A stretch of 64,000 nt of DNA. Source: Planktothricoides raciborskii GIHE-MW2. Lineage in GTDB: Bacteria > Cyanobacteriota > Cyanobacteriia > Cyanobacteriales > Laspinemataceae. The stretch lies in the NCBI RefSeq assembly GCF_040564635.1, contig NZ_CP159837.1, positions 3,893,001-3,957,000 of the forward strand, read 5' to 3'. The position numbers were made by a program, and so were the translations under genes. Under the pieces are notes generated by a model. It did not search any database. It saw only the letters and a list, made by a program, of their open reading frames with translations, and was not told where the DNA came from. Below are positions 1-64,000 of this stretch, in pieces (the stretch's first letter is position 1; the number at the start of each line of letters is the position of its first letter).

Positions 1-1417
1 CAGTAATTAACCCGGAACTGGATGCTACAATTGCCCCTGTTCCTAGGGCTAATCCCAAAGCTTGAATCGTGTTTTCTAGGCTTTTTTCTTGGTCTTGAAG
101 TTGGCGATCGCGCTGAGTTTGTTCTATTTCCACGATACCCCGAATCGAGGCAACTGCCTTATCCGCTAAACTAGAACCTTCCACAAAATAGTTCAGTTCG
201 TCCGCAATGCGAGTTTGAAAATAGGGACAGGTGCGATCGCTAAACTCCCGGAAAAAATCCAGGTCTGACTCTGGGACGACATAGTTCTTTTCCTTCTCAA
301 GCTGATATTGGATAGCCCCTAAAGCAACTTGGTAATTTTTCCCATTAATCGCGATCGTATTCCGGCTATGCTTATAATTTCTCAACAGTCGGGCATATTC
401 TAAATCTGACGAAGATAAATCTTCTAATATATGCCTCAACTGATTTAAATCCCCATCGCTGACCCGTTGCCCTGGGGATTGCTGCTGTAACTTCAATAAA
501 TCTTTCAGAGCCTTGACTTTTTCCTCTAATTGGATATAATTATCGTATAATTGGCGATACAAACTCCGACTTTCCCGATAAGCGGATAAAACCTTATTGC
601 GGTAATAAAATAAATTGATAAATTGCCGATAAGCAGCCACAAACTTCTCACTGGCTGAATCCTCCCGAAATAACCAGATTAAAACATGACAAGTATCTAG
701 AGATTCCGGGGAAAAATCCGCATCGATAACTTGACCGCCAAACTCAAAAATCGGGCTGCCAAACAGTTCCCCCACTCGTTCCAAAGGTGGCTGTTTTCTT
801 GAAGCAGGAATCAACTGTTTTAAACATTTCTGAGCCAATGGCTTTAAACTTTCCACCCACCTATATTTATTACTATTATTATCACTATTTTTATTATACT
901 TATCCTGTTCTTCCGGGGGCAAAAAAGCCGTTAACAACAAAGTTTGGCCTAAAGAACTTTGGACAAAATCAGGCAGAAAAACGCTGTTATCTGTATTTAA
1001 AAGACGCCAAAACGAAACCGGCACCGCAGCGGTTATAACATCATTTTCTGTTTCTGGCCGCCGAAAATTCAGCGTCAAACTATAACTATCATGGAGGCGA
1101 TGCGCCAAAACTCTGCCGGTAATTCCTAACTCTTGATTGGCCACTTTTTCGGGAAGTTTTCCGATTAACTTCAGCGGTTGCTTATTCAGATTCACCTCCA
1201 TACCGCCCGGTTCGGGGGAACTCTCAGGATAACCGTAAATATCCAGACGTTCAGTAAATCCTAAACTGGCTAAAATCTCATCTCCTTTTTGCCACAAAAG
1301 ATGCGGATTAGTCGCCCGAGAATCCGGTTTGCCCGTCAAACCGCGCCAAAGATGAAACGCGAATAAATGTAAATTTGGCGCATAAACCAGCGGCATATCT
1401 TGTTGTTGTAAATCCAT
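1..1417 (-). CDS. Truncated conserved hypothetical, coiled coil with C-terminal membrane segment
   Basis: The frame is open from an ATG at 1417 to the window edge, about 472 residues, and its 3' end lies outside. I recognise no named domain. The first 150 residues look globular with beta-type patterns, followed by an Asn/Lys low-complexity linker (about residues 175-185), a helical region with coiled-coil character (about 280-330), and near the visible end a charged helix followed by a small-residue hydrophobic stretch (ALGLALGTGAIVAS) that looks like a membrane segment. It is in the same orientation as, and downstream of, a 133-aa protein and a TPR-CHAT protease-like protein, so it could be a partner, effector or substrate of that protein. 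This role is inference only. No function is assigned; the frame itself is convincing by length and by continuity of codons. Confidence 0.75.
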   Translation of the reverse strand, partial: MDLQQQDMPLVYAPNLHLFAFHLWRGLTGKPDSRATNPHLLWQKGDEILASLGFTERLDIYGYPESSPEPGGMEVNLNKQPLKLIGKLPEKVANQELGITGRVLAHRLHDSYSLTLNFRRPETENDVITAAVPVSFWRLLNTDNSVFLPDFVQSSLGQTLLLTAFLPPEEQDKYNKNSDNNSNKYRWVESLKPLAQKCLKQLIPASRKQPPLERVGELFGSPIFEFGGQVIDADFSPESLDTCHVLIWLFREDSASEKFVAAYRQFINLFYYRNKVLSAYRESRSLYRQLYDNYIQLEEKVKALKDLLKLQQQSPGQRVSDGDLNQLRHILEDLSSSDLEYARLLRNYKHSRNTIAINGKNYQVALGAIQYQLEKEKNYVVPESDLDFFREFSDRTCPYFQTRIADELNYFVEGSSLADKAVASIRGIVEIEQTQRDRQLQDQEKSLENTIQALGLALGTGAIVASSSGLIT

Positions 1418-1459
1418 TTGCTTCACTAAATTAAATCGTAATTAAATCGTAATTAAATC

Positions 1460-1549
1460 GTAGGTTGGGTTGAGGAACGAAACCCAACATTATCATTCAT
1501 TTTTTACCAGATCGGATCTCGTAGGTTGGGTTGAGGAACTAAACCCAAC
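1460..1549. repeat. Two copies of a 29-bp imperfect palindrome
   Basis: Copies at 1460-1488 and 1521-1549 differ at one base. Each has the form GTAGGTTGGGTT, a short loop, then AACCCAAC, so each could fold into a small hairpin. They fill the gap between two same-strand genes, where they could act as RNA stem-loops in a shared transcript. The type resembles the dispersed small palindromes common in cyanobacterial intergenic DNA. Confidence 0.8.
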
Positions 1550-1642
1550 ATTATACCCAAAACGATCATTTATTTTTCCCCAACCAACCGAAATAACATC
1601 TATAATTCGCCTTCTCAACCCAATTTACGCAACTACACGCAA

Positions 1643-2044
1643 TTAATTTAATGGCAAAACTATTACACATTCCGCTAACTTTTGGCGAACATAAGCCAGC
1701 AAAGAAACTTTTTCCTCACGTCCCGGTGGTAAAATCATCGTTTCCTTTTCCTCAATAATTTGGAAATTGGGAATTATATACTGCATCTTATTCGGTTCTG
1801 GTTCCGCAAGTTCACCTAATTCTTGGCGGTTTTTTGCTAATTCTTTAACAAAAATTTCTTGCTCTTGAGGAAACTGTTCCAGCCATTCTATAATTATATC
1901 AGCCGCCCGGTTTGCTTCGGTTTCTGGAATATCTGCTAATTCGGCGGCTAATTCCTGAAATTTTGCCCGGTCTGGGGGTAAAATTGGCGGTTGCGTCTCC
2001 AATAATTGCGCGAACATGACTAAAGTCTCTGTATCATCTCTCAT
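1643..2044 (-). CDS. Small acidic conserved-type hypothetical protein
   Basis: A 133-residue, Glu-rich protein with no motif I recognise. The N-terminal 90 residues are predicted helical by eye (many E, A, L), the C-terminal 45 residues alternate hydrophobic residues as in beta strands (QYIIPNFQII) and end in a hydrophobic VIVLPLN. There is no signal peptide or membrane segment. It lies 122 bp downstream of the TPR-CHAT gene and about 225 bp upstream of the truncated membrane protein, all on the minus strand, so the three may be co-transcribed. It might be an adaptor or regulatory subunit of the CHAT protein, but nothing in the sequence proves this. Confidence 0.65.
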   Translation of the reverse strand: MRDDTETLVMFAQLLETQPPILPPDRAKFQELAAELADIPETEANRAADIIIEWLEQFPQEQEIFVKELAKNRQELGELAEPEPNKMQYIIPNFQIIEEKETMILPPGREEKVSLLAYVRQKLAECVIVLPLN

Positions 2045-2166
2045 AATTATCCTCTGCTTTCCTCTGGTTTTACTTTAACAGCTTCTTCTTTGTGTCCTTT
2101 GTGCCTTTGTGGTAAAAAAAATTAACTCACCACAAAGACACAAAGAAACACAAAGGGAGATAGAAA

Positions 2167-5100
2167 TTAAACGCCAATGGCACAAAAAGCCCCCCAATGT
2201 TTAGGGTGTTGGTAGGGTTGATAGTGGGACGGTTTGAAACCTAAATGGACATTTTCCCGCAGCTTTTGTTTAATCGGGGCATTCTCCTGCGACTCGGAGG
2301 GATTTAACCAATTAATTAACTCCTGTTTGGTGACAGTTCGCATCCACTGTTGGGCGGCTTTTAAGGCCAGGGTAATAGAAGGCTGAATCTGCATTTCCTC
2401 ATATAATTTTACCATTAAAATCGCCGTGGATAAGTCATTCACCGCCCAGAGGCTGCAAATCACGTTGGGGGCTCCCGCATAGAGGAAACCCAGTCCTAAA
2501 CTAATGTATTCTTCTAACTCTGGGGAAAAGTCCACCAACCCGGTTTCGCAAGCGGAGAGAATCACTAAGCGACAGGAGGGTAAATCAAGCTGGAATAATT
2601 CCCCTAATGTGTAACATAAGGTTAAATCCAGGGTTTTACCTTTGCGCCAGGGAATATATCGACTATTCCCGGTTAATTCTGGTTCGGGTTTTGGTTCGGG
2701 GTGATTTTCGCGGGGTAATGATTCGGTTTGTCCGTCCTCACGTTTTACCACTGCCCCCGCTAGGACTAAAGGAGATAGTAACGGACTAACAAAGTTAAAC
2801 GCCCCATGTCCGGCGAAATGGATATATTCCGCCCCCTGAAAATCTTGGGCAGTGGCGGTTTCTTTGAGGGCAGCTTTGCTGGCTGCTTTCTTGGGTAAAA
2901 TCCGGGCATGGGGTTGGAAAGCGGGAGAAATTGCCTGAACTTCTAGGTCCGCATATTCTAAATCTTCTGTGGGATTTTGGATGGCAAAAAACCGGGGACT
3001 GGTATTGTTGCTGGTATTGTCACTAATATCCTTGCGGTTGCGGCGGGATACTTTTTGCAAAAATTGACAACTGGGGGCATATTTTACCCCATCGGCAAAT
3101 TTATCGGCTAAATATTGCGGGTTGCTGCCGTTGTCCGGGGGTAAGTTGTCCAGGGGTAAAATATGCAGGGGAAATAGGTGCAAGTCCCGATAGGGCACTA
3201 AAATCAGTTGACGATATTTGTCCGTCAGGGGGGCAATCAGTTCTGATATATGCAGGATATCCGCGAGACGATGCAGGTAGTGATTAAATTGCTCTTCCCA
3301 GTGGGATTTTTTCTGGGCATAGGTGTCGAGATAAGTTTGGCGGAGTTCTTGTAATTGGGTATAGGCTTCTGGGGTGGAAATCCACACTGAGATCCCCCCT
3401 GCCCCCCTTAAAAAGGGGGGTTCTGAGTCTTCTTTTTGCGGGAAGTTAAATAGAGTAGATAACTTAAACAACAGCATCTTAATATTCTTCAGAAGAAAGT
3501 TTCTTTCTTTAACTCCACCTAACACCACAAAGGCATAAATCCGCTCGCGGGTACAATACCACTCAATTAGGGCAGTATGTTCGTCCAGTAAACCCTGAAT
3601 TTCAGAAAATTTGATGGGTTCCACTCGCTGCGTCAGGGAAAAAGTGGGGTCATAGGTTTTGATGATATCCAGGAGTTTGTTTAACTTTTGTTCTGCCTTT
3701 TGATATTCTTGGCGAATCGTCTCAATGGCATCAGGAGTCAAACCACCACTGCTGCTGCCTCGTGAGTCTCCACCCAATGTATCTGAGGGGCTGTTGGTTG
3801 TGGTGGGACGATCCAAAGTTTCTAACAATTGCTGTTTGGCAGTGACTTCCCGACGCAGGGTATCCAGTTGGGTGAGGATTTCTGGGGGAATATCGCCTTT
3901 GGGATAGATATCGCGGTTGGCGAGAAGTTCGATGAGGTTGCGGGATTTGCTGCGTTCCACACTGGCGAGGGCTCTACCGATATCGCCGCTATTGATGCAG
4001 GCTTGTACCAGTTTCTCATAAACCCCGATTTGAGCGGTGCGGCGTTTTTGTTTTTCCTGGTTGGATGCGGCGAAAGTGCAACTGGTTTCTACGGCGGTGA
4101 TGGCTGCTTCGTATCCTTCAATGGCGGTTTGCCAGTCTTTAATGTCAAAGGCAGCATTGCCTAATCTGCTACCGATATCCAAGGCTTCTACAGGGAATCG
4201 GTTTGGGGGACAAGCGGCTAAACCTGCTCTCCAGGCGGCGAAGGCTTCGGAGATTTTGTTTGAATGTTGATGGACAAAGGCAAGCTCATTATAAACATCG
4301 CCCATACCGGATTTATAGCCCAATTCGGTTCTCAATGCCAAAGATTGCTGATACAGACGCTCCGCCTCATCCCAGTTGCCGCGATTTCGCTGGATATCTC
4401 CCAACAGTCCCCAAGATTCTGCCATACCGGAGCGATCGCCCAATTCGGTTCTCAATGCCAAAGATTGCTGAAACAGACGCTCCGCCTCATCCCAGTTGCC
4501 GCGATTTCGCTGGATATCTCCCAACAGTCCCCAAGAGCTTGCCATCCCAGACTTATCCCCCAATTCGGTACTCAATGCCAAAGATTGCTGATACAGACGC
4601 TCCGCCTCATCCCAGTTGCCGCGATTTCGCTGGATATCTCCCAAACTTCCCCAAGTGGTTGCCATACCAGACTTATCGCCCAATTCGGTTCTCAATGCCA
4701 AAGATTGCTGAAACAGACGCTCCGCCTCATCCCAGTTGCCGCGACATCGCTGGATATCTCCCAAGACTCCCCAAGAGGTTGCCATACCAGACTTATCGCC
4801 CAATTCGGTACTCAATGCCAAAGATTGCTGATACAGACGCTCCGCCTCATCCCAGTTGCCGCGAAATCGCTGGATATCTCCCAACACTCCCCAAACGGCT
4901 GCCATCCCGGAGCGATCGCCCAATTCGGTTCTCAAAGCCAAAGATTGCTGATACAGACGCTCCGCCTCATCCCAGTTGCCGCGATTTCGCTGGATATCTC
5001 CCAACTGTCCCCAAGAGGATGCCATCCCCGCGCGATCGCCCAATTCGGTTCTCAATGCCAAAGATTGCTGATACAGACGCTCCGCCTCATCCCAGTTGCC

Positions 5101-5991
5101 GCGATTTCGCTGGATATCTCCCAACTGTCCCCAAGAGGTTGCCATACCGGAGCGATCGCCCAATTCGGTTTCAATTGCCAAACATTGCTGAAACAGACGC
5201 TCCGCCTCATCCCAGTTGCCGCGATTTCGCTGGATATCTCCCAAGACTCCCCAAGAGGTTGCCATACCTTTGCGATCGCCCAATTCGGTTCTCAATGCCA
5301 AAGATTGCTGATACAGACGCTCCGCCTCATCCCAGTTGCCGCGAACGTTCTGGATATCTCCCAACTGTCCCCAAGAGGTTGCCATACCGGAGCGATCGCC
5401 CAATTCGGTACTCAATGCCAAATATTGCTGATACAGACGCTCCGCCTCATCCCAGTTGCCGCGAACGTTCTGGATATATCCCAACAGTCCCCAAGAGGTT
5501 GCCATACCGGAGCGATCGCCCAATTCGGTACTCAATGCCAAATATTGCTGATACAGACGCTCCGCCTCATCCCAGTTGCCGCGATCGCGCTCAATACAAC
5601 CTAACTGTCCCCAACATAAAGCGATGTTAGCCTTATCCCCGATTGCTTCATACAATGCGAGAGACTGTTGCAAAGATTCCCAGGCTTGGGAATATTCAGA
5701 ATGTTGATACTGTTGAAAACCCTGCTGCAATAGAGCATCTGCTTCTGCTTTTCGTAGGGTGGGGAGAGAATAGTTAGCGGTTACTATTTTAATCCCTACA
5801 TTCAGTAACCTGTCGGCGGCTTTCAGTTCCCCCAATTCCATCTTTATTTCCGCTTCTGCACGCATCACCTGCACCAACCCCGCATCAACGAGTTCGGGGT
5901 TGGCTTGTAGGATGTCCATTTCCTCGCCACTGGGACAGCCGAGGATTGCTTCAATCAGTTGGATATAGGCGTTGAGTCGTTGTTCGTCCAT
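2167..5991 (-). CDS. TPR-CHAT caspase-like protein
   Basis: A 1274-residue protein in three parts. Residues about 1-115 are helical. Residues about 118-560 hold eleven 40-residue tetratricopeptide units of the pattern GNWDEAERLYQQSLAL...LGD, the Kinesin light chain/NB-ARC-associated type of TPR. After a helical linker, residues about 800-1274 form a CHAT domain, a caspase-fold cysteine protease family: the catalytic His lies in HFAGHG (about residue 1062) and the catalytic Cys in LSACETG (residue 1148, codon at 2548-2550). Both catalytic residues are present, so it is probably active. Family members act as receptor-triggered proteases in bacterial immunity or cell death (for example the TPR-CHAT subunit of type III-E CRISPR); here there is no CRISPR nearby. 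A palindromic repeat is inserted in frame in the linker. A 133-aa gene and a membrane protein gene follow on the same strand. Confidence 0.93.
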   Translation of the reverse strand: MDEQRLNAYIQLIEAILGCPSGEEMDILQANPELVDAGLVQVMRAEAEIKMELGELKAADRLLNVGIKIVTANYSLPTLRKAEADALLQQGFQQYQHSEYSQAWESLQQSLALYEAIGDKANIALCWGQLGCIERDRGNWDEAERLYQQYLALSTELGDRSGMATSWGLLGYIQNVRGNWDEAERLYQQYLALSTELGDRSGMATSWGQLGDIQNVRGNWDEAERLYQQSLALRTELGDRKGMATSWGVLGDIQRNRGNWDEAERLFQQCLAIETELGDRSGMATSWGQLGDIQRNRGNWDEAERLYQQSLALRTELGDRAGMASSWGQLGDIQRNRGNWDEAERLYQQSLALRTELGDRSGMAAVWGVLGDIQRFRGNWDEAERLYQQSLALSTELGDKSGMATSWGVLGDIQRCRGNWDEAERLFQQSLALRTELGDKSGMATTWGSLGDIQRNRGNWDEAERLYQQSLALSTELGDKSGMASSWGLLGDIQRNRGNWDEAERLFQQSLALRTELGDRSGMAESWGLLGDIQRNRGNWDEAERLYQQSLALRTELGYKSGMGDVYNELAFVHQHSNKISEAFAAWRAGLAACPPNRFPVEALDIGSRLGNAAFDIKDWQTAIEGYEAAITAVETSCTFAASNQEKQKRRTAQIGVYEKLVQACINSGDIGRALASVERSKSRNLIELLANRDIYPKGDIPPEILTQLDTLRREVTAKQQLLETLDRPTTTNSPSDTLGGDSRGSSSGGLTPDAIETIRQEYQKAEQKLNKLLDIIKTYDPTFSLTQRVEPIKFSEIQGLLDEHTALIEWYCTRERIYAFVVLGGVKERNFLLKNIKMLLFKLSTLFNFPQKEDSEPPFLRGAGGISVWISTPEAYTQLQELRQTYLDTYAQKKSHWEEQFNHYLHRLADILHISELIAPLTDKYRQLILVPYRDLHLFPLHILPLDNLPPDNGSNPQYLADKFADGVKYAPSCQFLQKVSRRNRKDISDNTSNNTSPRFFAIQNPTEDLEYADLEVQAISPAFQPHARILPKKAASKAALKETATAQDFQGAEYIHFAGHGAFNFVSPLLSPLVLAGAVVKREDGQTESLPRENHPEPKPEPELTGNSRYIPWRKGKTLDLTLCYTLGELFQLDLPSCRLVILSACETGLVDFSPELEEYISLGLGFLYAGAPNVICSLWAVNDLSTAILMVKLYEEMQIQPSITLALKAAQQWMRTVTKQELINWLNPSESQENAPIKQKLRENVHLGFKPSHYQPYQHPKHWGAFCAIGV
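3391..3421. repeat. Palindromic GC-rich repeat inserted in frame in the CHAT gene
   Basis: This stretch consists of GATCCCCCCTGCCCCCCTTA followed by AAAAGGGGGG and encodes, on the minus strand, the peptide EPPFLRGAGGIS. The CCCCCCTTAAAAAGGGGGG element is a widespread dispersed repeat of cyanobacterial genomes that normally sits between genes. Here it keeps the frame open and adds about eleven residues to the region between the TPR array and the CHAT domain. Confidence 0.8.
4321..5640. repeat. Eleven tandem 120-bp units encoding TPRs
   Basis: The block is exactly 11 x 120 bp. Each unit begins (plus strand) CAATTCGGT and contains the invariant stretch CGCTCCGCCTCATCCCAGTT; most differences fall at a few positions, such as the bases encoding the residues before NRGNWDEAE and in the ELGD(R/K)SGMA segment. 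DNA-level identity, not only protein-level identity, indicates recent unit duplication or gene conversion. Confidence 0.97.
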
Positions 5992-6042
5992 ATTGCCTAC
6001 CGGGGGGTTGGGGGATGATGACTTATTTTAACCCGAAATCCT

Positions 6043-6263
6043 GTAGGGGCCAAGCATTCGCGCCGACATTTTCAGGAAAAATCGACCATCTTTGCCGCGA
6101 ATGCTTTGCCCTAATTTGTGCCCAGAACCCCAGAAACCCGATTTTTTATGTAGGGGCCAAGCATATAGCCTACCCTACGGGAAGCCGCTTCGCGTCTACG
6201 GCATGGCGAAAGCTTACCGCGCCGACATCTTCAGGAAAAATCGACCATCTTTGCCGCGAATGC
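6043..6263. repeat. Duplicated intergenic element, second copy carrying a nested repeat
   Basis: Copy one (6043-6111) and copy two (6150-6263) share GTAGGGGCCAAGCAT and then CGCCGACAT(T/C)TTCAGG through TTTGCCGCGAATGC. In copy two about 53 bp (6165-6217, beginning ATAGCCTACCCTACGG and containing GAAGCCGCTTCGCG) interrupt the element. The gap between the CHAT gene and cysS (5992-6686) otherwise holds only further repeats; short frames here are not credible genes. Confidence 0.8.
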
Positions 6264-6289
6264 AACGCCGCCCTGATGGGGGTTGGGGG

Positions 6290-6425
6290 TTTCAGAAACC
6301 GGGTTTCTGGGTTGGTGGCGGGGGCTTGAGAAACCGGGTTTCTTAATTAAGGTTATGCTTGGATACAGAGGTTAACCCAGAAACCCGGTTTCTGGCTTGG
6401 ATACAAAGGTTAACCCAGAAATAGG
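6290..6425. repeat. Cluster of AGAAACCCGGTTTCT palindromes
   Basis: At least three copies of the 15-bp palindrome (or its GAAACCGGGTTTC core) lie between 6290 and 6425. The same palindrome recurs at about 10604-10978, 17223-17290, 22804-22981, 32764-32823, 50921-51078 and 63361-63453, always outside intact genes, which marks it as a dispersed, genome-specific repeat family. Confidence 0.9.
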
Positions 6426-6686
6426 CGGCTGTGGTTTACTCAGTAAAAAAGCGCTGTATGGGATTACTTAAGCGGATGTCAAGCATAATTATGTTAAGAA
6501 ATATGTTGTTATGTTGTTAAGAAATATGTGGTTAAGAAATATGTGAGTCAACATAAGTTTCATCAAGGGGACTTAAGAATCTGTTGCACAATTAAATGAA
6601 ATTGGTATAAATCAAAGATCGTGTCATTATGGATCGATGGAAGAATTCACCTTCTTTGCCGTCACAGGAAAGCTCAAGATCCCCTT

Positions 6687-8147
6687 ATGACTTTGTATCT
6701 TTACAATACCCTGACTCGTCGCCAAGAACCTTTTGAACCCCTGGAACCGCCAAAGGTGCGGATGTATTGCTGTGGTGTCACCGTTTACGATTATTGTCAC
6801 CTCGGTCATGCGCGATCTTACATTGCTTGGGACACGGTTCGCCGCTATCTGATTTGGCGCGGCTATGAGGTGCGATATGTGCAGAATTTTACCGATATTG
6901 ACGATAAAATTCTGAATCGGGCTAGACAAGAGGGTTCCACAATGGAGGAAGTGGCCGATCGCTACACTCAAGCCTATTTTGAAGATATGGCCCGGTTGAA
7001 TATCCTCGAAGCGGACGAATATCCCCGCGCTACTCATACCCTGGACGGGATTAAGCGCTTGATTCACGAGTTAGAACATCGCGGCTATGCTTATGCTGCC
7101 GGGGGCGATGTCTATTATAAAGTCCGCAAGTTTCAGGACTATGGTCAGTTGTCGGGTCGCAAGTTAGAAGAGATGAAGGCAGGGGCCAGCGGTCGGGTGG
7201 AGGATGACCCGGAGGCCCAAAAGAAAGAAGACCCGTTTGATTTTGCGTTGTGGAAAGAGGCAAAACCGGGCGAACCTGCTTGGGAGTCGCCGTGGGGTTC
7301 CGGTCGTCCCGGTTGGCATATCGAATGTTCGGCAATGGTGCGCGATCGCCTGGGAGAAACTATTGATATTCATGCGGGTGGGGCGGATTTGGTATTTCCC
7401 CACCATGAAAATGAGATCGCCCAATCCCAAGCGGTGACGGGTAAGCCCTTGGCGAAATATTGGATGCACAATGGGTTTGTGACTATTAATGGGGAAAAAA
7501 TGTCCAAGTCTTTGGGCAATTTTACCACGATTCGCCAGTTATTAGATGAGGGAAATGTGCCGCCGATGGTGGTGCGATTGTTTGTCCTGCAAGCCCAATA
7601 TCGCAAGCCGATTGATTTTACCGATGAGGCGATCGCTTCTGCTACCCAAGGGTGGAATACCCTGAAAGAAGCACTATTATTTGCCAATCAATATGGGGAA
7701 AAATTAGGCTGGGATAAAATAGAAGTCTCAGCGGCACCTTTAGCCGAATTTGTGGAACGGTTCCAAGCCGCAATGGATGATGATTTTAATACTTCCAGTG
7801 CCTTAGCAGTCTTATTTGAAATTGCCAAAGAAATTCGGCGCGATCGCAACCTTTTAGTCCATGAAGGTAAAACCGACACTGCCCCAGAATTGCTCAAACA
7901 ACGGTGGCAAACCTTAGTTACTTTAGCCAATGTTCTCGGATTAGAAGCGGATGCGGATGCGGAAACCACCGAAGAACAATCTAATGGTCTGAGTGATGCA
8001 GAAATTGAAGCCTTAATCGAACAACGAAAAGCAGCCCGAAAAGCGAAAAACTTTGCGGAAGGCGATCGGATTCGTGACGAATTGCAATCCCAAGGAATTA
8101 CCCTAATTGATAAACCCGGTGGCGTCACTCAATGGCATCGTAATTAA
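6687..8147 (+). CDS. cysS: Cysteinyl-tRNA synthetase
   Basis: Class Ia synthetase that charges tRNA-Cys with cysteine in the cytoplasm. The 486-residue product starts MTLYLYNTL, has the zinc ligand Cys in [10 protein letters not shown], the HIGH-type motif HLGHARSY, further zinc ligands in GWHIECSAM and HHENE, and the KMSKS loop KMSKSLGN; a C-terminal helical DALR-type domain follows. Length fits the family (about 460-500). An upstream in-frame ATG at 6621 would add 22 residues that are unlike the conserved N-terminus, so 6687 is preferred. It stands alone, preceded by an AT-rich 250-bp region without recognisable regulatory RNA; I saw no T-box, as expected for a cyanobacterium. Confidence 0.98.
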
Positions 8148-8149
8148 TT

Positions 8150-8375
8150 TTGTTGGTTGTTGGTTTTTGGTTGTTCTTTGTTGTTTGTTGTTGGTTGTTG
8201 TTTGTGAAAATTCAACAATCAACCATAAACCATAGAATCCCTACCCACCAACCATCAACAATCAACCATCAACCATCAACCACAAAATAATTGACAATTG
8301 ACAATGGACAATTAAATAAAATTATCAATTATCAATTATCAATTACTGCCAACCAACAACAAACAACCACCAACA
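8150..8375. repeat. Low-complexity TTGGTTG / CAACCAA block
   Basis: The gap between cysS and the permease gene is built from TTGTTGGTTG-type runs (8150-8210), CAACCATCAACCATC heptamer-like repeats (8215-8285), TATCAATTATCAATTA repeats (8320-8345) and a CAACCAACAACAAACAACC run (8348-8375). The outer GT-rich and AC-rich blocks are complementary and could form a long stem. Confidence 0.8.
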
Positions 8376-8382
8376 AAAATAT

Positions 8383-9462
8383 ATGTCCACCCAACGTATT
8401 ACAATTTCGGTTACTAACTTACTCCTGGTATTAGCTACAGCATTTCTATTAGTTTTACTCTGGCAACTGCGGAGTTTACTCATTACTGTGATGATTTCTG
8501 TTGTCCTTGCCGCATCAATTTCTCCTGCTATTGAATGGGCAGAAAAACGCCACATTCCCCGGTGGTTAGCCGCTATTTTAACCTATTTGCTTTTGATTGG
8601 CGGTTTGACTGGAGTTATGCTATTAATTGGCCCAACAGTTTTTGACCAAATTGAACTGATTATTAGTCAGTTACCTCTTTATTTAGAAACCTTACAAGAT
8701 ATTGCCGAACAGTTAGTTAGCCGACTGAGTGATAATAGTTCCGAGTTGGTCAGTGAATATTTTAATACTCAAGCCATCACCGGCTGGGTATTTCGTTCTA
8801 GTCAACAAGTGATTATCCGTTCTTATAGCATTACACGAGGAATTATTGGGGCAATTTTTACCCTAATATTATGTTTGTTTATTTCCGGCTATATGTTAGC
8901 GGATAGCCAGACATTAATTAAAAGTTTGGTGCAGTTATTTCCTGCCCCGTGGAATGATCGCCTAGAAGCCCAAGTTCATACGGTGACTACCCGGATGGGG
9001 GGTTATATTCGGGGACGTTTTTTGGTTTCCGCTATTTTAGGAATTGCCACTGCTGCCGGGTTATCTTTTTTAGGATTAGCAGATTTTGCCCTAGGTTTAG
9101 GGGCGATCGCTGGGGTGACGAATTTAATCCCCTTTATTGGCCCTATTCTTGGCTCTGTCCCCGCTTTAATTGTGGCGATCGTCAAAGGGAGTTGGGTCTT
9201 TCTCTGGGTTTTAATCCTGTTTGTGATTATTCAAAATATTGAAACCTATGTGTTAGACCCATTATTAGTAGGGAGTTCCGTTGGTATTCATCCTTTATAT
9301 CAGTTATTAGCGGTATTAGGAGGAGTTCAACTATTGGGAATATTCGGGGCAATTTTAATTCCACCCTGGTTTGCCGGAACCGCTGCCTTAGTCGAAAATC
9401 TCTATCTCAAACCAAAGTTAGAAGCGGAGAAAAAATTGGCCAAAGAATTGGCACAAGAATAA
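8383..9462 (+). CDS. AI-2E family (PerM-like) membrane transporter
   Basis: A 359-residue polytopic inner-membrane protein of the AI-2E/UPF0118 family. Hydrophobic segments lie at about residues 10-30, 35-50, 62-85, 155-175, 205-230, 232-265, 270-290 and 300-335, separated by a soluble insert (about 90-150) typical of the family. Conserved family elements include the GYIRGR segment and the TNLIPFIGPILG and QNIETYVLDPLLVG motifs. Members export or exchange small solutes (TqsA exports autoinducer-2 in E. coli; others are Na+/H+ antiporters); the substrate here is unknown. It is a single gene bordered by repeats on the left. The ATG at 8383 gives the full N-terminal membrane segment. Confidence 0.92.
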   Translation: MSTQRITISVTNLLLVLATAFLLVLLWQLRSLLITVMISVVLAASISPAIEWAEKRHIPRWLAAILTYLLLIGGLTGVMLLIGPTVFDQIELIISQLPLYLETLQDIAEQLVSRLSDNSSELVSEYFNTQAITGWVFRSSQQVIIRSYSITRGIIGAIFTLILCLFISGYMLADSQTLIKSLVQLFPAPWNDRLEAQVHTVTTRMGGYIRGRFLVSAILGIATAAGLSFLGLADFALGLGAIAGVTNLIPFIGPILGSVPALIVAIVKGSWVFLWVLILFVIIQNIETYVLDPLLVGSSVGIHPLYQLLAVLGGVQLLGIFGAILIPPWFAGTAALVENLYLKPKLEAEKKLAKELAQE

Positions 9463-9794
9463 CCACTCGGATGGAATTACAGAAATCGGGTTGTCGGAAA
9501 AACGTGGGAAAACAACTAACAGGTTAATTACCCAGCCCGGTTTCTGTGCGATCGCCCGAAGACTATTGCTGAAAAATGCCGAACAACTATGATTAAATTA
9601 TTTACTATGGCATCATTGTGCGAGAGAATGTGATAAAATATATGGCTATTTGCTCGCCCTCTGATATTTGATAGTTTTTGGCCATTAAAATAGGATATTT
9701 GTTGACGAAAAAAATTTATAATAAAAAATACTCATAGGAAAAAAATGTTAAATTTATAGCGGGATTTTTGACAATTTGTTGAATTAACTCATTC
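9463..9794. other. Intergenic region, degenerate repeat only
   Basis: No gene is supported. At 9475-9560 a decayed pair of the CCCGGTTTCTG repeat can be seen; the remainder is AT-rich and probably held the promoter of the former desaturase gene that follows. Confidence 0.6.
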
Positions 9795-10596
9795 ATGGTG
9801 AATCTCGTTGAATCAAAACGCTTGATAACTCAAGCTGAATATGCAAAGAAACTACGTCCGTTAATTCCCCCGGAAGCCTTTCTGTCTGACCAAAACTATA
9901 TATGTATTTTACCGATCAATCTCAGCATACTGATTCTAGGTTGGGTAATGGCTGACTATCTCGATCGCTGGAATAGATATTTATTATGGTTGTATTTACC
10001 ATTCGCATTAGTGATGGGCAATAGTGTGATTGTCTCACTTTTTAGCACTCACAATATTATGCACAGTGCGGTCCTTAAAAATCCCCGGTTAAAACAGGCG
10101 ATCGGCTTATTAAGACTAACCATGTTAGGGATGCCCCAACATTATGGAAAGCCGTTCATCATCGAGAACATCGTAATAAAACTAACTCTTTACAAGACCC
10201 CGATCGCAACTACTTAGTGGAACAGCCAAACACCTAGGGCAAATGCTATCAAAACCTGTTTGTTTCTTCGGAGGAAGTTAACCCAGTATTATTGATCTTT
10301 TGCCTGGCTGACTCTTGGGGATTTCACGCTTTTCGGAATCTTAGTTCACTGTTATTGTTTAATAACGGAAAGACCAAATATCCGGTGGCTTCATTCACCG
10401 TGAGTGAATCAGACCGCAAAGCCATTGGGGTTGAACTGCTGATATTATTACCCGATGGTGCAAGAACTACTAAAAAGAACTGCTAAAAACTCACTATGGC
10501 GATCGCTTTAATTTATTAGATGCGGGGAAAGTTTGACAATTGATGTTACAAACTCCCCGGCATTACTTTGATGAAAATACTTTCACCGACAAGCGA
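9795..10596 (+). pseudogene. Decayed fatty acid desaturase
   Basis: Reading across frames recovers a membrane fatty acid desaturase of the cyanobacterial type: LDRWNRYLLWLYLPFALVMG, first His box HNIMH, then after a one-base frameshift near the CCCC run at about 10132, TLWKAVHHREHR (second His box, last His changed to Arg), TNSLQDPDRNYL and EVNPVLL, and finally YYPMVQELLK, THYGDRFNLLDAGK and LMLQTPRHYFDENTFTD. Lesions: the frameshift, a TAG in place of the expected Trp after EQPNT, loss of about 80 codons that should contain the third His box, a small duplication near 10455-10490, and a TGA in place of Trp after DAGK. It cannot make an active diiron enzyme. The final fragment runs into the 95-bp tandem repeat. 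Confidence 0.88.
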
Positions 10597-10603
10597 TCGC
10601 CGG

Positions 10604-10978
10604 GACAAGAAACCGGGTTTCTTCAGTTAACCTCTGCCTCCCCACCGGCCCCTACATAGAAACCCGGTTTCTAACCGCCCCAGGTTTCTGACCCCAGGGA
10701 CAAGAAACCGGGTTTCTTCAGTTAACCTCTGCCTCCCCACCGGCCCCTACATAGAAACCCGGTTTCTAACCGCCCCAGGTTTCTGACCCCAGGGACAAGA
10801 AACCGGGTTTCTTCCGTCAACCTCTGCCTCCCCACCGGCCCCTACATAGAAACCCGGTTTCTCACCGCCCCAGGTTTCTGACCCCAGGGACAAGAAACCG
10901 GGTTTCTTCAGTTAACCTCTGCCTCCCCACCGGCCCCTACATAGAAACCCGGTTTCTAACCGCCCCAGGTTTCTCAAA
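10604..10978. repeat. Four tandem 95-bp units carrying AGAAACCCGGTTTCT
   Basis: Units begin GACAAGAAACCGGGTTTCTT at 10604, 10699, 10794 and 10889. Each holds two opposite-facing palindromes separated by CCTCTGCCTCCCCACCGGCC and a third half-site. Copies two and three differ at a handful of bases (CAGTTAACC against CCGTCAACC; CTAACC against CTCACC). The array ends one base before the stop codon of the downstream minus-strand peptidase gene. Confidence 0.97.
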
Positions 10979-13030
10979 TTAAACCTTCTCCATGCCCAAA
11001 ACTCTAATTAAAAACGCCCATTTATCTGCCACCTCTTCAATAATTTTCGTCGTCGGTTTATCAGCCCCATGTCCGGCTTTAGTTTCAATGCGAATTAATA
11101 CCGGCGCCTCCCCAGCATGGGCAGCTTGCAACCCAGCAGCAAATTTAAAACTATGGGCAGGAACCACACGGTCGTCATGGTCAGCGGTGGTAATTAAAGT
11201 GGCGGGATAATGAGTCCCTGGTTTCAAATTATGTAACGGAGAATAAGCATAAAGGGCTTTAAATTCTTCGGGATTTTCTGGAGAACCGTAGTCAGAACAC
11301 CAAGCCCAACCGATAGTAAACTTGTGGAAACGTAGCATATCCAAAACCCCGACCGCAGGCAAGACTGCCGCAAATAAATCCGGGCGCTGCGTCTGGCAAG
11401 CTGCTACTAATAAACCGCCATTACTACCGCCCCCGATCGCCAATTTTTCCCGGCAAGTATATTGGTTGGCAATCAACCATTCCGCTGCGGCCATGAAATC
11501 ATCAAAAACATTTTGTTTGTTCAATTTTGTTCCCGCTTGATGCCATTCTTCCCCGTATTCACCGCCGCCGCGTAAGTTAGGAATGGCCAAAATTCCTCCA
11601 TATTCCATCCAGACCAACTGAGACACAGAAAAACTGGGAGTTAGGGAAATATTAAAGCCCCCATAGCCATATAAATAAGTGGGGTTATTCCCATCGAGTT
11701 TAATCCCTTTTTTATGGGTGATGAACATGGGGACGCGGGTGCCGTCTTTGCTGTGGTAAAATACTTGGTGACTTTCATAGTCTCCGGGATTAAAGTCTAC
11801 CTGGGGCTGCCGAAATACGCTGCTTTCTCCGGTCAGCATATTGTAACGATAAATGGTGGTGGGAGTGGTAAAACTGGTGAAGCTGTAAAAGGTTTCCGTA
11901 TCGGTGCGATCGCCATCAAAACCCCCCGCCGAACCGAGTCCGGGTAAGACCATATCCCGCACCCAGGAACCATCGAAGTTAAAGACTTTAATCAGACTAT
12001 GAGCATCTTTTAAATAAGATGCCACAAACTGATGATTTAGAACATTAACCCCTTGTAAAGTTTCCGCTCGTTCCGGGATAATTTCGGTTTGATTTTCATT
12101 ACTAATATCAATAGCGATCGCCCGACCGCGAGGAGCATCTAAATCCGTTTCAAACCAGAAAACCGAACCATCATTATCAATAAAACTATATTGGGCTTTA
12201 AATTCGCTAATCAGTTCTACAACTTCGGCATATGGATCGGTTAAATCCTTGTAAAATAGCAAATTTTTCGGGTCAGTTCCTAGCCAAACCGAGATAATTA
12301 AATATTGGCCATCTTCACTCACAACCCCACTAAAGCCCCATTCTTTTTGATCCGGGCGGTGATAGACTAAAATATCTTGGGATTGGTCGGTGCCAATTTT
12401 GTGATAGAATAGCTTTTGATAATAGTTAACATCTTCATGCTTGGTTTGTTCGTTGGGTTCATCATAACGACTGTAGAAAAAACCTTGATGGTCGTGAGTC
12501 CAGGATGCCCCAGAAAATTTACTCCATTTAATAAGATCCGGTAAATCTTCCCCCGTTTCAATATTGCGGACGTGCCATTCTTTCCAATCAGAACCGGAAT
12601 AAGACAGGGCATAAGCCATCAAATTGCCATCTTTACTAATGGCTAAACCGCTGAGAGATACGGTGCCATCTGCTGACAAAAGATTGGGGTCAATTAATAC
12701 TCTAGGTTCATCGTCTAGGGAGTTGAGAACATATAAAACACTTTGGTTTTGGAGGCCATCATTTTTATAGTAAAAATAGCGATCGCCTCTTTTAAAAGGA
12801 ATGCCGTATTTTTCATAGTCCCAAACTTGAGTTAAACGGGTCTTAATCTCTTCCCGTTGGGGAATTTGACCCAAGTAGCTAAACGTCACCTTATTTTGGT
12901 CTTCCACCCAGGCTTTCGTGTCTGCGGAGTCCGGGTCTTCTAACCAGCGATAAGGGTCAGCAACTTCGACCCCATGATAAATATCAATTTGATTGACTTG
13001 TTGAGTTTCTGGGTAGTTGAGAGATGTCAT
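10979..13030 (-). CDS. Prolyl oligopeptidase family serine peptidase (S9A)
   Basis: A 683-residue cytosolic peptidase that cleaves short peptides after proline. The N-terminus (YPETQQVNQIDIYHGVEVADPYRWLED) matches the family start; residues about 75-420 form the seven-bladed propeller that restricts access to small peptides; the C-terminal alpha/beta hydrolase has Ser536 in GGGSNGG, Asp620 in DHDDRV and His654 in GHGADKP. Length is normal for prolyl endopeptidase (about 690). There is no signal peptide. The ATG at 13030 is the first possible start. The stop codon abuts the 95-bp repeat array, so any transcript running past the gene would contain strong palindromes. It stands alone; rnc upstream is on the same strand but about 270 bp away with repeats between. 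Confidence 0.96.
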   Translation of the reverse strand: MTSLNYPETQQVNQIDIYHGVEVADPYRWLEDPDSADTKAWVEDQNKVTFSYLGQIPQREEIKTRLTQVWDYEKYGIPFKRGDRYFYYKNDGLQNQSVLYVLNSLDDEPRVLIDPNLLSADGTVSLSGLAISKDGNLMAYALSYSGSDWKEWHVRNIETGEDLPDLIKWSKFSGASWTHDHQGFFYSRYDEPNEQTKHEDVNYYQKLFYHKIGTDQSQDILVYHRPDQKEWGFSGVVSEDGQYLIISVWLGTDPKNLLFYKDLTDPYAEVVELISEFKAQYSFIDNDGSVFWFETDLDAPRGRAIAIDISNENQTEIIPERAETLQGVNVLNHQFVASYLKDAHSLIKVFNFDGSWVRDMVLPGLGSAGGFDGDRTDTETFYSFTSFTTPTTIYRYNMLTGESSVFRQPQVDFNPGDYESHQVFYHSKDGTRVPMFITHKKGIKLDGNNPTYLYGYGGFNISLTPSFSVSQLVWMEYGGILAIPNLRGGGEYGEEWHQAGTKLNKQNVFDDFMAAAEWLIANQYTCREKLAIGGGSNGGLLVAACQTQRPDLFAAVLPAVGVLDMLRFHKFTIGWAWCSDYGSPENPEEFKALYAYSPLHNLKPGTHYPATLITTADHDDRVVPAHSFKFAAGLQAAHAGEAPVLIRIETKAGHGADKPTTKIIEEVADKWAFLIRVLGMEKV

Positions 13031-13049
13031 TTTGGGATTCTGAGATTAA

Positions 13050-13298
13050 TGATTAGCTTCTATTGTAGCTTCTATTGTAGCTTTTATTGTAGCTTTTATT
13101 AGACAATTCTGGCAAAATTCCAGATCGATTCCCCCAAATCCCCTTACAGCGTTTTTCGTATCCATAGAATCAGTAAGGACGAAGCATGACCGGATTAAAT
13201 GTCTGCTTTTAACCAGAAATACCTGCGGTCATGCTTCGTCCCTACGAAAATTTGTGGTTTAGTAGATAGGTAGGGTGGGCATTGCCCACCCTACTTTT
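13050..13298. repeat. Tandem 15-mer, MITE-like inverted repeat and a GTAGGGTGGGC palindrome
   Basis: Three repeats fill this gap. At 13050-13100 TAGCTTCTATTG-type units recur four times. At about 13166-13246 GGACGAAGCATGACCG is answered by CGGTCATGCTTCGTCC, forming a MITE-like inverted repeat with a 40-bp centre. At 13270-13294 GTAGGGTGGGC and GCCCACCCTAC form a perfect 11-bp hairpin with a three-base loop; the same palindrome lies at 34395-34423. Confidence 0.85.
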
Positions 13299-13299
13299 A

Positions 13300-14109
13300 T
13301 CATATATAGCGTTTTATCTCTAAATTATGGTTGCTGTTGGTTACGGTTAAAGATAAAAAAGCTTGTTGGGCAGCCGCTTGTTCGGCAGCTTTTTTCGATC
13401 GCCCTTTTCCCGTCCCTTGTCGCTTTCCTTGTATCCAAACTTCGGCGGTAAACCGTTCTTCTGGAAGTAAAATATGACAGTCAACTAGAGGAGTTTCTCG
13501 GACGCGATATTCCGGTAAAGATTTATAATGAGTTTGAGTCCAACCTTGCAGCGCGTGTTTATAATTCTGTCGGGCTGGATCTTGGCTAATTTTAACCGCA
13601 AATGGTTTAAAATGTGTATCCAACCAAGGACGAATAAATTCTAAAGTATGGGTAGACAAATATAAAGCACCCATGACCGCTTCCAAGGCATCAGCCAACC
13701 GGGACTGACGCCCAAGAATATCCCTTTTAGTGCTCGCAGACATGAGTAAATAATCTTCTAATCCATAACAATCCGCAATTTCTGCTAAGGTGCGATCGCT
13801 GACTAATTCTGACCGAATAGCGGCAAATTCTCCTACTGCCGAATCTGGATAAGTTTCTAACAGTAATTCCGCCGCAGCCAAACGCACCACCGCATCCCCA
13901 ACAAACTCTAATTGTTGATAGTTGCGATCGACGGAACTGGTGGGGTGAGTTAAGGCTAAATCTAAAAGTTGCCATTGCAGAGGTAATTCACTAGAAAGCC
14001 CTAACTTTTCCACTAAATTTTCTAATTCCCGTTGTCGCGGTGGATATTTAACTTTCAGAGAAACTTTCATAGAAACTTTCATAGAAATCGATGATGTATC
14101 GCTATGCAT
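13300..14109 (-). CDS. rnc: Ribonuclease III
   Basis: Endonuclease for double-stranded RNA, acting in rRNA and mRNA processing. The 269-residue protein has the RNase III signature in QLEFVGDAVVRL with acidic metal-binding residues, a second acidic cluster in DALEAVMGALYL, and a C-terminal dsRNA-binding domain (about 185-258) ending in GTGKGRSKKAAEQAAAQQAFLSL-like sequence. The N-terminus is unusual: MHSDTSSIS followed by repeats of MKVS (MKVSMKVSLKVK), encoded by a tandem 15-bp-like duplication, so translation could also start at the Met codons at 14082 or 14067-14070. Cyanobacteria often carry several RNase III paralogues; which one this is cannot be told. Downstream (upstream in transcription) lies rnpB on the same strand. 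Confidence 0.95.
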   Translation of the reverse strand: MHSDTSSISMKVSMKVSLKVKYPPRQRELENLVEKLGLSSELPLQWQLLDLALTHPTSSVDRNYQQLEFVGDAVVRLAAAELLLETYPDSAVGEFAAIRSELVSDRTLAEIADCYGLEDYLLMSASTKRDILGRQSRLADALEAVMGALYLSTHTLEFIRPWLDTHFKPFAVKISQDPARQNYKHALQGWTQTHYKSLPEYRVRETPLVDCHILLPEERFTAEVWIQGKRQGTGKGRSKKAAEQAAAQQAFLSLTVTNSNHNLEIKRYI

Positions 14110-14280
14110 AAACCTTGATAATCAATAATTAACAATTGATAATTAACAATTGATAATTAATATCTAATAATATCTACAATTTATCAACTACAAACTATCA
14201 ATTATTAATTGTTAACTATCAATCATCAAATATCAATTGTTTCCTCTTCCCTGTTGCCTCTTGCCTCAAAAAAAAGGGGG
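14110..14280. repeat. AT-rich CAATTGATAATTAA repeats upstream of rnc
   Basis: Runs of TAATCAATAATTAACAATTGATAATTAACAATTG-like heptamer repeats fill 14115-14240. They separate the 3' end of rnpB from the rnc start and look like the short tandem repeated repetitive sequences of filamentous cyanobacteria. Confidence 0.7.
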
Positions 14281-14687
14281 GGAAAGAGTAAGTCATAAGC
14301 CGGGTTCTGTTCTCCAAAAGTGCCAAGCACTTTCGAGGGCGGTTATCTATCTGGGACGCTTGTCACCAAACGCCTCTTGCGGTTCCTCATATCGGAACTG
14401 GTAAAAGACCAACCATAGTTCCATCCACCTTGCTCCCAACCGGGGTTTACCTAGCCAGCGCCTCTCGACGCTGCTGGTGCGCTCTTACCGCACCGTTGCA
14501 CCCTTACCAATTAGTAATCAGTTATCAGCCCAAGGCTAAAAGCTAATTGCTAATTGGCGGTATCTTTCTGTGGCACTATCCTCACGGTCGCCCGCACTGG
14601 GCGTTACCCAGCAAGTTTGGTCTTTCGGGAGCCCGGACTTTCCTCAGACAGGAAACCTGTCCGCAACCGCCTACCCTTACTCTTTCC
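14281..14687 (-). ncRNA. rnpB: RNase P RNA (type A)
   Basis: Catalytic RNA of RNase P, which matures tRNA 5' ends. On the minus strand the 5' part reads GGAAAGAGTAAGGG and pairs with the 3' end CTTACTCTTTCC (helix P1). The universally conserved segments GAGGAAAGTCCGGGCTCC (14628-14645) and CAGAAAGATACCGCC (near 14560) are present, as is the 3' GAACCCGGCTTATGACTTACT (14284-14305) including the tRNA-CCA-binding type GGGTTC-region. A repeat-like insertion (AATTAGTAATCAGTTATCAG ... CTAATTGCTAATTGG, 14508-14557) occupies the position of helix P12, where filamentous cyanobacteria carry short tandem repeats. Ends are set by P1 pairing and are approximate. Confidence 0.96.
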
Positions 14688-14719
14688 CGGCTTCTATTGT
14701 ACTCCTAGATGGGAATATC

Positions 14720-15045
14720 GGGGCAGGTTTTGAGGAGCGGAGGAGCGGAGGGGCCGCCAATCGAGCGGGGGAGCGGGGGAGCGGGGGAGCGGGGGAGCGG
14801 GGGAGCAGGGGAGCCGCCAATCGAGCGGGGGAAAGTCGTAGGGGCGAATGGCCATTCGCCCCTACAAAAGTCGTAGGGGCGAATGGCCATTCGCCCGTAC
14901 AAGTGAAAAGTTAACAGTTAACAGTTAACAGTTAACAAAATATCACTATTCACTATTCACTATTCATTCTCTCCTCTGCACCTCTGCACCTCTGCTCCTC
15001 TGCTCCTCCGCTCCCCCACACCTCTTTCCCCTCTGCTCCCCCGCT
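14720..15045. repeat. Stacked tandem repeats (GAGCGGGG, GTTAACA, CTATTCA, CTCTGC families)
   Basis: Successive blocks: GAGCGGGGGAGCGGGG units (14735-14835) enclosing two GCCGCCAATCGAGCGGGG copies; two adjacent palindromes GTAGGGGCGAATGGCCATTCGCCCCTAC (14850-14900); GTTAACA heptamers (14908-14937); CACTATT/CTATTCA heptamers (14942-14970); and CTCTGCACCTCTGCTCC pyrimidine-rich units (14970-15045). No gene fits; short frames across here overlap rnpB or repeats. Confidence 0.85.
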
Positions 15046-15052
15046 CCTTATC

Positions 15053-16417
15053 TCATCTTTTCGCTTCTTGAGCATATTTAAGCAATTCTTGGGCTTCCTT
15101 AGAAACCGTGGTTCCGGCGGGAATACTTTGCAATTCATTAATAATTTGCTGTAAAATGCTCGCCACTTCCCCTTGGCTATAGGAACTATCGTCAGTATTT
15201 AAGCGCTGCCATTGAGCAATTAAATCTTTGGCTCGTTTCATCGCGTTTACTGACTGTTTTTCCGCATCAATTCTAATTTTAACTGCGGCTAAATTAGCCT
15301 GATATTCCGCTAATTTTTGTTGGGCTTCGGGATAAGTCGGTTCATCAACCCGCACTTGTTCTAATTGATCCATCGCTTTTTCCCATAATTGAGCAACTTG
15401 TTCCCATTTGGCGGCAGAATGAGGCGGATTTTGACTCATAATCGCCGCTTGCATTCCAAAGGCTTTGGCCGCTTCAATTAAATTACTGCTGCGTTCAAAT
15501 GTTGCCGAGAACCCAGAAATTTTTTCAAAATCTCTTTGGGCTGCCGTCAGTTTTGGTTCTGCTATTTTCGCCGCTAAAGTATTGGGATAAATTTGCTCCA
15601 TCAGGTCGATCGCACTTTGCCAAGCCGCGATCGCCTGTTGTTTTTCCTTAGCATTAGCTGTGGCATATTGTTGTTGAGCAGCAGTTAAAGCAACTTCTGC
15701 ATTAACAAGCTGATTTTGGGCATTTTGTTCTTGAAATATCTGGGCTTCCATCCGACCAATCAACTTTCTAGCTGATTCAAATTCATCATAAGTAAACCGC
15801 CAAGTACAGTTAGAAAATCGACAATAAATTTGGGGTTCATAGCCTAAAAACCACACCGGCAATTTGTCTAAATTTGCTTGGGCTTGTTTAACTTTACTCG
15901 CTCCTAATTCTATATCTGCCGTACTGGTAGAATTATTAATCAATTGGTCGGCTTGTTCTACATAAGCGATCGCTTCTCGGTAATTGCGATCCATACTCAT
16001 ATAACTAGGCAACAATAAAATCGGGGCAACTTTAGCCACAGGTCGGCGAATCATCGGATAAGGTAAATTAACCAAAGCAACCAAACCAGTCACCCCTAAA
16101 CCCGCTGCCATCATTAAAAAAATCAGCTTGGTAAAATTAAATAAATTCGCAAATCCCTGAGATGAATTTGATGAATTTGATGAACTGTGATTCGCCTTTG
16201 CCGCCTCCTGCAATACCCCTTGACTAAATTGGGGATAAGTAGTAATGACAATCTTTTTTAATTCTGCCAAACTAGCCGGGTTTCCTTCTTGTATTCGCAA
16301 ATTTTGCAACTGTTCCAAAACCAATTGTTTCTCCAATATTTTCATCGGATCGTTCCCGGTCAACTTTTCAATTTCCCCTTGCAAAATTTGATAAGCGCGT
16401 GGATTTAGACGAGCCAT
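15053..16417 (-). CDS. Conserved cyanobacterial-type membrane protein with helical repeats
   Basis: A 454-residue protein of unknown function. Residues 1-75 are a soluble helical domain (MARLNPRAYQILQGEIEKL), followed by a Ser/Asn linker and one membrane segment (about 95-120, LIFLMMAAGLGVTGLVALV). The remainder is an Ala/Gln/Glu-rich helical array in which short TPR-like hairpins can be imagined (for example AAKWEQVAQLWEKAMDQLEQV, YPEAQQKLAEYQANL), with an aromatic/Cys segment FLGYEPQIYCRFSNCTW near residue 205. Topology is probably N-inside with the long helical part outside the cytoplasm or in the opposite compartment; two Cys there could pair. It is preceded by pentapeptide genes on the same strand but with 160 bp between. 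Confidence 0.85.
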   Translation of the reverse strand: MARLNPRAYQILQGEIEKLTGNDPMKILEKQLVLEQLQNLRIQEGNPASLAELKKIVITTYPQFSQGVLQEAAKANHSSSNSSNSSQGFANLFNFTKLIFLMMAAGLGVTGLVALVNLPYPMIRRPVAKVAPILLLPSYMSMDRNYREAIAYVEQADQLINNSTSTADIELGASKVKQAQANLDKLPVWFLGYEPQIYCRFSNCTWRFTYDEFESARKLIGRMEAQIFQEQNAQNQLVNAEVALTAAQQQYATANAKEKQQAIAAWQSAIDLMEQIYPNTLAAKIAEPKLTAAQRDFEKISGFSATFERSSNLIEAAKAFGMQAAIMSQNPPHSAAKWEQVAQLWEKAMDQLEQVRVDEPTYPEAQQKLAEYQANLAAVKIRIDAEKQSVNAMKRAKDLIAQWQRLNTDDSSYSQGEVASILQQIINELQSIPAGTTVSKEAQELLKYAQEAKR

Positions 16418-16576
16418 AATCTCATTCCTTCTTCCTCGATGAGAGGTGAATTAATTGTTAGGTAGAAGGTGCTCACTTATCCTGGTTGATTTTATTGGTT
16501 TTATGAATAAATCAGTCAGGCAAAGTCATCTATATATTTAATATTGGATTTAAGGTTGAACATCCCCAGCGGAAAT

Positions 16577-17158
16577 TTAATCCTGGAGACTATCCCGGAG
16601 ACTGCGATCGGGCATGATTGCCCCGTGCAGATTAGCCAATTCCCAGTCGATTTCAGTTAATTCTGCATTCCGCAAATCCGACTGACAAAAACTACTGTAT
16701 GCCACCTTAGTTTCGCGTAAAATTGCTCTTTGTAGATTAGCACTGAGTAGCGACGCATAACGCAAATCCGCTTCCACCAACCCCGACTCACATAAAATTG
16801 CCCAACTTAAGCAAGTTTCTCGCAAATCTGCCTCATGCAAATCCGCCTTGCTTAAGTCAGCCCTGGTTAAATCCGCTCGGTAAAAATCCGCCTCTCGAAA
16901 CGAACCCCCGCTTAAATTCGCGTCCTGAAGATTAGCCCCAGCCAAATTTGCCCGATTCATCTGGGCGCCACTCAAATTAGCTCCGACCAAATTTGCCCCG
17001 CGCAGGTCTGCTTCAATTAAATAGCAATCACTTAAGTTCGCACCCGTCAAAGAACATCGCGATAAATCAATATCTCCTAAATCCGCACCACTGAGATCCA
17101 CTTGGTTAAAATTACGTTCCCCTTTTTGGTAGCGGTGTTTGAGTTCAGCAGCTTCCAT
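16577..17158 (-). CDS. Pentapeptide repeat protein
   Basis: A 193-residue protein made almost entirely of A(D/N)Lxx pentapeptides (LSGADLGDIDLSRCSLTGANL and so on), which fold as a right-handed quadrilateral beta helix; the first 20 residues (MEAAELKHRYQKGERNF) form the usual N-terminal cap found in cyanobacterial members. No signal peptide, so cytosolic. The start at 17158 is chosen because GAGGAGAG lies 6-8 bases upstream; a longer frame to 17248 would translate an AGAAACCGGGTTTCTT repeat. Molecular role of such proteins is generally unknown. A second, exported pentapeptide protein gene lies upstream on the same strand. Confidence 0.92.
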   Translation of the reverse strand: MEAAELKHRYQKGERNFNQVDLSGADLGDIDLSRCSLTGANLSDCYLIEADLRGANLVGANLSGAQMNRANLAGANLQDANLSGGSFREADFYRADLTRADLSKADLHEADLRETCLSWAILCESGLVEADLRYASLLSANLQRAILRETKVAYSSFCQSDLRNAELTEIDWELANLHGAIMPDRSLRDSLQD

Positions 17159-17222
17159 CAATCTCTCCTCGGATAGCTTTAGGCATGATGAGAATATTGT
17201 ACCGGGCAGAGAATAAACAAGA

Positions 17223-17535
17223 CAAGAAACCGGGTTTCTTTCTCCCATTCCTCAGTTAACGGCGATCGCCAGAAAAGCCCGGTTTCTGGCCTCTCGGCAA
17301 ACATTACCGCACTGCCCCTAATATCCGTTGCCAATCCATTAACCAATCCATTAACCAATCCATTAACCCATCCATTAACCCATCCGTTGCCCATCCGTTG
17401 CCCATCCGAAACATTTGTGGGGTTAGGGCGAAGCATTGCGGCATATAAGTGATGGCGGGAAAACAGGATTTTGGGCTGCAATGCTTCGCCCCTACAGAAA
17501 TATCAATTGCCCCATCTATTAACCCATCCGTTCCC
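17223..17535. repeat. Repeat-filled gap between the two pentapeptide genes
   Basis: Contains two AGAAACCGGGTTTCTT-family copies (17223-17290), a 12-bp tandem CCATTAACCAAT / CCATTAACCCAT / CCGTTGCCCAT series (17334-17410), and an inverted repeat whose arms are GGGCGAAGCATTGC (17424) and GCAATGCTTCGCCCC (about 17478-17493), a MITE-like element related to the GTAGGGGCGAAGCAT family elsewhere in the window. Confidence 0.85.
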
Positions 17536-17537
17536 CA

Positions 17538-18560
17538 TCAATTTTGACTAATTCTGCCATCGGGCATAGTCGCACCAGTTAAATTAGCATCAACTAAATT
17601 GGTTTCTCGGAAGATAGCAAATTGTAAATTTGCTTCGGTTAAATCCACTTGATTAAAATTAGTTTTGAATAAATTTGTACCCCGCAAATCTGCATAACGC
17701 AGGATTGCCCCTTTTAGGTTTGCCCCGCGCAGATCCGCTTCAAATAGGTTGGCAGAATCTAATCGAGTGGGTTTATTATTATTCTGAATTAGAGTTAAAT
17801 CCGCCCCGCGTAAGCTGCTGCGTTGTAGATTTGCTTCCATTAATGAGGCACCACTCAGGTCAGCAAAACTTAGGTCGGCGCCACTTAAGTCCGATTTGTC
17901 AAAGTTCGCGGTACTGAGTTTCGCCCCGCGTAGGTTCGCCCCGACTAAACGCGCCATTCTCACATTAGCTCTGGCTAAATTAGCGTTACTTAAGTTACTG
18001 TTACTTAAGTTAGCACCAACTAGGTTCACGCCTGTGAGAATAGCTTGGGAAAGATTAGCCTCGGATAGGTTGGCGTCTCTTAAGTCTCCAGCAGTTAAGT
18101 GAGAAACAACTAAAGGCGGGTTGACGTTGGTAATTACATTTATGCCAGCGCTATTGGGATGAGGTTGGGCGAGGTTTGCCTCACTTAAATTAGCCCCAGA
18201 AAGGTCAGCCCAGCGAATAATGGCACCAGATAAGTCCGCCTGGGATAGGTTGGCGCCGGTGAGGTTGGCGCCCCGCAAGTCTGCGCCCATGAGTTTTGCT
18301 CCCGCTAGGTTCGCCCTAGTGAGGTCTGCCCCCACTAGGTCGCATCCCATGCATTCATTTCTGGTTAGTAATCTGTTTACATGGTCAGCGTTGGCAGCGA
18401 TCGCACTCTGGCTGAATACTAGAGGAGTTAGTCCCGTGGCTGCGATCGCCGCGATCGCCTGCCAGAAATTTGCCCCCGTCCCTGGTAGGCGGTTGTTTTG
18501 GCGTAATTTGCCGAAAAAATTCATGGGGATATTCATGGGGATATTCATGGGGATATTCAT
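17538..18560 (-). CDS. Exported pentapeptide repeat protein with reiterated start
   Basis: A 340-residue protein. The N-terminus is MNIPMNIPMNIPMNFFGKLR, three copies of a 12-bp ATGAATATCCCC unit followed by ATGAATTTT, so any of four in-phase ATGs (18560, 18548, 18536, 18524) could start translation. A hydrophobic segment with an Ala-rich end (AIAAIAATGLTPLVFSQSAIAA, about 34-55) looks like a signal peptide. The motif LLTRNECMGCDLVGADL opens the pentapeptide array; the GCDL motif with two Cys is typical of exported cyanobacterial members. About 45 pentapeptides follow, with a 25-residue loop (NSAGINVITNVNPPLVVSH) interrupting them. Probably periplasmic or lumenal; function unknown. Confidence 0.9.
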   Translation of the reverse strand: MNIPMNIPMNIPMNFFGKLRQNNRLPGTGANFWQAIAAIAATGLTPLVFSQSAIAANADHVNRLLTRNECMGCDLVGADLTRANLAGAKLMGADLRGANLTGANLSQADLSGAIIRWADLSGANLSEANLAQPHPNSAGINVITNVNPPLVVSHLTAGDLRDANLSEANLSQAILTGVNLVGANLSNSNLSNANLARANVRMARLVGANLRGAKLSTANFDKSDLSGADLSFADLSGASLMEANLQRSSLRGADLTLIQNNNKPTRLDSANLFEADLRGANLKGAILRYADLRGTNLFKTNFNQVDLTEANLQFAIFRETNLVDANLTGATMPDGRISQN

Positions 18561-18721
18561 AGCATTAGGTGAAAATTTTTCTGGAATTAATCACTAGGTT
18601 AAAAGATTTCTCGCCGGCGATCGCCAAACCCATCCTACTTGTGGGGCGATCGCCCATCTCCTACCGATCGCCAAAATTTTATACTGGTAAATAACGTGAA
18701 ATATTTGACTGAGGTCAAGAT

Positions 18722-20041
18722 ATGGCTCCCAATCCCACGATTATGCAAGCCGTGGAACAGCTAGATTACCGCGTCACCATTGGGGACGTGGCAGCAAAAG
18801 CGGGCTTAGATGTCAAAATCGCCGAACGAGAACTGTTAGTCCTGGCATCCGATGCGGGGGGACATTTACAGGTAGCAGATACGGGGGATTTAGTCTATCT
18901 GTTTCCCAAAGATTTTCGGGCGATTTTACGCAATAAGTTCTGGAAACTGCAACTCCAAGAATGGTGGGAAAAAATCTGGCGGGTTTTATTTTACCTAATC
19001 CGCATTTCCTTTGGCATTGTTCTAATTGTTTCGATTATCCTGATTTTTGCCGCCATCTTTATTATCGTCACCGCATCCAATCGGGACAACGAAAGTGGTG
19101 GAGGACGCAGCCGTTCTGGGGGTGGCGGCATGATTTTTATGCCTAACTTTTGGTATTGGGGGGATTTATTCTGGTTTTTCGACCCAGACTATCGCCGCAG
19201 TCACCAACGGCGCCAAGAACGACGCGATCGCCGCGAAGCCGAGAAAGAACCGGGGATGAATTTCCTAGAGGCGGTGTTTTCCTTCTTATTTGGCGATGGC
19301 AACCCCAATGCCGACTTAGAAGAAAAACGTTTTTCGGCGATCGCCACAGTGATTCGCAACAATGGCGGCGCCGTGACTGGGGAACAAATCGCCCCATACC
19401 TGGACCAAGCGATCGATGACTATGAAGAATATATGCTGCCCGTACTCACCCGGTTTAATGGTCTGCCTCAAGTCAGTCCCGACGGGGAAATTGTCTATCA
19501 TTTCCCAGAATTACAAATTACGGCGACCAAAACCCACCGGCAATCGGTTCCTGCCTATTTAGAAGAAATCCCCTGGCAGTTTAGTCAAGCCAGCAGCGCC
19601 CAAAAAATCCTTTCTGCGGGATTGGGTGGCTTGAACTTGGTCGGGGCGCTGATGCTGGGTTCCCTGCTGCAAGACGACGAAATCGCCGAGGTCGTCAAAG
19701 AACTCGGTGGTTTAGTCGCCCTTGTGGATTCGATTTATTGGCTGTTATTGGCTTATGGCGCCGCTTTTTTAATCATTCCTCTGGTGCGTTATTTCTGGAT
19801 TCAATGGCGCAATGGTAAGATTTTGGCGAACAATCAACAACGCCAAGAACGGGCGATCGCCTTGGAACAAGCGGATGACCAACTCCAGAAAAAACTCGCC
19901 TACGCCAGCCAGTTTGCTGCCCAAAATGTCATCAGCACTGCGGACTTAGCCTACACCACGGAAACCGATTTAATCGAACAAGAATTTCAGCGATCGGCCC
20001 AACTGGACGCCGAATGGCAGCGTAAATTAGACGGAAATTAA
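18722..20041 (+). CDS. Conserved membrane protein with duplicated N-terminal-type domain
   Basis: A 439-residue protein, apparently cyanobacteria/plastid-lineage specific, function not known to me. Residues 1-62 form a small domain ending LQVADTGDLVYLFPKDFR; residues about 200-255 repeat it (ATVIRNNGGAVTGEQIAPYL ... PQVSPDGEIVYHFPELQ), so it contains a duplicated winged-helix-like unit. Membrane segments lie at about 88-118 and 325-355, with a Gly/Ser-rich linker and an aromatic stretch (FWYWGDLFWFFDPDYRR) followed by a very basic RRQERRDRREAEKE. The C-terminus is a charged coiled coil. The stop TAA is followed immediately by the convergent, broken glycosylase gene. Confidence 0.88.
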   Translation: MAPNPTIMQAVEQLDYRVTIGDVAAKAGLDVKIAERELLVLASDAGGHLQVADTGDLVYLFPKDFRAILRNKFWKLQLQEWWEKIWRVLFYLIRISFGIVLIVSIILIFAAIFIIVTASNRDNESGGGRSRSGGGGMIFMPNFWYWGDLFWFFDPDYRRSHQRRQERRDRREAEKEPGMNFLEAVFSFLFGDGNPNADLEEKRFSAIATVIRNNGGAVTGEQIAPYLDQAIDDYEEYMLPVLTRFNGLPQVSPDGEIVYHFPELQITATKTHRQSVPAYLEEIPWQFSQASSAQKILSAGLGGLNLVGALMLGSLLQDDEIAEVVKELGGLVALVDSIYWLLLAYGAAFLIIPLVRYFWIQWRNGKILANNQQRQERAIALEQADDQLQKKLAYASQFAAQNVISTADLAYTTETDLIEQEFQRSAQLDAEWQRKLDGN

Positions 20042-20674
20042 CTAATTTTCAAACTTTCGAGACTGCCGGACAATTGGCGATCGGACCTGCCAGCGCCAAG
20101 GCAACTCAGTCCCCACAGATAAACCAATGCGGGTGGTTTGCACCAGGGAATCATTATTAAGCTGTTGGGCAAAATCTGCGGTACGATGTTCTAGCCATAA
20201 GGAGCCATTGGCATCAAGCAGTTGACCATTTAAACTCAGGTCAATTTGTAAAGCCCGACAGAGTTTACAAATTGACCTGCGGCGAGCCGATGCAGTTTAT
20301 CTCGGGACTGAAGATGGGCAGGTCTTGACTCCAACTGCAAAGCGCGAATTAAGACCGCACTGGCAGTCGGCACTAACAAGGGCGGCGCGATCGCTGGAAA
20401 TGTTTAAACAGTGGTACATCCCATAGATTAAATAAACATAGATAGTTCCGGGAGTACCAAACATCGCCGAGTTCCGAGGAGTCCGCTGACGATAACCATG
20501 ACAAGCCGGATCTTCTGCGGTATAGGCTTCGGTTTTCACAATCATGCCCCGAATCATTTGCCCATCAGCCAGTCGTCTCACCAAATGACAGCCAATCAAA
20601 TCCCGTGCGACCTCCAGACATGGACGGGTCAGCCATTCAGAATCTACAATATTGGCGGAAAATACATTCATCAA
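20042..20674 (-). pseudogene. Broken 3-methyladenine DNA glycosylase (AAG/MPG family)
   Basis: The first 105 residues match the AAG family, which excises alkylated purines: [39 protein letters not shown] (base-flipping and catalytic Glu region), [19 protein letters not shown] and [12 protein letters not shown] one-base loss near 20393 then shifts the frame; the expected continuation is found in the next frame ([17 protein letters not shown] ... DKLHRLAAG) and, after a second disruption at about 20270, as KLCRALQIDLSLNGQLLDAN and QQLNNDSLVQTTRIGLSVGT, ending IVRQSRKFEN. The second lesion coincides with a perfect 15-bp inverted repeat. Only a 125-residue truncated product could be made. The gene ends one base from the convergent neighbour. 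Confidence 0.9.
20239..20281. repeat. Perfect 15-bp inverted repeat inside the broken glycosylase gene
   Basis: AGGTCAATTTGTAAA and TTTACAAATTGACCT flank an 11-base loop (GCCCGACAGAG). One arm is the normal coding sequence for the family (encoding LQIDLS); the other arm replaces the codons expected after LAAG, so it looks copied from the first arm. Confidence 0.85.
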
Positions 20675-20689
20675 AAACCAAGGGGTATT

Positions 20690-20812
20690 ATGGATATCAA
20701 GTTAGTAATTTCGGTCTTGACTGTACTTTTCATCGTTTCCTGCCTGTTTTTTGGCACCCAAAACGGATTTTACGATACCGATAATTATCACGGCAACGGT
20801 TCAGCCCACTAA
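20690..20812 (+). CDS. 40-residue single-span membrane protein
   Basis: The product [20 protein letters not shown] continues with [20 protein letters not shown]: one membrane helix and a conserved-looking polar tail. An AAGGGG Shine-Dalgarno lies 5 bases upstream of the ATG and a Rho-independent terminator follows 38 bp downstream, so this is a complete small transcription unit despite its size. The layout resembles the tiny thylakoid subunits of cyanobacterial photosynthetic or NDH-1 complexes (NdhP is one such about-40-residue protein), but I cannot make that assignment from sequence alone. The gene is divergent from the broken glycosylase, starting 15 bp away. Confidence 0.85.
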
Positions 20813-20850
20813 TTCGCCCATAACTTACCCATAACTTATTTTTATCCCCG

Positions 20851-20877
20851 GACACCAATAACAGGTGTCTTTTTTTT
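20851..20877 (+). terminator. Rho-independent terminator
   Basis: GACACC, loop AATAACA, GGTGTC, then eight T residues. It follows the 40-residue membrane protein gene. Confidence 0.9.
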
Positions 20878-20965
20878 CTTCACCGGATTTATTAAGTTTT
20901 AATTAAATTTAGCCCGAAGCTGATTGACATTTATTCCCATAATTGTAACAATAAATACAGACAAA

Positions 20966-21057
20966 GCAACGTTCATCTCGGATAAAGACCTCCTGGAGAA
21001 TTTTCCCGGAGTCATCAGGTAGAGACGGAAGTAGGGATGATCCCGAAGGAACGCGCC
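20966..21057 (+). promoter_or_regulatory. Glutamine riboswitch (glnA RNA motif)
   Basis: The conserved core of the glutamine-binding glnA RNA class is visible: CGTTC (20970-20974) pairing with GAACG (21049-21053) to form P1, the invariant GACGGAAGTAGG (21024-21035), and CCGAAGGAACGC (21043-21054), with GTAGG/CCG closing a small hairpin around GATGATC. An additional stem of about 45 nt lies between the 5' strand and the core. It sits 37 bp upstream of a DUF4278 gene and in the same orientation. In cyanobacteria such riboswitches control genes responding to nitrogen status (for example the glutamine synthetase inactivating factor IF17). Confidence 0.9.
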
Positions 21058-21093
21058 TCATTCAAAACGAACAAATTTTAAGAGGCGAAAACT

Positions 21094-21564
21094 ATGAAAC
21101 TCTGTTATCGCGGCGTTAGTTATGAATATACTCCCCCCACTTTAAAAATCACACTGGGGGAAGTGGTGGGAAAATATCGCGGTCTAGATGTGCGATTCGC
21201 GAAAGCGATCCGCTTTGCGGAATCGCGCACTCTAGCCACCATGCCTATGGAGCAACCAAGCTTTGAGTTGCAATATCGGGGAGTTCCCTATACAAGTGGC
21301 AGCAAAGTGGCGGCAACACAACCGGCACAGGTTGCCGCATCAGAACCCGTCAGCCTCCCAGCTTTGGATACCACAGAAAAAGCTCGTACCCTCATGGTGA
21401 AACAGTCGCGAGGAATTAAAAAGCGTCAACAGGCAATGCTCAGTCGTTTAGCGATGGAAGTCGGTTTAGGTAGTAATGTGGCGGATTATTGGAATCGCAT
21501 CCAAGGCAAAATTCATCCGACTTTTCGGATCAGCTATGACCGGAGTCATGTTGCTTTTAGTTAA
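21094..21564 (+). CDS. DUF4278 protein under glutamine riboswitch control
   Basis: A 156-residue cytosolic protein starting MKLCYRGVSYEY, the hallmark of DUF4278, with a second copy of the motif (FELQYRGVPYTSG) at about residue 58. The C-terminal 70 residues are basic and helical (KARTLMVKQSRGIKKRQQAMLSRL). RBS AGAGGCG is 9 bases upstream. The preceding glutamine riboswitch says that expression depends on glutamine, hence on nitrogen status. Between the two motifs about 14 extra residues (DVRFAKAIRFAESRT) are encoded by a palindromic repeat inserted in frame; family members normally continue directly through GKYRG to the tail of the first motif. Followed by a Rho-independent terminator. Biochemical function unknown. 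Confidence 0.9.
   Translation: MKLCYRGVSYEYTPPTLKITLGEVVGKYRGLDVRFAKAIRFAESRTLATMPMEQPSFELQYRGVPYTSGSKVAATQPAQVAASEPVSLPALDTTEKARTLMVKQSRGIKKRQQAMLSRLAMEVGLGSNVADYWNRIQGKIHPTFRISYDRSHVAFS
21184..21235. repeat. Palindromic repeat inserted in the DUF4278 coding sequence
   Basis: TCTAGATGTGCGATTCGCGA at the left is answered by TGCGGAATCGCGCACTCTAG at the right, around GCGATCCGC. The near-perfect inverted repeat (about 50 bp) keeps the reading frame. A similar CGCGAAGC-type palindrome is inserted in the AAA-like pseudogene at 39537-39567. Confidence 0.8.
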
Positions 21565-21708
21565 GATTTCTGGCCATGATTTTGCAGATTCATAGGCAAT
21601 CACCTAGCATTTCTAAACATAAAAACCCTATCTAACCGGGAAGTTTGAAGTTTATTTCCTGGGATTGCTTTTCTGCTATAACAGAGCGCTCTTCTGTGCG
21701 CGAATGCG

Positions 21709-21740
21709 AAAAACGCCTCTCTCATGGGAGGTGTTTTTAT
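21709..21740 (+). terminator. Rho-independent terminator after DUF4278 gene
   Basis: AAACGCCTC, loop TCTCATG, GGAGGTGTTT followed by TTATTT. It lies about 145 bp after the stop codon. The preceding sequence has no gene. Confidence 0.85.
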
Positions 21741-21990
21741 TTGCTGATTCTTTGAAGATAAATTTTTTCAGCTATCCGTAGGGTGTGAAAGCGCAAAGCG
21801 TAACGCACCAATACCCGATATATAGATTCGTTGCTTAAGTATTACTGAAAATAAATTTTGTCAGGATATTTTTTCAAGATATTGATAGCGGATTGTGGCG
21901 ATCGCCCCAAAAACAAGCGCCAAAAAGATCGCGGGATTTAATCGGATAAGCTAAAGTTAAAATAATTTACAGAGAGCCTACAGGGAGAGG
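21740..21990. other. Intergenic, one dispersed repeat
   Basis: Holds GTAGGGTGTGAAAGCGCAAAGCGTAACGCACC (given here in part: 21779-21809), a form of a common cyanobacterial dispersed repeat, and otherwise AT-rich DNA that probably carries the promoter for the following Uma2 gene. No coding region is supported. Confidence 0.5.
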
Positions 21991-21996
21991 TTGACT

Positions 21997-22803
21997 GTGG
22001 CTACAATCGCTCAACCGATATCAAAACTTAAAATTACCTGGCCACTGTTGCCAGATGACTTTCTCTTACCCGATGACCCCGTAGAAAATACAGACCAACC
22101 TTTAATCGCGGCTGCTTTGCGTGAGCTTTTGTTAGACCAACCGGAATTAATCGAGGATGCACTGGTGGTTTCCAACTTTGCCCTCTGTGCCGGGATGGGC
22201 GATCGCATCATATCCAAAGCCCCTGACTGGATGTACCTAAAACCTGTAGAACCCTAGCCCCATCGTTACCCACGCCGCAGCTACACTCCCCACAAAGAAG
22301 GCGGAGTGCCCCAAGTAGTGATGGAATTTCTTTCCGCCAACTATGGCGAAGAATACTCCGTGGAATATCGAGAAAGTGTGGGTAAGTGGTTTTTTTACGA
22401 GCAGGTGATCCAGGTTCCCTGCTATACGATCTTCCGACCAGAGACAGGACACATAGAAGTCTATGCTCTCGAAGCTGGCAAGTATCAAGAACAAACTGCC
22501 GATGCCGCAGGACGTTTTTGGATTCCCGGACTAAACCTATTTCTCGGAGTTTGGCACGGAACCCATTCCGCCCGAAACGGCTATTGGTTACGCTGGTGGA
22601 ATGCTCAAGGCGAACTTCTGTTATGGCCAGAAGAACGGGCCGAAGCCGAACACCAACGGGCTGAAGCCGAACGCCAACGGGCCGAAGCCGAACGCCAGGA
22701 AAAAGAACAATTACAAGCGGCACTCGAACAACAACAACAGCGAATGCAAGAGTTATTAGCTCGATGTGCTGCCTTGGGAATTGATCCCGAAGAGTGGAGC
22801 TAA
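21997..22803 (+). pseudogene. Uma2-family (DUF820) protein gene interrupted by an amber codon
   Basis: The upstream 88 codons and the downstream 180 codons are in the same frame and separated by a single TAG at 22255-22257. Read through, the product is a Uma2/DUF820 PD-(D/E)XK-nuclease-fold protein: N-terminal ITWPLLPDDFLLPDDPVEN, then YPRRSYTPHKEGGVPQVVMEFLS (the family core PDVVIEFLS-like segment), CYTIFRPETGHIEVYAL, and a coiled-coil tail of EAERQRA heptads ending ALGIDPEEW. The start is likely GTG at 21997, 7 bases after GGAGAGG; a TTG at 21991 is possible. The first half is shorter than normal, so an internal deletion near the amber codon is also possible. Uma2 proteins are very abundant in cyanobacteria, role uncertain. 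Confidence 0.85.
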
Positions 22804-22981
22804 GAAACCGGGTTTCTGCTGTTTGATCCAGAAACCCGGTTTCGGCTATTTGTTGCCAAAATTGTAGGATTTACCAGAAAAGAAACCCGGTTTCTCGTTT
22901 CTGCTGTTTGATCCAGAAACCGGGTTTCTGCCGTTTCTTGCCAAAATTGTCTGATTTACCCTCAAAGAAACCCGGTTTCTT
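22804..22981. repeat. Tandem AGAAACCCGGTTTCT block, about 105-bp period
   Basis: Two successive units share GCTGTTTGATCCAGAAAC, TGCCAAAATTGT and GATTTACC and each carries three palindrome copies. The last palindrome overlaps the stop codon region of the minus-strand gene at 22981. Confidence 0.9.
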
Positions 22982-23292
22982 TAGAAAAAATCCGGTTTTT
23001 CCGTGGTTAAAAACTCAATTTTTGGTAATAACGGGTCTTGGACAATTCCCATGCCATTAAATCCCCAACGATCTAAAAGATTTTTCAGCCCCGACTGAGT
23101 AATTGACTCGACAGCAAAGCGATCGCGCATATCCCCCGCATACTTATTCAGATAACTCAGGGCATCAAAATTTTCTGGAAACATCAGTAGATATCCCTTC
23201 TGAGCCTTTCCATCGGCATCGTTCACTTTTGGATGCGCCGCTAGATAACTGCCGTCAATTTTAGAACGAATTAAATAATAAATTTGAGTCAT
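22981..23292 (-). CDS. Conserved hypothetical protein, 103 residues
   Basis: The product begins MTQIYYLIRSKIDGSYLAA and continues with YLLMFPENFDALSYLN and a C-terminal GFNGMGIVQDPLLPKIEFL. It is soluble, has no signal peptide and matches no domain I can name. Its ATG is 5 bases after the stop codon of the upstream permease gene, so the two are almost certainly one operon. The 3' end runs into the AGAAACCCGGTTTCT repeat: the last codons (EKPDFF) and stop are at the repeat edge, which suggests that the repeat block may have trimmed or replaced the original 3' end. Confidence 0.8.
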   Translation of the reverse strand: MTQIYYLIRSKIDGSYLAAHPKVNDADGKAQKGYLLMFPENFDALSYLNKYAGDMRDRFAVESITQSGLKNLLDRWGFNGMGIVQDPLLPKIEFLTTEKPDFF

Positions 23293-23297
23293 TTTTT

Positions 23298-24362
23298 TTA
23301 ATCATCAGCCCCCAATTTAATCCGAGGATCGACCGCTTTTAGGAGTAAATCCGCTAACAAATTTCCGAGGATCAACATCACCGCACCCATCATCAAACTG
23401 CCCATCACTAAATACAAATCCTGAGACTGGACTGCTTGCAAAATCAGCCGCCCCAACCCAGGCCAATTAAAGAAGGTTTCCGCAATAAAGGCTCCTCCCA
23501 ATAAACTGGAAAACTCAAACCCTAAAATCGTGATTAATGGGTTGATGGCATTTCGCAAAGCATGAACATAAATCACGCGATTTTCCGGCAAACCCTTGGC
23601 GCGAGCGGTTTGGATATAATCTTGCCGCAGGACATCCAATAATTGACCGCGAGTAATCCGTTGTAACCCGGCAAAACTGGTGATACTCAGGGCTAAAGTG
23701 GGTAAAATCATATGCCAACCAATATCGATCATTTTGCCAAAGGGGGTGAGTTGATCGTGATAGATACTGGTCATGCCCCCCACCGGGAATACAGGAGAGG
23801 TAATTTGGGCGACAAATAATAGCAATAAGGCAGTAATCAGACTGGGAAATCCTTGCCCGGTGTAGCTGATCACTTGTAACACCCGATCCACTGTGCCATT
23901 TTGCTTCAGGGCGCCCAAAATCCCCAGGGGAATGGCGATCGCCCAAGTAATCACCAACGAAGCGATCGACAACAACAAAGTATTGGGGATCCTTTCCCAC
24001 AACAAATCTGCCACTTTTCGGTTGTAAACAAAACTTTGGCCAAAATCCCCCTGGCTTAAAATCTGCCATAACCACCGCGAATATTGTTCAATGGGATGCC
24101 GATCCAAACCAAACTGTTGATTATATTGCTCCAGTGTCTCTTGAGAAATGGCGGGATTTTGCCGCAAAGCATCCAGGTAATCCCCTGGGGCAAGTTGAAT
24201 AATCGCAAAACTAAGCATCGATGCCAATAATAAAGTGAGCACCGCTTGTAAGAGGCGCTTCACCACATAGAAAAACGTATCGCTGGCAAAAAAGGCGATC
24301 GCCGCATCCTTCAATGCCGTGATGGGCTGCCCAGAGGAAACCTTAAAAGAAGTCATAGTCAA
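23298..24362 (-). CDS. DppB/OppB-type ABC transporter permease
   Basis: A 354-residue inner-membrane permease of the peptide/nickel ABC transporter family (BPD_transp_1). After a 30-residue cytosolic tail come a first membrane helix (FFYVVKRLLQAVLTLLLASM), the periplasmic segment with LAPGDYLDALRQNP, and five more helices. The EAA loop that contacts the ATPase is seen as LLDVLRQDYIQTARAKGLPENRVIYVHALRNAINP. In cyanobacteria this gene often stands apart from the other transporter subunits, and none is encoded here. The transported solute (peptide, nickel or other) is unknown. The next gene downstream, 5 bp away, is a conserved hypothetical. Confidence 0.93.
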   Translation of the reverse strand: MTMTSFKVSSGQPITALKDAAIAFFASDTFFYVVKRLLQAVLTLLLASMLSFAIIQLAPGDYLDALRQNPAISQETLEQYNQQFGLDRHPIEQYSRWLWQILSQGDFGQSFVYNRKVADLLWERIPNTLLLSIASLVITWAIAIPLGILGALKQNGTVDRVLQVISYTGQGFPSLITALLLLFVAQITSPVFPVGGMTSIYHDQLTPFGKMIDIGWHMILPTLALSITSFAGLQRITRGQLLDVLRQDYIQTARAKGLPENRVIYVHALRNAINPLITILGFEFSSLLGGAFIAETFFNWPGLGRLILQAVQSQDLYLVMGSLMMGAVMLILGNLLADLLLKAVDPRIKLGADD

Positions 24363-24786
24363 TTGGGGAATGAGAAACCGTGAAACAGACAGGAGAGATC
24401 AACCATATTTTAATCATGCAATCAATTAATTACCTTAATCTCTCACCGACAGCCGTACCAAAACTGACCAAGTATTTTTTTTATGAGCTTTACTTAGGCG
24501 TGAATGAAACGGCATGAGTTGATTGGAGCCGCTTTCCCGGTTCTCGGAGCCAGGAGACTATCGACTAAATACATCCCACCTCCAGGGTCAACCGGCGATC
24601 CCTATCGGCAAAAAACCGGCTTTAGACCAGATTTCAGCCGGATCCTAGCGCCCAGCGATCAATTTATTCGGGGGAAGATCACCCTGAATTTACAACCTCT
24701 GGGTAAATTTTAAAAAAAATTTCCAAAATGTTCATAGATTTCAATGATAGAATCACTGATAACTGAACGTGCTTCGAGGCTTTCCT
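24363..24786. other. Intergenic between divergent permease and prs
   Basis: Divergent promoter region of about 420 bp; it is AT-rich near 24400-24490. A frame at 24504-24713 lacks a credible product. No repeat of the families seen elsewhere is present. Confidence 0.5.
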
Positions 24787-25779
24787 GTGATCCGTTCTGC
24801 TGCTTTAACTCTCCCAACTTCTTTGGGTAACATTTCCGATCACAGCCGCCTACGGCTGTTTTCAGGTTCTTCAAATGTCCCTTTATCTCAGGAAGTAGCT
24901 CACTACCTGGGAATCGACTTAGGGCCAATGGTACGCAAGCGGTTTGCCGATGGAGAACTGTACATTCAAATTCAGGAATCTATCCGAGGCTGTGATGTTT
25001 ATCTGATTCAGCCAACCTGCTACCCAGTAAACAATAACCTGATGGAACTGCTGATTATGATTGATGCTTGCCGTCGAGCATCAGCCAGACAAATTACCGC
25101 AGTCATTCCTTACTATGGTTATGCTAGGGCAGATCGGAAAACGGCGGGACGTGAGTCGATTACCGCCAAATTGGTTGCCAATTTGATCACCGAAGCGGGA
25201 GCAACTCGTATGGTGGCAATGGATTTGCACTCAGGGCAAATCCAGGGCTATTTTGATATCCCGTTTGATCATGTTTACTCTTCGCCGGTTTTGCTAGATT
25301 ATTTAGCTCACAAAAATCTGCCGGATCTGGTGGTCGTTTCCCCAGATGTCGGCGGGGTGGCAAGAGCGAGAGCTTTTGCGAAAAAACTCAATGATGCGCC
25401 CTTAGCCATTATTGATAAACGTCGCCAAGCCCATAATGTGGCGGAAGTGATGAATCTAATTGGTGACGTTAAAGGCAAAACAGCGGTCTTAGTCGATGAC
25501 ATGATTGATACCGCTGGCACGATTACTGAGGGCGCCCGGTTACTGCGTCGTGAAGGAGCCAGACAAGTTTATGCTTGTGCCACCCATGCAGTCTTTTCTC
25601 CTCCTGCGGTGGAGCGTTTGTCATCGGGAGTCTTTGAAGAGGTGATTGTAACGAATACTATCCCTGTTGCTGAAGAACTCCGCTTCGATCAGTTACGTAT
25701 CCTATCAGTGGCCAATTTGCTGGGTGAAACTATCTGGCGTGTCCATGAAGATAGTTCGGTAAGTAGTATGTTCCGCTAA
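24787..25779 (+). CDS. prs: Ribose-phosphate pyrophosphokinase
   Basis: Makes PRPP from ribose 5-phosphate and ATP for nucleotide, His, Trp and NAD synthesis. The 330-residue enzyme shows RLRLFSGSSN at the N-terminus, the flexible-loop/active-site KRFADGELY, CDVYLIQPT, the ATP-binding DACRRASARQITAVIPYYGYAR, the Mg/PRPP segment DLHSGQIQGYFDIPFDH, and the PRPP-binding loop VLVDDMIDTAGT. The start codon is uncertain: GTG at 24787 has CGAGG six bases upstream and gives VIRSAALTL like other cyanobacterial proteins; an upstream GTG at 24769 would add six residues and lacks a Shine-Dalgarno. Single gene; probable terminator about 200 bp downstream. Confidence 0.97.
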   Translation: MIRSAALTLPTSLGNISDHSRLRLFSGSSNVPLSQEVAHYLGIDLGPMVRKRFADGELYIQIQESIRGCDVYLIQPTCYPVNNNLMELLIMIDACRRASARQITAVIPYYGYARADRKTAGRESITAKLVANLITEAGATRMVAMDLHSGQIQGYFDIPFDHVYSSPVLLDYLAHKNLPDLVVVSPDVGGVARARAFAKKLNDAPLAIIDKRRQAHNVAEVMNLIGDVKGKTAVLVDDMIDTAGTITEGARLLRREGARQVYACATHAVFSPPAVERLSSGVFEEVIVTNTIPVAEELRFDQLRILSVANLLGETIWRVHEDSSVSSMFR

Positions 25780-26594
25780 ATCTATCGCTATCTCAATCAC
25801 TATCCCAATATTAATGGTTCTTAGTGGCTGCTGGATTGCCGATGAAAATTTATTGATGCTGTGGTTCCCGCTTGAATCAGTATTTTCTGTGATCTTTTGG
25901 GCTACCGATCCAGTTCGGGATATTTTGATTTTCTCTCTATCGTGCCAATGCTCAAACTAAACAGGGTTTTGGCCTGGTAGTCTGCCTCCGTTGATGCGGG
26001 GGTTTTTTGTGTTCTGGGGAGAATTCTCCACTACCAGGATTGGGTTATGTTCATTACAAACAGAAATCTTTGACTCTTTGAGCTTATGGTTGTACTGCAT
26101 GATGCCTGATGAATTCCTCATATTTAGATAATTCCTGTTTGATTCGGCTTTTAGATTTGACCTGGTGAGTGACCTGGTGAGTGGTGTTTGGTGAATATTT
26201 CACCCTCTGTCAATCATGTTAATGGATCATGTTAACGGATATGTTTGATTCAATTGGTGATCTAATTAACAAATTAACCTAGTTAAGCTTTTATACTTGG
26301 TCAAAAAAACTTAACTTTTCTAAATATTTATTAAATAAAATTCATAATATATATATTGTTCAGATGACTTTTTAGCTAAATGTCAAGCTTTACAGACATA
26401 AAGATTTGCCAGTCACTTTGGAGAATTTGGATAATTATCCCTGGTGGGCAAGAGAGAGGCAGGGCTGAGGCTCTAGGCTCAGAAAATCAGCAATTTTACG
26501 GATCTCAAGTTACCTAATTATACTGATGGCAACTTTAATCATTTATTGATAAGGTTGAAATTAAGAACTTAAATCATATAAATGAGAGATACTT
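25780..26594. other. Long AT-rich intergenic region
   Basis: Apart from the terminator at 25983-26010 and a direct repeat GACCTGGTGAGTG (about 26160 and 26173) plus GGATCATGTTAACGGA-like doublets (26215-26245), nothing is recognised. The last 250 bp are very AT-rich and presumably hold the histidine kinase promoter. Confidence 0.5.
25983..26010 (+). terminator. Probable terminator downstream of prs
   Basis: GCCTCCG, loop TTGATG, CGGGGGT followed by TTTTT. The stem includes one G-U pair. The 200 bp between prs and this hairpin contain no gene. Confidence 0.65.
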
Positions 26595-28403
26595 ATGCTA
26601 AGTAAATATACGGCAGGCGGTTCGGTGAAGTACCGTGATTTAATTAAAGATATCCGCAGAAAGAGCGATCGCAGTTTAGAAATTCGCCATCAAGAAATGG
26701 AGAGTCATCACCAGACCTTAGTCAAGGGGAGAGTAGATGCGGCTGCAACCAACACAGCCCAGACTTTAGCCGCAAAAATAAAAACCTTTTTAGAAGGCAA
26801 AAGAAAGTTTATAAATTTTAACGATCCCATTAACGATAGGGAAAATATGAATATTCTGGAGAATAAGGATAGATATTTGGCATTAGAACTCAATGGTTCT
26901 CCAGAGCAACATTCAAATTTAATGAATGATGAAAAAGTATTTGTTCTGAACGAAGGATTGTGCAAACAAAAGTCTCCCGGACGCTGGTCAGGCAAAAAAA
27001 ATGGGCAAAATCCAGAATTTAGGACAAATGCCGAGAGGCAAATTATGACTGAAAAGATAAGGGGAAAAAACCCAAGCCATGATATTTCTATATCGCCGAA
27101 TATATTCGGCGATCGCCATCTAATTGAGGCGGCTCTCTGGGAGAGTGAAATTAAAAATCGGAGTTTATTAAATGCGATTCCTGACTTGGTGTTTCGGCTA
27201 AATCAGCAAGGAATTTTTCTCGATTATTTTCCGGCAAAAGATGATCTGAACGCCCCGGAACCAGAACACTTTATCGGCAAAAGTATTGATGAAGCTCTCT
27301 CAGAAGATTTAGCCCTCTGGACTCGCTGTTATTTAGAGAAAACTTTGGCCACGGGACAACCCCAAGTTGGCGAATATAATCTGCGAGAAAATAATACATG
27401 GAAACATTATGAAGCGCGATATGTCCCCTTTGGCAGCACTGAGGTAATTGCCATTATCCGGGATATTACCATCCGCAAACAGATGGAAGCAGACTTGCGC
27501 TTGTCCCAAGTGCGGGAACGCGATCGCGCTCGACAAGTGGAACAAACTTTACAGCAGTTACAGCAAACTCAATCCCAATTGATTCAAGCGGAAAAAATGT
27601 CCGCCCTGGGGAGTATGGTGGCCGGAATTGCCCATGAAATTAACAATCCCATTAGCTTTATCTATGGCAATGTAGCTCCAGCCATTGAATATATTCAAGA
27701 TTTGCTAGAGTTGGTGATGCTTTATCAGCAACACCATAATCCACCTGATTTGGCAATTCAAAAGCATCTAGAAAATATCGAGCTGGATTTTCTCATTGAA
27801 GACCTGCCTAAATTACTTTCCAGTATGAAAATGGGGGCGGAACGGATTAAAGAAATCGTCAAATCTCTCCGCAATTTTTCCCGCTTAGATGAAGGGGAGA
27901 AAAAACCCGTCGATATTCACGAAGGCATTGATAATACTCTGCTGATTCTCCAACATCGACTCAAAGCCCAGAGCGCTCGCCAGGCGATTACCGTAGAAAA
28001 AAACTATGGTGCAATTCCTAAAATTGAATGTTATGCAGGATTAATGAATCAAGTGTTTATGAACATTCTCAGCAATGCGATCGATGCCTTAGAATATTGT
28101 CATATCAACCAAAATTACGACAGCAGTAAAGCACTAGGAATTCAGATTAGCAGCAAAATTTCTCCAGACAATTTTTTGGTAATTAGCATTGCTGATAATG
28201 GACCGGGGATTCCCGAAGAAATTAAAACAAGATTGTTCGATCCATTTTTTACCACTAAACCTGTAGGCAAGGGTACGGGCTTGGGGTTGTCAATTTCTTA
28301 CTCCATTGTTGAAAAGCATGGTGGTCAATTGCAATGTATTTCAGAAGTCGGCAAAGGAACAAAATTTATCATTCAGATTCCTTTACAACTTTCTGATGCT
28401 TAA
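26595..28403 (+). CDS. PAS-domain sensor histidine kinase
   Basis: A 602-residue soluble two-component sensor kinase. Residues 1-175 are charged and contain no domain that I recognise. A PAS domain spans about 185-300 ([19 protein letters not shown] ... [13 protein letters not shown]), then a coiled coil rich in Gln ([22 protein letters not shown]). The H-box [12 protein letters not shown] holds the phospho-accepting His347, of the HisKA subfamily seen in many cyanobacterial kinases; the ATPase has the N-box [12 protein letters not shown]1 DNGPGIP, F-box FDPFFTTKP and G2 [11 protein letters not shown]. All catalytic motifs are intact. No membrane segment and no response regulator gene beside it, so it is an orphan; the signal is unknown. 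Confidence 0.93.
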
Positions 28404-30589
<2,186 letters not shown>

Positions 30590-30610
30590 TTTTTTCCGGT
30601 CACATCTACT

Positions 30611-31675
30611 ATGAATTACCAGCACTTCGTCTCACCAGATACCGCGTTTCATAGCCTGTCTACCCCCTTCCCCTTAGAGTCTGGGGAGCAATTGTTTGGG
30701 GTGCAGGTGGCTTATCGCACTTGGGGAAGTTTAAATGCTGCCCGGGATAACGCGGTTCTGATCTGTCATGCGTTTACGGGTTCTGCCGATGCAGATTACT
30801 GGTGGGCGCCCTTATTTGGACCGGGAAAAGCCCTAGACCCTGACCGTGATTTTATTATTTGTAGCAATATCCTCGGTAGTTGTTATGGCACCACCGGGCC
30901 GACTTCTATTAATCCCAAAACTGGTGAAATGTATGGCGCCAATTTTCCCCAAATTACGGTGCGGGATATGGTGCATTTACAAGCACGGTTTTTGGAGGAG
31001 TTGGGAGTGCAATCGCTCAATTTGGTGATTGGCGGTTCTCTGGGAGGGATGCAAGTGCTGGAATGGGCGGTACTCTACCCAGAACGGGTGAGAGCGATCG
31101 CCCCCATTGCCATATCCGGCAGACATTCTGCCTGGTGTATTGCTTGGAGTGAAGCCCAACGGCAAGCGATTTATGCGGATCCCAACTGGAATGGGGGGCA
31201 TTATTCTGACGACCAACCCCCGATCCAAGGACTCGCGATCGCCCGCATGATTGCCATGAGCACCTACCGTTCTTGGGAAAACTTTGAGCAGCGCTTTGGT
31301 CGCCAACTCCAACAGAGCAAAGCCAAAGAACAGTTTGCCATCTCCAGCTATTTGCAATACCAAGGAGAAAAACTGATCGAACGGTTTGATGCCAACACCT
31401 ACGTTATCCTCACTCATGCAATGGACAGCCACGATCTCAGCCGTCCCGATCGCGATTATGAATCGGTACTCCGCAATATTCCTCATCCCACCTTGGTGGT
31501 CGGAATTACTACCGATGTCCTCTATCCTCCTGCTGAACAAGAAGAACTGGCGAATTTAATTCCCCAGGCAAAACTTTTCTGGTTAAACTCTCCCCACGGC
31601 CATGATGCTTTTTTAATTGAGATGGACAAGCTCAATGATTTCGTAGTGGAATTTCGCCAGGAATTTAAGTTATAA
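30611..31675 (+). CDS. metX: Homoserine O-acetyltransferase
   Basis: Transfers an acetyl group from acetyl-CoA to homoserine, first dedicated step of methionine synthesis by this route. The 354-residue alpha/beta hydrolase-fold protein has VAYRTWGSLNAARDNAVLICHAFTG-type opening (residues about 30-55), the GTTGPTSINP and TVRDMVHLQ segments typical of MetX, nucleophile Ser in GGSLGGMQVLEWA, catalytic Asp in VGITTDVLYP and catalytic His in SPHGHDAFL. Acyl-donor specificity (acetyl or succinyl) cannot be decided by eye, but the metY neighbour supports acetyl. Second gene of the operon. Confidence 0.97.
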   Translation: MNYQHFVSPDTAFHSLSTPFPLESGEQLFGVQVAYRTWGSLNAARDNAVLICHAFTGSADADYWWAPLFGPGKALDPDRDFIICSNILGSCYGTTGPTSINPKTGEMYGANFPQITVRDMVHLQARFLEELGVQSLNLVIGGSLGGMQVLEWAVLYPERVRAIAPIAISGRHSAWCIAWSEAQRQAIYADPNWNGGHYSDDQPPIQGLAIARMIAMSTYRSWENFEQRFGRQLQQSKAKEQFAISSYLQYQGEKLIERFDANTYVILTHAMDSHDLSRPDRDYESVLRNIPHPTLVVGITTDVLYPPAEQEELANLIPQAKLFWLNSPHGHDAFLIEMDKLNDFVVEFRQEFKL

Positions 31676-32078
31676 GTTGTTATTGGTTGGTTGTTGTTGG
31701 TTGTTGGTTGTTTGTTGTTTGTTGTTGGTTATTAGAGGGAACGGGCATCAGGGTGTAGGGTAAGAGGTGTAGCCCTTCGGCAGGCTCAGGGTAAGAGGTG
31801 TGGGGAAGAGTGAATAGTGAAGAGTGAATAGTGAATAGTGAATAGTGAATAGTGAATAGTGAATAGTGATATTTTTTTGTACGGGTGTCCTTGCGAAGCA
31901 TAATCCGTCAGGCCTTATGGCCATTCGCCCCTACGACTTTTCAATGCATCACTTTTCACTTTCCCCCCGATGGCGGCCGATGGCGGCCGATGGCAGCCCC
32001 ACACCCTTTCTTTCCCCCGCACCATCCGCTCCCCCGCACCATCCGCTCCCCCGCTCCCCACACCCCAACCAACAACCA
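31676..32078. repeat. Repeat block between metX and fur
   Basis: In order: TTGGTTGTTGTTGG runs (31681-31730), a GTAAGAGGTGTAGCCC/GGTAAGAGGTGTGGGG doublet, a long run of the heptamer GTGAATA (31811-31868), an ATTCGCCCCTAC element end (31923-31933), GGCGGCCGATGGCGGCCGATGGC units (31972-31996) and GCACCATCCGCTCCCCC units (32018-32055). The blocks are the same types as those at 14.7-15.0 kb. No gene. Confidence 0.85.
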
Positions 32079-32585
32079 TCAATCATTTTCCCGCCACCCA
32101 GACAGGGGACAAACCCAATCACTTGGTAAAGTAGAAGGCCAACCTTGGGCTAAGGCTTCGGGACAAATAACGTGCAGAGTCATCTGACAATCCAGCATCT
32201 CGTATTTAGAAGCTTGTGCTTGCTTGCGACAAATTTTTAATACCGCTTCATTGGTAAACTCAACGGTTTTATAGCATTGAACACAGACTAGATGGTGATG
32301 ATGTTGCGGGGCAGGGGGGTTGATTTCATAGTGTTTATGTCCTTCGGCCAGTTCCAGTTCTCGCAAAATTCCCATCCGAGCCATTAACTTCAGGGTGCGG
32401 TAAATTGTGGCGAGGCTAATTTTCTCTTGTTTGAGTTCCAGTAATTTTTGTAGTTCTTCCGCACTGAGATGTTTACCCTGGGGAAGAGTTTGAAAAATGT
32501 TGAGAATTGTCTGTCGCTGTGGCGTCAGTCTAAATCCCTGCTGTTTGAGTTCAGCTTTGAGTGAGTCGTTTGTGTAAAATGCCAT
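32079..32585 (-). CDS. fur: Fur-family metal-dependent repressor
   Basis: A 168-residue DNA-binding regulator. The winged helix shows LTPQRQTILNIF and the recognition-helix segment ISLATIYRTLKLMARMGIL, nearly as in cyanobacterial FurA; the metal-binding hinge has GHKHYEINPPAPQHHHHLVC, and the structural zinc site begins with VCVQC. The second CxxC expected near the C-terminus is replaced by ICPEALAQGWPSTLPSDWVC, with the two Cys far apart and an extended tail, so it may differ in metal use. FurA-type (iron) or Zur-type (zinc) cannot be separated firmly; the Fut iron importer 2 kb away favours iron. The ATG at 32585 gives MAFYTNDSLKAEL, the conserved start. Confidence 0.93.
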   Translation of the reverse strand: MAFYTNDSLKAELKQQGFRLTPQRQTILNIFQTLPQGKHLSAEELQKLLELKQEKISLATIYRTLKLMARMGILRELELAEGHKHYEINPPAPQHHHHLVCVQCYKTVEFTNEAVLKICRKQAQASKYEMLDCQMTLHVICPEALAQGWPSTLPSDWVCPLSGWREND

Positions 32586-33498
32586 TTGCTGTCATGTCAC
32601 CAAATAATCATATTAGTTATTAGTTATTGGTTATGGGTTATTTGGTAAAAGCGATGCCATGATTCAAATAACCCATAACCAATAACCTGTGCCGCAAGAA
32701 ATGTCTCAAACTAATCTAATCTTATTGATAAGACTTGTCAATACGTGCCAGGAATATTTAATCAGAAACCGGGCTGCCTGAAGACATAAACCCGGTTTCT
32801 TGAAGAAACCGGGTTTTTATTTCCCCCAGTCGCTCCACCCGAATATCTGGGGTAAATATTTGCCAAATATTGATAAATATAGGTTTTAGCCGTTATTTAG
32901 CTCAACGCAGATCCCTGAACCAACGGCGCCACACGGCGACACAATTTTGGTAAACCGGCTAGAGAAATCTAGAGAAATTTACATTATTTCTCAATAATTT
33001 CTGAGGATTTGCGGGGAAAAGACAAACCACCCCAGAGGCGATCGCCGATCGCTTCTGGGGTGGTGGTTGTGTTCTCATCAAAAGGAAAAACAGCGGCGGA
33101 TTAGTCCGCTGTCTATACAGACTTATTCGATACTAGCGTATTCAGTAATCTTTGTGGCGGTTAATTCCCCTTTCTCATTAAATCAGGCTTATTGCATCCG
33201 AGATTACCATGATTTTTTGATGAACGATAATAGCTGGGCAACCTCAGAGTAGATTATTAGCGCATCAACGGGGAATACCGCTTAAAAAGCAGATTTTTGC
33301 TCGGTTAACCCAGAATTTGCTTAAATATGCCACAAAACCCAGTTGAGCCAATTCTAAAAAAAAATTTTTGGCAATAATCTTGAGAATTCTTCGCACTTAG
33401 GGTATGCTCAAACACAGGGGAAAAGTTCCGGTTATTCCGCCGGGAAGCTTAAATTTCCCTCAAGCATGATTAAGAATTACTTGCAATACAGGAGCCTG
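32586..33498. other. Intergenic region with hairpins, no gene supported
   Basis: Includes a GTTATTGGTTATGGGTTATTTGG / CCAATAACC mirror pair (32610-32690), the palindrome cluster at 32764-32823, and ACCACCCCAGA (33026) paired with TCTGGGGTGGTGGT (33052) around GCGATCGCC repeats. A frame at 33067-33252 has no Shine-Dalgarno and no recognisable product; a short peptide-like match on the other strand (EVAQLLSFIKKSW then ELTATKITEYASIE) is broken by stops and may be a gene remnant. Confidence 0.5.
32764..32824 (+). terminator. Hairpin of paired AGAAACCCGGTTTCT repeats followed by T-rich DNA
   Basis: AAACCCGGTTTCTT and AAGAAACCGGGTTT (32789-32817) form a perfect 13-bp stem with a one-base centre, followed by TTTATTT. 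It looks like an intrinsic terminator made from the dispersed repeat, but the nearest upstream plus-strand gene is metX, more than 1 kb away, so its use is doubtful. Confidence 0.45.
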
Positions 33499-33654
33499 AT
33501 GAATCCATCAGAACTAGAATCAGAAGTCAGCCATATCCTACATATCCCAAATAGTCCAACGGAAGCATTACAGATTCATCGTGTCTTGCAGCAATTAAAA
33601 GCATCTCGTCCAGACTTGGTGCAATGGTTGAGTCATTGCTGGCATACGGAATAA
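33499..33654 (+). CDS. Small hypothetical protein, 51 residues
   Basis: The product MNPSELESEVSHILHIPNSP continues with TEALQIHRVLQQLKASRPDL and VQWLSHCWHTE. It is soluble and helical. CAGGAG lies four bases before the ATG at 33499, which decides this start over an upstream ATG at 33466. I recognise no family. Isolated, 100 bp upstream of the [2Fe-2S] protein gene on the same strand, so the two might share a transcript. Real-gene status rests on the ribosome-binding site and protein-like composition. Confidence 0.6.
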   Translation: MNPSELESEVSHILHIPNSPTEALQIHRVLQQLKASRPDLVQWLSHCWHTE

Positions 33655-33752
33655 TCATTCATCGGTCAATTTCTTTAAGACAATATTCGCTTCACATCTA
33701 CCAGCTTCTTACAAAAAATACTGAAAAATTGCAATAAATTAATCTAATCCCA

Positions 33753-34391
33753 ATGAGCAAATCACACAAAATCGTCTCCGAGTTTAATCTAGCCGGTCAG
33801 TTCTTCGGTTTTATCCTCAAAGATGGTTATCAACCGAAAATGCTGCGACTGAATACCAACAGTGGGGAATATTGGATTAAAGTTCCGAAAGAATTACGCG
33901 GGGATCTGGTGCGGGCTGAACTTTATAATCAGTTAAAACCAGGCGATCGCATCCAAGTGAATGGGCAAAGTATTCGATCGATGAAAAACGGCACTATTAA
34001 GTTGGTGGCCGATCGCGTGCAATTGCCGACAAATCATTTTTCTCCCATTTATCCCACCAGTCAGCCCAGCGCACCCCCGACTATGCCTTGCACCGTTGCG
34101 GCAACCTGTAACCAACAGAGTCCCCAACAGAAAAAATGCAGTATTTTAGTGTGTGGTAAGTCCGATTGCCGCAAACGTGGGGGGGAAGAAATTGCGATCG
34201 CTCTTGAGGAACAATTGCAAGAACTGGGACTGGGCGATCGAGTCCAAATTAAAAAAACCGGCTGTATGAGTCGCTGCAAACAAGCGCCCAATGTGGTGGT
34301 GATGCCGGATAAAACTCGCTACAGCGGCCTTGATGTGGCAGAAATTCCCGAATTAATTGAAAAACATTTTCCCGTCACGGCGATGACTTAA
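33753..34391 (+). CDS. Thioredoxin-like [2Fe-2S] ferredoxin-domain protein
   Basis: A 212-residue soluble protein with two parts. Residues 1-95 are a small beta-rich domain (EFNLAGQFFGFILKDGYQPKML ... PGDRIQVNGQSIR) that looks like an OB-fold or a cyanobacterial SH3-like unit. After a Pro/Ser/Thr linker, residues about 128-205 form the thioredoxin-like [2Fe-2S] domain related to the NuoE/24-kDa subunit, with ligands in LVCGKSDCRKRGG (C-x4-C) and KTGCMSRCKQAP (C-x3-C). It probably transfers electrons; partner unknown. The neighbours fur and futABC suggest an iron-related setting, but this is only context. Confidence 0.88.
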   Translation: MSKSHKIVSEFNLAGQFFGFILKDGYQPKMLRLNTNSGEYWIKVPKELRGDLVRAELYNQLKPGDRIQVNGQSIRSMKNGTIKLVADRVQLPTNHFSPIYPTSQPSAPPTMPCTVAATCNQQSPQQKKCSILVCGKSDCRKRGGEEIAIALEEQLQELGLGDRVQIKKTGCMSRCKQAPNVVVMPDKTRYSGLDVAEIPELIEKHFPVTAMT

Positions 34392-34394
34392 ATA

Positions 34395-34423
34395 GTAGGG
34401 TGGGCAAAATTTGCCCACCCTAC
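34395..34423. repeat. GTAGGGTGGGC palindrome
   Basis: GTAGGGTGGGCAAA and TTTGCCCACCCTAC form a perfect 14-bp inverted repeat right after the [2Fe-2S] gene stop. The same element is at 13270-13294. It could act as a 3' stabilising stem; there is no T-run, so it is not a classical terminator. Confidence 0.85.
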
Positions 34424-34488
34424 GGGAAACCCTTGTATCACAAGAACTTTGCCGCAAAAATCATTCCTTTGGCTGTGTCAGTAAAAAT

Positions 34489-34515
34489 TTTTAATGAGAA
34501 TTATTGACAATAAGC
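34489..34515 (+). promoter_or_regulatory. Candidate Fur box upstream of futA
   Basis: TTTTAATGAGAATTATTGAC (34488-34507) followed by AATAA resembles a Fur operator: TGAGAATTATTGACAATAA has the AT-rich hexamer spacing and the TGAGAAT core used by iron-responsive Fur proteins. It is about 240 bp ahead of futA, a distance compatible with a long leader. Visual match only. Confidence 0.45.
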
Positions 34516-34753
34516 CAGAAAACCCCTATAGTCATAAGGCTGTAAATTTTTATTGCAAATATTTATCAAGAAGTATTGGCAGCGATCGCCCACCAGGGAA
34601 ATAACCCCTAACAACCAATTCTTTCACGCGATCGCTTCTGCGAAAATCCTGCTTCTTCTGTTTGATTTCCCATCACGGAAATGAGCCACCACAGAAACAA
34701 ACTTGGCATTCTATCAACAACCAATAAAAGAGCAACCAATAAAGGAGCCAATT

Positions 34754-35761
34754 ATGAAAATTAATCGCACATATATCGCCCTCGGTGTTTTAGCATTAGC
34801 CGCAAGTATTGGCGTGGCTAAACTGGTCTTTGCCCAACCAAAAACCCTGACCATTTATTCGGGGCGAAATGAACGATTAATCGGGCCTTTAGTAGAAAAG
34901 GCTAAACAAGATTTAGGGATCAATATCGAGGTTCGCTATGGGGATACTTCCGAATTGGCGATCGCTATTTTAGAAGAAGGAAACAATAGCCCTGCGGATG
35001 TCTATTTTGGTCAAGATGCGGGGGCATTAGGGGCATTAGCGAAAGCGGGCAGAACGGAAGCAATTCCCTCTAACTTATTGGAAAAAGTAGATGGAAAATT
35101 TCGCGATCAAAATGGACAATGGGTAGGGATTTCTGGACGGGCTCGTGTCCTAGATTACAACACTAATGAAGTTTCCAGCAATGAATTACCCCGTTCAGTT
35201 TGGGAACTAACTCAACCGAAATGGCAGGGAAAAGTTGGCTGGGCTCCTACTAACGGTTCCTTTCAATCATTTGTCACCGCCATGCGTCTGACTGCTGGGA
35301 ATGAAAAAACCTTAGAATGGCTTAAGGCAATGAAAGCCAATGGCACTAAAGTTTATCCCAAAAATACGGCAATTGTTGAAGCTTTAGGCCGGGGTGAAAT
35401 TCATTTAGGCTTAGTCAATAACTACTATCTCTATCAGTTTAATGCAGATAATCCTAATTTCCCCGTCAAGCATCACTATATGCCGGGAGATGTAGGCTCA
35501 ATGGTTAACGTTGCTGGGGTTGCTATTGTGAATACCACTGACCAAAAAGCTGATGCCCAAAAATTCGTTGACTATTTGCTGAAGAATGAGTCCCAAAATT
35601 ACTTTGCCCAAGAAACTAAGGAATATCCTTTAGTTTCGGGAATTGCCGCACCGAAAGGACAAATCTCGATCGCTCAGATTAACCCGCCCAACATTGATTT
35701 AAGCAATTTATCGGATTTGGAAGGGACTTTGGAACTTTTGCAACAAGCGGGATTATTGTAA
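34754..35761 (+). CDS. futA: Ferric iron ABC transporter substrate-binding protein
   Basis: Periplasmic Fe3+-binding protein of the FutA/FbpA family. The 335-residue precursor has a signal peptide (MKINRTYIALGVLALAASIG ending near FA-Q), then LTIYSGRNERLIGPL, ADVYFGQDAGALGAL, and the C-terminal adjacent Tyr pair in GLVNNYYLYQF that coordinates Fe3+ in this family. The start at 34754 has AAAGGAG seven bases upstream; an upstream ATG at 34703 would add a tandem QPIKEQPIKEP that reflects a 15-bp duplication. First gene of a three-gene fut cluster (permease and ATPase follow), with a MITE-like repeat between futA and futB. Confidence 0.96.
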   Translation: MKINRTYIALGVLALAASIGVAKLVFAQPKTLTIYSGRNERLIGPLVEKAKQDLGINIEVRYGDTSELAIAILEEGNNSPADVYFGQDAGALGALAKAGRTEAIPSNLLEKVDGKFRDQNGQWVGISGRARVLDYNTNEVSSNELPRSVWELTQPKWQGKVGWAPTNGSFQSFVTAMRLTAGNEKTLEWLKAMKANGTKVYPKNTAIVEALGRGEIHLGLVNNYYLYQFNADNPNFPVKHHYMPGDVGSMVNVAGVAIVNTTDQKADAQKFVDYLLKNESQNYFAQETKEYPLVSGIAAPKGQISIAQINPPNIDLSNLSDLEGTLELLQQAGLL

Positions 35762-35764
35762 GTT

Positions 35765-35958
35765 GATAGTTATTGGTTATTAGTTATTTGTTGTTCGGTC
35801 TTCTGACCAATATAGCGGTTATTGTCGTTCGGGAAGTACAGAGGTTTTCTGGATTCCCGCCTGCGCGGGAATGACAAATTTTTTTGTACTTCATAACTAT
35901 GACAGACAATCGCTATAACAAATAACTAACAACCAATAACGAATAACGAATAACAATA
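35765..35958. repeat. MITE-like inverted repeat between futA and futB
   Basis: Outer GTTATTGGTTATTAG (35771) is mirrored by CTAACAACCAATAACG (about 35925-35942). Inside, TATAGCGGTTATTGTC (35812) is mirrored by GACAGACAATCGCTATA (35899-35917), and GGGAAGTACAG by GTACTTC. The centre carries TTCCCGCCTGCGCGGGAATGACAA (35854-35877), which recurs as TTCCCGCCTTCGCGGGAATGACAA at 60590-60613. It is a nested set of palindromes about 190 bp long. Confidence 0.85.
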
Positions 35959-35961
35959 TCG

Positions 35962-37590
35962 ATGAAAATCCCCAAGACAGTTCTTAGCCCATTTGCCGGT
36001 AGTCTTTCCTTTGTCAGTGGAGCCCGTCCACCGTGGTTTCTGGTGGTGGCTGCCGGAATTACCGCGATCGCCATTTCCTGCCCCCTGATTTATCTATTTG
36101 TTCGCGCTGGGGGCGCTGGATTGGATCAAGTGTGGCTGATGCTTTCCCGTCCGCGAACTTTGGCAGTCTTACGAGACAGTGCAGGGTTGGCAGGGGTGGT
36201 GACGCTATTTTCTGCATTGATTTCCCTGCCTTTAGCCTTTTTAACGGAAAGAACGGATTTACCAGGCCGAAAATTTTGGGCGATCGCCACCACTTTACCC
36301 CTAGCGGTTCCCAGTTATGTGGGCAGTTTTGCCATCATTGCCTCTTTTGGCACTAAAGGCAGTTGGTTGCAACTGCTGCTAGAACCGTTTGGGGTGCAAG
36401 AGTTGCCCTCAATTTACGGTTGGCCCGGGGCGATTTTGTCCCTGACCTTATTTACTTATCCTTATTTACTAATTAGCATTCGGTCTGGGTTACAAGGCAT
36501 TGACCCTTCCTTAGAAGAAGCCTCGCGAAATCTGGGACAGAATAGCTGGTCAACGTTTTGGCGGGTTACATTTCCCCAACTGCGCCCTTCCCTGGTGGCT
36601 GGGGGCTTGTTAGTGGCTTTATATTCTTTGCGAGATTTTGGCACCCCAAGCTTGATGCAGTTTGACTCGTTCACCCGCGTCATTTTCATTCAATATAAAA
36701 GCAGTTTTAACCGCAACTCTGCCGCTGTCTTGGCTTTAGTCTTGGTGGCTTTGGTGTGGTTAATTTTATGGTTGGAATATCGGGCCAGAACTGGGGCGGC
36801 TTATTACAGTAGCCACTCAGGGGTGGGTCGTCCCCAGGGTCAATTCCAGCAAGTGTCTTTGGGTCTGTGGAAATGGCCAGCGATCGCCTTTTGTAGCCTA
36901 ATTACCTTCCTGGGGTTAGTGCTACCCATTGCCATATCTGGGCTCTGGCTGTGGCGCGGACTCAATGCTGGGAATATGCCTCCCAATTTTTTCCCGGCGG
37001 CGGGAAACTCTTTGCTGGCGGCAAGTTTGGCGGCGATCGCTGCCACCTTATTTGCCCTACCCGTAGCTATTTTATCGGTACGGTTTCCAGGGGCTTTGGC
37101 AACTTTAATTGAACGTTGTACCTATATTGGCTTTGGCTTACCGGGCATCGTCGTCGCCTTATCCCTAGTCTTTCTCGGTGCCAAATATCTACCGGGTTTA
37201 TATCAAACTTTGCCTATGTTAATCTTTGCTTACTTAATTTTATTTTTACCGCAATCCGTAGGGACGATTCGCAGCAGCTTATTACAAATTAACCCTGGAC
37301 TCGAAGAGTCAGCCCGGATTTTGGGGCGCAGTCCTTGGCAGACCATTCAAGAAATTACCATTCCCTTGGTCAGTCCGGGAGTTGTCGGGGGTGGGTTATT
37401 AGTTTTTCTCACCGCCATTAAAGAACTGCCCGCCACTATGTTATTAGCGCCGATTGGTTTTCGCACCTTAGCCACGGAAATTTGGAATGCCACCGAGGAT
37501 GTTGCCTTTGCGGATGCTGCCGCCGCATCCTTAAGTTTGCTGATGGTTTCCACTGTTTCTACTTTGGTACTTTTAAAACAGAAAAAATAA
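35962..37590 (+). CDS. futB: Ferric iron ABC transporter permease
   Basis: A 542-residue inner-membrane permease of the FbpB type, formed by two fused permease halves with about 12 membrane helices. The two EAA loops that contact the ATPase are GLQGIDPSLEEASRNLGQNSWSTFWRVTFPQLRPS-like (about residues 180-210) and QINPGLEESARILGRSPWQTIQEITIPL-like (about 440-470). It pairs with futA upstream and futC downstream. The ATG at 35962 follows CAATATCG without a clear Shine-Dalgarno. Despite the repeat between it and futA, spacing and strand fit one operon or an internal promoter. Confidence 0.95.
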   Translation: MKIPKTVLSPFAGSLSFVSGARPPWFLVVAAGITAIAISCPLIYLFVRAGGAGLDQVWLMLSRPRTLAVLRDSAGLAGVVTLFSALISLPLAFLTERTDLPGRKFWAIATTLPLAVPSYVGSFAIIASFGTKGSWLQLLLEPFGVQELPSIYGWPGAILSLTLFTYPYLLISIRSGLQGIDPSLEEASRNLGQNSWSTFWRVTFPQLRPSLVAGGLLVALYSLRDFGTPSLMQFDSFTRVIFIQYKSSFNRNSAAVLALVLVALVWLILWLEYRARTGAAYYSSHSGVGRPQGQFQQVSLGLWKWPAIAFCSLITFLGLVLPIAISGLWLWRGLNAGNMPPNFFPAAGNSLLAASLAAIAATLFALPVAILSVRFPGALATLIERCTYIGFGLPGIVVALSLVFLGAKYLPGLYQTLPMLIFAYLILFLPQSVGTIRSSLLQINPGLEESARILGRSPWQTIQEITIPLVSPGVVGGGLLVFLTAIKELPATMLLAPIGFRTLATEIWNATEDVAFADAAAASLSLLMVSTVSTLVLLKQKK

Positions 37591-37629
37591 ATTTGTTGGT
37601 TGTTGGTTGTTGTATTAACTATTAAAAAA

Positions 37630-38757
37630 ATGACTGAATCTACGATTCTTTGCCTAAACGGGATTAAGAAACAATTTCCTAACTCAAATACGGCAGCAGT
37701 TGCCGATATTTCCCTGGAGGTAAAACGGGGAGAAATTATCTCTTTACTCGGCCCGTCCGGTTGTGGCAAAACTACCCTATTACGACTGATTGCCGGGTTT
37801 GAACGTCCCGATGCCGGAGCGATCGCCATTGCGGGGCAAACTGTTGCCAGTGAAGGGGTCTGGGTCAACCCAGAAAATCGTCATTTAGGCATGGTGTTCC
37901 AAGAATATGCTTTATTTCCTCATTTAACTGTGGCGGATAATATTGCCTTTGGATTACAGAAGCGTCGGGGGGAAAAATTCTCTCTTAAAGTTTGGCAAAA
38001 ATCTGTCCCCGATGCCAAAGCTATTCGATCGCGCGTCAAAGAATTACTGGAATTAGTCGGATTACAAGGACTCGATCGCCGTTATCCCCACGAGTTATCG
38101 GGAGGACAACGGCAACGGGTGGCTTTAGCGAGGGCATTAGCCCCCAGTCCCGAAATTGTCCTGTTGGATGAACCGTTGAGTAATTTAGATTTGCAAGTGC
38201 GTTTATACTTGCGCGAAGAAGTGCGTAAAATTCTGAAAAATACTGGGACGACGGCGATTTTTGTCACCCACGATCGCGAGGAAGCTTTGGTTATTTCTGA
38301 CCGAGTGGCGGTGCTGCGGTCTGGGGCGATCGAACAAATCGGCACCCCAGAAGAAATTTATCAAGCACCGACTTCTCGGTTTGTGGCTGGATTTGTCACC
38401 GAAGCCAATTTTTTAACCGCCCGACGGATTGGTCAAAAGTGGGAAACTGAAGTGGGTTGTTTTGAGATTTTAGACTCAGGTTTAGACTCGGCGATAAATT
38501 CACAATTACTCCAAGATGGGGATATGGCTGAGTTGATGATTCGGGAAGAAGATATTATGTTGCACCCGAATGAAAAAGCGCCAGTGGTGATTTGCGATCG
38601 GCAATTTTTAGGCAGAGAACACCGCTACTGCTTAATCACCCCTTCCGGTAAAGAAATTCATGCCCGGACAACGGTCAATTCCTTATTGCCCGTCGGTACG
38701 CGAGTCTCTGTCGGCGCCGTCACGGAAGCCTTACGGATTTATCCTACGCAAAGATAA
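37630..38757 (+). CDS. futC: Ferric iron ABC transporter ATP-binding protein
   Basis: A 375-residue ATPase energising the FutB permease. Walker A GPSGCGKTT, Q-loop VFQEYALFPHLTV, signature LSGGQRQRVALARAL, Walker B EIVLLDEPLSNLD, and switch His in IFVTHDREEAL are all intact. A 13-residue insert (KRRGEKFSLKVWQKSVPDAK) follows the Q-loop. The C-terminal TOBE-like domain (about 255-375) is typical of FbpC-type proteins. The start at 37630 (MTESTILCLNGIKKQF) is preferred over an upstream start at 37600 that would translate a TTGTTGGTTG repeat. It is 39 bp after futB. Confidence 0.96.
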   Translation: MTESTILCLNGIKKQFPNSNTAAVADISLEVKRGEIISLLGPSGCGKTTLLRLIAGFERPDAGAIAIAGQTVASEGVWVNPENRHLGMVFQEYALFPHLTVADNIAFGLQKRRGEKFSLKVWQKSVPDAKAIRSRVKELLELVGLQGLDRRYPHELSGGQRQRVALARALAPSPEIVLLDEPLSNLDLQVRLYLREEVRKILKNTGTTAIFVTHDREEALVISDRVAVLRSGAIEQIGTPEEIYQAPTSRFVAGFVTEANFLTARRIGQKWETEVGCFEILDSGLDSAINSQLLQDGDMAELMIREEDIMLHPNEKAPVVICDRQFLGREHRYCLITPSGKEIHARTTVNSLLPVGTRVSVGAVTEALRIYPTQR

Positions 38758-39060
38758 TCGTAACCAATCAGCAATCACTGTCAAGTTATCAAGGGTGAAA
38801 ATTACACCGCCATCACAAGCGCTATCCATATCGTGGCGATCGCGATGGCGGTGATTGTTATGTGGTGACTTTTTTTGTCTCATCCCTGAGCTAGTTTATA
38901 CTTAATGGAGAATGCTTTCCGCCGCCATTGTTGGCTTTTTCCCTATACCAGGGACATGATGGAGCGATCGATCTAATCGGATACCACCAAATCTAAGTTA
39001 AATTAGATGGCTCAAGCAACTAGGTAAACAAGTACACAGATTCACGTTAATCAGTAAATT
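38758..39060. other. Intergenic with a CACCGCCATC hairpin
   Basis: CACCGCCATC (38803) and GATGGCGGTG (38844) form a 10-bp stem with inner CATATCGTGGCGATCG sequence; TTATGTGG...TTTTTTTG follows, so it may terminate the fut operon. The remainder upstream of the AAA-like pseudogene holds no gene. Confidence 0.55.
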
Positions 39061-40784
39061 ATGATCACCTCCTTGGAATATCCTACGGGTCTGGTTGCGA
39101 TCAAGTAGCCATTTTATGTTCCTCGTCCACCCGTGGAAGAGCAAGCTTATCAAGAAATTACTAAACCGGGCTGCTTAATTAGAATTAAAGCCCCAAAAGA
39201 AATGGGAAAATCTTCCTTAATGTTGCGGATTAACCACAATGCCAAAAGCTTGGGCTACTACCCCGCTACGGTAGACTTGCAAAAAATTGATACCGCTGAT
39301 TTCCAGAATATAGATCGATTTCTGCGAGTGTTTTGCACGCAAATTAGCTATGCCTTAAATCTTAAACCTAATTTAGATGATTATTGGGATGAAGACCTGG
39401 GGAGTAAAGTCAATTGCACTCTTTATTTTCAGTGGTACTTGCTGGAAGCAATTCACCGTCCTTTGGTTTTATGTATTAATGAGTTATCGCTGATTTTTGA
39501 ATATCCCCAATTAGCTCAAGAGTTTTTGCCTTTGTTGCGATCGCGAAGCGTTGCGGATGCAACATCGTGGTTTGAAGAAGCGAAACAGGTGCAGCCTTGG
39601 AGTAAACTGCGCTTATTGGTGGTTTACTCGACAGAAGTGTATGTGCCACTGAGAATTAATCAATCTCCTTTTAATATTGGCTTACCCCTGACTTTACCCG
39701 AATTTACCCGTGGACAAGTGCAGCAGTTAGCCCGATTACATGACCTCCCTTGGGACGAGAGAAAAACGGATAAATTAATGGCAATGGTGGGGGGACATCC
39801 GCTGTTAATTCGGTTGGCATTGTATAATTTATGTCATAATTCAGAATTTAGTTTAGAGCAACTTTTAGCAACAGCGGCAAGGGATACGGGAATTTATCGG
39901 GAACATTTGCGGCGTCATTTAGCAACTTTACAAGCTGATGAGCAAATTGCCACGGTTTTTCTGCAAATTATCACTGGAAATTACTCAGGCAATCACTCAG
40001 CCAATCACTCATAAAATGTTAATACGATTCTGATTTATAAATTATAAAGTTTAGGCTTGATCAAATTTGTTCAGGGTGAACTAAGAGTTCGCTGTGATTT
40101 ATACAGAATCTATTTGGGCAGATTTTTAAATAATAGCAATTTCGTCGATATTTCCACGCAAAATAAAATTTTGTGCGATCGCCTCTTGTAATTAGAAAAA
40201 GCCAAACAAGAATTGGAAAAACTCTCCCATATCGATCCTCTAACCCAGGTAGCAAATAGGCGATATTTTCAAGAATACTTAGACCAACAATGGCAAAAAA
40301 TAGCCGCCACGGGAAAGCCATTGTCGATTATTTTCTGTGACTTAGATAATTTCAAATTATATAATGATTTCTCAGGAAATCAATTGGGAGACAATTGCTT
40401 AAAGCAAATTGCTAATATTTTAGTAATATTGCCAAAAAAGATCATTTAGTCGCTCGCTATGGAGGAGATGAGTTTGTCATAATTTTACCGGATACTGACG
40501 CCAAAGAAGCAGTAAAAATTGCCAAGATTATCAGAAATAATGTGGAAAAATTAAAAATAATCATTTGGCAAACTACCCCAGCAGAAAATATCCCGCGAAC
40601 TCAAGTAACCGTCAGTTTAGGGGTAGCCACTACCATTCCTGATGCCAGTAAGTTTGCCGAAATTTTAATTGCCGCAGCGGATCAAGCCCTGTATGACTGT
40701 AAGAAGGCTGGACGCAATGGGGTTTCCCTCAGTAAAATTCTCAATTTTGGGGCAGAAATGAATGGGGATATTTATAATGAATAG
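39061..40784 (+). pseudogene. Decayed AAA-like/GGDEF fusion gene
   Basis: One frame (39061 onwards) encodes EYPTGLVAIK, then TAG (39106-39108), then FYVPRPPVEEQAYQEITKPG and the AAA-like ATPase core: Walker A-like RIKAPKEMGKSSLML, LVLCINELSLIFEYP (Walker B-like) and VVYSTEVYVPLRINQSPFNI. In the same frame come TAA at 40012 and about 40045, a winged-helix-like LGLIKFVQGELRVRCDLYRI, TAA at 40189, and LEKAKQELEKLSHIDPLTQVANRRYF, the start of a GGDEF diguanylate cyclase domain. A frameshift near 40430 moves the rest (VARYGGDEFVIILPDTDAKEA ... ADQALYDCKKAGRNG) to another frame. So an ATPase-cyclase fusion protein has been lost through at least four nonsense changes and one frameshift. The 293-residue middle frame could still be translated from a GTG at 39133. 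Confidence 0.87.
39537..39567. repeat. In-frame palindromic insertion in the AAA-like sequence
   Basis: GCGATCGCGAAGCGTTGCGG and ATGCAACATCG add the residues RSVADATS inside LLRSWFEEAK, a conserved segment of the family, by a 24-bp insertion that restores the flanking GATCG. It resembles the palindrome inserted in the DUF4278 gene. Confidence 0.7.
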
Positions 40785-40818
40785 CCCCATTCATTAATGA
40801 TTCGTTAATTAATCGTCA

Positions 40819-41109
40819 CTAATCGTCACTAAGAATCTTGGGCACTTTGAAAAAGTCCCCATCTACTTCAGGGGCGATCGCTAGAATTGACTCTCGCTCA
40901 GAAAAGGGCTGCAATTCATCCAAACGAGTGACATTTGTCACCTCGATCGCCCTGGTGGTGGGTTTGACTTTACTGGTGTCCAGTTCACTCAATTGTTCAA
41001 AATAATCTAAGATACTGCCAAGTTGAGTGGTAAACTCGACCTCTTCCTGTTCTGTGAGTTCTAACCGAGCTAAATGAGCTACTTTATGAACTTGTTCGCG
41101 GGAAATCAT
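40819..41109 (-). CDS. gatC: Asp-tRNA(Asn)/Glu-tRNA(Gln) amidotransferase subunit C
   Basis: Small 96-residue subunit that stabilises the GatCAB amidotransferase, which amidates Glu-tRNA(Gln) in cyanobacteria. The start [20 protein letters not shown], the middle [19 protein letters not shown] and the end [21 protein letters not shown] are typical of the full-length family. As usual in cyanobacteria it is not beside gatA or gatB. RBS is not obvious (GAAACG upstream). It is followed by the 3' end of the broken GGDEF gene in convergent orientation. Confidence 0.97.
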
Positions 41110-41220
41110 CGTTTCAAGTTAATCTTGGTTTTAGGTTAATCGTTAATTGTTAACGGGAAATTGTCAGCCGTGGATTTGGGCAAAATAGACAAGGATAAAT
41201 TTCCGGTGATGTCACTCACC

Positions 41221-41742
41221 CTAAAAAAAGATATCCATCTTAGAACGTCCGGTAATCTTCAGCCAGTTTTGCGCTTCGATGTAGTTATTGGGAGCCATAC
41301 GAATCGCTTGTTTCCAGTATTCTGCCGCCTTATCATACATGGCTTCGGATTCTTCTTCGTTTCCCGCAGCTTTCGCTTTTTCTCCTTTGTAGTGATAAAT
41401 CACCGCAATGTTATTTAAGGCTTGGGGCATCCGAGGATTTAGGTCAATCGCTTTTTGATAGTTTTCCAACGCCAGATCGTGTTCCCCATTGCTGGTGTGA
41501 ATCAAGGCTATATTGTAAAGAATATAGCTGCGATCGTTATCATCCGGTTCCAGCTTGAGGGCTTCATAGTAATTTTCTAAGGCTTCCGCGTATTCGCCAT
41601 CTGCTTGGGCGGACATTCCGTCGCGGTAATAGGCGAAAGCTTCTTTAGACTCTCTATTGGTCGGCAGAATCTTTAAAATGATATCCGCCATGACCGTGAA
41701 GCTTTTATCGATGAAGTTATCGTTGCGTTGAGTTCTTGGCAT
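41221..41742 (-). CDS. ycf3: Photosystem I assembly protein Ycf3
   Basis: A 173-residue TPR protein on the stromal/cytosolic face of the thylakoid, needed for photosystem I assembly. Starts [20 protein letters not shown], the conserved N-terminus, followed by three TPRs ([55 protein letters not shown]) and the conserved tail [17 protein letters not shown]. Full length, intact. AGCC-type RBS is weak (CCAAGAGCCATAAA upstream). It lies upstream of gatC on the same strand with about 110 bp between them. Confidence 0.97.
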
Positions 41743-41828
41743 TTTATGGCTCTTGGAGTTATGACTAACCGGGGCAAAGGTTATTTTAATCTTTTATTGT
41801 AGACCTAGATGCGATCGCCTGAATCAAA

Positions 41829-42140
41829 TATTTGTTATTTGTGGTTTGTTATTTGTGGTTTGTTATTTGTGGTTTGTTATTTGTGGTTTGTTGTTGGTTA
41901 TTTGTTCACTGTTGAAGTTTCACGGTTCATCCACACCTGAGAAAGCGGGGGCAGGCTGCGGACAAACAACAACCACCAACCAACAGAGCGTCTTGTGCGG
42001 GGGAGCGGAGGGGCAGAGGATAGAGAGGCATAGAATTTTCCTCTTTCCTATGCATCCTCTTTCCTATGCATCCTCTTTCCCCCAACCAGCAACAAATAAC
42101 AAAGAACCAAGAACCAAGAACAAATAACAAATAACAACTC
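41829..42140. repeat. 15-bp tandem repeat and its distant inverted partner
   Basis: TTTGTTATTTGTGGT recurs four times with exact 15-bp period (41830-41893). From 42083 to 42138 AACAAATAACAAAGAACCAA-type units are complementary to it, so the 300-bp block could form a long stem. Between them lie GGGGGAGCGGAGGGGCAGAGG and three CTTTCCTATGCATCCT units (42041-42072). No gene. Confidence 0.85.
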
Positions 42141-42172
42141 TGTATGTGATAATTTCCTTGTAAGATTATTTT

Positions 42173-42397
42173 GTGTCTTGGATCACAATTAAGCAAACAA
42201 ACCATCGCTGGGAGGCAGAGTTGATGCAGCAATTGCTGGCGGCGCATCAAATCCCTAGTCGAATTCTGGATTTGGGAATTGCACCCTGTTTGGGGAGTGG
42301 TTCTCCAGCCGCTTTACAAGTGCGGTCAGTGGATCGTTGGACGGCATTGCTTTTACTCAGTCCGTTAGAGGACGAGTTGACTGAATCATCGGAGTAA
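42173..42397 (+). CDS. DUF2007-like small protein
   Basis: A 74-residue soluble protein, MSWITIKQTNHRWEAELMQQ followed by LLAAHQIPSRILDLGIAPCL, GSGSPAALQVRSVDRWTALL and an acidic tail. The pattern of an N-terminal strand, a helix with the A/GxLM motif and a second strand of ...ALQVR... fits the DUF2007 putative signalling domain, a ferredoxin-like fold; assignment by eye. Start is GTG at 42173. It precedes accD by about 205 bp on the same strand. Function unknown. Confidence 0.82.
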   Translation: MSWITIKQTNHRWEAELMQQLLAAHQIPSRILDLGIAPCLGSGSPAALQVRSVDRWTALLLLSPLEDELTESSE

Positions 42398-42603
42398 CTG
42401 AGTCGGGCAGATGTTTTATTGAGGTGGAAATTTCACTATATCTAACAAGATTCGGGAAAATTGATCTAATCAGGGGCGTGAAGCTTGCGCCCCAAAGCGC
42501 TACTCGAATCCCTCCTGAATGAATCACCCCGTTAATCATGGCGACATGGCGGAAATGTAGGCCAACACGGAAAGGGTAAAAGAAAAAAGGATTTATTGTT
42601 TTT

Positions 42604-43524
42604 ATGTCTTTATTTGACTGGTTTGCGAATCGAAAAAAAACTGGGTCAATGGCCCAAGAACGCCAAGAACGGGATATTGCCGAAGGACTCTGGACAAAAT
42701 GTCCAGAGTGTGGGGTTTTAACTTATACCAAAGACCTTCTCAGCAACCAACTGGTATGCATCGAATGCGGACATCATATGCGGGTGGATAGTGATGAACG
42801 GATCCGTCAACTGATTGATGCCAAAACTTGGATGCCAATGGATGAGCATCTGGCACCCGTGGATGCCCTGAAGTTTCGCGATCGCAAACCATATAGCGAT
42901 CGCCTGCGTGAATACCAAGAAAAAACCGGGTTTGCCGACGCGGTACAAACAGGACTGGGTAAAATGGATGGGCTGCCCGTCGCATTAGGGGTGATGGACT
43001 TTCAGTTCATGGGGGGCAGCATGGGTTCCGTAGTCGGAGAAAAACTCACTCGTTTAGCGGAAAAAGCCACCCGCGAACGCTTACCCTTGGTAATTATCTG
43101 TGCCTCTGGGGGCGCCCGGATGCAAGAAGGAATGCTCAGTCTGATGCAAATGGCGAAAATTTCTGGCGCCCTGGAACGCCATCGCCAAGAGAGATTACTA
43201 TATATTCCCGTATTAACTCATCCCACCACTGGGGGAGTCACCGCCAGTTTCGCCATGCTAGGGGATTTAATTATCTCTGAACCCAACGCCACCATTGGCT
43301 TTGCCGGACGGCGAGTCATCGAACAAACCTTGCGGGAAAAATTACCCGAAGAATTCCAAACAGCGGAAGATTTGCAGTCTCATGGTTTTGTCGATTTAAT
43401 TGTCCCGCGCACCCAACTCAAGAAAACCTTAGCACAACTCATTTGCCTGCATCAGCCTCAGTCTCCCTTATCTCACCGACTCTCATTGCCGCAAATGGAG
43501 TTGAGTAATATGGTTTCTCAGTGA
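42604..43524 (+). CDS. accD: Acetyl-CoA carboxylase carboxyltransferase subunit beta
   Basis: Beta subunit of the carboxyltransferase that makes malonyl-CoA for fatty acid synthesis. The 306-residue protein has the N-terminal zinc ribbon [12 protein letters not shown] ... [12 protein letters not shown], then the crotonase-fold core: [21 protein letters not shown], the acetyl-CoA oxyanion-hole segment [35 protein letters not shown] and [18 protein letters not shown]. The ATG at 42604 yields the usual [12 protein letters not shown] start. Intact and standing alone; accA, accB and accC are not in the window. Confidence 0.98.
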
Positions 43525-44158
43525 GTTACTACTTTTGCGGTGGTGACACTTGAAGCCTAACCCCAGCAACCTCGCTCCCAGGAATAATTCCCCGGAGCGA
43601 ATTTTACTTGAATTTTACTTTTTTAGCCTTAATTACCCTCTATCCTCTATTCTCTATCCTACGAACCTCTTCCCCTGAGTCAAGGCCACAGATATTCTTG
43701 CTAAAGATATTTTGGGAAAAATCCCGTCCAGTGGCATGATATTGATATTGGATGAGAGCAATCACCAATTGCGGAAACCGATTGTTATGGGTTTTGCTTC
43801 CTTATCCCTTGCAAAGATTGCCAAGACTATCAAATCCCTGGGGAGCAAGTCTTGAGTCGGTGCGATCGTGGGAAGCGTCAACATTCGTCACCATAAAATG
43901 GGGTTCAGACCCGTCTGGGTTGGCAAGATGCTAAGGCAATTATGTCTCAAACCATCCGCCAGAAGGAAGTGGGTTCTCTTCCCAAAGTTGAGTGACTTCG
44001 GTTGGTCAAGGGCATTTTTCGGGGAATCTACCCCCTGAATCTGTTTTCTGCCGATAATCCTTTGGCGGCGAATGTTTCCTTGACCAACTTAAACTTAGCC
44101 GCACGATTTATGGTTCACTTTGTTAATCCTGCCAAAAACGTTGATCTTGAGGAAAACT
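43525..44158. other. Intergenic region upstream of psbV with an 11-bp inverted repeat
   Basis: GTTGGTCAAGG (44002-44012) and CCTTGACCAAC (44078-44088) are perfectly complementary arms 65 bp apart, in the probable leader of psbV. Short frames here (for example 43752-43934) have no support. A CCTCTATCCTCTATTCTCTATCC pyrimidine run lies near 43637-43660. Confidence 0.6.
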
Positions 44159-44647
44159 ATGGTAAAAAGATGTATCATGGTGGCTGTTGCCACGGTATTT
44201 TTCGCTTTTCAAGTGTTTGTCAATAGTGCTTCTGCGGTGCAACTGTCCACAGAAGTGCGGACTTTGCCACTGAATGCCACCGGGGATACGGTTGTGGTGA
44301 CAGAGAAAGAAGTTGAGAAAGGCAAACGTCTATTTATTAATGTCTGCTCTCAATGCCACCTTGAGGGAGTGACTAAGACAGACTTTAACGTGGGTCTCGA
44401 TCCTGAATCTTTAGCCCTAGCGACCCCCCCTCGCAATAATATTGAATCGTTGATCGATTATATGAAAAATCCCACCAGCTATGATGGGGAGTATGATATT
44501 TCTGAAATCCACCCCAGTATGAAGAGTGCGGATATTTTCGCGGAAATGAGAAATCTGACTGAAGATGATCTCTATGCGATCGCCAGTTTCATGCTTGTAG
44601 AACCCAAAGTCAACGTCAAGTGGGGCGGTGGTAAAACCGTGCGTTAA
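44159..44647 (+). CDS. psbV: Cytochrome c-550, photosystem II extrinsic protein PsbV
   Basis: Lumenal haem protein that stabilises the oxygen-evolving Mn4CaO5 cluster of photosystem II. The 162-residue precursor has a signal peptide (MVKRCIMVAVATVFFAFQVF to SASA), mature start VQLSTEVRTLPLN, haem-binding CSQCH, the second axial His region (YDGEYDISEIHPSM), and the conserved ending VEPKVNVKWGGGK. The ATG at 44159, with TGAGGAAA just upstream, is chosen over 44120, which would add 13 residues ahead of the signal peptide. Followed 166 bp later by its paralogue psbV2. Confidence 0.97.
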   Translation: MVKRCIMVAVATVFFAFQVFVNSASAVQLSTEVRTLPLNATGDTVVVTEKEVEKGKRLFINVCSQCHLEGVTKTDFNVGLDPESLALATPPRNNIESLIDYMKNPTSYDGEYDISEIHPSMKSADIFAEMRNLTEDDLYAIASFMLVEPKVNVKWGGGKTVR

Positions 44648-44813
44648 TTAGGCAGGTTATTCGGAGATTCCGTAACTGGTCATGGGTAATTATTAATGGC
44701 CGATGAGAGATTAAAAATTTTTACCTCTGGGGAAAATGTTTGATTCTTTATGGTGGTTAATAATTACCCAATTCACAGATAAAAACTCATTACAGATTTG
44801 AAAGTAATAAAAA

Positions 44814-45323
44814 ATGTGGCGGATATATCAGTCTTTCTTCATGCGTAATTTTCTGATCCTTTTGGTAGCAATTTTAGGGGTAATGATCTGGATTCAGCCC
44901 GCCGAGGCTGATCCGATTGAACCTTATCTGCGTCGATACTTGCAAGTCACCGAACCTGTACCCTTAAAATTGAATGAAGCAGGGGAAACTCGCTTATTTT
45001 CTCCTGACCAAATTTCCGAAGGAAAAAGTCTGTTTTTACAAAATTGTATGAATTGTCACGTGGGTGGTTCTAATTTACCTGTTCCCTCGGTGACATTATC
45101 GATGGAAAACCTCAAAGGGGCAACACCTCCACGGGATAATATCAATGCTTTAGTAGCCTATTTACGCCATCCCACCACTTACGATGGTATGGGGGAAAAC
45201 TTCTGGTGTCGAGAAGTACCGGACACCTGGCTTTCTACAGAAAAGGTGGAAAATTTATCGGCTTTTCTGCTCCGTTCCGCCGAAAAAGCTCCCGGATGGG
45301 GTTCTGACACTTTTGGCCTCTAA
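44814..45323 (+). CDS. psbV2: PsbV2-type cytochrome c
   Basis: Paralogue of cytochrome c-550 found beside psbV in several cyanobacteria. The 169-residue precursor has a signal peptide (residues about 10-32, MRNFLILLVAILGVMIWIQP ... AEA), the haem motif CMNCH, and the PsbV-like PPRDNINALVAYLRHPTTYDGM. Where PsbV has its distal His, this protein has MGENFWCREVPDTWL, so Cys may be the sixth haem ligand, as reported for PsbV2. The ATG at 44814 and an in-frame ATG at 44841 are both possible; the latter starts directly at the signal peptide. Followed by a strong terminator. Confidence 0.93.
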   Translation: MWRIYQSFFMRNFLILLVAILGVMIWIQPAEADPIEPYLRRYLQVTEPVPLKLNEAGETRLFSPDQISEGKSLFLQNCMNCHVGGSNLPVPSVTLSMENLKGATPPRDNINALVAYLRHPTTYDGMGENFWCREVPDTWLSTEKVENLSAFLLRSAEKAPGWGSDTFGL

Positions 45324-45407
45324 ATTTCCGGTCAATCTAAGATAAATCTGACCAAATCACAATGATTTTAAGTTGACAAAAATCATCGAGCAATAGATTT
45401 TCCTAAA

Positions 45408-45441
45408 GATTCACCAATATGCTTAATTGGTGAATTTTTTT
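45408..45441 (+). terminator. Rho-independent terminator after psbV2
   Basis: GATTCACCAAT, loop ATGCTTA, ATTGGTGAATT followed by a run of T. The stem is at least 10 bp. It can also serve the convergent receiver-GGDEF gene, as A residues precede the stem. Confidence 0.92.
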
Positions 45442-45489
45442 CTGGAGCTAAAAAATTACCGAAAAAATTAAAATATGAGAAAATTAGGA

Positions 45490-46521
45490 TTAGACTGGAT
45501 TGGTGTTGATTAATAGTTCGGCTTCGGGTGAAAAGCGCAGACAATTCCGACCATTATGTTTGGCTTGATAAAGGGCTAAGTCAGCTTGGTGCAATAAATC
45601 GTGAGCTTTAAACGAATGAGTCTCGCTGGCGATCGCCCCTCCCAGACTAATGGTAATCCCAAGCTGTAAATCCCCAGAGACTTTAAACGGATGATCGGCG
45701 ATCGCCTTGCGTAAAGATTCTCCATAATCTCTCATCTTTTTGGGGTGAATCCCCTGGGTGACACAAACAATTTCTTCTCCACCGTAACGATATACGGAAC
45801 TATTAGGACGGACATTCGCCTGTAATCGTTGCGCCAAAATTTTTAACACATTGTCGCCAATTTTGTGGCCATAATTGTCATTCACCTGTTTAAAATAATC
45901 CACATCAATCATAAAAATACAGAGATATCGATAGTGAATCTCAGTCCCATCTCGTTTGCCCACTTGCGCTAATAAATGAGGTAAACTTTGATCCAAGGCG
46001 CGACGGTTGAGTAACCCGGTCATGGCATCAGTCATGGAGAGAGATTCCAAGAGTTCATTTCTAACTTTTAACTGTTTATTCACCTGACTTAATTCTTCGT
46101 TGGTTGCTTTTAATTGCTGGTTTAATCGAGAGATTCTTAATCCAGCACGCACCCGGGCTTTGAGTTCATTGAGATCAATGGGTTTACAGAGAAATTCATC
46201 GGCTCCGCTGTCCAGTCCTTTGACGCGATCGCTGACTTGCTCTCGTCCGGTTAGCAAAATAAAAAATGTCGCATATAACTGGGTATTTGCCTTGATTTGT
46301 TGACAAACCTCTAACCCATCTAACACCGGCATCATCCAGTCACAAATAATCAAATCAGGACAAAACTCTTCGGCAATCATTAAGCCTTCTTTTCCATTGG
46401 TGGCGACTTTGACCTGGTATTGTTCATCCTGCAAATTTTTTTGTAAAATTAATCGAGTGGTTAACTCATCATCAATGAGGAGAATTTTGCCGATTGGCTC
46501 GGAAGCTTGCTCCGTTAGCAT
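45490..46521 (-). CDS. Response regulator with GGDEF domain (diguanylate cyclase)
   Basis: A 343-residue PleD-like protein: receiver domain (about 12-130) with acidic pocket LLIDDE, phospho-accepting Asp in LIICDWMMPVLDG, Thr in FFILLTGR and Lys in FLCKPID; a coiled coil (about 135-165); and a GGDEF domain (about 170-335) with TDAMTGLLNRRALD, metal-binding MIDVDYFKQVND and the signature YRYGGEEIVCV. The signature reads GGEEI instead of GGEEF. The inhibitory I-site RxxD is absent (RPNS at that position), so product inhibition is not expected. Probably makes cyclic di-GMP when phosphorylated, if the Ile change is tolerated. No partner kinase gene nearby; orphan. Confidence 0.93.
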   Translation of the reverse strand: MLTEQASEPIGKILLIDDELTTRLILQKNLQDEQYQVKVATNGKEGLMIAEEFCPDLIICDWMMPVLDGLEVCQQIKANTQLYATFFILLTGREQVSDRVKGLDSGADEFLCKPIDLNELKARVRAGLRISRLNQQLKATNEELSQVNKQLKVRNELLESLSMTDAMTGLLNRRALDQSLPHLLAQVGKRDGTEIHYRYLCIFMIDVDYFKQVNDNYGHKIGDNVLKILAQRLQANVRPNSSVYRYGGEEIVCVTQGIHPKKMRDYGESLRKAIADHPFKVSGDLQLGITISLGGAIASETHSFKAHDLLHQADLALYQAKHNGRNCLRFSPEAELLINTNPV

Positions 46522-47034
46522 ATCAATATTCAGGATTCAATCCAAAAATTAAAGGTAAAAAATAAAAAGAATATGATCAATGATAGAGTTAATCGCTCAA
46601 TCAACGATGATTTTTCTAGAAATTTTAATGGTTCTCTATCTTTATAACAAATTGACAGAGAAATAAATGTCTAAAGACTGACCAGGGCGATCGCACTGAG
46701 CAACCACGGGGGAATTGCCCCTACCATTTGCGCCATGATTTCCCGTCATCAACCATATTGCCGCCGTTCCTGTGGTTGCTGTGTGTTTTGTTTTATGGTA
46801 GCCTATTGCCCGTCAGGAACAGAAAATAATTCGCGATAGATCGCGAAATCGCCTACTTGCCAAAAGTCCGATTCTCAAAATCGTGTCCTGGGCAAGAGAT
46901 GATTCAGCCTTCCAAGGGATCCCAAAGAGTTGCGCCAGAAACTTGCTGGAGATACCCCGAAGATTTTAATCACGGGTCTAAGTTGTTGTCACCCTGACGA
47001 TATACAATACGATTTGACAGATTTGTCTGTATTT
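46522..47034. other. Intergenic between divergent regulator and petJ
   Basis: No gene, no recognised repeat family except single GCGATCGC-like sites. TATACAATACGATTTGACAG (47001-47020) contains promoter-like hexamers (TTGACA ahead of petJ), but spacing to a -10 element was not clear. Confidence 0.4.
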
Positions 47035-47052
47035 ATGAAGAGGAGAGCCACT

Positions 47053-47385
47053 TTGAAGAAACTATTATCAATTTTCTTGGTTGCGATCGCCGTCCTGACT
47101 GTGGCGTTCGTTCCTCCAGCCCAAGCTGGAGATGCTGCCGCTGGCGCCAAAATCTTTACCGCCAACTGCACTGCTTGCCACATGAATGGTAACAATGTGG
47201 TCATGGCCCCCAAAACCCTGAAAAAAGATGCTTTAGAAACTTACGGAATGTATTCCAAAGAAGCCATCATTACCCAGGTGACAAAAGGTAAAGGTGCTAT
47301 GCCCGCATTTGGTGGTCGTTTGAGCGATGCTGATATTGAAAACGTCGCTACCTACGTCCTCGAACAAGCTGATAAAGGCTGGTAA
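47053..47385 (+). CDS. petJ: Cytochrome c6 (c553)
   Basis: Soluble lumenal electron carrier between cytochrome b6f and photosystem I. Mature part begins [10 protein letters not shown] and has the haem motif CTACH with axial Met in [10 protein letters not shown] and the C-terminal [13 protein letters not shown]. The signal peptide is [18 protein letters not shown] ... AQA. I place the start at TTG 47053 because AGGAGA sits six bases upstream and homologues start MKK; an ATG at 47035 (adding MKRRAT) has no Shine-Dalgarno but cannot be excluded. A perfect terminator follows about 70 bp downstream. Confidence 0.95.
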
Positions 47386-47455
47386 ACTAAAAAACTCGGC
47401 GTCGCCATCACTCAAATCCTTTGAGCGGCTACTGCCTCAATGAATAAATCTGGAG

Positions 47456-47495
47456 AACACCTCTAGACTCTTCACCGAGTCTAGAGGTGTTTTTA
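47456..47495 (+). terminator. Rho-independent terminator after petJ
   Basis: AACACCTCTAGACTC, loop TTCACC, GAGTCTAGAGGTGTT followed by TTT: a perfect 15-bp stem and T-run. Confidence 0.95.
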
Positions 47496-47619
47496 TGACC
47501 GCAAATTGCCGATATTCCCCCTACTACAGGAAAGGAATTCACATTAGCGCCAGCAAGACATCCGAGAATCAAATAGGCTATCGTAAACAAAAAGCTTTCA
47601 GTAAAGAGGAAAAACCGCC

Positions 47620-48291
47620 GTGGTTCCCCTAAGAGATGAAAATCCAACAACTATTACACCGTATATAACCTACGCACTAATTATTATTAATATATTGGTG
47701 TTTATCTTAGAAGTGAGTTTACAACAACAGGGTCAGTTAGAAGAATTTTTCCAAGCTTGGGCGGTGGTGCCGGAACAGTTGACCGCCAAACCTCAAGGAG
47801 AGTGGATTACTTTATTTTCTTCTCAATTTCTCCACGGAGGCTGGCTACACCTCGGCGGAAATATGCTGTTTTTGTGGATTTTTGGCAATAATGTCGAAGA
47901 TTGTTTGGGTCATATTAAATATTTGCTGTTTTATTTAGTTTGTGGTGCTTTGGCCGCATTAGCCCACTGGTTTTTTTCTATGGATTCTGCGATTCCTTCT
48001 TTGGGTGCTTCAGGGGCGATCGCTGGAGTGATGGGTGCTTATATTATCAGATATCCTAAAGCTAAAATAGTCACCTTAATTCCGTTATATTTTATCTTTA
48101 CAACCGTCAGAATTCCTGCTTTTTTATTCCTGGGACTTTGGTTTATTCAACAAGCTTTTTATAGCATTGCCAGCTTGCCTCAAACCAGTATTAGCGCCCC
48201 AGGAGGTGTGGCTTACTGGGCTCATGCCGGTGGCTTTGTTTTTGGGGCTATCTTAGGCCCTTTGATGGGTTTATTCCGCGATGATAAATAA
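47620..48291 (+). CDS. Rhomboid-family intramembrane serine protease
   Basis: A 223-residue polytopic membrane protease that cuts within or near transmembrane helices. Six or so helices are visible. The L1 loop has HGGWLHLGGNMLFLWIFG, the nucleophile Ser131 lies in LGASGAIAGVMG and the catalytic His202 in YWAHAGGFVFGA, so the dyad is intact. Starts with GTG at 47620 (VVPLRDENP-like, the typical rhomboid N-terminus PLRDxNP), preceded by AAAGAGGAAAAACC. Substrate unknown; single gene, convergent with the following gene. Confidence 0.95.
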   Translation: MVPLRDENPTTITPYITYALIIINILVFILEVSLQQQGQLEEFFQAWAVVPEQLTAKPQGEWITLFSSQFLHGGWLHLGGNMLFLWIFGNNVEDCLGHIKYLLFYLVCGALAALAHWFFSMDSAIPSLGASGAIAGVMGAYIIRYPKAKIVTLIPLYFIFTTVRIPAFLFLGLWFIQQAFYSIASLPQTSISAPGGVAYWAHAGGFVFGAILGPLMGLFRDDK

Positions 48292-48357
48292 ACTAAGCTG
48301 AAAGTGAAATCAGTAATCAAATCGGTGAGCAAATAAGCAATAATTGAGGCTAATCTC

Positions 48358-49788
48358 TCAATTATTACATAGCTGTAAACGAATGCTGGTGAGAATTGCT
48401 TGTATATATTGCATCGACGGATCATCTGGTTCTATTCCCGATCGCCGCCAACGATTTCTTTCAACTAAGAGTCCAGTTCGCAATTCAGCAATGGAGTCCG
48501 GCAAGATGCCCGAAATATGGTAATTTTGGGCGCAATATTTACCCAATTGAATACAAGCTTCTACGGACTGCCAATATCGATATCCGTCAAAAGATAAGGC
48601 AAAGTAATTAATTTCTGCCCATTCAGCTTCAGCATCAGGAATATCATCTAAAGTCAAAGGTTTTGGGGCGATCGCATTTAAAAAAAGCTGCACCAACTCA
48701 ACCCAATCTTGAGAAATCCAGGCTAAAAATGGCGAATGTGGGACTCGTTCAAAAATCCAGGCAGTCTCAATTAATCCGATTTCCATCCCAATCTCTGTTT
48801 CGCTTCGGGAATTATGAAAAATAATCGGACATTGAGGCGATTGAGTGGCCAAATAATCGACGACATCTCGGCCAGTTCCAGGGTCAAACCGTTGATTTTC
48901 GCGAGTCCAAGTGGGGCCAAGATTATAGTCAAGACTGATTAAATCGCATTGGTGTAAATTTTCTGAAAACCAGGCGATCGCCTCTGGTGCATTATCAAAA
49001 AATACTGGCAACCAATTGGGACTAAACCGCTGAAGTTGATGGCGCATTTCCTCAATTCGTTGTTTACTGTTATCTAAAATCGCGATTTGGCGAGCATTGC
49101 GGCTAAGATTCATCCCTGCTAAATGCTCCGATAACCAAGCCATCAAATCAGTGGCACCAGAAAACCATAAAGATGACCGTGAAGGAAACACTTCATCGAG
49201 TTGAAGCTGGGTTAATTTCCAACTTGCTTCACTATCGTCTAAAACAATAATCAATCTATTTTCAAGCAATGTTTTTTTGTGATCAATTATTGGTTCTAGC
49301 AAATCAATTGTTTGAGAATTGATCGACTCTGAGGAATGCCTCTTTAATAACCGATTGATCGTCTCTGTCCAATCGGTATCAATCCATTCCGCACTGCCAA
49401 TTAACGAACCAAGACTGACAAAAGGAATCACCCTTTCTACCTGCCAATTCACCTCAGTTAATGCCATTTCCATACCAATCACAGCCTCAGCATTAGAACT
49501 ATGAATAATCAGCGGACATTGAGGTGATTTTGTCACCAAATAATCTACGACATCTCGGCCAGTTCCAGGGTCAAATAACTGACCATCGCGTTTCCAACTT
49601 GGCCCAAGATCATGGTCAAGACTAATGACAATACATTCAGATAGATGAGTTTCCAGCCATTCAATCATATCTGGGGCATTGTTGAAAAAAATATAAGCCC
49701 AATCAGAAAATAATTCGTTGAGGCGATCGCGCATTGCACTGACTCGTCCTGAGTCATCTTCCAAAATGGCAATAATCTTTTTGGTCAT
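48358..49788 (-). CDS. Protein with repeated cyclic-phosphate-processing receiver (cREC-like) domains
   Basis: A 476-residue soluble protein. Residues about 3-150 hold one receiver-like domain (IIAILEDDSGRVSAMRDRL, VISLDHDLGPSW, FDPGTGRDVVDYL, CPLIIHSSNAEAVIGMEMAL). Residues about 235-375 repeat it closely (IAILDNSKQRIEEMRHQL, LISLDYNLGPTW, FDPGTGRDVVDYLATQSPQC, PIIFHNSRSETEIGMEIGL). Between them (about 175-230) only the front half of a third copy remains (LIIVLDDSEASWKLTQLQL ... AWLSEHL). The LDHDLGP/N motif matches the family called cyclic-phosphate processing receiver, found in RNA-repair and conflict contexts. A helical C-terminal domain (about 385-476) contains WAEINYFALSFDGYRYW. Function not known. 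Confidence 0.82.
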   Translation of the reverse strand: MTKKIIAILEDDSGRVSAMRDRLNELFSDWAYIFFNNAPDMIEWLETHLSECIVISLDHDLGPSWKRDGQLFDPGTGRDVVDYLVTKSPQCPLIIHSSNAEAVIGMEMALTEVNWQVERVIPFVSLGSLIGSAEWIDTDWTETINRLLKRHSSESINSQTIDLLEPIIDHKKTLLENRLIIVLDDSEASWKLTQLQLDEVFPSRSSLWFSGATDLMAWLSEHLAGMNLSRNARQIAILDNSKQRIEEMRHQLQRFSPNWLPVFFDNAPEAIAWFSENLHQCDLISLDYNLGPTWTRENQRFDPGTGRDVVDYLATQSPQCPIIFHNSRSETEIGMEIGLIETAWIFERVPHSPFLAWISQDWVELVQLFLNAIAPKPLTLDDIPDAEAEWAEINYFALSFDGYRYWQSVEACIQLGKYCAQNYHISGILPDSIAELRTGLLVERNRWRRSGIEPDDPSMQYIQAILTSIRLQLCNN

Positions 49789-49957
49789 CAGAATCAGCCC
49801 TTTCCAGTTAGTTTTTAATCTTAACCTATAATTTCCATCAAAAAAATTGACTCAGAGGAGCAAAATCGCTCGAATGCCGCTATTGATGAGGCTGCCAGCT
49901 ATTTGTTGGTTGGGATATAATCATCAACAAGAATTACCAGAAAGTGGGGAACCGAAA

Positions 49958-50908
49958 ATGTCAGTAGAACTCACTGCCCAGACTTGCCCCGAAACCGTCG
50001 TGGAGCCGGACTGGGAACCCCCCATGCCGCCGACGGATTTGATTTTTGATGATGGAGAACCCTTGGAGACTAACCGCCACCGCATTGCCATGAACGTCCT
50101 GATTCGGTCATTGCAACAAGCTTGGAGCGATCGCAATGATTTCTATACGGGCGGCAATATGTTTATTTACTACAGCAGCGAACAAGTTAGAAACAAAGAT
50201 TTTCGCGGCCCTGATTTCTTTGCGGTCTTAGATGTAGATGGCACAAAGGAACGACAGGGTTGGGTGATCTGGTTTGAAGGGGGTCGCTACCCAGATGTAA
50301 TTGTCGAGTTCATGTCCCCCAGTACCGCGAGAGTAGATAAAGGAATCAAAAAGGATATTTATCAGCAGGTTTTCCGCACCCCTGATTATTTTGTCTTTGA
50401 CCCGTTTGAGCCAAATTCCTTACAGGGATGGCATTTGCAAGGTTCCCAGGGTTATCAGACCTTGGTGCCAAATGACCGAGGTTGGCTCTGGTGTGAGAGT
50501 TTAGGCTTTTGGCTGGGAACTTGGTCGGGTACTATCGACCGAGAGGAGGCCGTTTGGTTACGGTTTTACGATACCGAAGGCAATTTGGTGTTGCTACCGG
50601 AAGAGGCAGAACACCTTCATGCTGAGGCAGAACGCCAAAACGCTGAGGCTGAACGCCAAAAGGCTGAGGCAGAACGCCAAAAGGCTGAGGAGGAACGCCA
50701 AAAGGCTGAAGCGGAACGCCAACGGGCACAACAAGCTCAACAACTAGCTGAAGCGGAACGCCAAAAGGCGGAACAAGCTCAACAACTAGCTGAAGCGGAA
50801 CGCCAACGGGCACAACAAGCTCAACAACTAGCTGAAGCGGAACGCCAACGGGCAGAACGTCTCGCCGAACGGTTGCGGGCGATCGGGTTAGATCCCGATA
50901 ACCTTTAA
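49958..50908 (+). CDS. Uma2-family (DUF820) endonuclease-fold protein with heptad-repeat tail
   Basis: A 316-residue soluble protein. Residues about 15-190 form the Uma2/DUF820 PD-(D/E)XK-like domain: PPTDLIFDDGEPLETNRHRI, DFRGPDFFAVLDVDG, and the core YPDVIVEFMSPSTARVDKGIKKDIY with the candidate metal-binding Asp/Glu and following Lys. The C-terminal 110 residues are a long coiled coil of AEAERQK(A) heptads encoded by tandem 21-bp and 42-bp DNA repeats, ending LRAIGLDPDNL. The start at 49958 (MSVELTAQ) has GTGGGGA upstream; an extension to 49847 would add 37 unlikely residues. Uma2 genes are numerous in cyanobacteria and their biological role is not settled. Confidence 0.9.
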   Translation: MSVELTAQTCPETVVEPDWEPPMPPTDLIFDDGEPLETNRHRIAMNVLIRSLQQAWSDRNDFYTGGNMFIYYSSEQVRNKDFRGPDFFAVLDVDGTKERQGWVIWFEGGRYPDVIVEFMSPSTARVDKGIKKDIYQQVFRTPDYFVFDPFEPNSLQGWHLQGSQGYQTLVPNDRGWLWCESLGFWLGTWSGTIDREEAVWLRFYDTEGNLVLLPEEAEHLHAEAERQNAEAERQKAEAERQKAEEERQKAEAERQRAQQAQQLAEAERQKAEQAQQLAEAERQRAQQAQQLAEAERQRAERLAERLRAIGLDPDNL

Positions 50909-50920
50909 GGGAATTAGAAA

Positions 50921-51078
50921 CCGGGTTTCCGATCCAAATATGATAGTTAATTTGCCAAAATTCTCGCAGAAACCCGGTTTCTTTTTTGGTTAGAGATAGG
51001 GGCGATCGCTTTCCCAAACCGCCGATAAATTGCTTAAAAAAACAGAAACCGGGTTTTTCCAAAAAAACCCGGTTTCTT
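50921..51078. repeat. AGAAACCCGGTTTCT repeats after the Uma2 gene
   Basis: Copies near 50921, 50970, 51042 and 51064. The last two face each other (AGAAACCGGGTTTTTCC and AAAAACCCGGTTTCTT) and form a stem with T/A-rich flanks. Confidence 0.85.
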
Positions 51079-51224
51079 GTCTGCTCTGCTTGGGCAATTT
51101 TTTGTCAGCGATCGCCCGAATTTGAGAATTAAATCAAGAATGCGATCGGTTTGCACATATCCTCAATCCCCTGTCCTCTAACCTATGGCATTGGTGACAA
51201 ATAAAGTCACGCACAATATCCGCG

Positions 51225-52580
51225 TTATACACTATTTTTTATTTGTTCATCTAATTCATTCACCGCAGACATCACACCCAATTCACGATCCTTTAAAAGA
51301 GTATTTTTGAGTTCATGTATAGATTCAACTAAATCCTCACGCAAACGCGGCTTATTTTGTGCAACTCCATTACGATAATCCCAATAATCCCAGGCAAGTA
51401 ATCCAAGAGCAACGACAGGATCGATCATACTTGCTATTTTACTAGCAGCCAATGCAGCGATAGCTTCACCACTAGCCATAGCTCCTAATGTAACTACAGC
51501 TTTAGTTGTGGCATAACCACCGATAATTTTGAGTGGCAATGATTGCTCTCCTTGTTCATCTGCTAATCTGGCTTTGATTGTCTCTAAATATTGCTGCCAG
51601 TCTGCCTCAGCAATTTTATACTTTTTGGGAACATTTTTTAGTTCAGCCGATAGCTTTTCTACATACAACTCAGTGGTATCAATCACGATTGTCTTAAATT
51701 TACTTTCGGCAGATTTTGAACTAACAACGCGACGAGCAAATTCTCTTTGAAGATTATCATTTACGCTATTTTTGATTTGTTCGTTAACTCTGGACTGATT
51801 GAATCCATTTATAATATTTTGGCCGGCAAATTGAAAAAGAACGTCAAATTCTTGTTTTTTCTGATTAAAGTAACTAAAATACCAGTTCAGAAAATCCGTA
51901 TCTATGCGGTTAATTAATTCAGTTTCCCATTTATCTAATTCCTGTTTGGCATATTGTTGAGCCTCTTTATAGGCTGTCTGACGAGCTTGATCAAAAACTT
52001 TCTTGTCCCCTGACCCCCCAAATGCTACCATATTTTGTGTAATTTCCAAAGAAGGAGGAGGATTTAATTCAGCAGCTAAAGCTTGAGTCATAATCAAGCG
52101 TCCCAGTAATGGGATTAACACCAGAAAAATCACCGTAGTCCAAATGATGATACTCGCTATCTTAATCGCTTTGACGACGATGGATGTTTGTTTTAACTCA
52201 ACCAGACTGAAATCGCGATCGCCCAAAAACTGACTTAATTTTTTATTCAGCTTTTTGGCAACGATCTGCCGTCCTGAAGGAACACCACTGGGCAGATAAA
52301 TTAAATGGTTATTTTCGTCCAAAAATACGAGGGCTAAAAAAGTGCCTTCGGGATGTTCTTGGCGAACGATCGCTGCTTGTGTTAGATTGGGATTATCGGG
52401 GCGATCGCTTTTCAAATAACTCACTACCTTATCAAAGCTGATTTTCTCTAAGATTTCAGGGTTTCCAGGAAGAGATGGTAATGACTTCTTGCACTCCCCA
52501 ACTATCCGCACCATATCTTCATCGGTAATTGTCTTGGTTTCTTGAAATGTTTTTTTAGCAAACAAGTTAAACAATGGCAT
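51225..52580 (-). CDS. Membrane-anchored protein of unknown function
   Basis: A 451-residue protein. Residues 1-130 are a soluble domain (LPSLPGNPEILEKISFDKVV, with strands ...GTFLALVFLDENNHLIYLP); one membrane segment follows (about 143-165, IIIWTTVIFLVLIPLLGRLI); residues 170-350 are long helices with aromatic-rich faces (ELINRIDTDFLNWYFSYFNQ) ending in a hydrophobic Gly/Ala segment (about 355-400, IIGGYATTKAVVTLGAMASG ... MIDPVVALGLLAWDYWDY) that could insert in a membrane; the tail is helical. No family is recognised. The arrangement of a long amphipathic helical body with hydrophobic C-terminal stretch recalls pore-forming or membrane-remodelling proteins, but this is speculation. It is upstream-flanked by a small exported peptide gene on the same strand. 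Confidence 0.85.
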   Translation of the reverse strand: MPLFNLFAKKTFQETKTITDEDMVRIVGECKKSLPSLPGNPEILEKISFDKVVSYLKSDRPDNPNLTQAAIVRQEHPEGTFLALVFLDENNHLIYLPSGVPSGRQIVAKKLNKKLSQFLGDRDFSLVELKQTSIVVKAIKIASIIIWTTVIFLVLIPLLGRLIMTQALAAELNPPPSLEITQNMVAFGGSGDKKVFDQARQTAYKEAQQYAKQELDKWETELINRIDTDFLNWYFSYFNQKKQEFDVLFQFAGQNIINGFNQSRVNEQIKNSVNDNLQREFARRVVSSKSAESKFKTIVIDTTELYVEKLSAELKNVPKKYKIAEADWQQYLETIKARLADEQGEQSLPLKIIGGYATTKAVVTLGAMASGEAIAALAASKIASMIDPVVALGLLAWDYWDYRNGVAQNKPRLREDLVESIHELKNTLLKDRELGVMSAVNELDEQIKNSV

Positions 52581-52766
52581 AATTGTTCTTGATGATTATA
52601 CAACTAAACTTCTGTTTTTTTGTGTATTTTTAATAGTTATTTTTAATAATTTTATATATAAAATTATTAGTATAATTAAAATTATGCTCCGATTATGATA
52701 TAATCAGCATGACAATCGAAGCAAAATTTTAATTTATGGCTAAATACTTAGATTCAAGGGATTAAA

Positions 52767-52994
52767 CTATTCGTCCCAACATCTTTTTTGACCATCAACG
52801 TATCGGCAAACCATCTTTTCAACAATTAAATGTTTTTGAATTTGCTCGGACTGTGAATTGGCTGTATATGCCTGACTGATAGAAACATTATCTATTGGGT
52901 TAAAAGATGAACTAGCCCATACAGGGACAACATTACTGAAAAACAACACAACCATTAATATTGATGCCGAAAAAAATCTCATCATTTTTTGCAT
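52767..52994 (-). CDS. Small exported protein
   Basis: A 75-residue precursor: signal peptide MQKMMRFFSASILMVVLFFS NVVPVWA (cleavage after WA-S likely), then a 48-residue mature part with two Cys near its end (KMVCRYVDGQKRCWDE) that could form a disulfide. GGAGAAT upstream of the ATG serves as ribosome-binding site. No homologue known to me. It lies 186 bp upstream of the membrane protein gene on the same strand, and divergent from the STAND NTPase gene; gap DNA is very AT-rich (52600-52740), unlike most of the window. Confidence 0.75.
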   Translation of the reverse strand: MQKMMRFFSASILMVVLFFSNVVPVWASSSFNPIDNVSISQAYTANSQSEQIQKHLIVEKMVCRYVDGQKRCWDE

Positions 52995-53063
52995 AGTTAT
53001 TCTCCAATGTAATCAAAAAATTTTTTTCATTATCTAAGATAATTCTGGATTTTACAACCCTCA

Positions 53064-53164
53064 AAAAGTACGATAAAGTAAGGACTTTTGTAAAGTTTTT
53101 TATCAATTTATCTAGGCTCTCCTTGCCAAAGTACGGAAAAGTACGAAAAAGTATGATAAATTAA
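53064..53164 (+). promoter_or_regulatory. Iteron array with 10-bp phasing upstream of the STAND gene
   Basis: AGTACG/AGTAAG at 53067 and 53077 and, 55 bp on, GTACG, GTACG, GTATG at 53131, 53141 and 53151, each within AAAAAGTACGAWAAA-like sequence. Spacing is exactly 10 bp in both clusters, so binding sites would lie on one DNA face. Together they cover most of the space between the divergent small exported gene and the STAND NTPase gene. Likely an operator, possibly for the HTH domain of that NTPase. Confidence 0.7.
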
Positions 53165-53202
53165 GAAAAGCTTAAACCAAGACTTCAACCCTAAAGAAAT
53201 CT

Positions 53203-54597
53203 ATGACTACTGAGGAACTGCTACAGTGGGCAGATGGCATTGTATTTGCGAAAACAGAGAAACACCTCGATTCTGTGCAAACGGCTATCCTAGAAGGGGC
53301 TTGGCAAGGGTTAAAATATGAAGACATTGCTAAAAAGTGCCATCGCAGTAAGTCTCATATTAAAAATATTGCTGGGGAATTATGGCAGACTCTATCGGCA
53401 CTATTGGGAGAAGAGATTCATAAGGCAAATTCTCGCTCTGTTTTAGAACGAAAAGCAGTATCTAGTATTTACAATTATGGTAATTCTTCACAGATTGTTA
53501 ATAGTAAAATTAATAGAAGTCATATAAATATCTGTGGAGAAAGCAGGCAATATGAAGAAAATCCGAAACAGCGATCGCCCTCCGATCTCTCTTCTTCTCA
53601 CTCTTCCCCCACCCAAAATTACTCACCCATTATCGACCTAATCGACGCCCCAGACCTCAGCGACTTTTACAACCGCAACACCGAACTAAATACCCTCAAA
53701 CAGTGGATCTTACAAGACCAGATCCGCTTAATTACCATCTATGGACTCAGTGGCATTGGCAAAAGCGTACTAACCAGGCAACTCATAGAACAAATCAAGC
53801 CTGAATTTGACTATATTATTTGGAAAAGTCTCACAGAAACTCCCACCCTTTCCTCTCTAAAAAACCAACTGCAACAATTTTTTGCCCAGTCACAAAATCC
53901 CCCATTACCCACAATAATTGATTACTTTCGTAACTCGCGCTGTTTAGTCATCCTGGATGACCTGCAAAATCTTTTTCAAAGCGGGTTCCTTGCTGGTCAA
54001 TACTTAACCGAACATAAAGACTATGGCCAATTTTGGCAACAAATCGCCAAAAACCATCATCAAAGTTGCGTGATTCTCCTCAGTTGGGAAAAACCCAGAG
54101 AACTCGTCACTTTACAAGGCGAAAAACAATCCACCCGCACCTTAAACTTGAAAGGATTATCAGCGGATGCTGAGGAAATTTTGAAAGAACACGGATTAAC
54201 CGATTCAGAAAAATGGCCAGAATTAATCAACCTCTATCAAGGTCATCCCACCTGGTTAAATATCATCGCCTCAACGATACTAGAACTATTTGATGGTAGC
54301 GTTTCTTTATTTTTAGCCGACCAAGAGGAGATATTTATCGGCGACTTATCCCCCATTCTCGAATCTCACTTAGACCGTTTATCGGAGTTAGAAAAAAAAG
54401 TCATATCCAGGTTTTCAGAATATGAAGCCGTAGATATTTCTCAACCACCTGGATTACGGGAATTTGCCAAATCAGAATTAACCGAAGCCATGCAATCATT
54501 AGGCAGACGGGGCTTAGTAGAAAAAATATCAGAGGGAGGGCGATCGCGGTTGCTTGTAAATCCTGTATTTAAACAGTTGCAACAGAATTCACTTTAA
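53203..54597 (+). CDS. STAND (NB-ARC-type) NTPase with N-terminal HTH
   Basis: A 464-residue signalling ATPase. Residues 1-90 form a helix-turn-helix-like domain (LDSVQTAILEGAWQGLKYED, IAKKCHRSKSHIKNIAGELW), matching the N-terminal HTH of cyanobacterial vWA-MoxR-associated and NB-ARC proteins. After a Ser-rich linker, an NB-ARC module follows: DFYNRNTELNTL, P-loop TIYGLSGIGKSVLTRQLI, Walker B SRCLVILDDLQNLF, sensor SCVILLSWEKPREL, GLPL-like YQGHPTWLNII, and a winged helix. There is no WD40, TPR or LRR sensor tail: the protein stops after the winged helix. STAND NTPases act as stress or phage sensors or as regulators. The stop codon overlaps that of the convergent reductase gene. Confidence 0.9.
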   Translation: MTTEELLQWADGIVFAKTEKHLDSVQTAILEGAWQGLKYEDIAKKCHRSKSHIKNIAGELWQTLSALLGEEIHKANSRSVLERKAVSSIYNYGNSSQIVNSKINRSHINICGESRQYEENPKQRSPSDLSSSHSSPTQNYSPIIDLIDAPDLSDFYNRNTELNTLKQWILQDQIRLITIYGLSGIGKSVLTRQLIEQIKPEFDYIIWKSLTETPTLSSLKNQLQQFFAQSQNPPLPTIIDYFRNSRCLVILDDLQNLFQSGFLAGQYLTEHKDYGQFWQQIAKNHHQSCVILLSWEKPRELVTLQGEKQSTRTLNLKGLSADAEEILKEHGLTDSEKWPELINLYQGHPTWLNIIASTILELFDGSVSLFLADQEEIFIGDLSPILESHLDRLSELEKKVISRFSEYEAVDISQPPGLREFAKSELTEAMQSLGRRGLVEKISEGGRSRLLVNPVFKQLQQNSL

Positions 54598-55440
54598 TTG
54601 AGAAAAAAGATATTTCCAGTCAATTTGGGCAGGTCTTTCCCCCTGATTAATTAACTCAAATACGGTATTTTCTGTTTCTGGGTGACTAAGACATTCGACA
54701 CAAGCAGTGGCTACATCAATGCGACTGGTTTGCCCTGATAAAATATCGCCTGTGCCGATGACCAATCCCAGTTTTCCCTCGGTAGTGGCCTTTAATAAGG
54801 TATTTAAATCATAAGAGGTAAATGGGCCGTCAATGAGTCGGGCTGGCCGAATAATTGTGTAAGGAATTCCTGAGTTGGCGATCGCCTTTTCGCCTTTTTC
54901 TTTTGCATCCAAAACTCCGAAACGATTTAAAATACTAAAAGGGGGTTTTTCTTTCCGCAAAATGCCACAAGAAGACACAAAAACAAACCTCCGTAAATCT
55001 TTGGCGGCAACCTCTACCAGGTTACTCACTCCCTCTGCATCCACTTTATCCGGGCTATTCTTGGCCTGAGAAATGCAATAATCCCGATTAAAATATATTT
55101 TCAGCCATTCTAAGAAACCCGGTAATCGCTGCCCTTGGTTGATACTCTCAAACTCCCATCGACTCGAAGGAAAAGCCGTGGTTCCGGTACAACAAATAAT
55201 ATAGTCAATATTTTCCATTGCCGGGGACAAAGTGGCGCGATCGCGGATATCACCTAAAACAATTTCTACCCGGTGATTTAAGGAATCATTAAACATTTTC
55301 TGGGCTGCAACCGCATCTCGCACTAAAACTCGGACGAAAAAGCCTTTTTCTAACAATTTGCCCACCGTAAGCTGTCCCACCCCTCCGGTAGCCCCCACCA
55401 CTAAAACGCGATTTTTTCCCTGATTTTCTTTGGTGGTCAT
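54589..55440 (-). CDS. NmrA/SDR-type NAD(P)-binding protein
   Basis: A 283-residue atypical short-chain dehydrogenase. The Rossmann glycine motif is VLVVGATGGVGQLT; LGDIRDRATL and IDYIICCTGTTAFPSSRWEF follow; RRFVFVSSCGILRK stands at the usual catalytic Ser/Tyr region but lacks a YxxxK pair, as in NmrA-like and Ycf39-like proteins; YTIIRPARLIDGP and TSRIDVATACVECL finish it. Similar cyanobacterial proteins help in photosystem or pigment assembly or are reductases; the precise role is unknown. The ATG at 55440 has CAGGAGAC eight bases upstream; a longer frame to 55461 is unlikely. Its last nine bases overlap the end of the STAND gene. Confidence 0.9.
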   Translation of the reverse strand: MTTKENQGKNRVLVVGATGGVGQLTVGKLLEKGFFVRVLVRDAVAAQKMFNDSLNHRVEIVLGDIRDRATLSPAMENIDYIICCTGTTAFPSSRWEFESINQGQRLPGFLEWLKIYFNRDYCISQAKNSPDKVDAEGVSNLVEVAAKDLRRFVFVSSCGILRKEKPPFSILNRFGVLDAKEKGEKAIANSGIPYTIIRPARLIDGPFTSYDLNTLLKATTEGKLGLVIGTGDILSGQTSRIDVATACVECLSHPETENTVFELINQGERPAQIDWKYLFSQLK

Positions 55441-56635
55441 AAAGTCTCCTGATGATAGCAAAATTCAGGCAGCGATCGCCCTAAACATATGCCGGTCATT
55501 TTAACAGATTGTCGCCATCAACCCGGACGCCAAAAGTTATGCTTCAGTGACATGATGCTCGACGATCGTGAAAATTCTATCCAAATCAAATATTCAGAAG
55601 CAAAAATTGCCGCCACAAAAAAATTGGGGAAAGTTACACTTTTCCCCAACTCAAATTTAGCGAATCGTCAACTAAAAGCCACCTAAATAAAAAAATGGTA
55701 ACTGTTATTTCCTTTTAGAAAGCACCCCGATGGTTTTTTAATGGATCCTGCTGGTAGTAGTCAGTGATGACTCAAGTGATTGACATCTAGGTTATTTACC
55801 TATGTTCTGATTATGGCAAAGGGATTTACCAAAAGGCAAGAGGGTTATTGCAAAAACCCATTTTTTTTACTCCCATTGGATAAATCAAACCTTTTTTGCA
55901 AGAGTTTTGTACGAGATTTTAGCCTATCATGTTTTCTCAAAAATCAGCGTGATCGATCAGCAAATCACTCCAAATATTTTTTCTGAGTCAAAATAAACAA
56001 ATAACCAGAAAACAAACAATCAGGTTTCTGACAAAAACCTGGTTGTTTGTCTATTTCCATGATGACAAAAAACTTGCTGATGAGGCGATGAAGCGATCGC
56101 CGAATAATTTTTGAGAAATAATTTTTCACAAATAAAGCATCAACAGTGAAGAGTAAATTGCCGAATCTCTTCCCTGAATATTGTTTTGAAAAAAAATTGA
56201 GAAAAAGATGACCCTGATGGCATAAATTGCTGATGGCTTGGCTTTCTCTAATCAGAGACTATCCCATAACCTGATACTTGATTCAAGTTTAGGAGTCTCG
56301 GATTTATGAGGTTAATTAAATTATCCCCATTACCATTGACAAAAAGCAATAGGTCTATTGCAATTACCCACATTTTGACCCAATCAACAGATGATTGCAG
56401 GGGAAATGAAAGGTGAATTCTGACCCAATCAACAGATAATTGCAGGGGGAATTTAAGGCGATCGCCCCCCGGAGGTATATCCCCATAACCCTAATTAATA
56501 GACAAAAATGCTTTCCCAAGCTAAAAAGCCGATTGGCGCTCTTATCGGGGGGTTGGGGGGATCGATCCGTCCTGTTTGCCAGAATTGTCTAATCATTATC
56601 CCCGCTGATTGAGCGATCGCCGAAACTGAAAATCA
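55441..56635. other. 1.2-kb region without a convincing gene
   Basis: Contains an inverted repeat AAACAATCAGGTTT ... AAACCTGGTTGTTT (56015-56052), a 45-bp direct repeat (GACCCAATCAACAGAT at 56377 and 56421, each followed by ATTGCAGGGG), and a TCGGGGGGTTGGGGGGATC element (56546-56564). Frames at 55489-55686 and 55780-55986 lack ribosome-binding sites and recognisable products; the first cannot be fully excluded. Confidence 0.55.
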
Positions 56636-57292
56636 TTAAGCGGTGCGATAGGCAATCACCGCATAAAAAGGATCTCCTCCAGCCATCCCGAAAAACTGAA
56701 GAAAACTCGGCACCTCCGATCGCACCGCAATCACTTCAGGAACGCTAAATTTTTTAAATCCTTGTACGGAATTAAAATAGCCTTTCACCAACTCAACCCG
56801 ATTCGCCTCCGAACCATCTCGCCATGCTTGAATCGCCTTGTGGTAAAACATCCGATTAGAAAAACTCACAATCGCCACCCCACCGGGTTTGAGAATTCGA
56901 TGAATTTCGTGAAACACCGCTTCTGGGTATTGTAAATACTGCACCGAAACCGCATTCAACACCGCATCAAAACTTTGATCGGGTAAAGGCAGTTGAGGAT
57001 TTTTATTCAAATCCTGCAAAAAATAATGATCAAAGCGGGTATTTTTTGCCAGTTCAGCCTGATTCAACCCGTGACCTTCTACATGAGAAAAATCCATCTC
57101 ATCGGGCAAATGGGAAACCCAGCTACTCATCAGATCCAAAATCCGAGTATTCGGTTTTAGACGTTCTCGATATACATTGGTCAGTTGGTCGATAAACCCG
57201 TCATCCACATGGGTGACAAATCGGGGATAGGAATAAAACAGCGTATCATCAGACTCGTCTAATTTACAACGTTGAATCGGTGCAAGCAACAT
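56636..57292 (-). CDS. SAM-dependent methyltransferase (class I)
   Basis: A 218-residue soluble protein with a class I methyltransferase core: ILDLMSSWVSHLPD is motif I (Ser-rich in place of the usual Gly-rich loop), DLNKNPQLPLPDQSFDAVLN motif II-III with NAVSVQYLQYPEAVFHEIHR, and ILKPGGVAIVSFSNRMF motif post-I, as in the UbiE/Methyltransf_11 group. The N-terminus (LFYSYPRFVTHVDDGFIDQL) is distinctive of a cyanobacterial/plastid subfamily. The substrate is unknown. Single gene; divergent region of about 180 bp to the next gene, which is also on the minus strand. Confidence 0.9.
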   Translation of the reverse strand: MLLAPIQRCKLDESDDTLFYSYPRFVTHVDDGFIDQLTNVYRERLKPNTRILDLMSSWVSHLPDEMDFSHVEGHGLNQAELAKNTRFDHYFLQDLNKNPQLPLPDQSFDAVLNAVSVQYLQYPEAVFHEIHRILKPGGVAIVSFSNRMFYHKAIQAWRDGSEANRVELVKGYFNSVQGFKKFSVPEVIAVRSEVPSFLQFFGMAGGDPFYAVIAYRTA

Positions 57293-57473
57293 GAGTAATC
57301 AGTCAAGGTAAAAACAATGAATAATGATTTTCTATTTTATATAGAAATTTACTGGTTGAGTGTTGCTAAGTCCAGTTCAACCAGCACCAGAAGGGATTAG
57401 AACAGTCAATGGCGGCGATTTGCCCAAGGAAAATCAAGGGAACAAGATCGCCTTCTTGACCAGGGAATTAACC

Positions 57474-58304
57474 CTAGAGAGAATACACTTGACCATCCAC
57501 CAACAAGCGGCTAATTCCTTTTGCCTCCAAATAGGGAGCCGTTTTTTGCAACATCCCCCCATCGGGAACCTTAATCACCCGCTGATTTCGATTAGAAAAT
57601 CGTCTCGCCACTCGATGATTATCAAAAACCGGCAAAGTTCTTTGCTGGAATTCATTTAAAGAAATTTTTCCCAGTTCACTAAAATCTCCCAAAGGACGAG
57701 TAATCAACTCCCCACCTCGGTCTACCACAATATAACAAGGTCTGGGTAACTCAGCATTTTTAATCGGCAGGACTTCGACGACGGTTTGAGAAATTTTCCG
57801 AGGCCCACTAATGTATGGTTCATTATCCTCCTCATCATCCTCATCATCATAGTCGTCATCATCCTCATCATCAATATCATCATCATCGAGCAAATCTTCG
57901 CCCAGCATTTCATGTAAAGTGCTGGCTTCTGCTTGATAAATCTCGTCTACATCATCATCACGGGAACTTTCGATCTCTGCTTGATCTAACAGACTCAGTT
58001 GAGTGCCAGAATCGAATAACCCTTGTGATTCATTCGTCACCGAAGAACGCTTTCTCGGACGGCGGTTGTCTGCGAGAGGTGATACTACCTCTAATTCAGG
58101 GGCTGTCGGGACTACACGGCCCGATCGCTTCTCTTGAATTAGGGTTTCATATTCATGCTCAGATAAACTGCTTTTGAGGATGCGGCTAATCGTCGAACTA
58201 CTCACCCCATAGCGACTAGCCAAGGTTAAAGTAGTTTCTCCCGGCTGTCGATAAAGTTCGATGATATCGCATTTGTCAGAATCAGATAATTTTCGAGAAC
58301 TCAT
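57474..58304 (-). CDS. HTH protein with polyacidic linker, likely domesticated transposase-type HTH
   Basis: A 276-residue protein. Residues 1-50 are a transposase/Sigma70-like helix-turn-helix (LSDSDKCDIIELYRQPGETT, LASRYGVSSSTISRILKSSL). The middle (about 55-165) is disordered and contains an extreme acidic run (residues about 137-162, mostly D and E, encoded by CAT/CTC-rich trinucleotides on the plus strand). The C-terminal 100 residues are folded-looking: PRPCYIVVDRGGELITRPLG, DFSELGKISLNEFQQRTLPV and VPDGGMLQKTAPYLEAKGIS. I know it only as a cyanobacterial conserved protein type. It has the layout of a DNA-binding regulator rather than an active transposase, as there is no DDE domain and no inverted repeats. 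Confidence 0.85.
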   Translation of the reverse strand: MSSRKLSDSDKCDIIELYRQPGETTLTLASRYGVSSSTISRILKSSLSEHEYETLIQEKRSGRVVPTAPELEVVSPLADNRRPRKRSSVTNESQGLFDSGTQLSLLDQAEIESSRDDDVDEIYQAEASTLHEMLGEDLLDDDDIDDEDDDDYDDEDDEEDNEPYISGPRKISQTVVEVLPIKNAELPRPCYIVVDRGGELITRPLGDFSELGKISLNEFQQRTLPVFDNHRVARRFSNRNQRVIKVPDGGMLQKTAPYLEAKGISRLLVDGQVYSL

Positions 58305-58492
58305 GCCGCCTCTGTAGTTAAGAGAATCTTGTTGCTATTACCCAATTAATATAATTTGCGCCACGCAGCGCGGGATCTTTCAATATAATACCAAACGGAA
58401 AAAGTTAATTATATCAAGATTTTATCTCAAATAGAACATTGACATCTTTATTTATACTTGTCATTTCTCCGAAAGTCGTTTGTCTCTCTACT

Positions 58493-58548
58493 GTAGGGGC
58501 GAATGGCCATATAGTCTTACGACTAATGCTTCGCAATGGAACCCCTAC
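58493..58548. repeat. GTAGGGGCGAATGGCC element
   Basis: GTAGGGG at 58493 is mirrored by CCCCTAC ending at 58548; the interior reads CGAATGGCCATATAG and CTAATGCTTCGCAATG. It is a shortened member of the same MITE-like family as 14850-14900, 17424-17493 and 31890-31933. The gap 58305-58775 otherwise holds ACCAATAACCAATAAC tandem units (58560-58605) and no gene. Confidence 0.8.
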
Positions 58549-58775
58549 AGACCGTTCCCCGTTCCCTCAAACCAATAACCAATAACTAATAACCAATAAC
58601 CAATGACATTACGACAAGCTATTAGCTTTGAGCTTTCACCTTTCAGCCGCAGAAATCTGGCTGAGAAGCTGAGAAGCTGACCTCCCGAAAAAAATAATCC
58701 GGAGATCAAAATCTCCTGATCGGCAGGAAATCTCACACTCCGGATCGGCAATTCAAGGACAATTCAAAGATCGGA

Positions 58776-59720
58776 TCAACTAGAAGAGGAAGATCCACCT
58801 CGTCGGCGTCGGCCTTGACGGGAACGAGTGGAAATGTGATATTCCAAAACCGCACCAATACCAAACAGCACTGGAGAGAAAATCCAAAACACTTCCAAAA
58901 GGTTGCCACTTTGATAATTTTCAATCGATCTATCGGCGTATTTAAACCACATATCCGCAATATAAAGGGAAAAAGTCGCTGCGGCGATCATTTGCCAAGA
59001 TTGGGAAAATTTACCGCCCCAAAAGGCCAAAAGCAGCGCTGTGGCAATAATCAAGAGAAATACATCAGCGACTACATAAAATAGTCCTACATAGTAGGAA
59101 TATTTGGACAATTCGGTATCAATGGCCAAGATGATCCTTGGGGCAGTGGTGGAAAATTCGGGAATGACCGCTTCAGTTGCAGTCAAAGCACCTTCTGTGG
59201 GCATAGAAACCCAAAAGGCGAAAGCAATACCGAGGGCGGCAATTCCCAGTAATACTGCCCACTGCCAAATTTCCAGGTTGACGCGCTTGGAGAGAACTGC
59301 CAATACCATGCCCCAACCCAGACAGATATAGGTAATCAGAAAAAATATATCTCCCAAAGTCACATCTGGCTGTAACTGCCAAATTAGTTCCCAGCAGCCA
59401 AACAATATATCGCCGATCGCGTATGACAGCAGCCCGATCCCAATTGCCAGCCAAACCGTCCGTCCGCTGACCACCTGTGGAGAACGCCAATTTCTCAAAC
59501 ACAGAATGCCTCCGGCCAAAAATGCGACCACTTCAAAAATCAAAGTACCAATTGAATACCAAAGCGGTCGTTCCTCACCGGGAGGAGTAACACTGAATAG
59601 CAGAAAAAACAACAGAGCAAAGACCGCCCAAGCAATGCCGGCGACAATCAAATTTTGGGCTGATAGCAACGGTTGAGAACTGCTTAACTTTTCTGAGCTT
59701 GTACGCATAGGACATCCCAA
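58776..59720 (-). CDS. Polytopic membrane protein of unknown function
   Basis: A 314-residue protein with about eight membrane helices (residues about 24-46, 56-75, 90-108, 123-145, 153-172, 215-240, 245-265, 280-298) and a basic, low-complexity tail RQGRRRRGGSSSSS. The helix arrangement resembles the sensor regions of some membrane GGDEF or kinase proteins (MASE/7TM type), but no enzymatic domain is attached. An internal loop (PTEGALTATEAVIPEFSTTA) faces the other side of the membrane. Start at 59720 or at an in-frame ATG 12 bases later (MRTSSEK). Single gene. Confidence 0.85.
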   Translation of the reverse strand: MGCPMRTSSEKLSSSQPLLSAQNLIVAGIAWAVFALLFFLLFSVTPPGEERPLWYSIGTLIFEVVAFLAGGILCLRNWRSPQVVSGRTVWLAIGIGLLSYAIGDILFGCWELIWQLQPDVTLGDIFFLITYICLGWGMVLAVLSKRVNLEIWQWAVLLGIAALGIAFAFWVSMPTEGALTATEAVIPEFSTTAPRIILAIDTELSKYSYYVGLFYVVADVFLLIIATALLLAFWGGKFSQSWQMIAAATFSLYIADMWFKYADRSIENYQSGNLLEVFWIFSPVLFGIGAVLEYHISTRSRQGRRRRGGSSSSS

Positions 59721-59866
59721 AAGGTTAACTCGCTGTTTGCGGATCGCAAAGACATATGAATGGATATAACTTTGCGGTTCTCGCTTCTTCAGGCGGAATC
59801 CAGGATCGGGTTCAGATCAATCCTATTTGTCCTGGGAGTTCCGGATCAATTGTTACAGATTGTGAT

Positions 59867-60535
59867 TTAATCTGTTCCCCAGAGCTTACCTAGGGGATAT
59901 TGATTCATCCAATCAACAAACTGCTTGCGCTCACTTTGTTGCAAGTCTTCCAAGGCATCAACGGCTCCAGCAGTAAAGCTGTCATTGCCAAAATATTGTT
60001 TGCCAAGATTAAAGAGTTCTTGCAACAAGGTAGTTATATGATGCTCCTGCCATGCGGGCATCTTGTCTTCTAAAGGATTCATCTCAAGTAGCTGACTCAC
60101 CGCCTTGGGAGAATCGACTTGGGGGAATTTCCACTTTTGCATGATTTGAGCAATGTCCTTCTGAAAGGCAGAAGCTTGCCGGTTGCCAAGCAAATCTTCA
60201 ATATCGAAGTACACCGCTTGCATTAGTAGTAAAGAAGCTTGGGTCAACACGGCGGTAGATGCCGTTCCAGCCCCGCTGGTGTCGTCACCAAGTTGTTCTA
60301 TTTTTATTTTTCCCCAAACACTGTATCTGTCAGGCTCTTCGAGCAGGACACAAGCTTTCCCACGGTTATCAGTCAGATCCCGCCAGAAAGCTCTTGCCTC
60401 TTCCGCTTGAGCCGCACCAAATACGTTAATCAAACGAAAGCTTTGACCTTGATAGTTCAGAATTGGAATCTGCTGACCCGTTTTGGGGTGCTGAACACTA
60501 GAGATTTCAACATCCTGCCGTTTCAGAATAAACAT
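59867..60535 (-). CDS. Conserved cyanobacterial protein (Npun_F0813-like)
   Basis: A 222-residue soluble protein starting MFILKRQDVEISSVQHPKTG, then FRLINVFGAAQAEEARAFWR, KACVLLEEPDRYSVWGKIKI, and a helical C-terminal half ending WMNQYPLGKLWG. It has no domain of known function. From memory it matches a family annotated by the locus Npun_F0813; I cannot confirm this here. The ATG at 60535 is chosen because the longer frame (to 60613) would translate the TTCCCGCCTTCGCGGGAATG repeat. Single gene. Confidence 0.82.
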   Translation of the reverse strand: MFILKRQDVEISSVQHPKTGQQIPILNYQGQSFRLINVFGAAQAEEARAFWRDLTDNRGKACVLLEEPDRYSVWGKIKIEQLGDDTSGAGTASTAVLTQASLLLMQAVYFDIEDLLGNRQASAFQKDIAQIMQKWKFPQVDSPKAVSQLLEMNPLEDKMPAWQEHHITTLLQELFNLGKQYFGNDSFTAGAVDALEDLQQSERKQFVDWMNQYPLGKLWGTD

Positions 60536-60589
60536 GACACTGCCAATTAAATCTTTGTGGCTTGCCTGGGCTACAATAGCCCTTGGGTG

Positions 60590-60613
60590 TTCCCGCCTTC
60601 GCGGGAATGACAA
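60590..60613. repeat. TTCCCGCCT-CGCGGGAATGACAA palindrome
   Basis: TTCCCGC and GCGGGAA flank CTTC. The element matches 35854-35877 at all but one base, including the trailing TGACAA, so it is a dispersed REP-like sequence. Confidence 0.85.
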
Positions 60614-60954
60614 GGTGATTCTCTGGACAGTCGCCTGCGCCTGAGACGTTTAATCAGTGAGAGGCGGTCTGCCGGAGAATGTTGTCTCCGTCGGCTCACC
60701 AATGGATTGATGATTTTACGGAGACAGTTGCCTGATTCATAATTTACTGCTTTACTGTACATTTATCACTATCTTGGATCAGACTGTTCTCAGTTCCCTC
60801 CTGGAGGCGATCGCTCATATTTTTGATTTCTTAGACCACTATGGACATATTTTGATACCATATATTAATGTGAAAGGTATCGCAAACCTTGTTTGATCTT
60901 TTTTTAGATCCAAATTGGCGAAAATCGTGATATACTATACCAGCACGATCGCTT

Positions 60955-61028
60955 GGGTGCGTAACTCAGATGGATAGAGTAGCGGACTTCTAATCCGTTT
61001 GTCACAGGTTCGAATCCTGTCGCACCCG
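60955..61028 (+). tRNA. tRNA-Arg (anticodon TCT)
   Basis: Acceptor GGGTGCG pairs with CGCACCC; D arm ACTCAGATGGATAGAGT; anticodon stem CGGACTTCTAATCCG with TCT; T arm ACAGGTTCGAATCCTGT. CCA is not encoded. Confidence 0.97.
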
Positions 61029-61306
61029 TTCAAAATATCTGGAAACCTTGATAAACCCGCTCATGGGCGATCGCGACTATGACCAGACTATGACCCCTAT
61101 CGGCGATCGGTTCAATGGCTTGCCCCTAGATAGATCCCTTGATAGAGCGATGCCATGATCAGGGGAAACTATTCCCATATTCCCGTAAATACCCTTGTTT
61201 TGCTGTATTATGCTCAAGTGCTAATCAGTGAAATATAGGTTAACGGATAATATTATCAATGAAGTTAACCCTCTACAAGCCTTATGCTGTAAGGAAATAA
61301 TTTAAA

Positions 61307-61378
61307 AGCCCGTGACGAGGATTGAACTCGTGACCTCACCCTTACCAAGGGTGTGCTCTACCACTGAGCTACACGGGC
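61307..61378 (-). tRNA. tRNA-Thr (anticodon GGT)
   Basis: On the minus strand acceptor GCCCGTG pairs with CACGGGC; D arm AGCTCAGTGGTAGAGC; anticodon stem CACCCTTGGTAAGGGTG with GGT; T arm ACGAGTTCAATCCTCGT. CCA is not encoded. It lies 52 bp downstream of tRNA-Tyr on the same strand, so both probably share one transcript. Confidence 0.97.
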
Positions 61379-61430
61379 GCTGGTACTTTAAACCAGGTTT
61401 AGAAATATAAATAAACCCATATTTGGTTTG

Positions 61431-61515
61431 TGGTGGGCCGGGCTGGATTTGAACCAGCGTAGGCGTAGCCAGCGGATTTACAGTCCGCCCCCATTAACCT
61501 CTCGGGCACCGACCC
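61431..61515 (-). tRNA. tRNA-Tyr (anticodon GTA), CCA encoded
   Basis: Class II tRNA on the minus strand: acceptor GGGTCGG pairs with CCGGCCC (one G-U); anticodon stem GCGGACTGTAAATCCGC with GTA; variable arm TGGCTACGCCTACGC; T arm TGGTTCAAATCCA. The 3' CCA is encoded (61431-61433). Confidence 0.97.
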
Positions 61516-61665
61516 TTTTGAACCCACAGTTATATATCCTAGCACAAAAATTTTGAAATGCAACTGTTTTTACAAAAAATTTTTTTTTGATAGTTCCCGG
61601 GCGCTGATTAAATCCCTGGATGATTTCTTCAGAGAGGATGGTTTGATGCCCGCAAAGGCTGATGG

Positions 61666-62883
<1,218 letters not shown>

Positions 62884-63507
62884 TTATCAATCTTAATCAA
62901 ATCAGTCCTGAGAAACTGGAAATCTGTGTGTTCAGTTTATCCAAAGTCGTTCAATGGTCAGGTGGGTTCAGGGAAGATGCTCGAACTGCGTTCACGAAGT
63001 GTCCCGGAGGGAATCACTGAATTGTGAGCATATCTTAACAAATGACTACACTCTCAAGATCCAGCCACCGACCATCCTCACCATTACCTAAGTGACTATT
63101 TCTTGGCCTAAGCTTATCACTAAAATGAGAAAAATTTCTGAGTAAGTAACTTACGTATCAATCAAAACAATTAAGCAAATATCACCGAACAGGACGATGT
63201 TGCTGCCAGATAAATCTGGTTAATTCATGGAAATTATTGAAATTATTGAATTTTACAAATCTTGTCGGACAATTAGTGAGACAGATTTTTTGCTGATATG
63301 CGCTCACTTTTGCCACTTTTTTATGCCATGCCATAAAAATCACTTAAAGTAGAATTAAATTCAGAAACCGGGTTTCTTAAGCCTGCCCCCGCAGAGGCGA
63401 GGGTTAAGTTTTGCTTGGGTGGCAAGAGTTAACCCTTTCAACCCGGTTTCTTGAATGGTCAAAGATGATGGCGATGCCGAATCTAGTCGGAGTAGCCGGG
63501 AAGCATT
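62884..63507. other. Intergenic region with one repeat cluster
   Basis: Contains GAACTGCGTTCACGAAGTGTCCCGGAGGG (62986-63012, in part), a common cyanobacterial dispersed repeat type, AT-rich DNA with GAAATTATTGAAATTATTGAA (63229-63250), and the AGAAACCGGGTTTCTT pair at 63361-63453. No gene is supported. Confidence 0.55.
63361..63453. repeat. AGAAACCGGGTTTCTT pair
   Basis: CAGAAACCGGGTTTCTTAAG at 63361 and CAACCCGGTTTCTTGAA at about 63438 frame GCCCCCGCAGAGGCGAGGGTTAAG-type sequence with GAGGGTTAA / GAGTTAACC doublets. Same family as the 95-bp tandem array. Confidence 0.85.
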
Positions 63508-63648
63508 TTAATTAAATGAGTAGGCAGCTTGGACAGCCCAAGCGATTAGGCAGCCAATGCTGCCTAAAATGATTACAGCGGATAGAGCGATCGCCCCTTG
63601 GCGATCGGCTCCGTCAAATTTCATAATTCCTCGGTTAAAGTCTGACAT
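63508..63648 (-). CDS. 46-residue single-span membrane protein
   Basis: The minus strand encodes MSDFNRGIMKFDGADRQGAI followed by ALSAVIILGSIGCLIAWAVQ and AAYSFN: a short polar N-terminus and one membrane helix. An ATG with GGGAGCAAA upstream starts it. The composition and size are those of conserved small thylakoid-type proteins of cyanobacteria, but I cannot name it. Coordinates may be off by one base at the 3' end. It is too short to be caught by usual length cut-offs; AT-rich promoter-like DNA lies upstream (63660-63760). Confidence 0.75.
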   Translation of the reverse strand: MSDFNRGIMKFDGADRQGAIALSAVIILGSIGCLIAWAVQAAYSFN

Positions 63649-63957
63649 GGCGGATTTGCTCCCATAAGGGAAAAAATTTCAGAGATTGTACAGCGCAGAC
63701 CGGCACAGACAATCGCTGTCTGAGTCTGCGTAGCAATCTATATAATTGATTTTACTTCAGGATTTGGGCAGACTGCTGCATCATCCTTGAGTAAATTTCC
63801 CCAGTAACCTTCCCAATCATAGAGTGTAATTTACCAAACAGGCATGAAAATCTTGCTTGTAGTCAAACCAGTCTTGGTGTATTTTGGTTAAGATATATGA
63901 ATGAAGAGCAAAAAAGCTCCATTTGAGGCAGATATTATTCATAGACAAGCCGACTGC
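63649..63957. other. Divergent promoter region before rimO
   Basis: A CAGACAATCGCTGTCTGAGTCTG (in part, 63707-63728) palindrome, GACAATCGCTGTC, is the only structure seen. No gene. Confidence 0.45.
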
Positions 63958-64000
63958 ATGGGCAAAAAGCCAATTATTGCCATATCTCACTTAGGATGCG
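63958..64000 (+). CDS. rimO: Ribosomal protein S12 methylthiotransferase RimO, N-terminal fragment
   Basis: Only 14 codons are visible before the window ends: MGKKPIIAISHLGC. The ISHLGC segment, with the first Cys of the N-terminal methylthiotransferase (UPF0004) iron-sulfur cluster, is the characteristic cyanobacterial RimO start; MiaB, the related tRNA enzyme, has a different start (TFGCQMN). RimO is a radical-SAM enzyme that methylthiolates an Asp of ribosomal protein S12. The identification rests on this short peptide. Confidence 0.75.
   Translation, partial: MGKKPIIAISHLGC

What the first reader, a model, noticed from the sequence alone, without database searches (positions are those of the whole stretch)
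20966..21564. Glutamine riboswitch in front of a DUF4278 gene
All conserved glnA-motif bases are visible, 37 bp before a protein of unknown function. This links DUF4278 to nitrogen-status control and makes it a candidate regulator or inhibitor in glutamine metabolism, comparable to the IF17 case.
Basis: partly seen in the sequence, partly recalled or inferred. Interest (0 to 1): 0.7.

Follow-up and report, generated by a model that had tools for sequence, protein, structure and literature searches.

The report
Glutamine-switched glutamine synthetase inhibitor gene
This is a cyanobacterial gene for a known protein brake on glutamine production (IF17), with an RNA switch in front of it that senses glutamine; the pairing is already known, but comparing genomes shows the same switch also stands before other small nitrogen-control proteins.

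Summary
A type 1 glutamine riboswitch (RF01739, 50.2 bits, cut-off 35) lies at 20968-21057, 36 bases before a 156-residue gene. That gene is not just DUF4278 of unknown function: its C-terminal part matches the glutamine synthetase inactivating factor model (NF052599, 90.1 bits, cut-off 70). It is gifB/IF17, and the riboswitch-gifB link is published, so this is a new member of a known kind.

The sequence supports a double lock. A perfect NtcA box (GTAN8TAC) covers the likely -10 element. An anti-Shine-Dalgarno hairpin (CGCCUC/GAGGCG) starts at the base after aptamer helix P1, and its pairing covaries over 142 riboswitch places, which fits translation switched ON by glutamine.

The survey adds something I did not find in the papers searched. 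The riboswitch also precedes mini-IF7 genes followed by pirA (12 of 14 such genes), DUF4278-PirA fusions (7 of 142) and small two-helix membrane proteins (25 of 142). DUF4278 is fused to relatives of that membrane module in genes without the aptamer core. DUF4278 therefore looks like a shared part of a glutamine-surplus response. The key 2018 paper (gky709) was not held and may list some of this.

The parts
20924..20929 (+). -35-like hexamer TTGACA
   Evidence: TTGACA, spacer 17, AACAAT, 10 of 12; such sites 2 found against 2.0 expected in shuffles, so weak alone
20947..20952 (+). -10-like hexamer AACAAT, inside the NtcA box
20945..20958 (+). NtcA-type box GTAACAATAAATAC (GTAN8TAC)
   Evidence: sequence; 72 of 142 riboswitches have such a box within 120 nt upstream against 2.3 (maximum 8) in 200 shuffles
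20968..21057 (+). type 1 glutamine riboswitch aptamer (RF01739); P1 = 20970-20974 with 21049-21053
   Evidence: helix P1 also in the fold
21054..21059 (+). anti-Shine-Dalgarno strand CGCCTC, first base directly after P1
   Evidence: fold; covariation
21082..21087 (+). Shine-Dalgarno region GAGGCG paired with 21054-21059 in the predicted OFF state
21094..21564 (+). gifB gene, IF17-type glutamine synthetase inactivating factor, 156 aa
21094..21291 (+). DUF4278 domain, residues 1-66
21192..21226 (+). 35-base palindromic repeat inside DUF4278, giving 9 extra residues against relatives
21367..21561 (+). IF7-like inhibitor domain, residues 92-156

Best explanation
The locus is a gifB gene. Its product is an IF17-type small protein that binds and shuts off type I glutamine synthetase when nitrogen is plentiful. 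Expression is locked twice. Under nitrogen shortage NtcA sits on its box over the -10 element and blocks transcription. When the mRNA is made but glutamine is low, CGCCUC directly after aptamer helix P1 pairs with the Shine-Dalgarno region GAGGCG and blocks ribosomes. When glutamine is high it binds the aptamer; the first base of the anti-SD strand is drawn into the long-range pair that ends P1 at the ligand site, the hairpin opens, IF17 is translated and the enzyme is inhibited. Shown here: aptamer, both protein domains, NtcA-type box, predicted anti-SD hairpin and its covariation, a type I glnA in the genome. Inferred: glutamine binding, ON direction, NtcA repression, GS inhibition (from the Synechocystis work), and the competition for the base after P1 (from the described aptamer structure; which base forms the long-range pair is recalled).
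For: RF01739 well above cut-off. DUF4278 and IF7 domain above curated cut-offs in one frame. The 3 riboswitches found in this genome each lie directly before a DUF4278 gene. NtcA-type box before 72 of 142 riboswitches against 2.3 (maximum 8) in 200 shuffles, other spacings 1 to 3; 24 of 31 in the DUF4278 plus full IF7 class. MFE and centroid folds hold the CGCCUC/GAGGCG hairpin. Tail-to-SD pairing is stronger within loci than between loci: -10.1 against -8.97 kcal/mol, 0 of 5000 permutations, 124 distinct pairs of 142 places. Among those 124: tail G with SD C 63, G-T 2, A-C 1, A-T 14, other states 44; collapsed to genus x class x state 50, 2, 1, 6 of 92. No terminator-like site between aptamer and ATG. 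Type I glnA present. ON direction and GS inhibition by IFs: PMC6316151 section 12, PMC11288750 passages.
Against: The whole leader folds no better than shuffled sequence (z 0.64, 152 of 200 shuffles at least as stable). The promoter-like match is no more than chance. The hairpin is 6 pairs; the genome's two other riboswitches pair more weakly (-6.5 and -9.6 against -12.3 kcal/mol), and 44 of 124 distinct pairs fall outside the four states of the covariation table. The covariation is not corrected by a tree, and A-T states lie mostly before non-DUF4278 genes (2 with DUF4278, 13 without). The second tandem riboswitch of this genome lacks an NtcA box. The palindrome adds 9 residues to DUF4278 and the predicted fold is poor (mean pLDDT 62), so an effect on the protein cannot be excluded. 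No expression or binding data for this strain.
Confidence: 0.88

Rival explanations
1. The riboswitch works at the level of transcription (termination or RNA decay), not translation.
For: Many riboswitches do so (recalled); transcription was not measured.
Against: No terminator-like site between aptamer and ATG; the SD-anti-SD pairing covaries. PMC6698751 (passages) calls the related glutamine-II switch likely translational because of its closeness to the start codon.
Confidence: 0.08
2. The main target of this protein is not glutamine synthetase: DUF4278 gives it another partner such as PII, and the IF7-like part is secondary.
For: DUF4278 occurs without any IF7 part (19 of 142) and with PirA (7 of 142).
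Against: The IF7 domain is complete and above the curated cut-off, and a type I glnA is present.
Confidence: 0.06
3. The gene is damaged: the palindromic insert in DUF4278 made the protein unstable and the locus is decaying.
For: A 35-base repeat with 8 copies at up to 3 mismatches in the genome adds 9 residues not seen in the other aligned relatives.
Against: Frame open; a sister genome keeps the insert at 90% protein identity and the riboswitch; an identical protein is in Planktothricoides sp. SR001. The insert falls in a low-confidence loop, residues 37-47. PMC6316151 says the N-terminal part is disposable for IF17 function but promotes stability.
Confidence: 0.05

Closest known systems
gifB / IF17 of Synechocystis sp. 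PCC 6803 (Sll1515) with its glutamine riboswitch
   Same: DUF4278 plus IF7-like domain, type 1 glutamine riboswitch in the leader, NtcA repression (PMC6316151; PMC7760959 passages)
   Different: Palindromic 9-residue insert in DUF4278; the P2 loop of this aptamer holds 42 bases where the Rfam consensus shows 6
gifB1 with riboswitch RNA94 in Limnospira indica PCC 8005
   Same: IF17-type gene directly after a glutamine riboswitch; four possible gifA genes reported there (PMC8400943 passages), and four gifA-like copies stand together here
   Different: Here the two other riboswitches precede short DUF4278 genes with the first half of an IF7 domain
IF7 / GifA (NF052599)
   Same: inhibitor domain of the window protein matches this model over 2-66 of 66
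   Different: IF7 stands alone without DUF4278; here it is the C-terminal part of a larger protein
[quoted passage not shown]
   Same: small nitrogen-excess protein (PMC8092223 passages); in part of the related loci it follows the riboswitch or is fused to DUF4278
   Different: The window gene has no PirA match

Membership tests
Type 1 glutamine riboswitch (RF01739) | covariance score above the curated threshold, full model | tested here: met
   50.2 bits against 35, model 1-53
Type 1 glutamine riboswitch (RF01739) | binds L-glutamine and switches expression ON | not testable with these tools
   needs in-line probing and a reporter
IF17 / GifB | N-terminal DUF4278 | tested here: met
   PF14105 71.8 bits, cut-off 25.3
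IF17 / GifB | complete C-terminal IF7-like inhibitor domain | tested here: met
   NF052599 90.1 bits, cut-off 70, model 2-66 of 66
IF17 / GifB | glutamine riboswitch in the 5' leader (as in Synechocystis; not universal: 42 of the 100 best-scoring DUF4278 matches have one within 200 nt) | tested here: met
IF17 / GifB | NtcA site over the promoter | tested here: met
   sequence only: GTAN8TAC at 20945-20958 over the -10-like hexamer; enrichment; binding not tested
IF17 / GifB | target enzyme, type I GlnA, in the same genome | tested here: met
   TIGR00653 684.9 bits at 4181173-4182570
IF17 / GifB | inhibits glutamine synthetase by direct binding | not testable with these tools
   needs purified proteins
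IF7 / GifA | stand-alone protein of about 65 residues without DUF4278 | tested here: not met
   156 aa with DUF4278; separate gifA-like copies lie at 868544-869520

The most novel reading that the evidence does not exclude
DUF4278 and the type 1 glutamine riboswitch are two parts of one glutamine-surplus brake system. The same effector modules, IF7 (stops glutamine synthetase), PirA (acts on PII and arginine synthesis) and a two-helix membrane protein of unknown target, recur under the riboswitch, or fused to DUF4278, or both. The N-terminally extended PirA proteins whose reality was left open in print include DUF4278-PirA fusions, some of them riboswitch-controlled, and in other genomes riboswitch, mini-IF7 and pirA stand in a row like an operon. 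The window gene is the IF7 branch of this system. On this reading DUF4278 is a general stability or docking module for these brakes.
Probability: 0.5. Interest if true: 0.65.

Novelty: new member of a known kind. Interest (0 to 1): 0.38.

Why it matters
The window gene adds one more riboswitch-controlled IF17 and a concrete, testable translational switch: an anti-SD strand that begins at the base after P1 and covaries with the SD. The wider pattern matters more. If the riboswitch also governs PirA and a small membrane protein, glutamine would restrain ammonium assimilation, arginine storage and perhaps a membrane process together. It would also give DUF4278 a role across several nitrogen brakes, and bear on the N-extended PirA proteins that PMC8092223 (passages) left open.

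Tried and rejected
Rejected: 'DUF4278 of unknown function' (NF052599 match); a transcriptional switch as first choice; a degenerate riboswitch before the own-genome DUF4278-PirA gene, gifA or pirA (no RF01739 among 9 matches up to E 5 in L007, L008, L144, L152). Led nowhere: solved structures by sequence (none up to E 1; 7 matches, best E 0.25, with a profile); structure prediction (mean pLDDT 62, pTM 0.25), so no fold search was run.

Weak points of the survey: 9 of the 142 RF01739 places score below the gathering cut-off and one of them (G204) lacks the GGAAGTA core and sits before an rmlD-like frame; all were kept in the counts. The module classes rest on profiles built from the same set, but the NCBIfam and Pfam tallies (75 and 7 of 142; 85 of 142) are independent; 75 equals the sum of my IF7 classes (31+29+14+1). 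Downstream genes were picked by a rule that prefers DUF4278-like starts; two were set by hand (G205, G293).

Literature: Klaehn 2018 (gky709 / PMC6212724) and Ames and Breaker 2011 (PMC3127080) are not held; nothing of them was read. DUF4278 occurs in 2 papers of the library; glutamine riboswitch with PirA and IF17 in 4. In the passages I saw of these four the riboswitch is named for gifB or only in the reference list.

Full report
Observation. RF01739 matches 20968-21057 with 50.2 bits, gathering score 35, E 5e-8 over the 64-kb window and 4227 families. The frame 21094-21564 follows after 36 bases. It matches DUF4278 over residues 1-66 and the curated NCBIfam model for GS inactivating factor over residues 92-156 at 90.1 bits, cut-off 70. 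An identical protein is found in Planktothricoides sp. SR001.

Anatomy. By sequence, a GTAN8TAC box at 20945-20958 covers the -10-like hexamer of a promoter-like match (TTGACA, 17, AACAAT), although such matches number 2 against 2.0 expected. The box is the stronger evidence: within 120 nt upstream of 142 riboswitches it occurs in 72, against a mean of 2.3 and a maximum of 8 in 200 dinucleotide shuffles, while spacings of 6, 7, 9 and 10 occur 1 to 3 times. It is frequent before DUF4278 with full IF7 (24 of 31), with half IF7 (25 of 29) and with PirA (7 of 7), rarer before the class with none of these modules (9 of 41), and absent before mini-IF7 genes (0 of 14).

Switch. MFE and centroid folds of 20960-21115 contain CGCCUC (21054-21059) paired with GAGGCG (21082-21087), although the leader as a whole folds no better than shuffles (z 0.64). 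Over 124 distinct tail and SD pairs from 142 places, pairing within a locus is stronger than in 5000 permutations between loci (-10.1 against -8.97 kcal/mol, none as strong). When the tail changes G to A the SD changes C to T: 63 G-C, 2 G-T, 1 A-C, 14 A-T of 124 (44 in other states); collapsed to genus, class and state 50, 2, 1, 6 of 92, with 5 genera holding both forms. This is not a tree-based test. PMC6698751 (passages) describes ligand contacts to the last P1 pair of the glutamine-I aptamer and a long-range pair that ends P1; that the base after P1 forms it is recalled, and that it is the first anti-SD base is my inference. The scheme fits the published ON direction (PMC6316151 section 12).

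Genome. The window's genome has 3 RF01739 matches and 5 DUF4278 matches. Besides the window gene, two riboswitches stand 512 bases apart, each before a gene of 105-106 aa with DUF4278 and the first half of the IF7 domain. The other two DUF4278 genes have no RF01739 match: a DUF4278-PirA fusion with an NtcA-type box 86 bases before the gene, and a fusion of an N-terminal membrane segment with DUF4278. Four IF7-type copies stand together at 868544-869520, one match with two stops inside. One type I glnA is present.

Survey. RF01739 was found in 58 of 291 genomes of the phylum and 31 of 39 relatives; together 142 distinct places in 77 genomes, 9 of them below the gathering cut-off. Pfam finds DUF4278 in 85 of the 142 chosen downstream frames; NCBIfam finds the IF7 model in 75 and PirA in 7. 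My classes: DUF4278 with full IF7 31, with half IF7 29, DUF4278 alone 19, DUF4278 with PirA tail 7, half IF7 without DUF4278 14, full IF7 without DUF4278 1, none 41. Of the 41, 25 belong to one two-helix membrane family, and 36 of 41 fall into recurrent groups of 29, 5 and 2. In the same 142 stretches 12 of the 14 mini-IF7 genes are followed on the same strand by a PirA-like frame; apart from the 7 fusions none of the other 121 is. Gaps are 13-230 nt, with no terminator found by a simple scan. Six of these PirA-like proteins were scanned and all six pass the PirA cut-off. Seen from the other side, 42 of the 100 best-scoring DUF4278 matches have a riboswitch within 200 nt upstream, and 13 of 106 PirA matches over about 50 bits have one within 700 nt. 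So most PirA genes, and 58 of those 100 DUF4278 matches, have none.

Membrane module. A profile of the 25 riboswitch-linked two-helix proteins finds 7 of 22 DUF4278-search frames tested (own L008 and 6 others) at 16.6-27.3 bits. The 22 were partly chosen for long frames, so 7 of 22 is not a rate. Of 4204 shuffled or reversed controls none of the scored ones exceeds 13.5 bits. None of these 7 genes shows the GGAAGTA core on its strand in the fetched stretch.

Insert. The 35-base palindrome at 21192-21226 has 8 copies with up to 3 mismatches in the genome and none in the reversed control. Of the aligned relatives only the sister genome (L163) shares the 9 extra residues. Seven of the 8 copies lie inside open frames of at least 90 codons, in several reading frames, which recalls the palindromic elements inserted in Rickettsia genes (recalled).

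Literature. Full section read: PMC6316151 section 12. Passages only: PMC6316151 elsewhere, PMC11288750, PMC9004378, PMC8092223, PMC7760959, PMC8400943, PMC9196836, PMC6698751, PMC2864571, PMC13362535. PMC8092223 says N-extended PirA versions exist in annotations, that false annotation cannot be excluded and that their function is elusive. [quoted passage not shown]

Verdict. The window finding is a real but ordinary riboswitch-controlled gifB. What goes beyond it is the module pattern around the riboswitch, which I hold at even odds as one coherent system.

Noticed in passing
L011, L017, L020, L024, L026, L030, L032, L036, L041, L042, L050, L091: Riboswitch, mini-IF7 gene of 45-56 aa, then a PirA-like gene on the same strand; 12 of 14 mini-IF7 places. 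The seven bases AGGATAA directly precede the aptamer in 12 of 12; meaning unknown.
   Followed up: partly
for example L049:1608-1811, L048:1265-1468, L093:1125-1349: A family of two-helix membrane proteins of about 60-80 aa directly after the riboswitch, 25 of 142 places; no Pfam or NCBIfam family name it as a group.
   Followed up: partly
L008 (own genome 4548821-4549006, minus strand); also L213-L218: Fusions of a related two-helix segment with DUF4278, without the aptamer core in the fetched stretch.
   Followed up: partly
L007 (own genome 3243243-3243662, minus strand): DUF4278-PirA fusion with an NtcA-type box but no RF01739 match.
   Followed up: partly
own genome 1382371-1383328 (L002, L003): Two riboswitch plus DUF4278/half-IF7 genes in tandem; only the first has an NtcA-type box.
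   Followed up: partly
own genome 868544-869520 (L144-L146, L148): Four gifA-like copies in a row, one match with two stops inside.
   Followed up: no
window 21192-21226 and 7 other genome places (L154-L161): Palindromic repeat that sits inside open frames of at least 90 codons in 7 of 8 copies, in several reading frames.
   Followed up: partly
L060, L071, L083, L084, L104; L065, L068; L029, L075, L088, L110: Further small proteins after the riboswitch: a group with an FDFDLWATKV-like stretch (5), a group of 93-94 aa (2) and one-helix proteins with PxLCWVL (4).
   Followed up: no
window 14281-14683 (minus strand): Bacterial RNase P RNA class A, ordinary.
   Followed up: no
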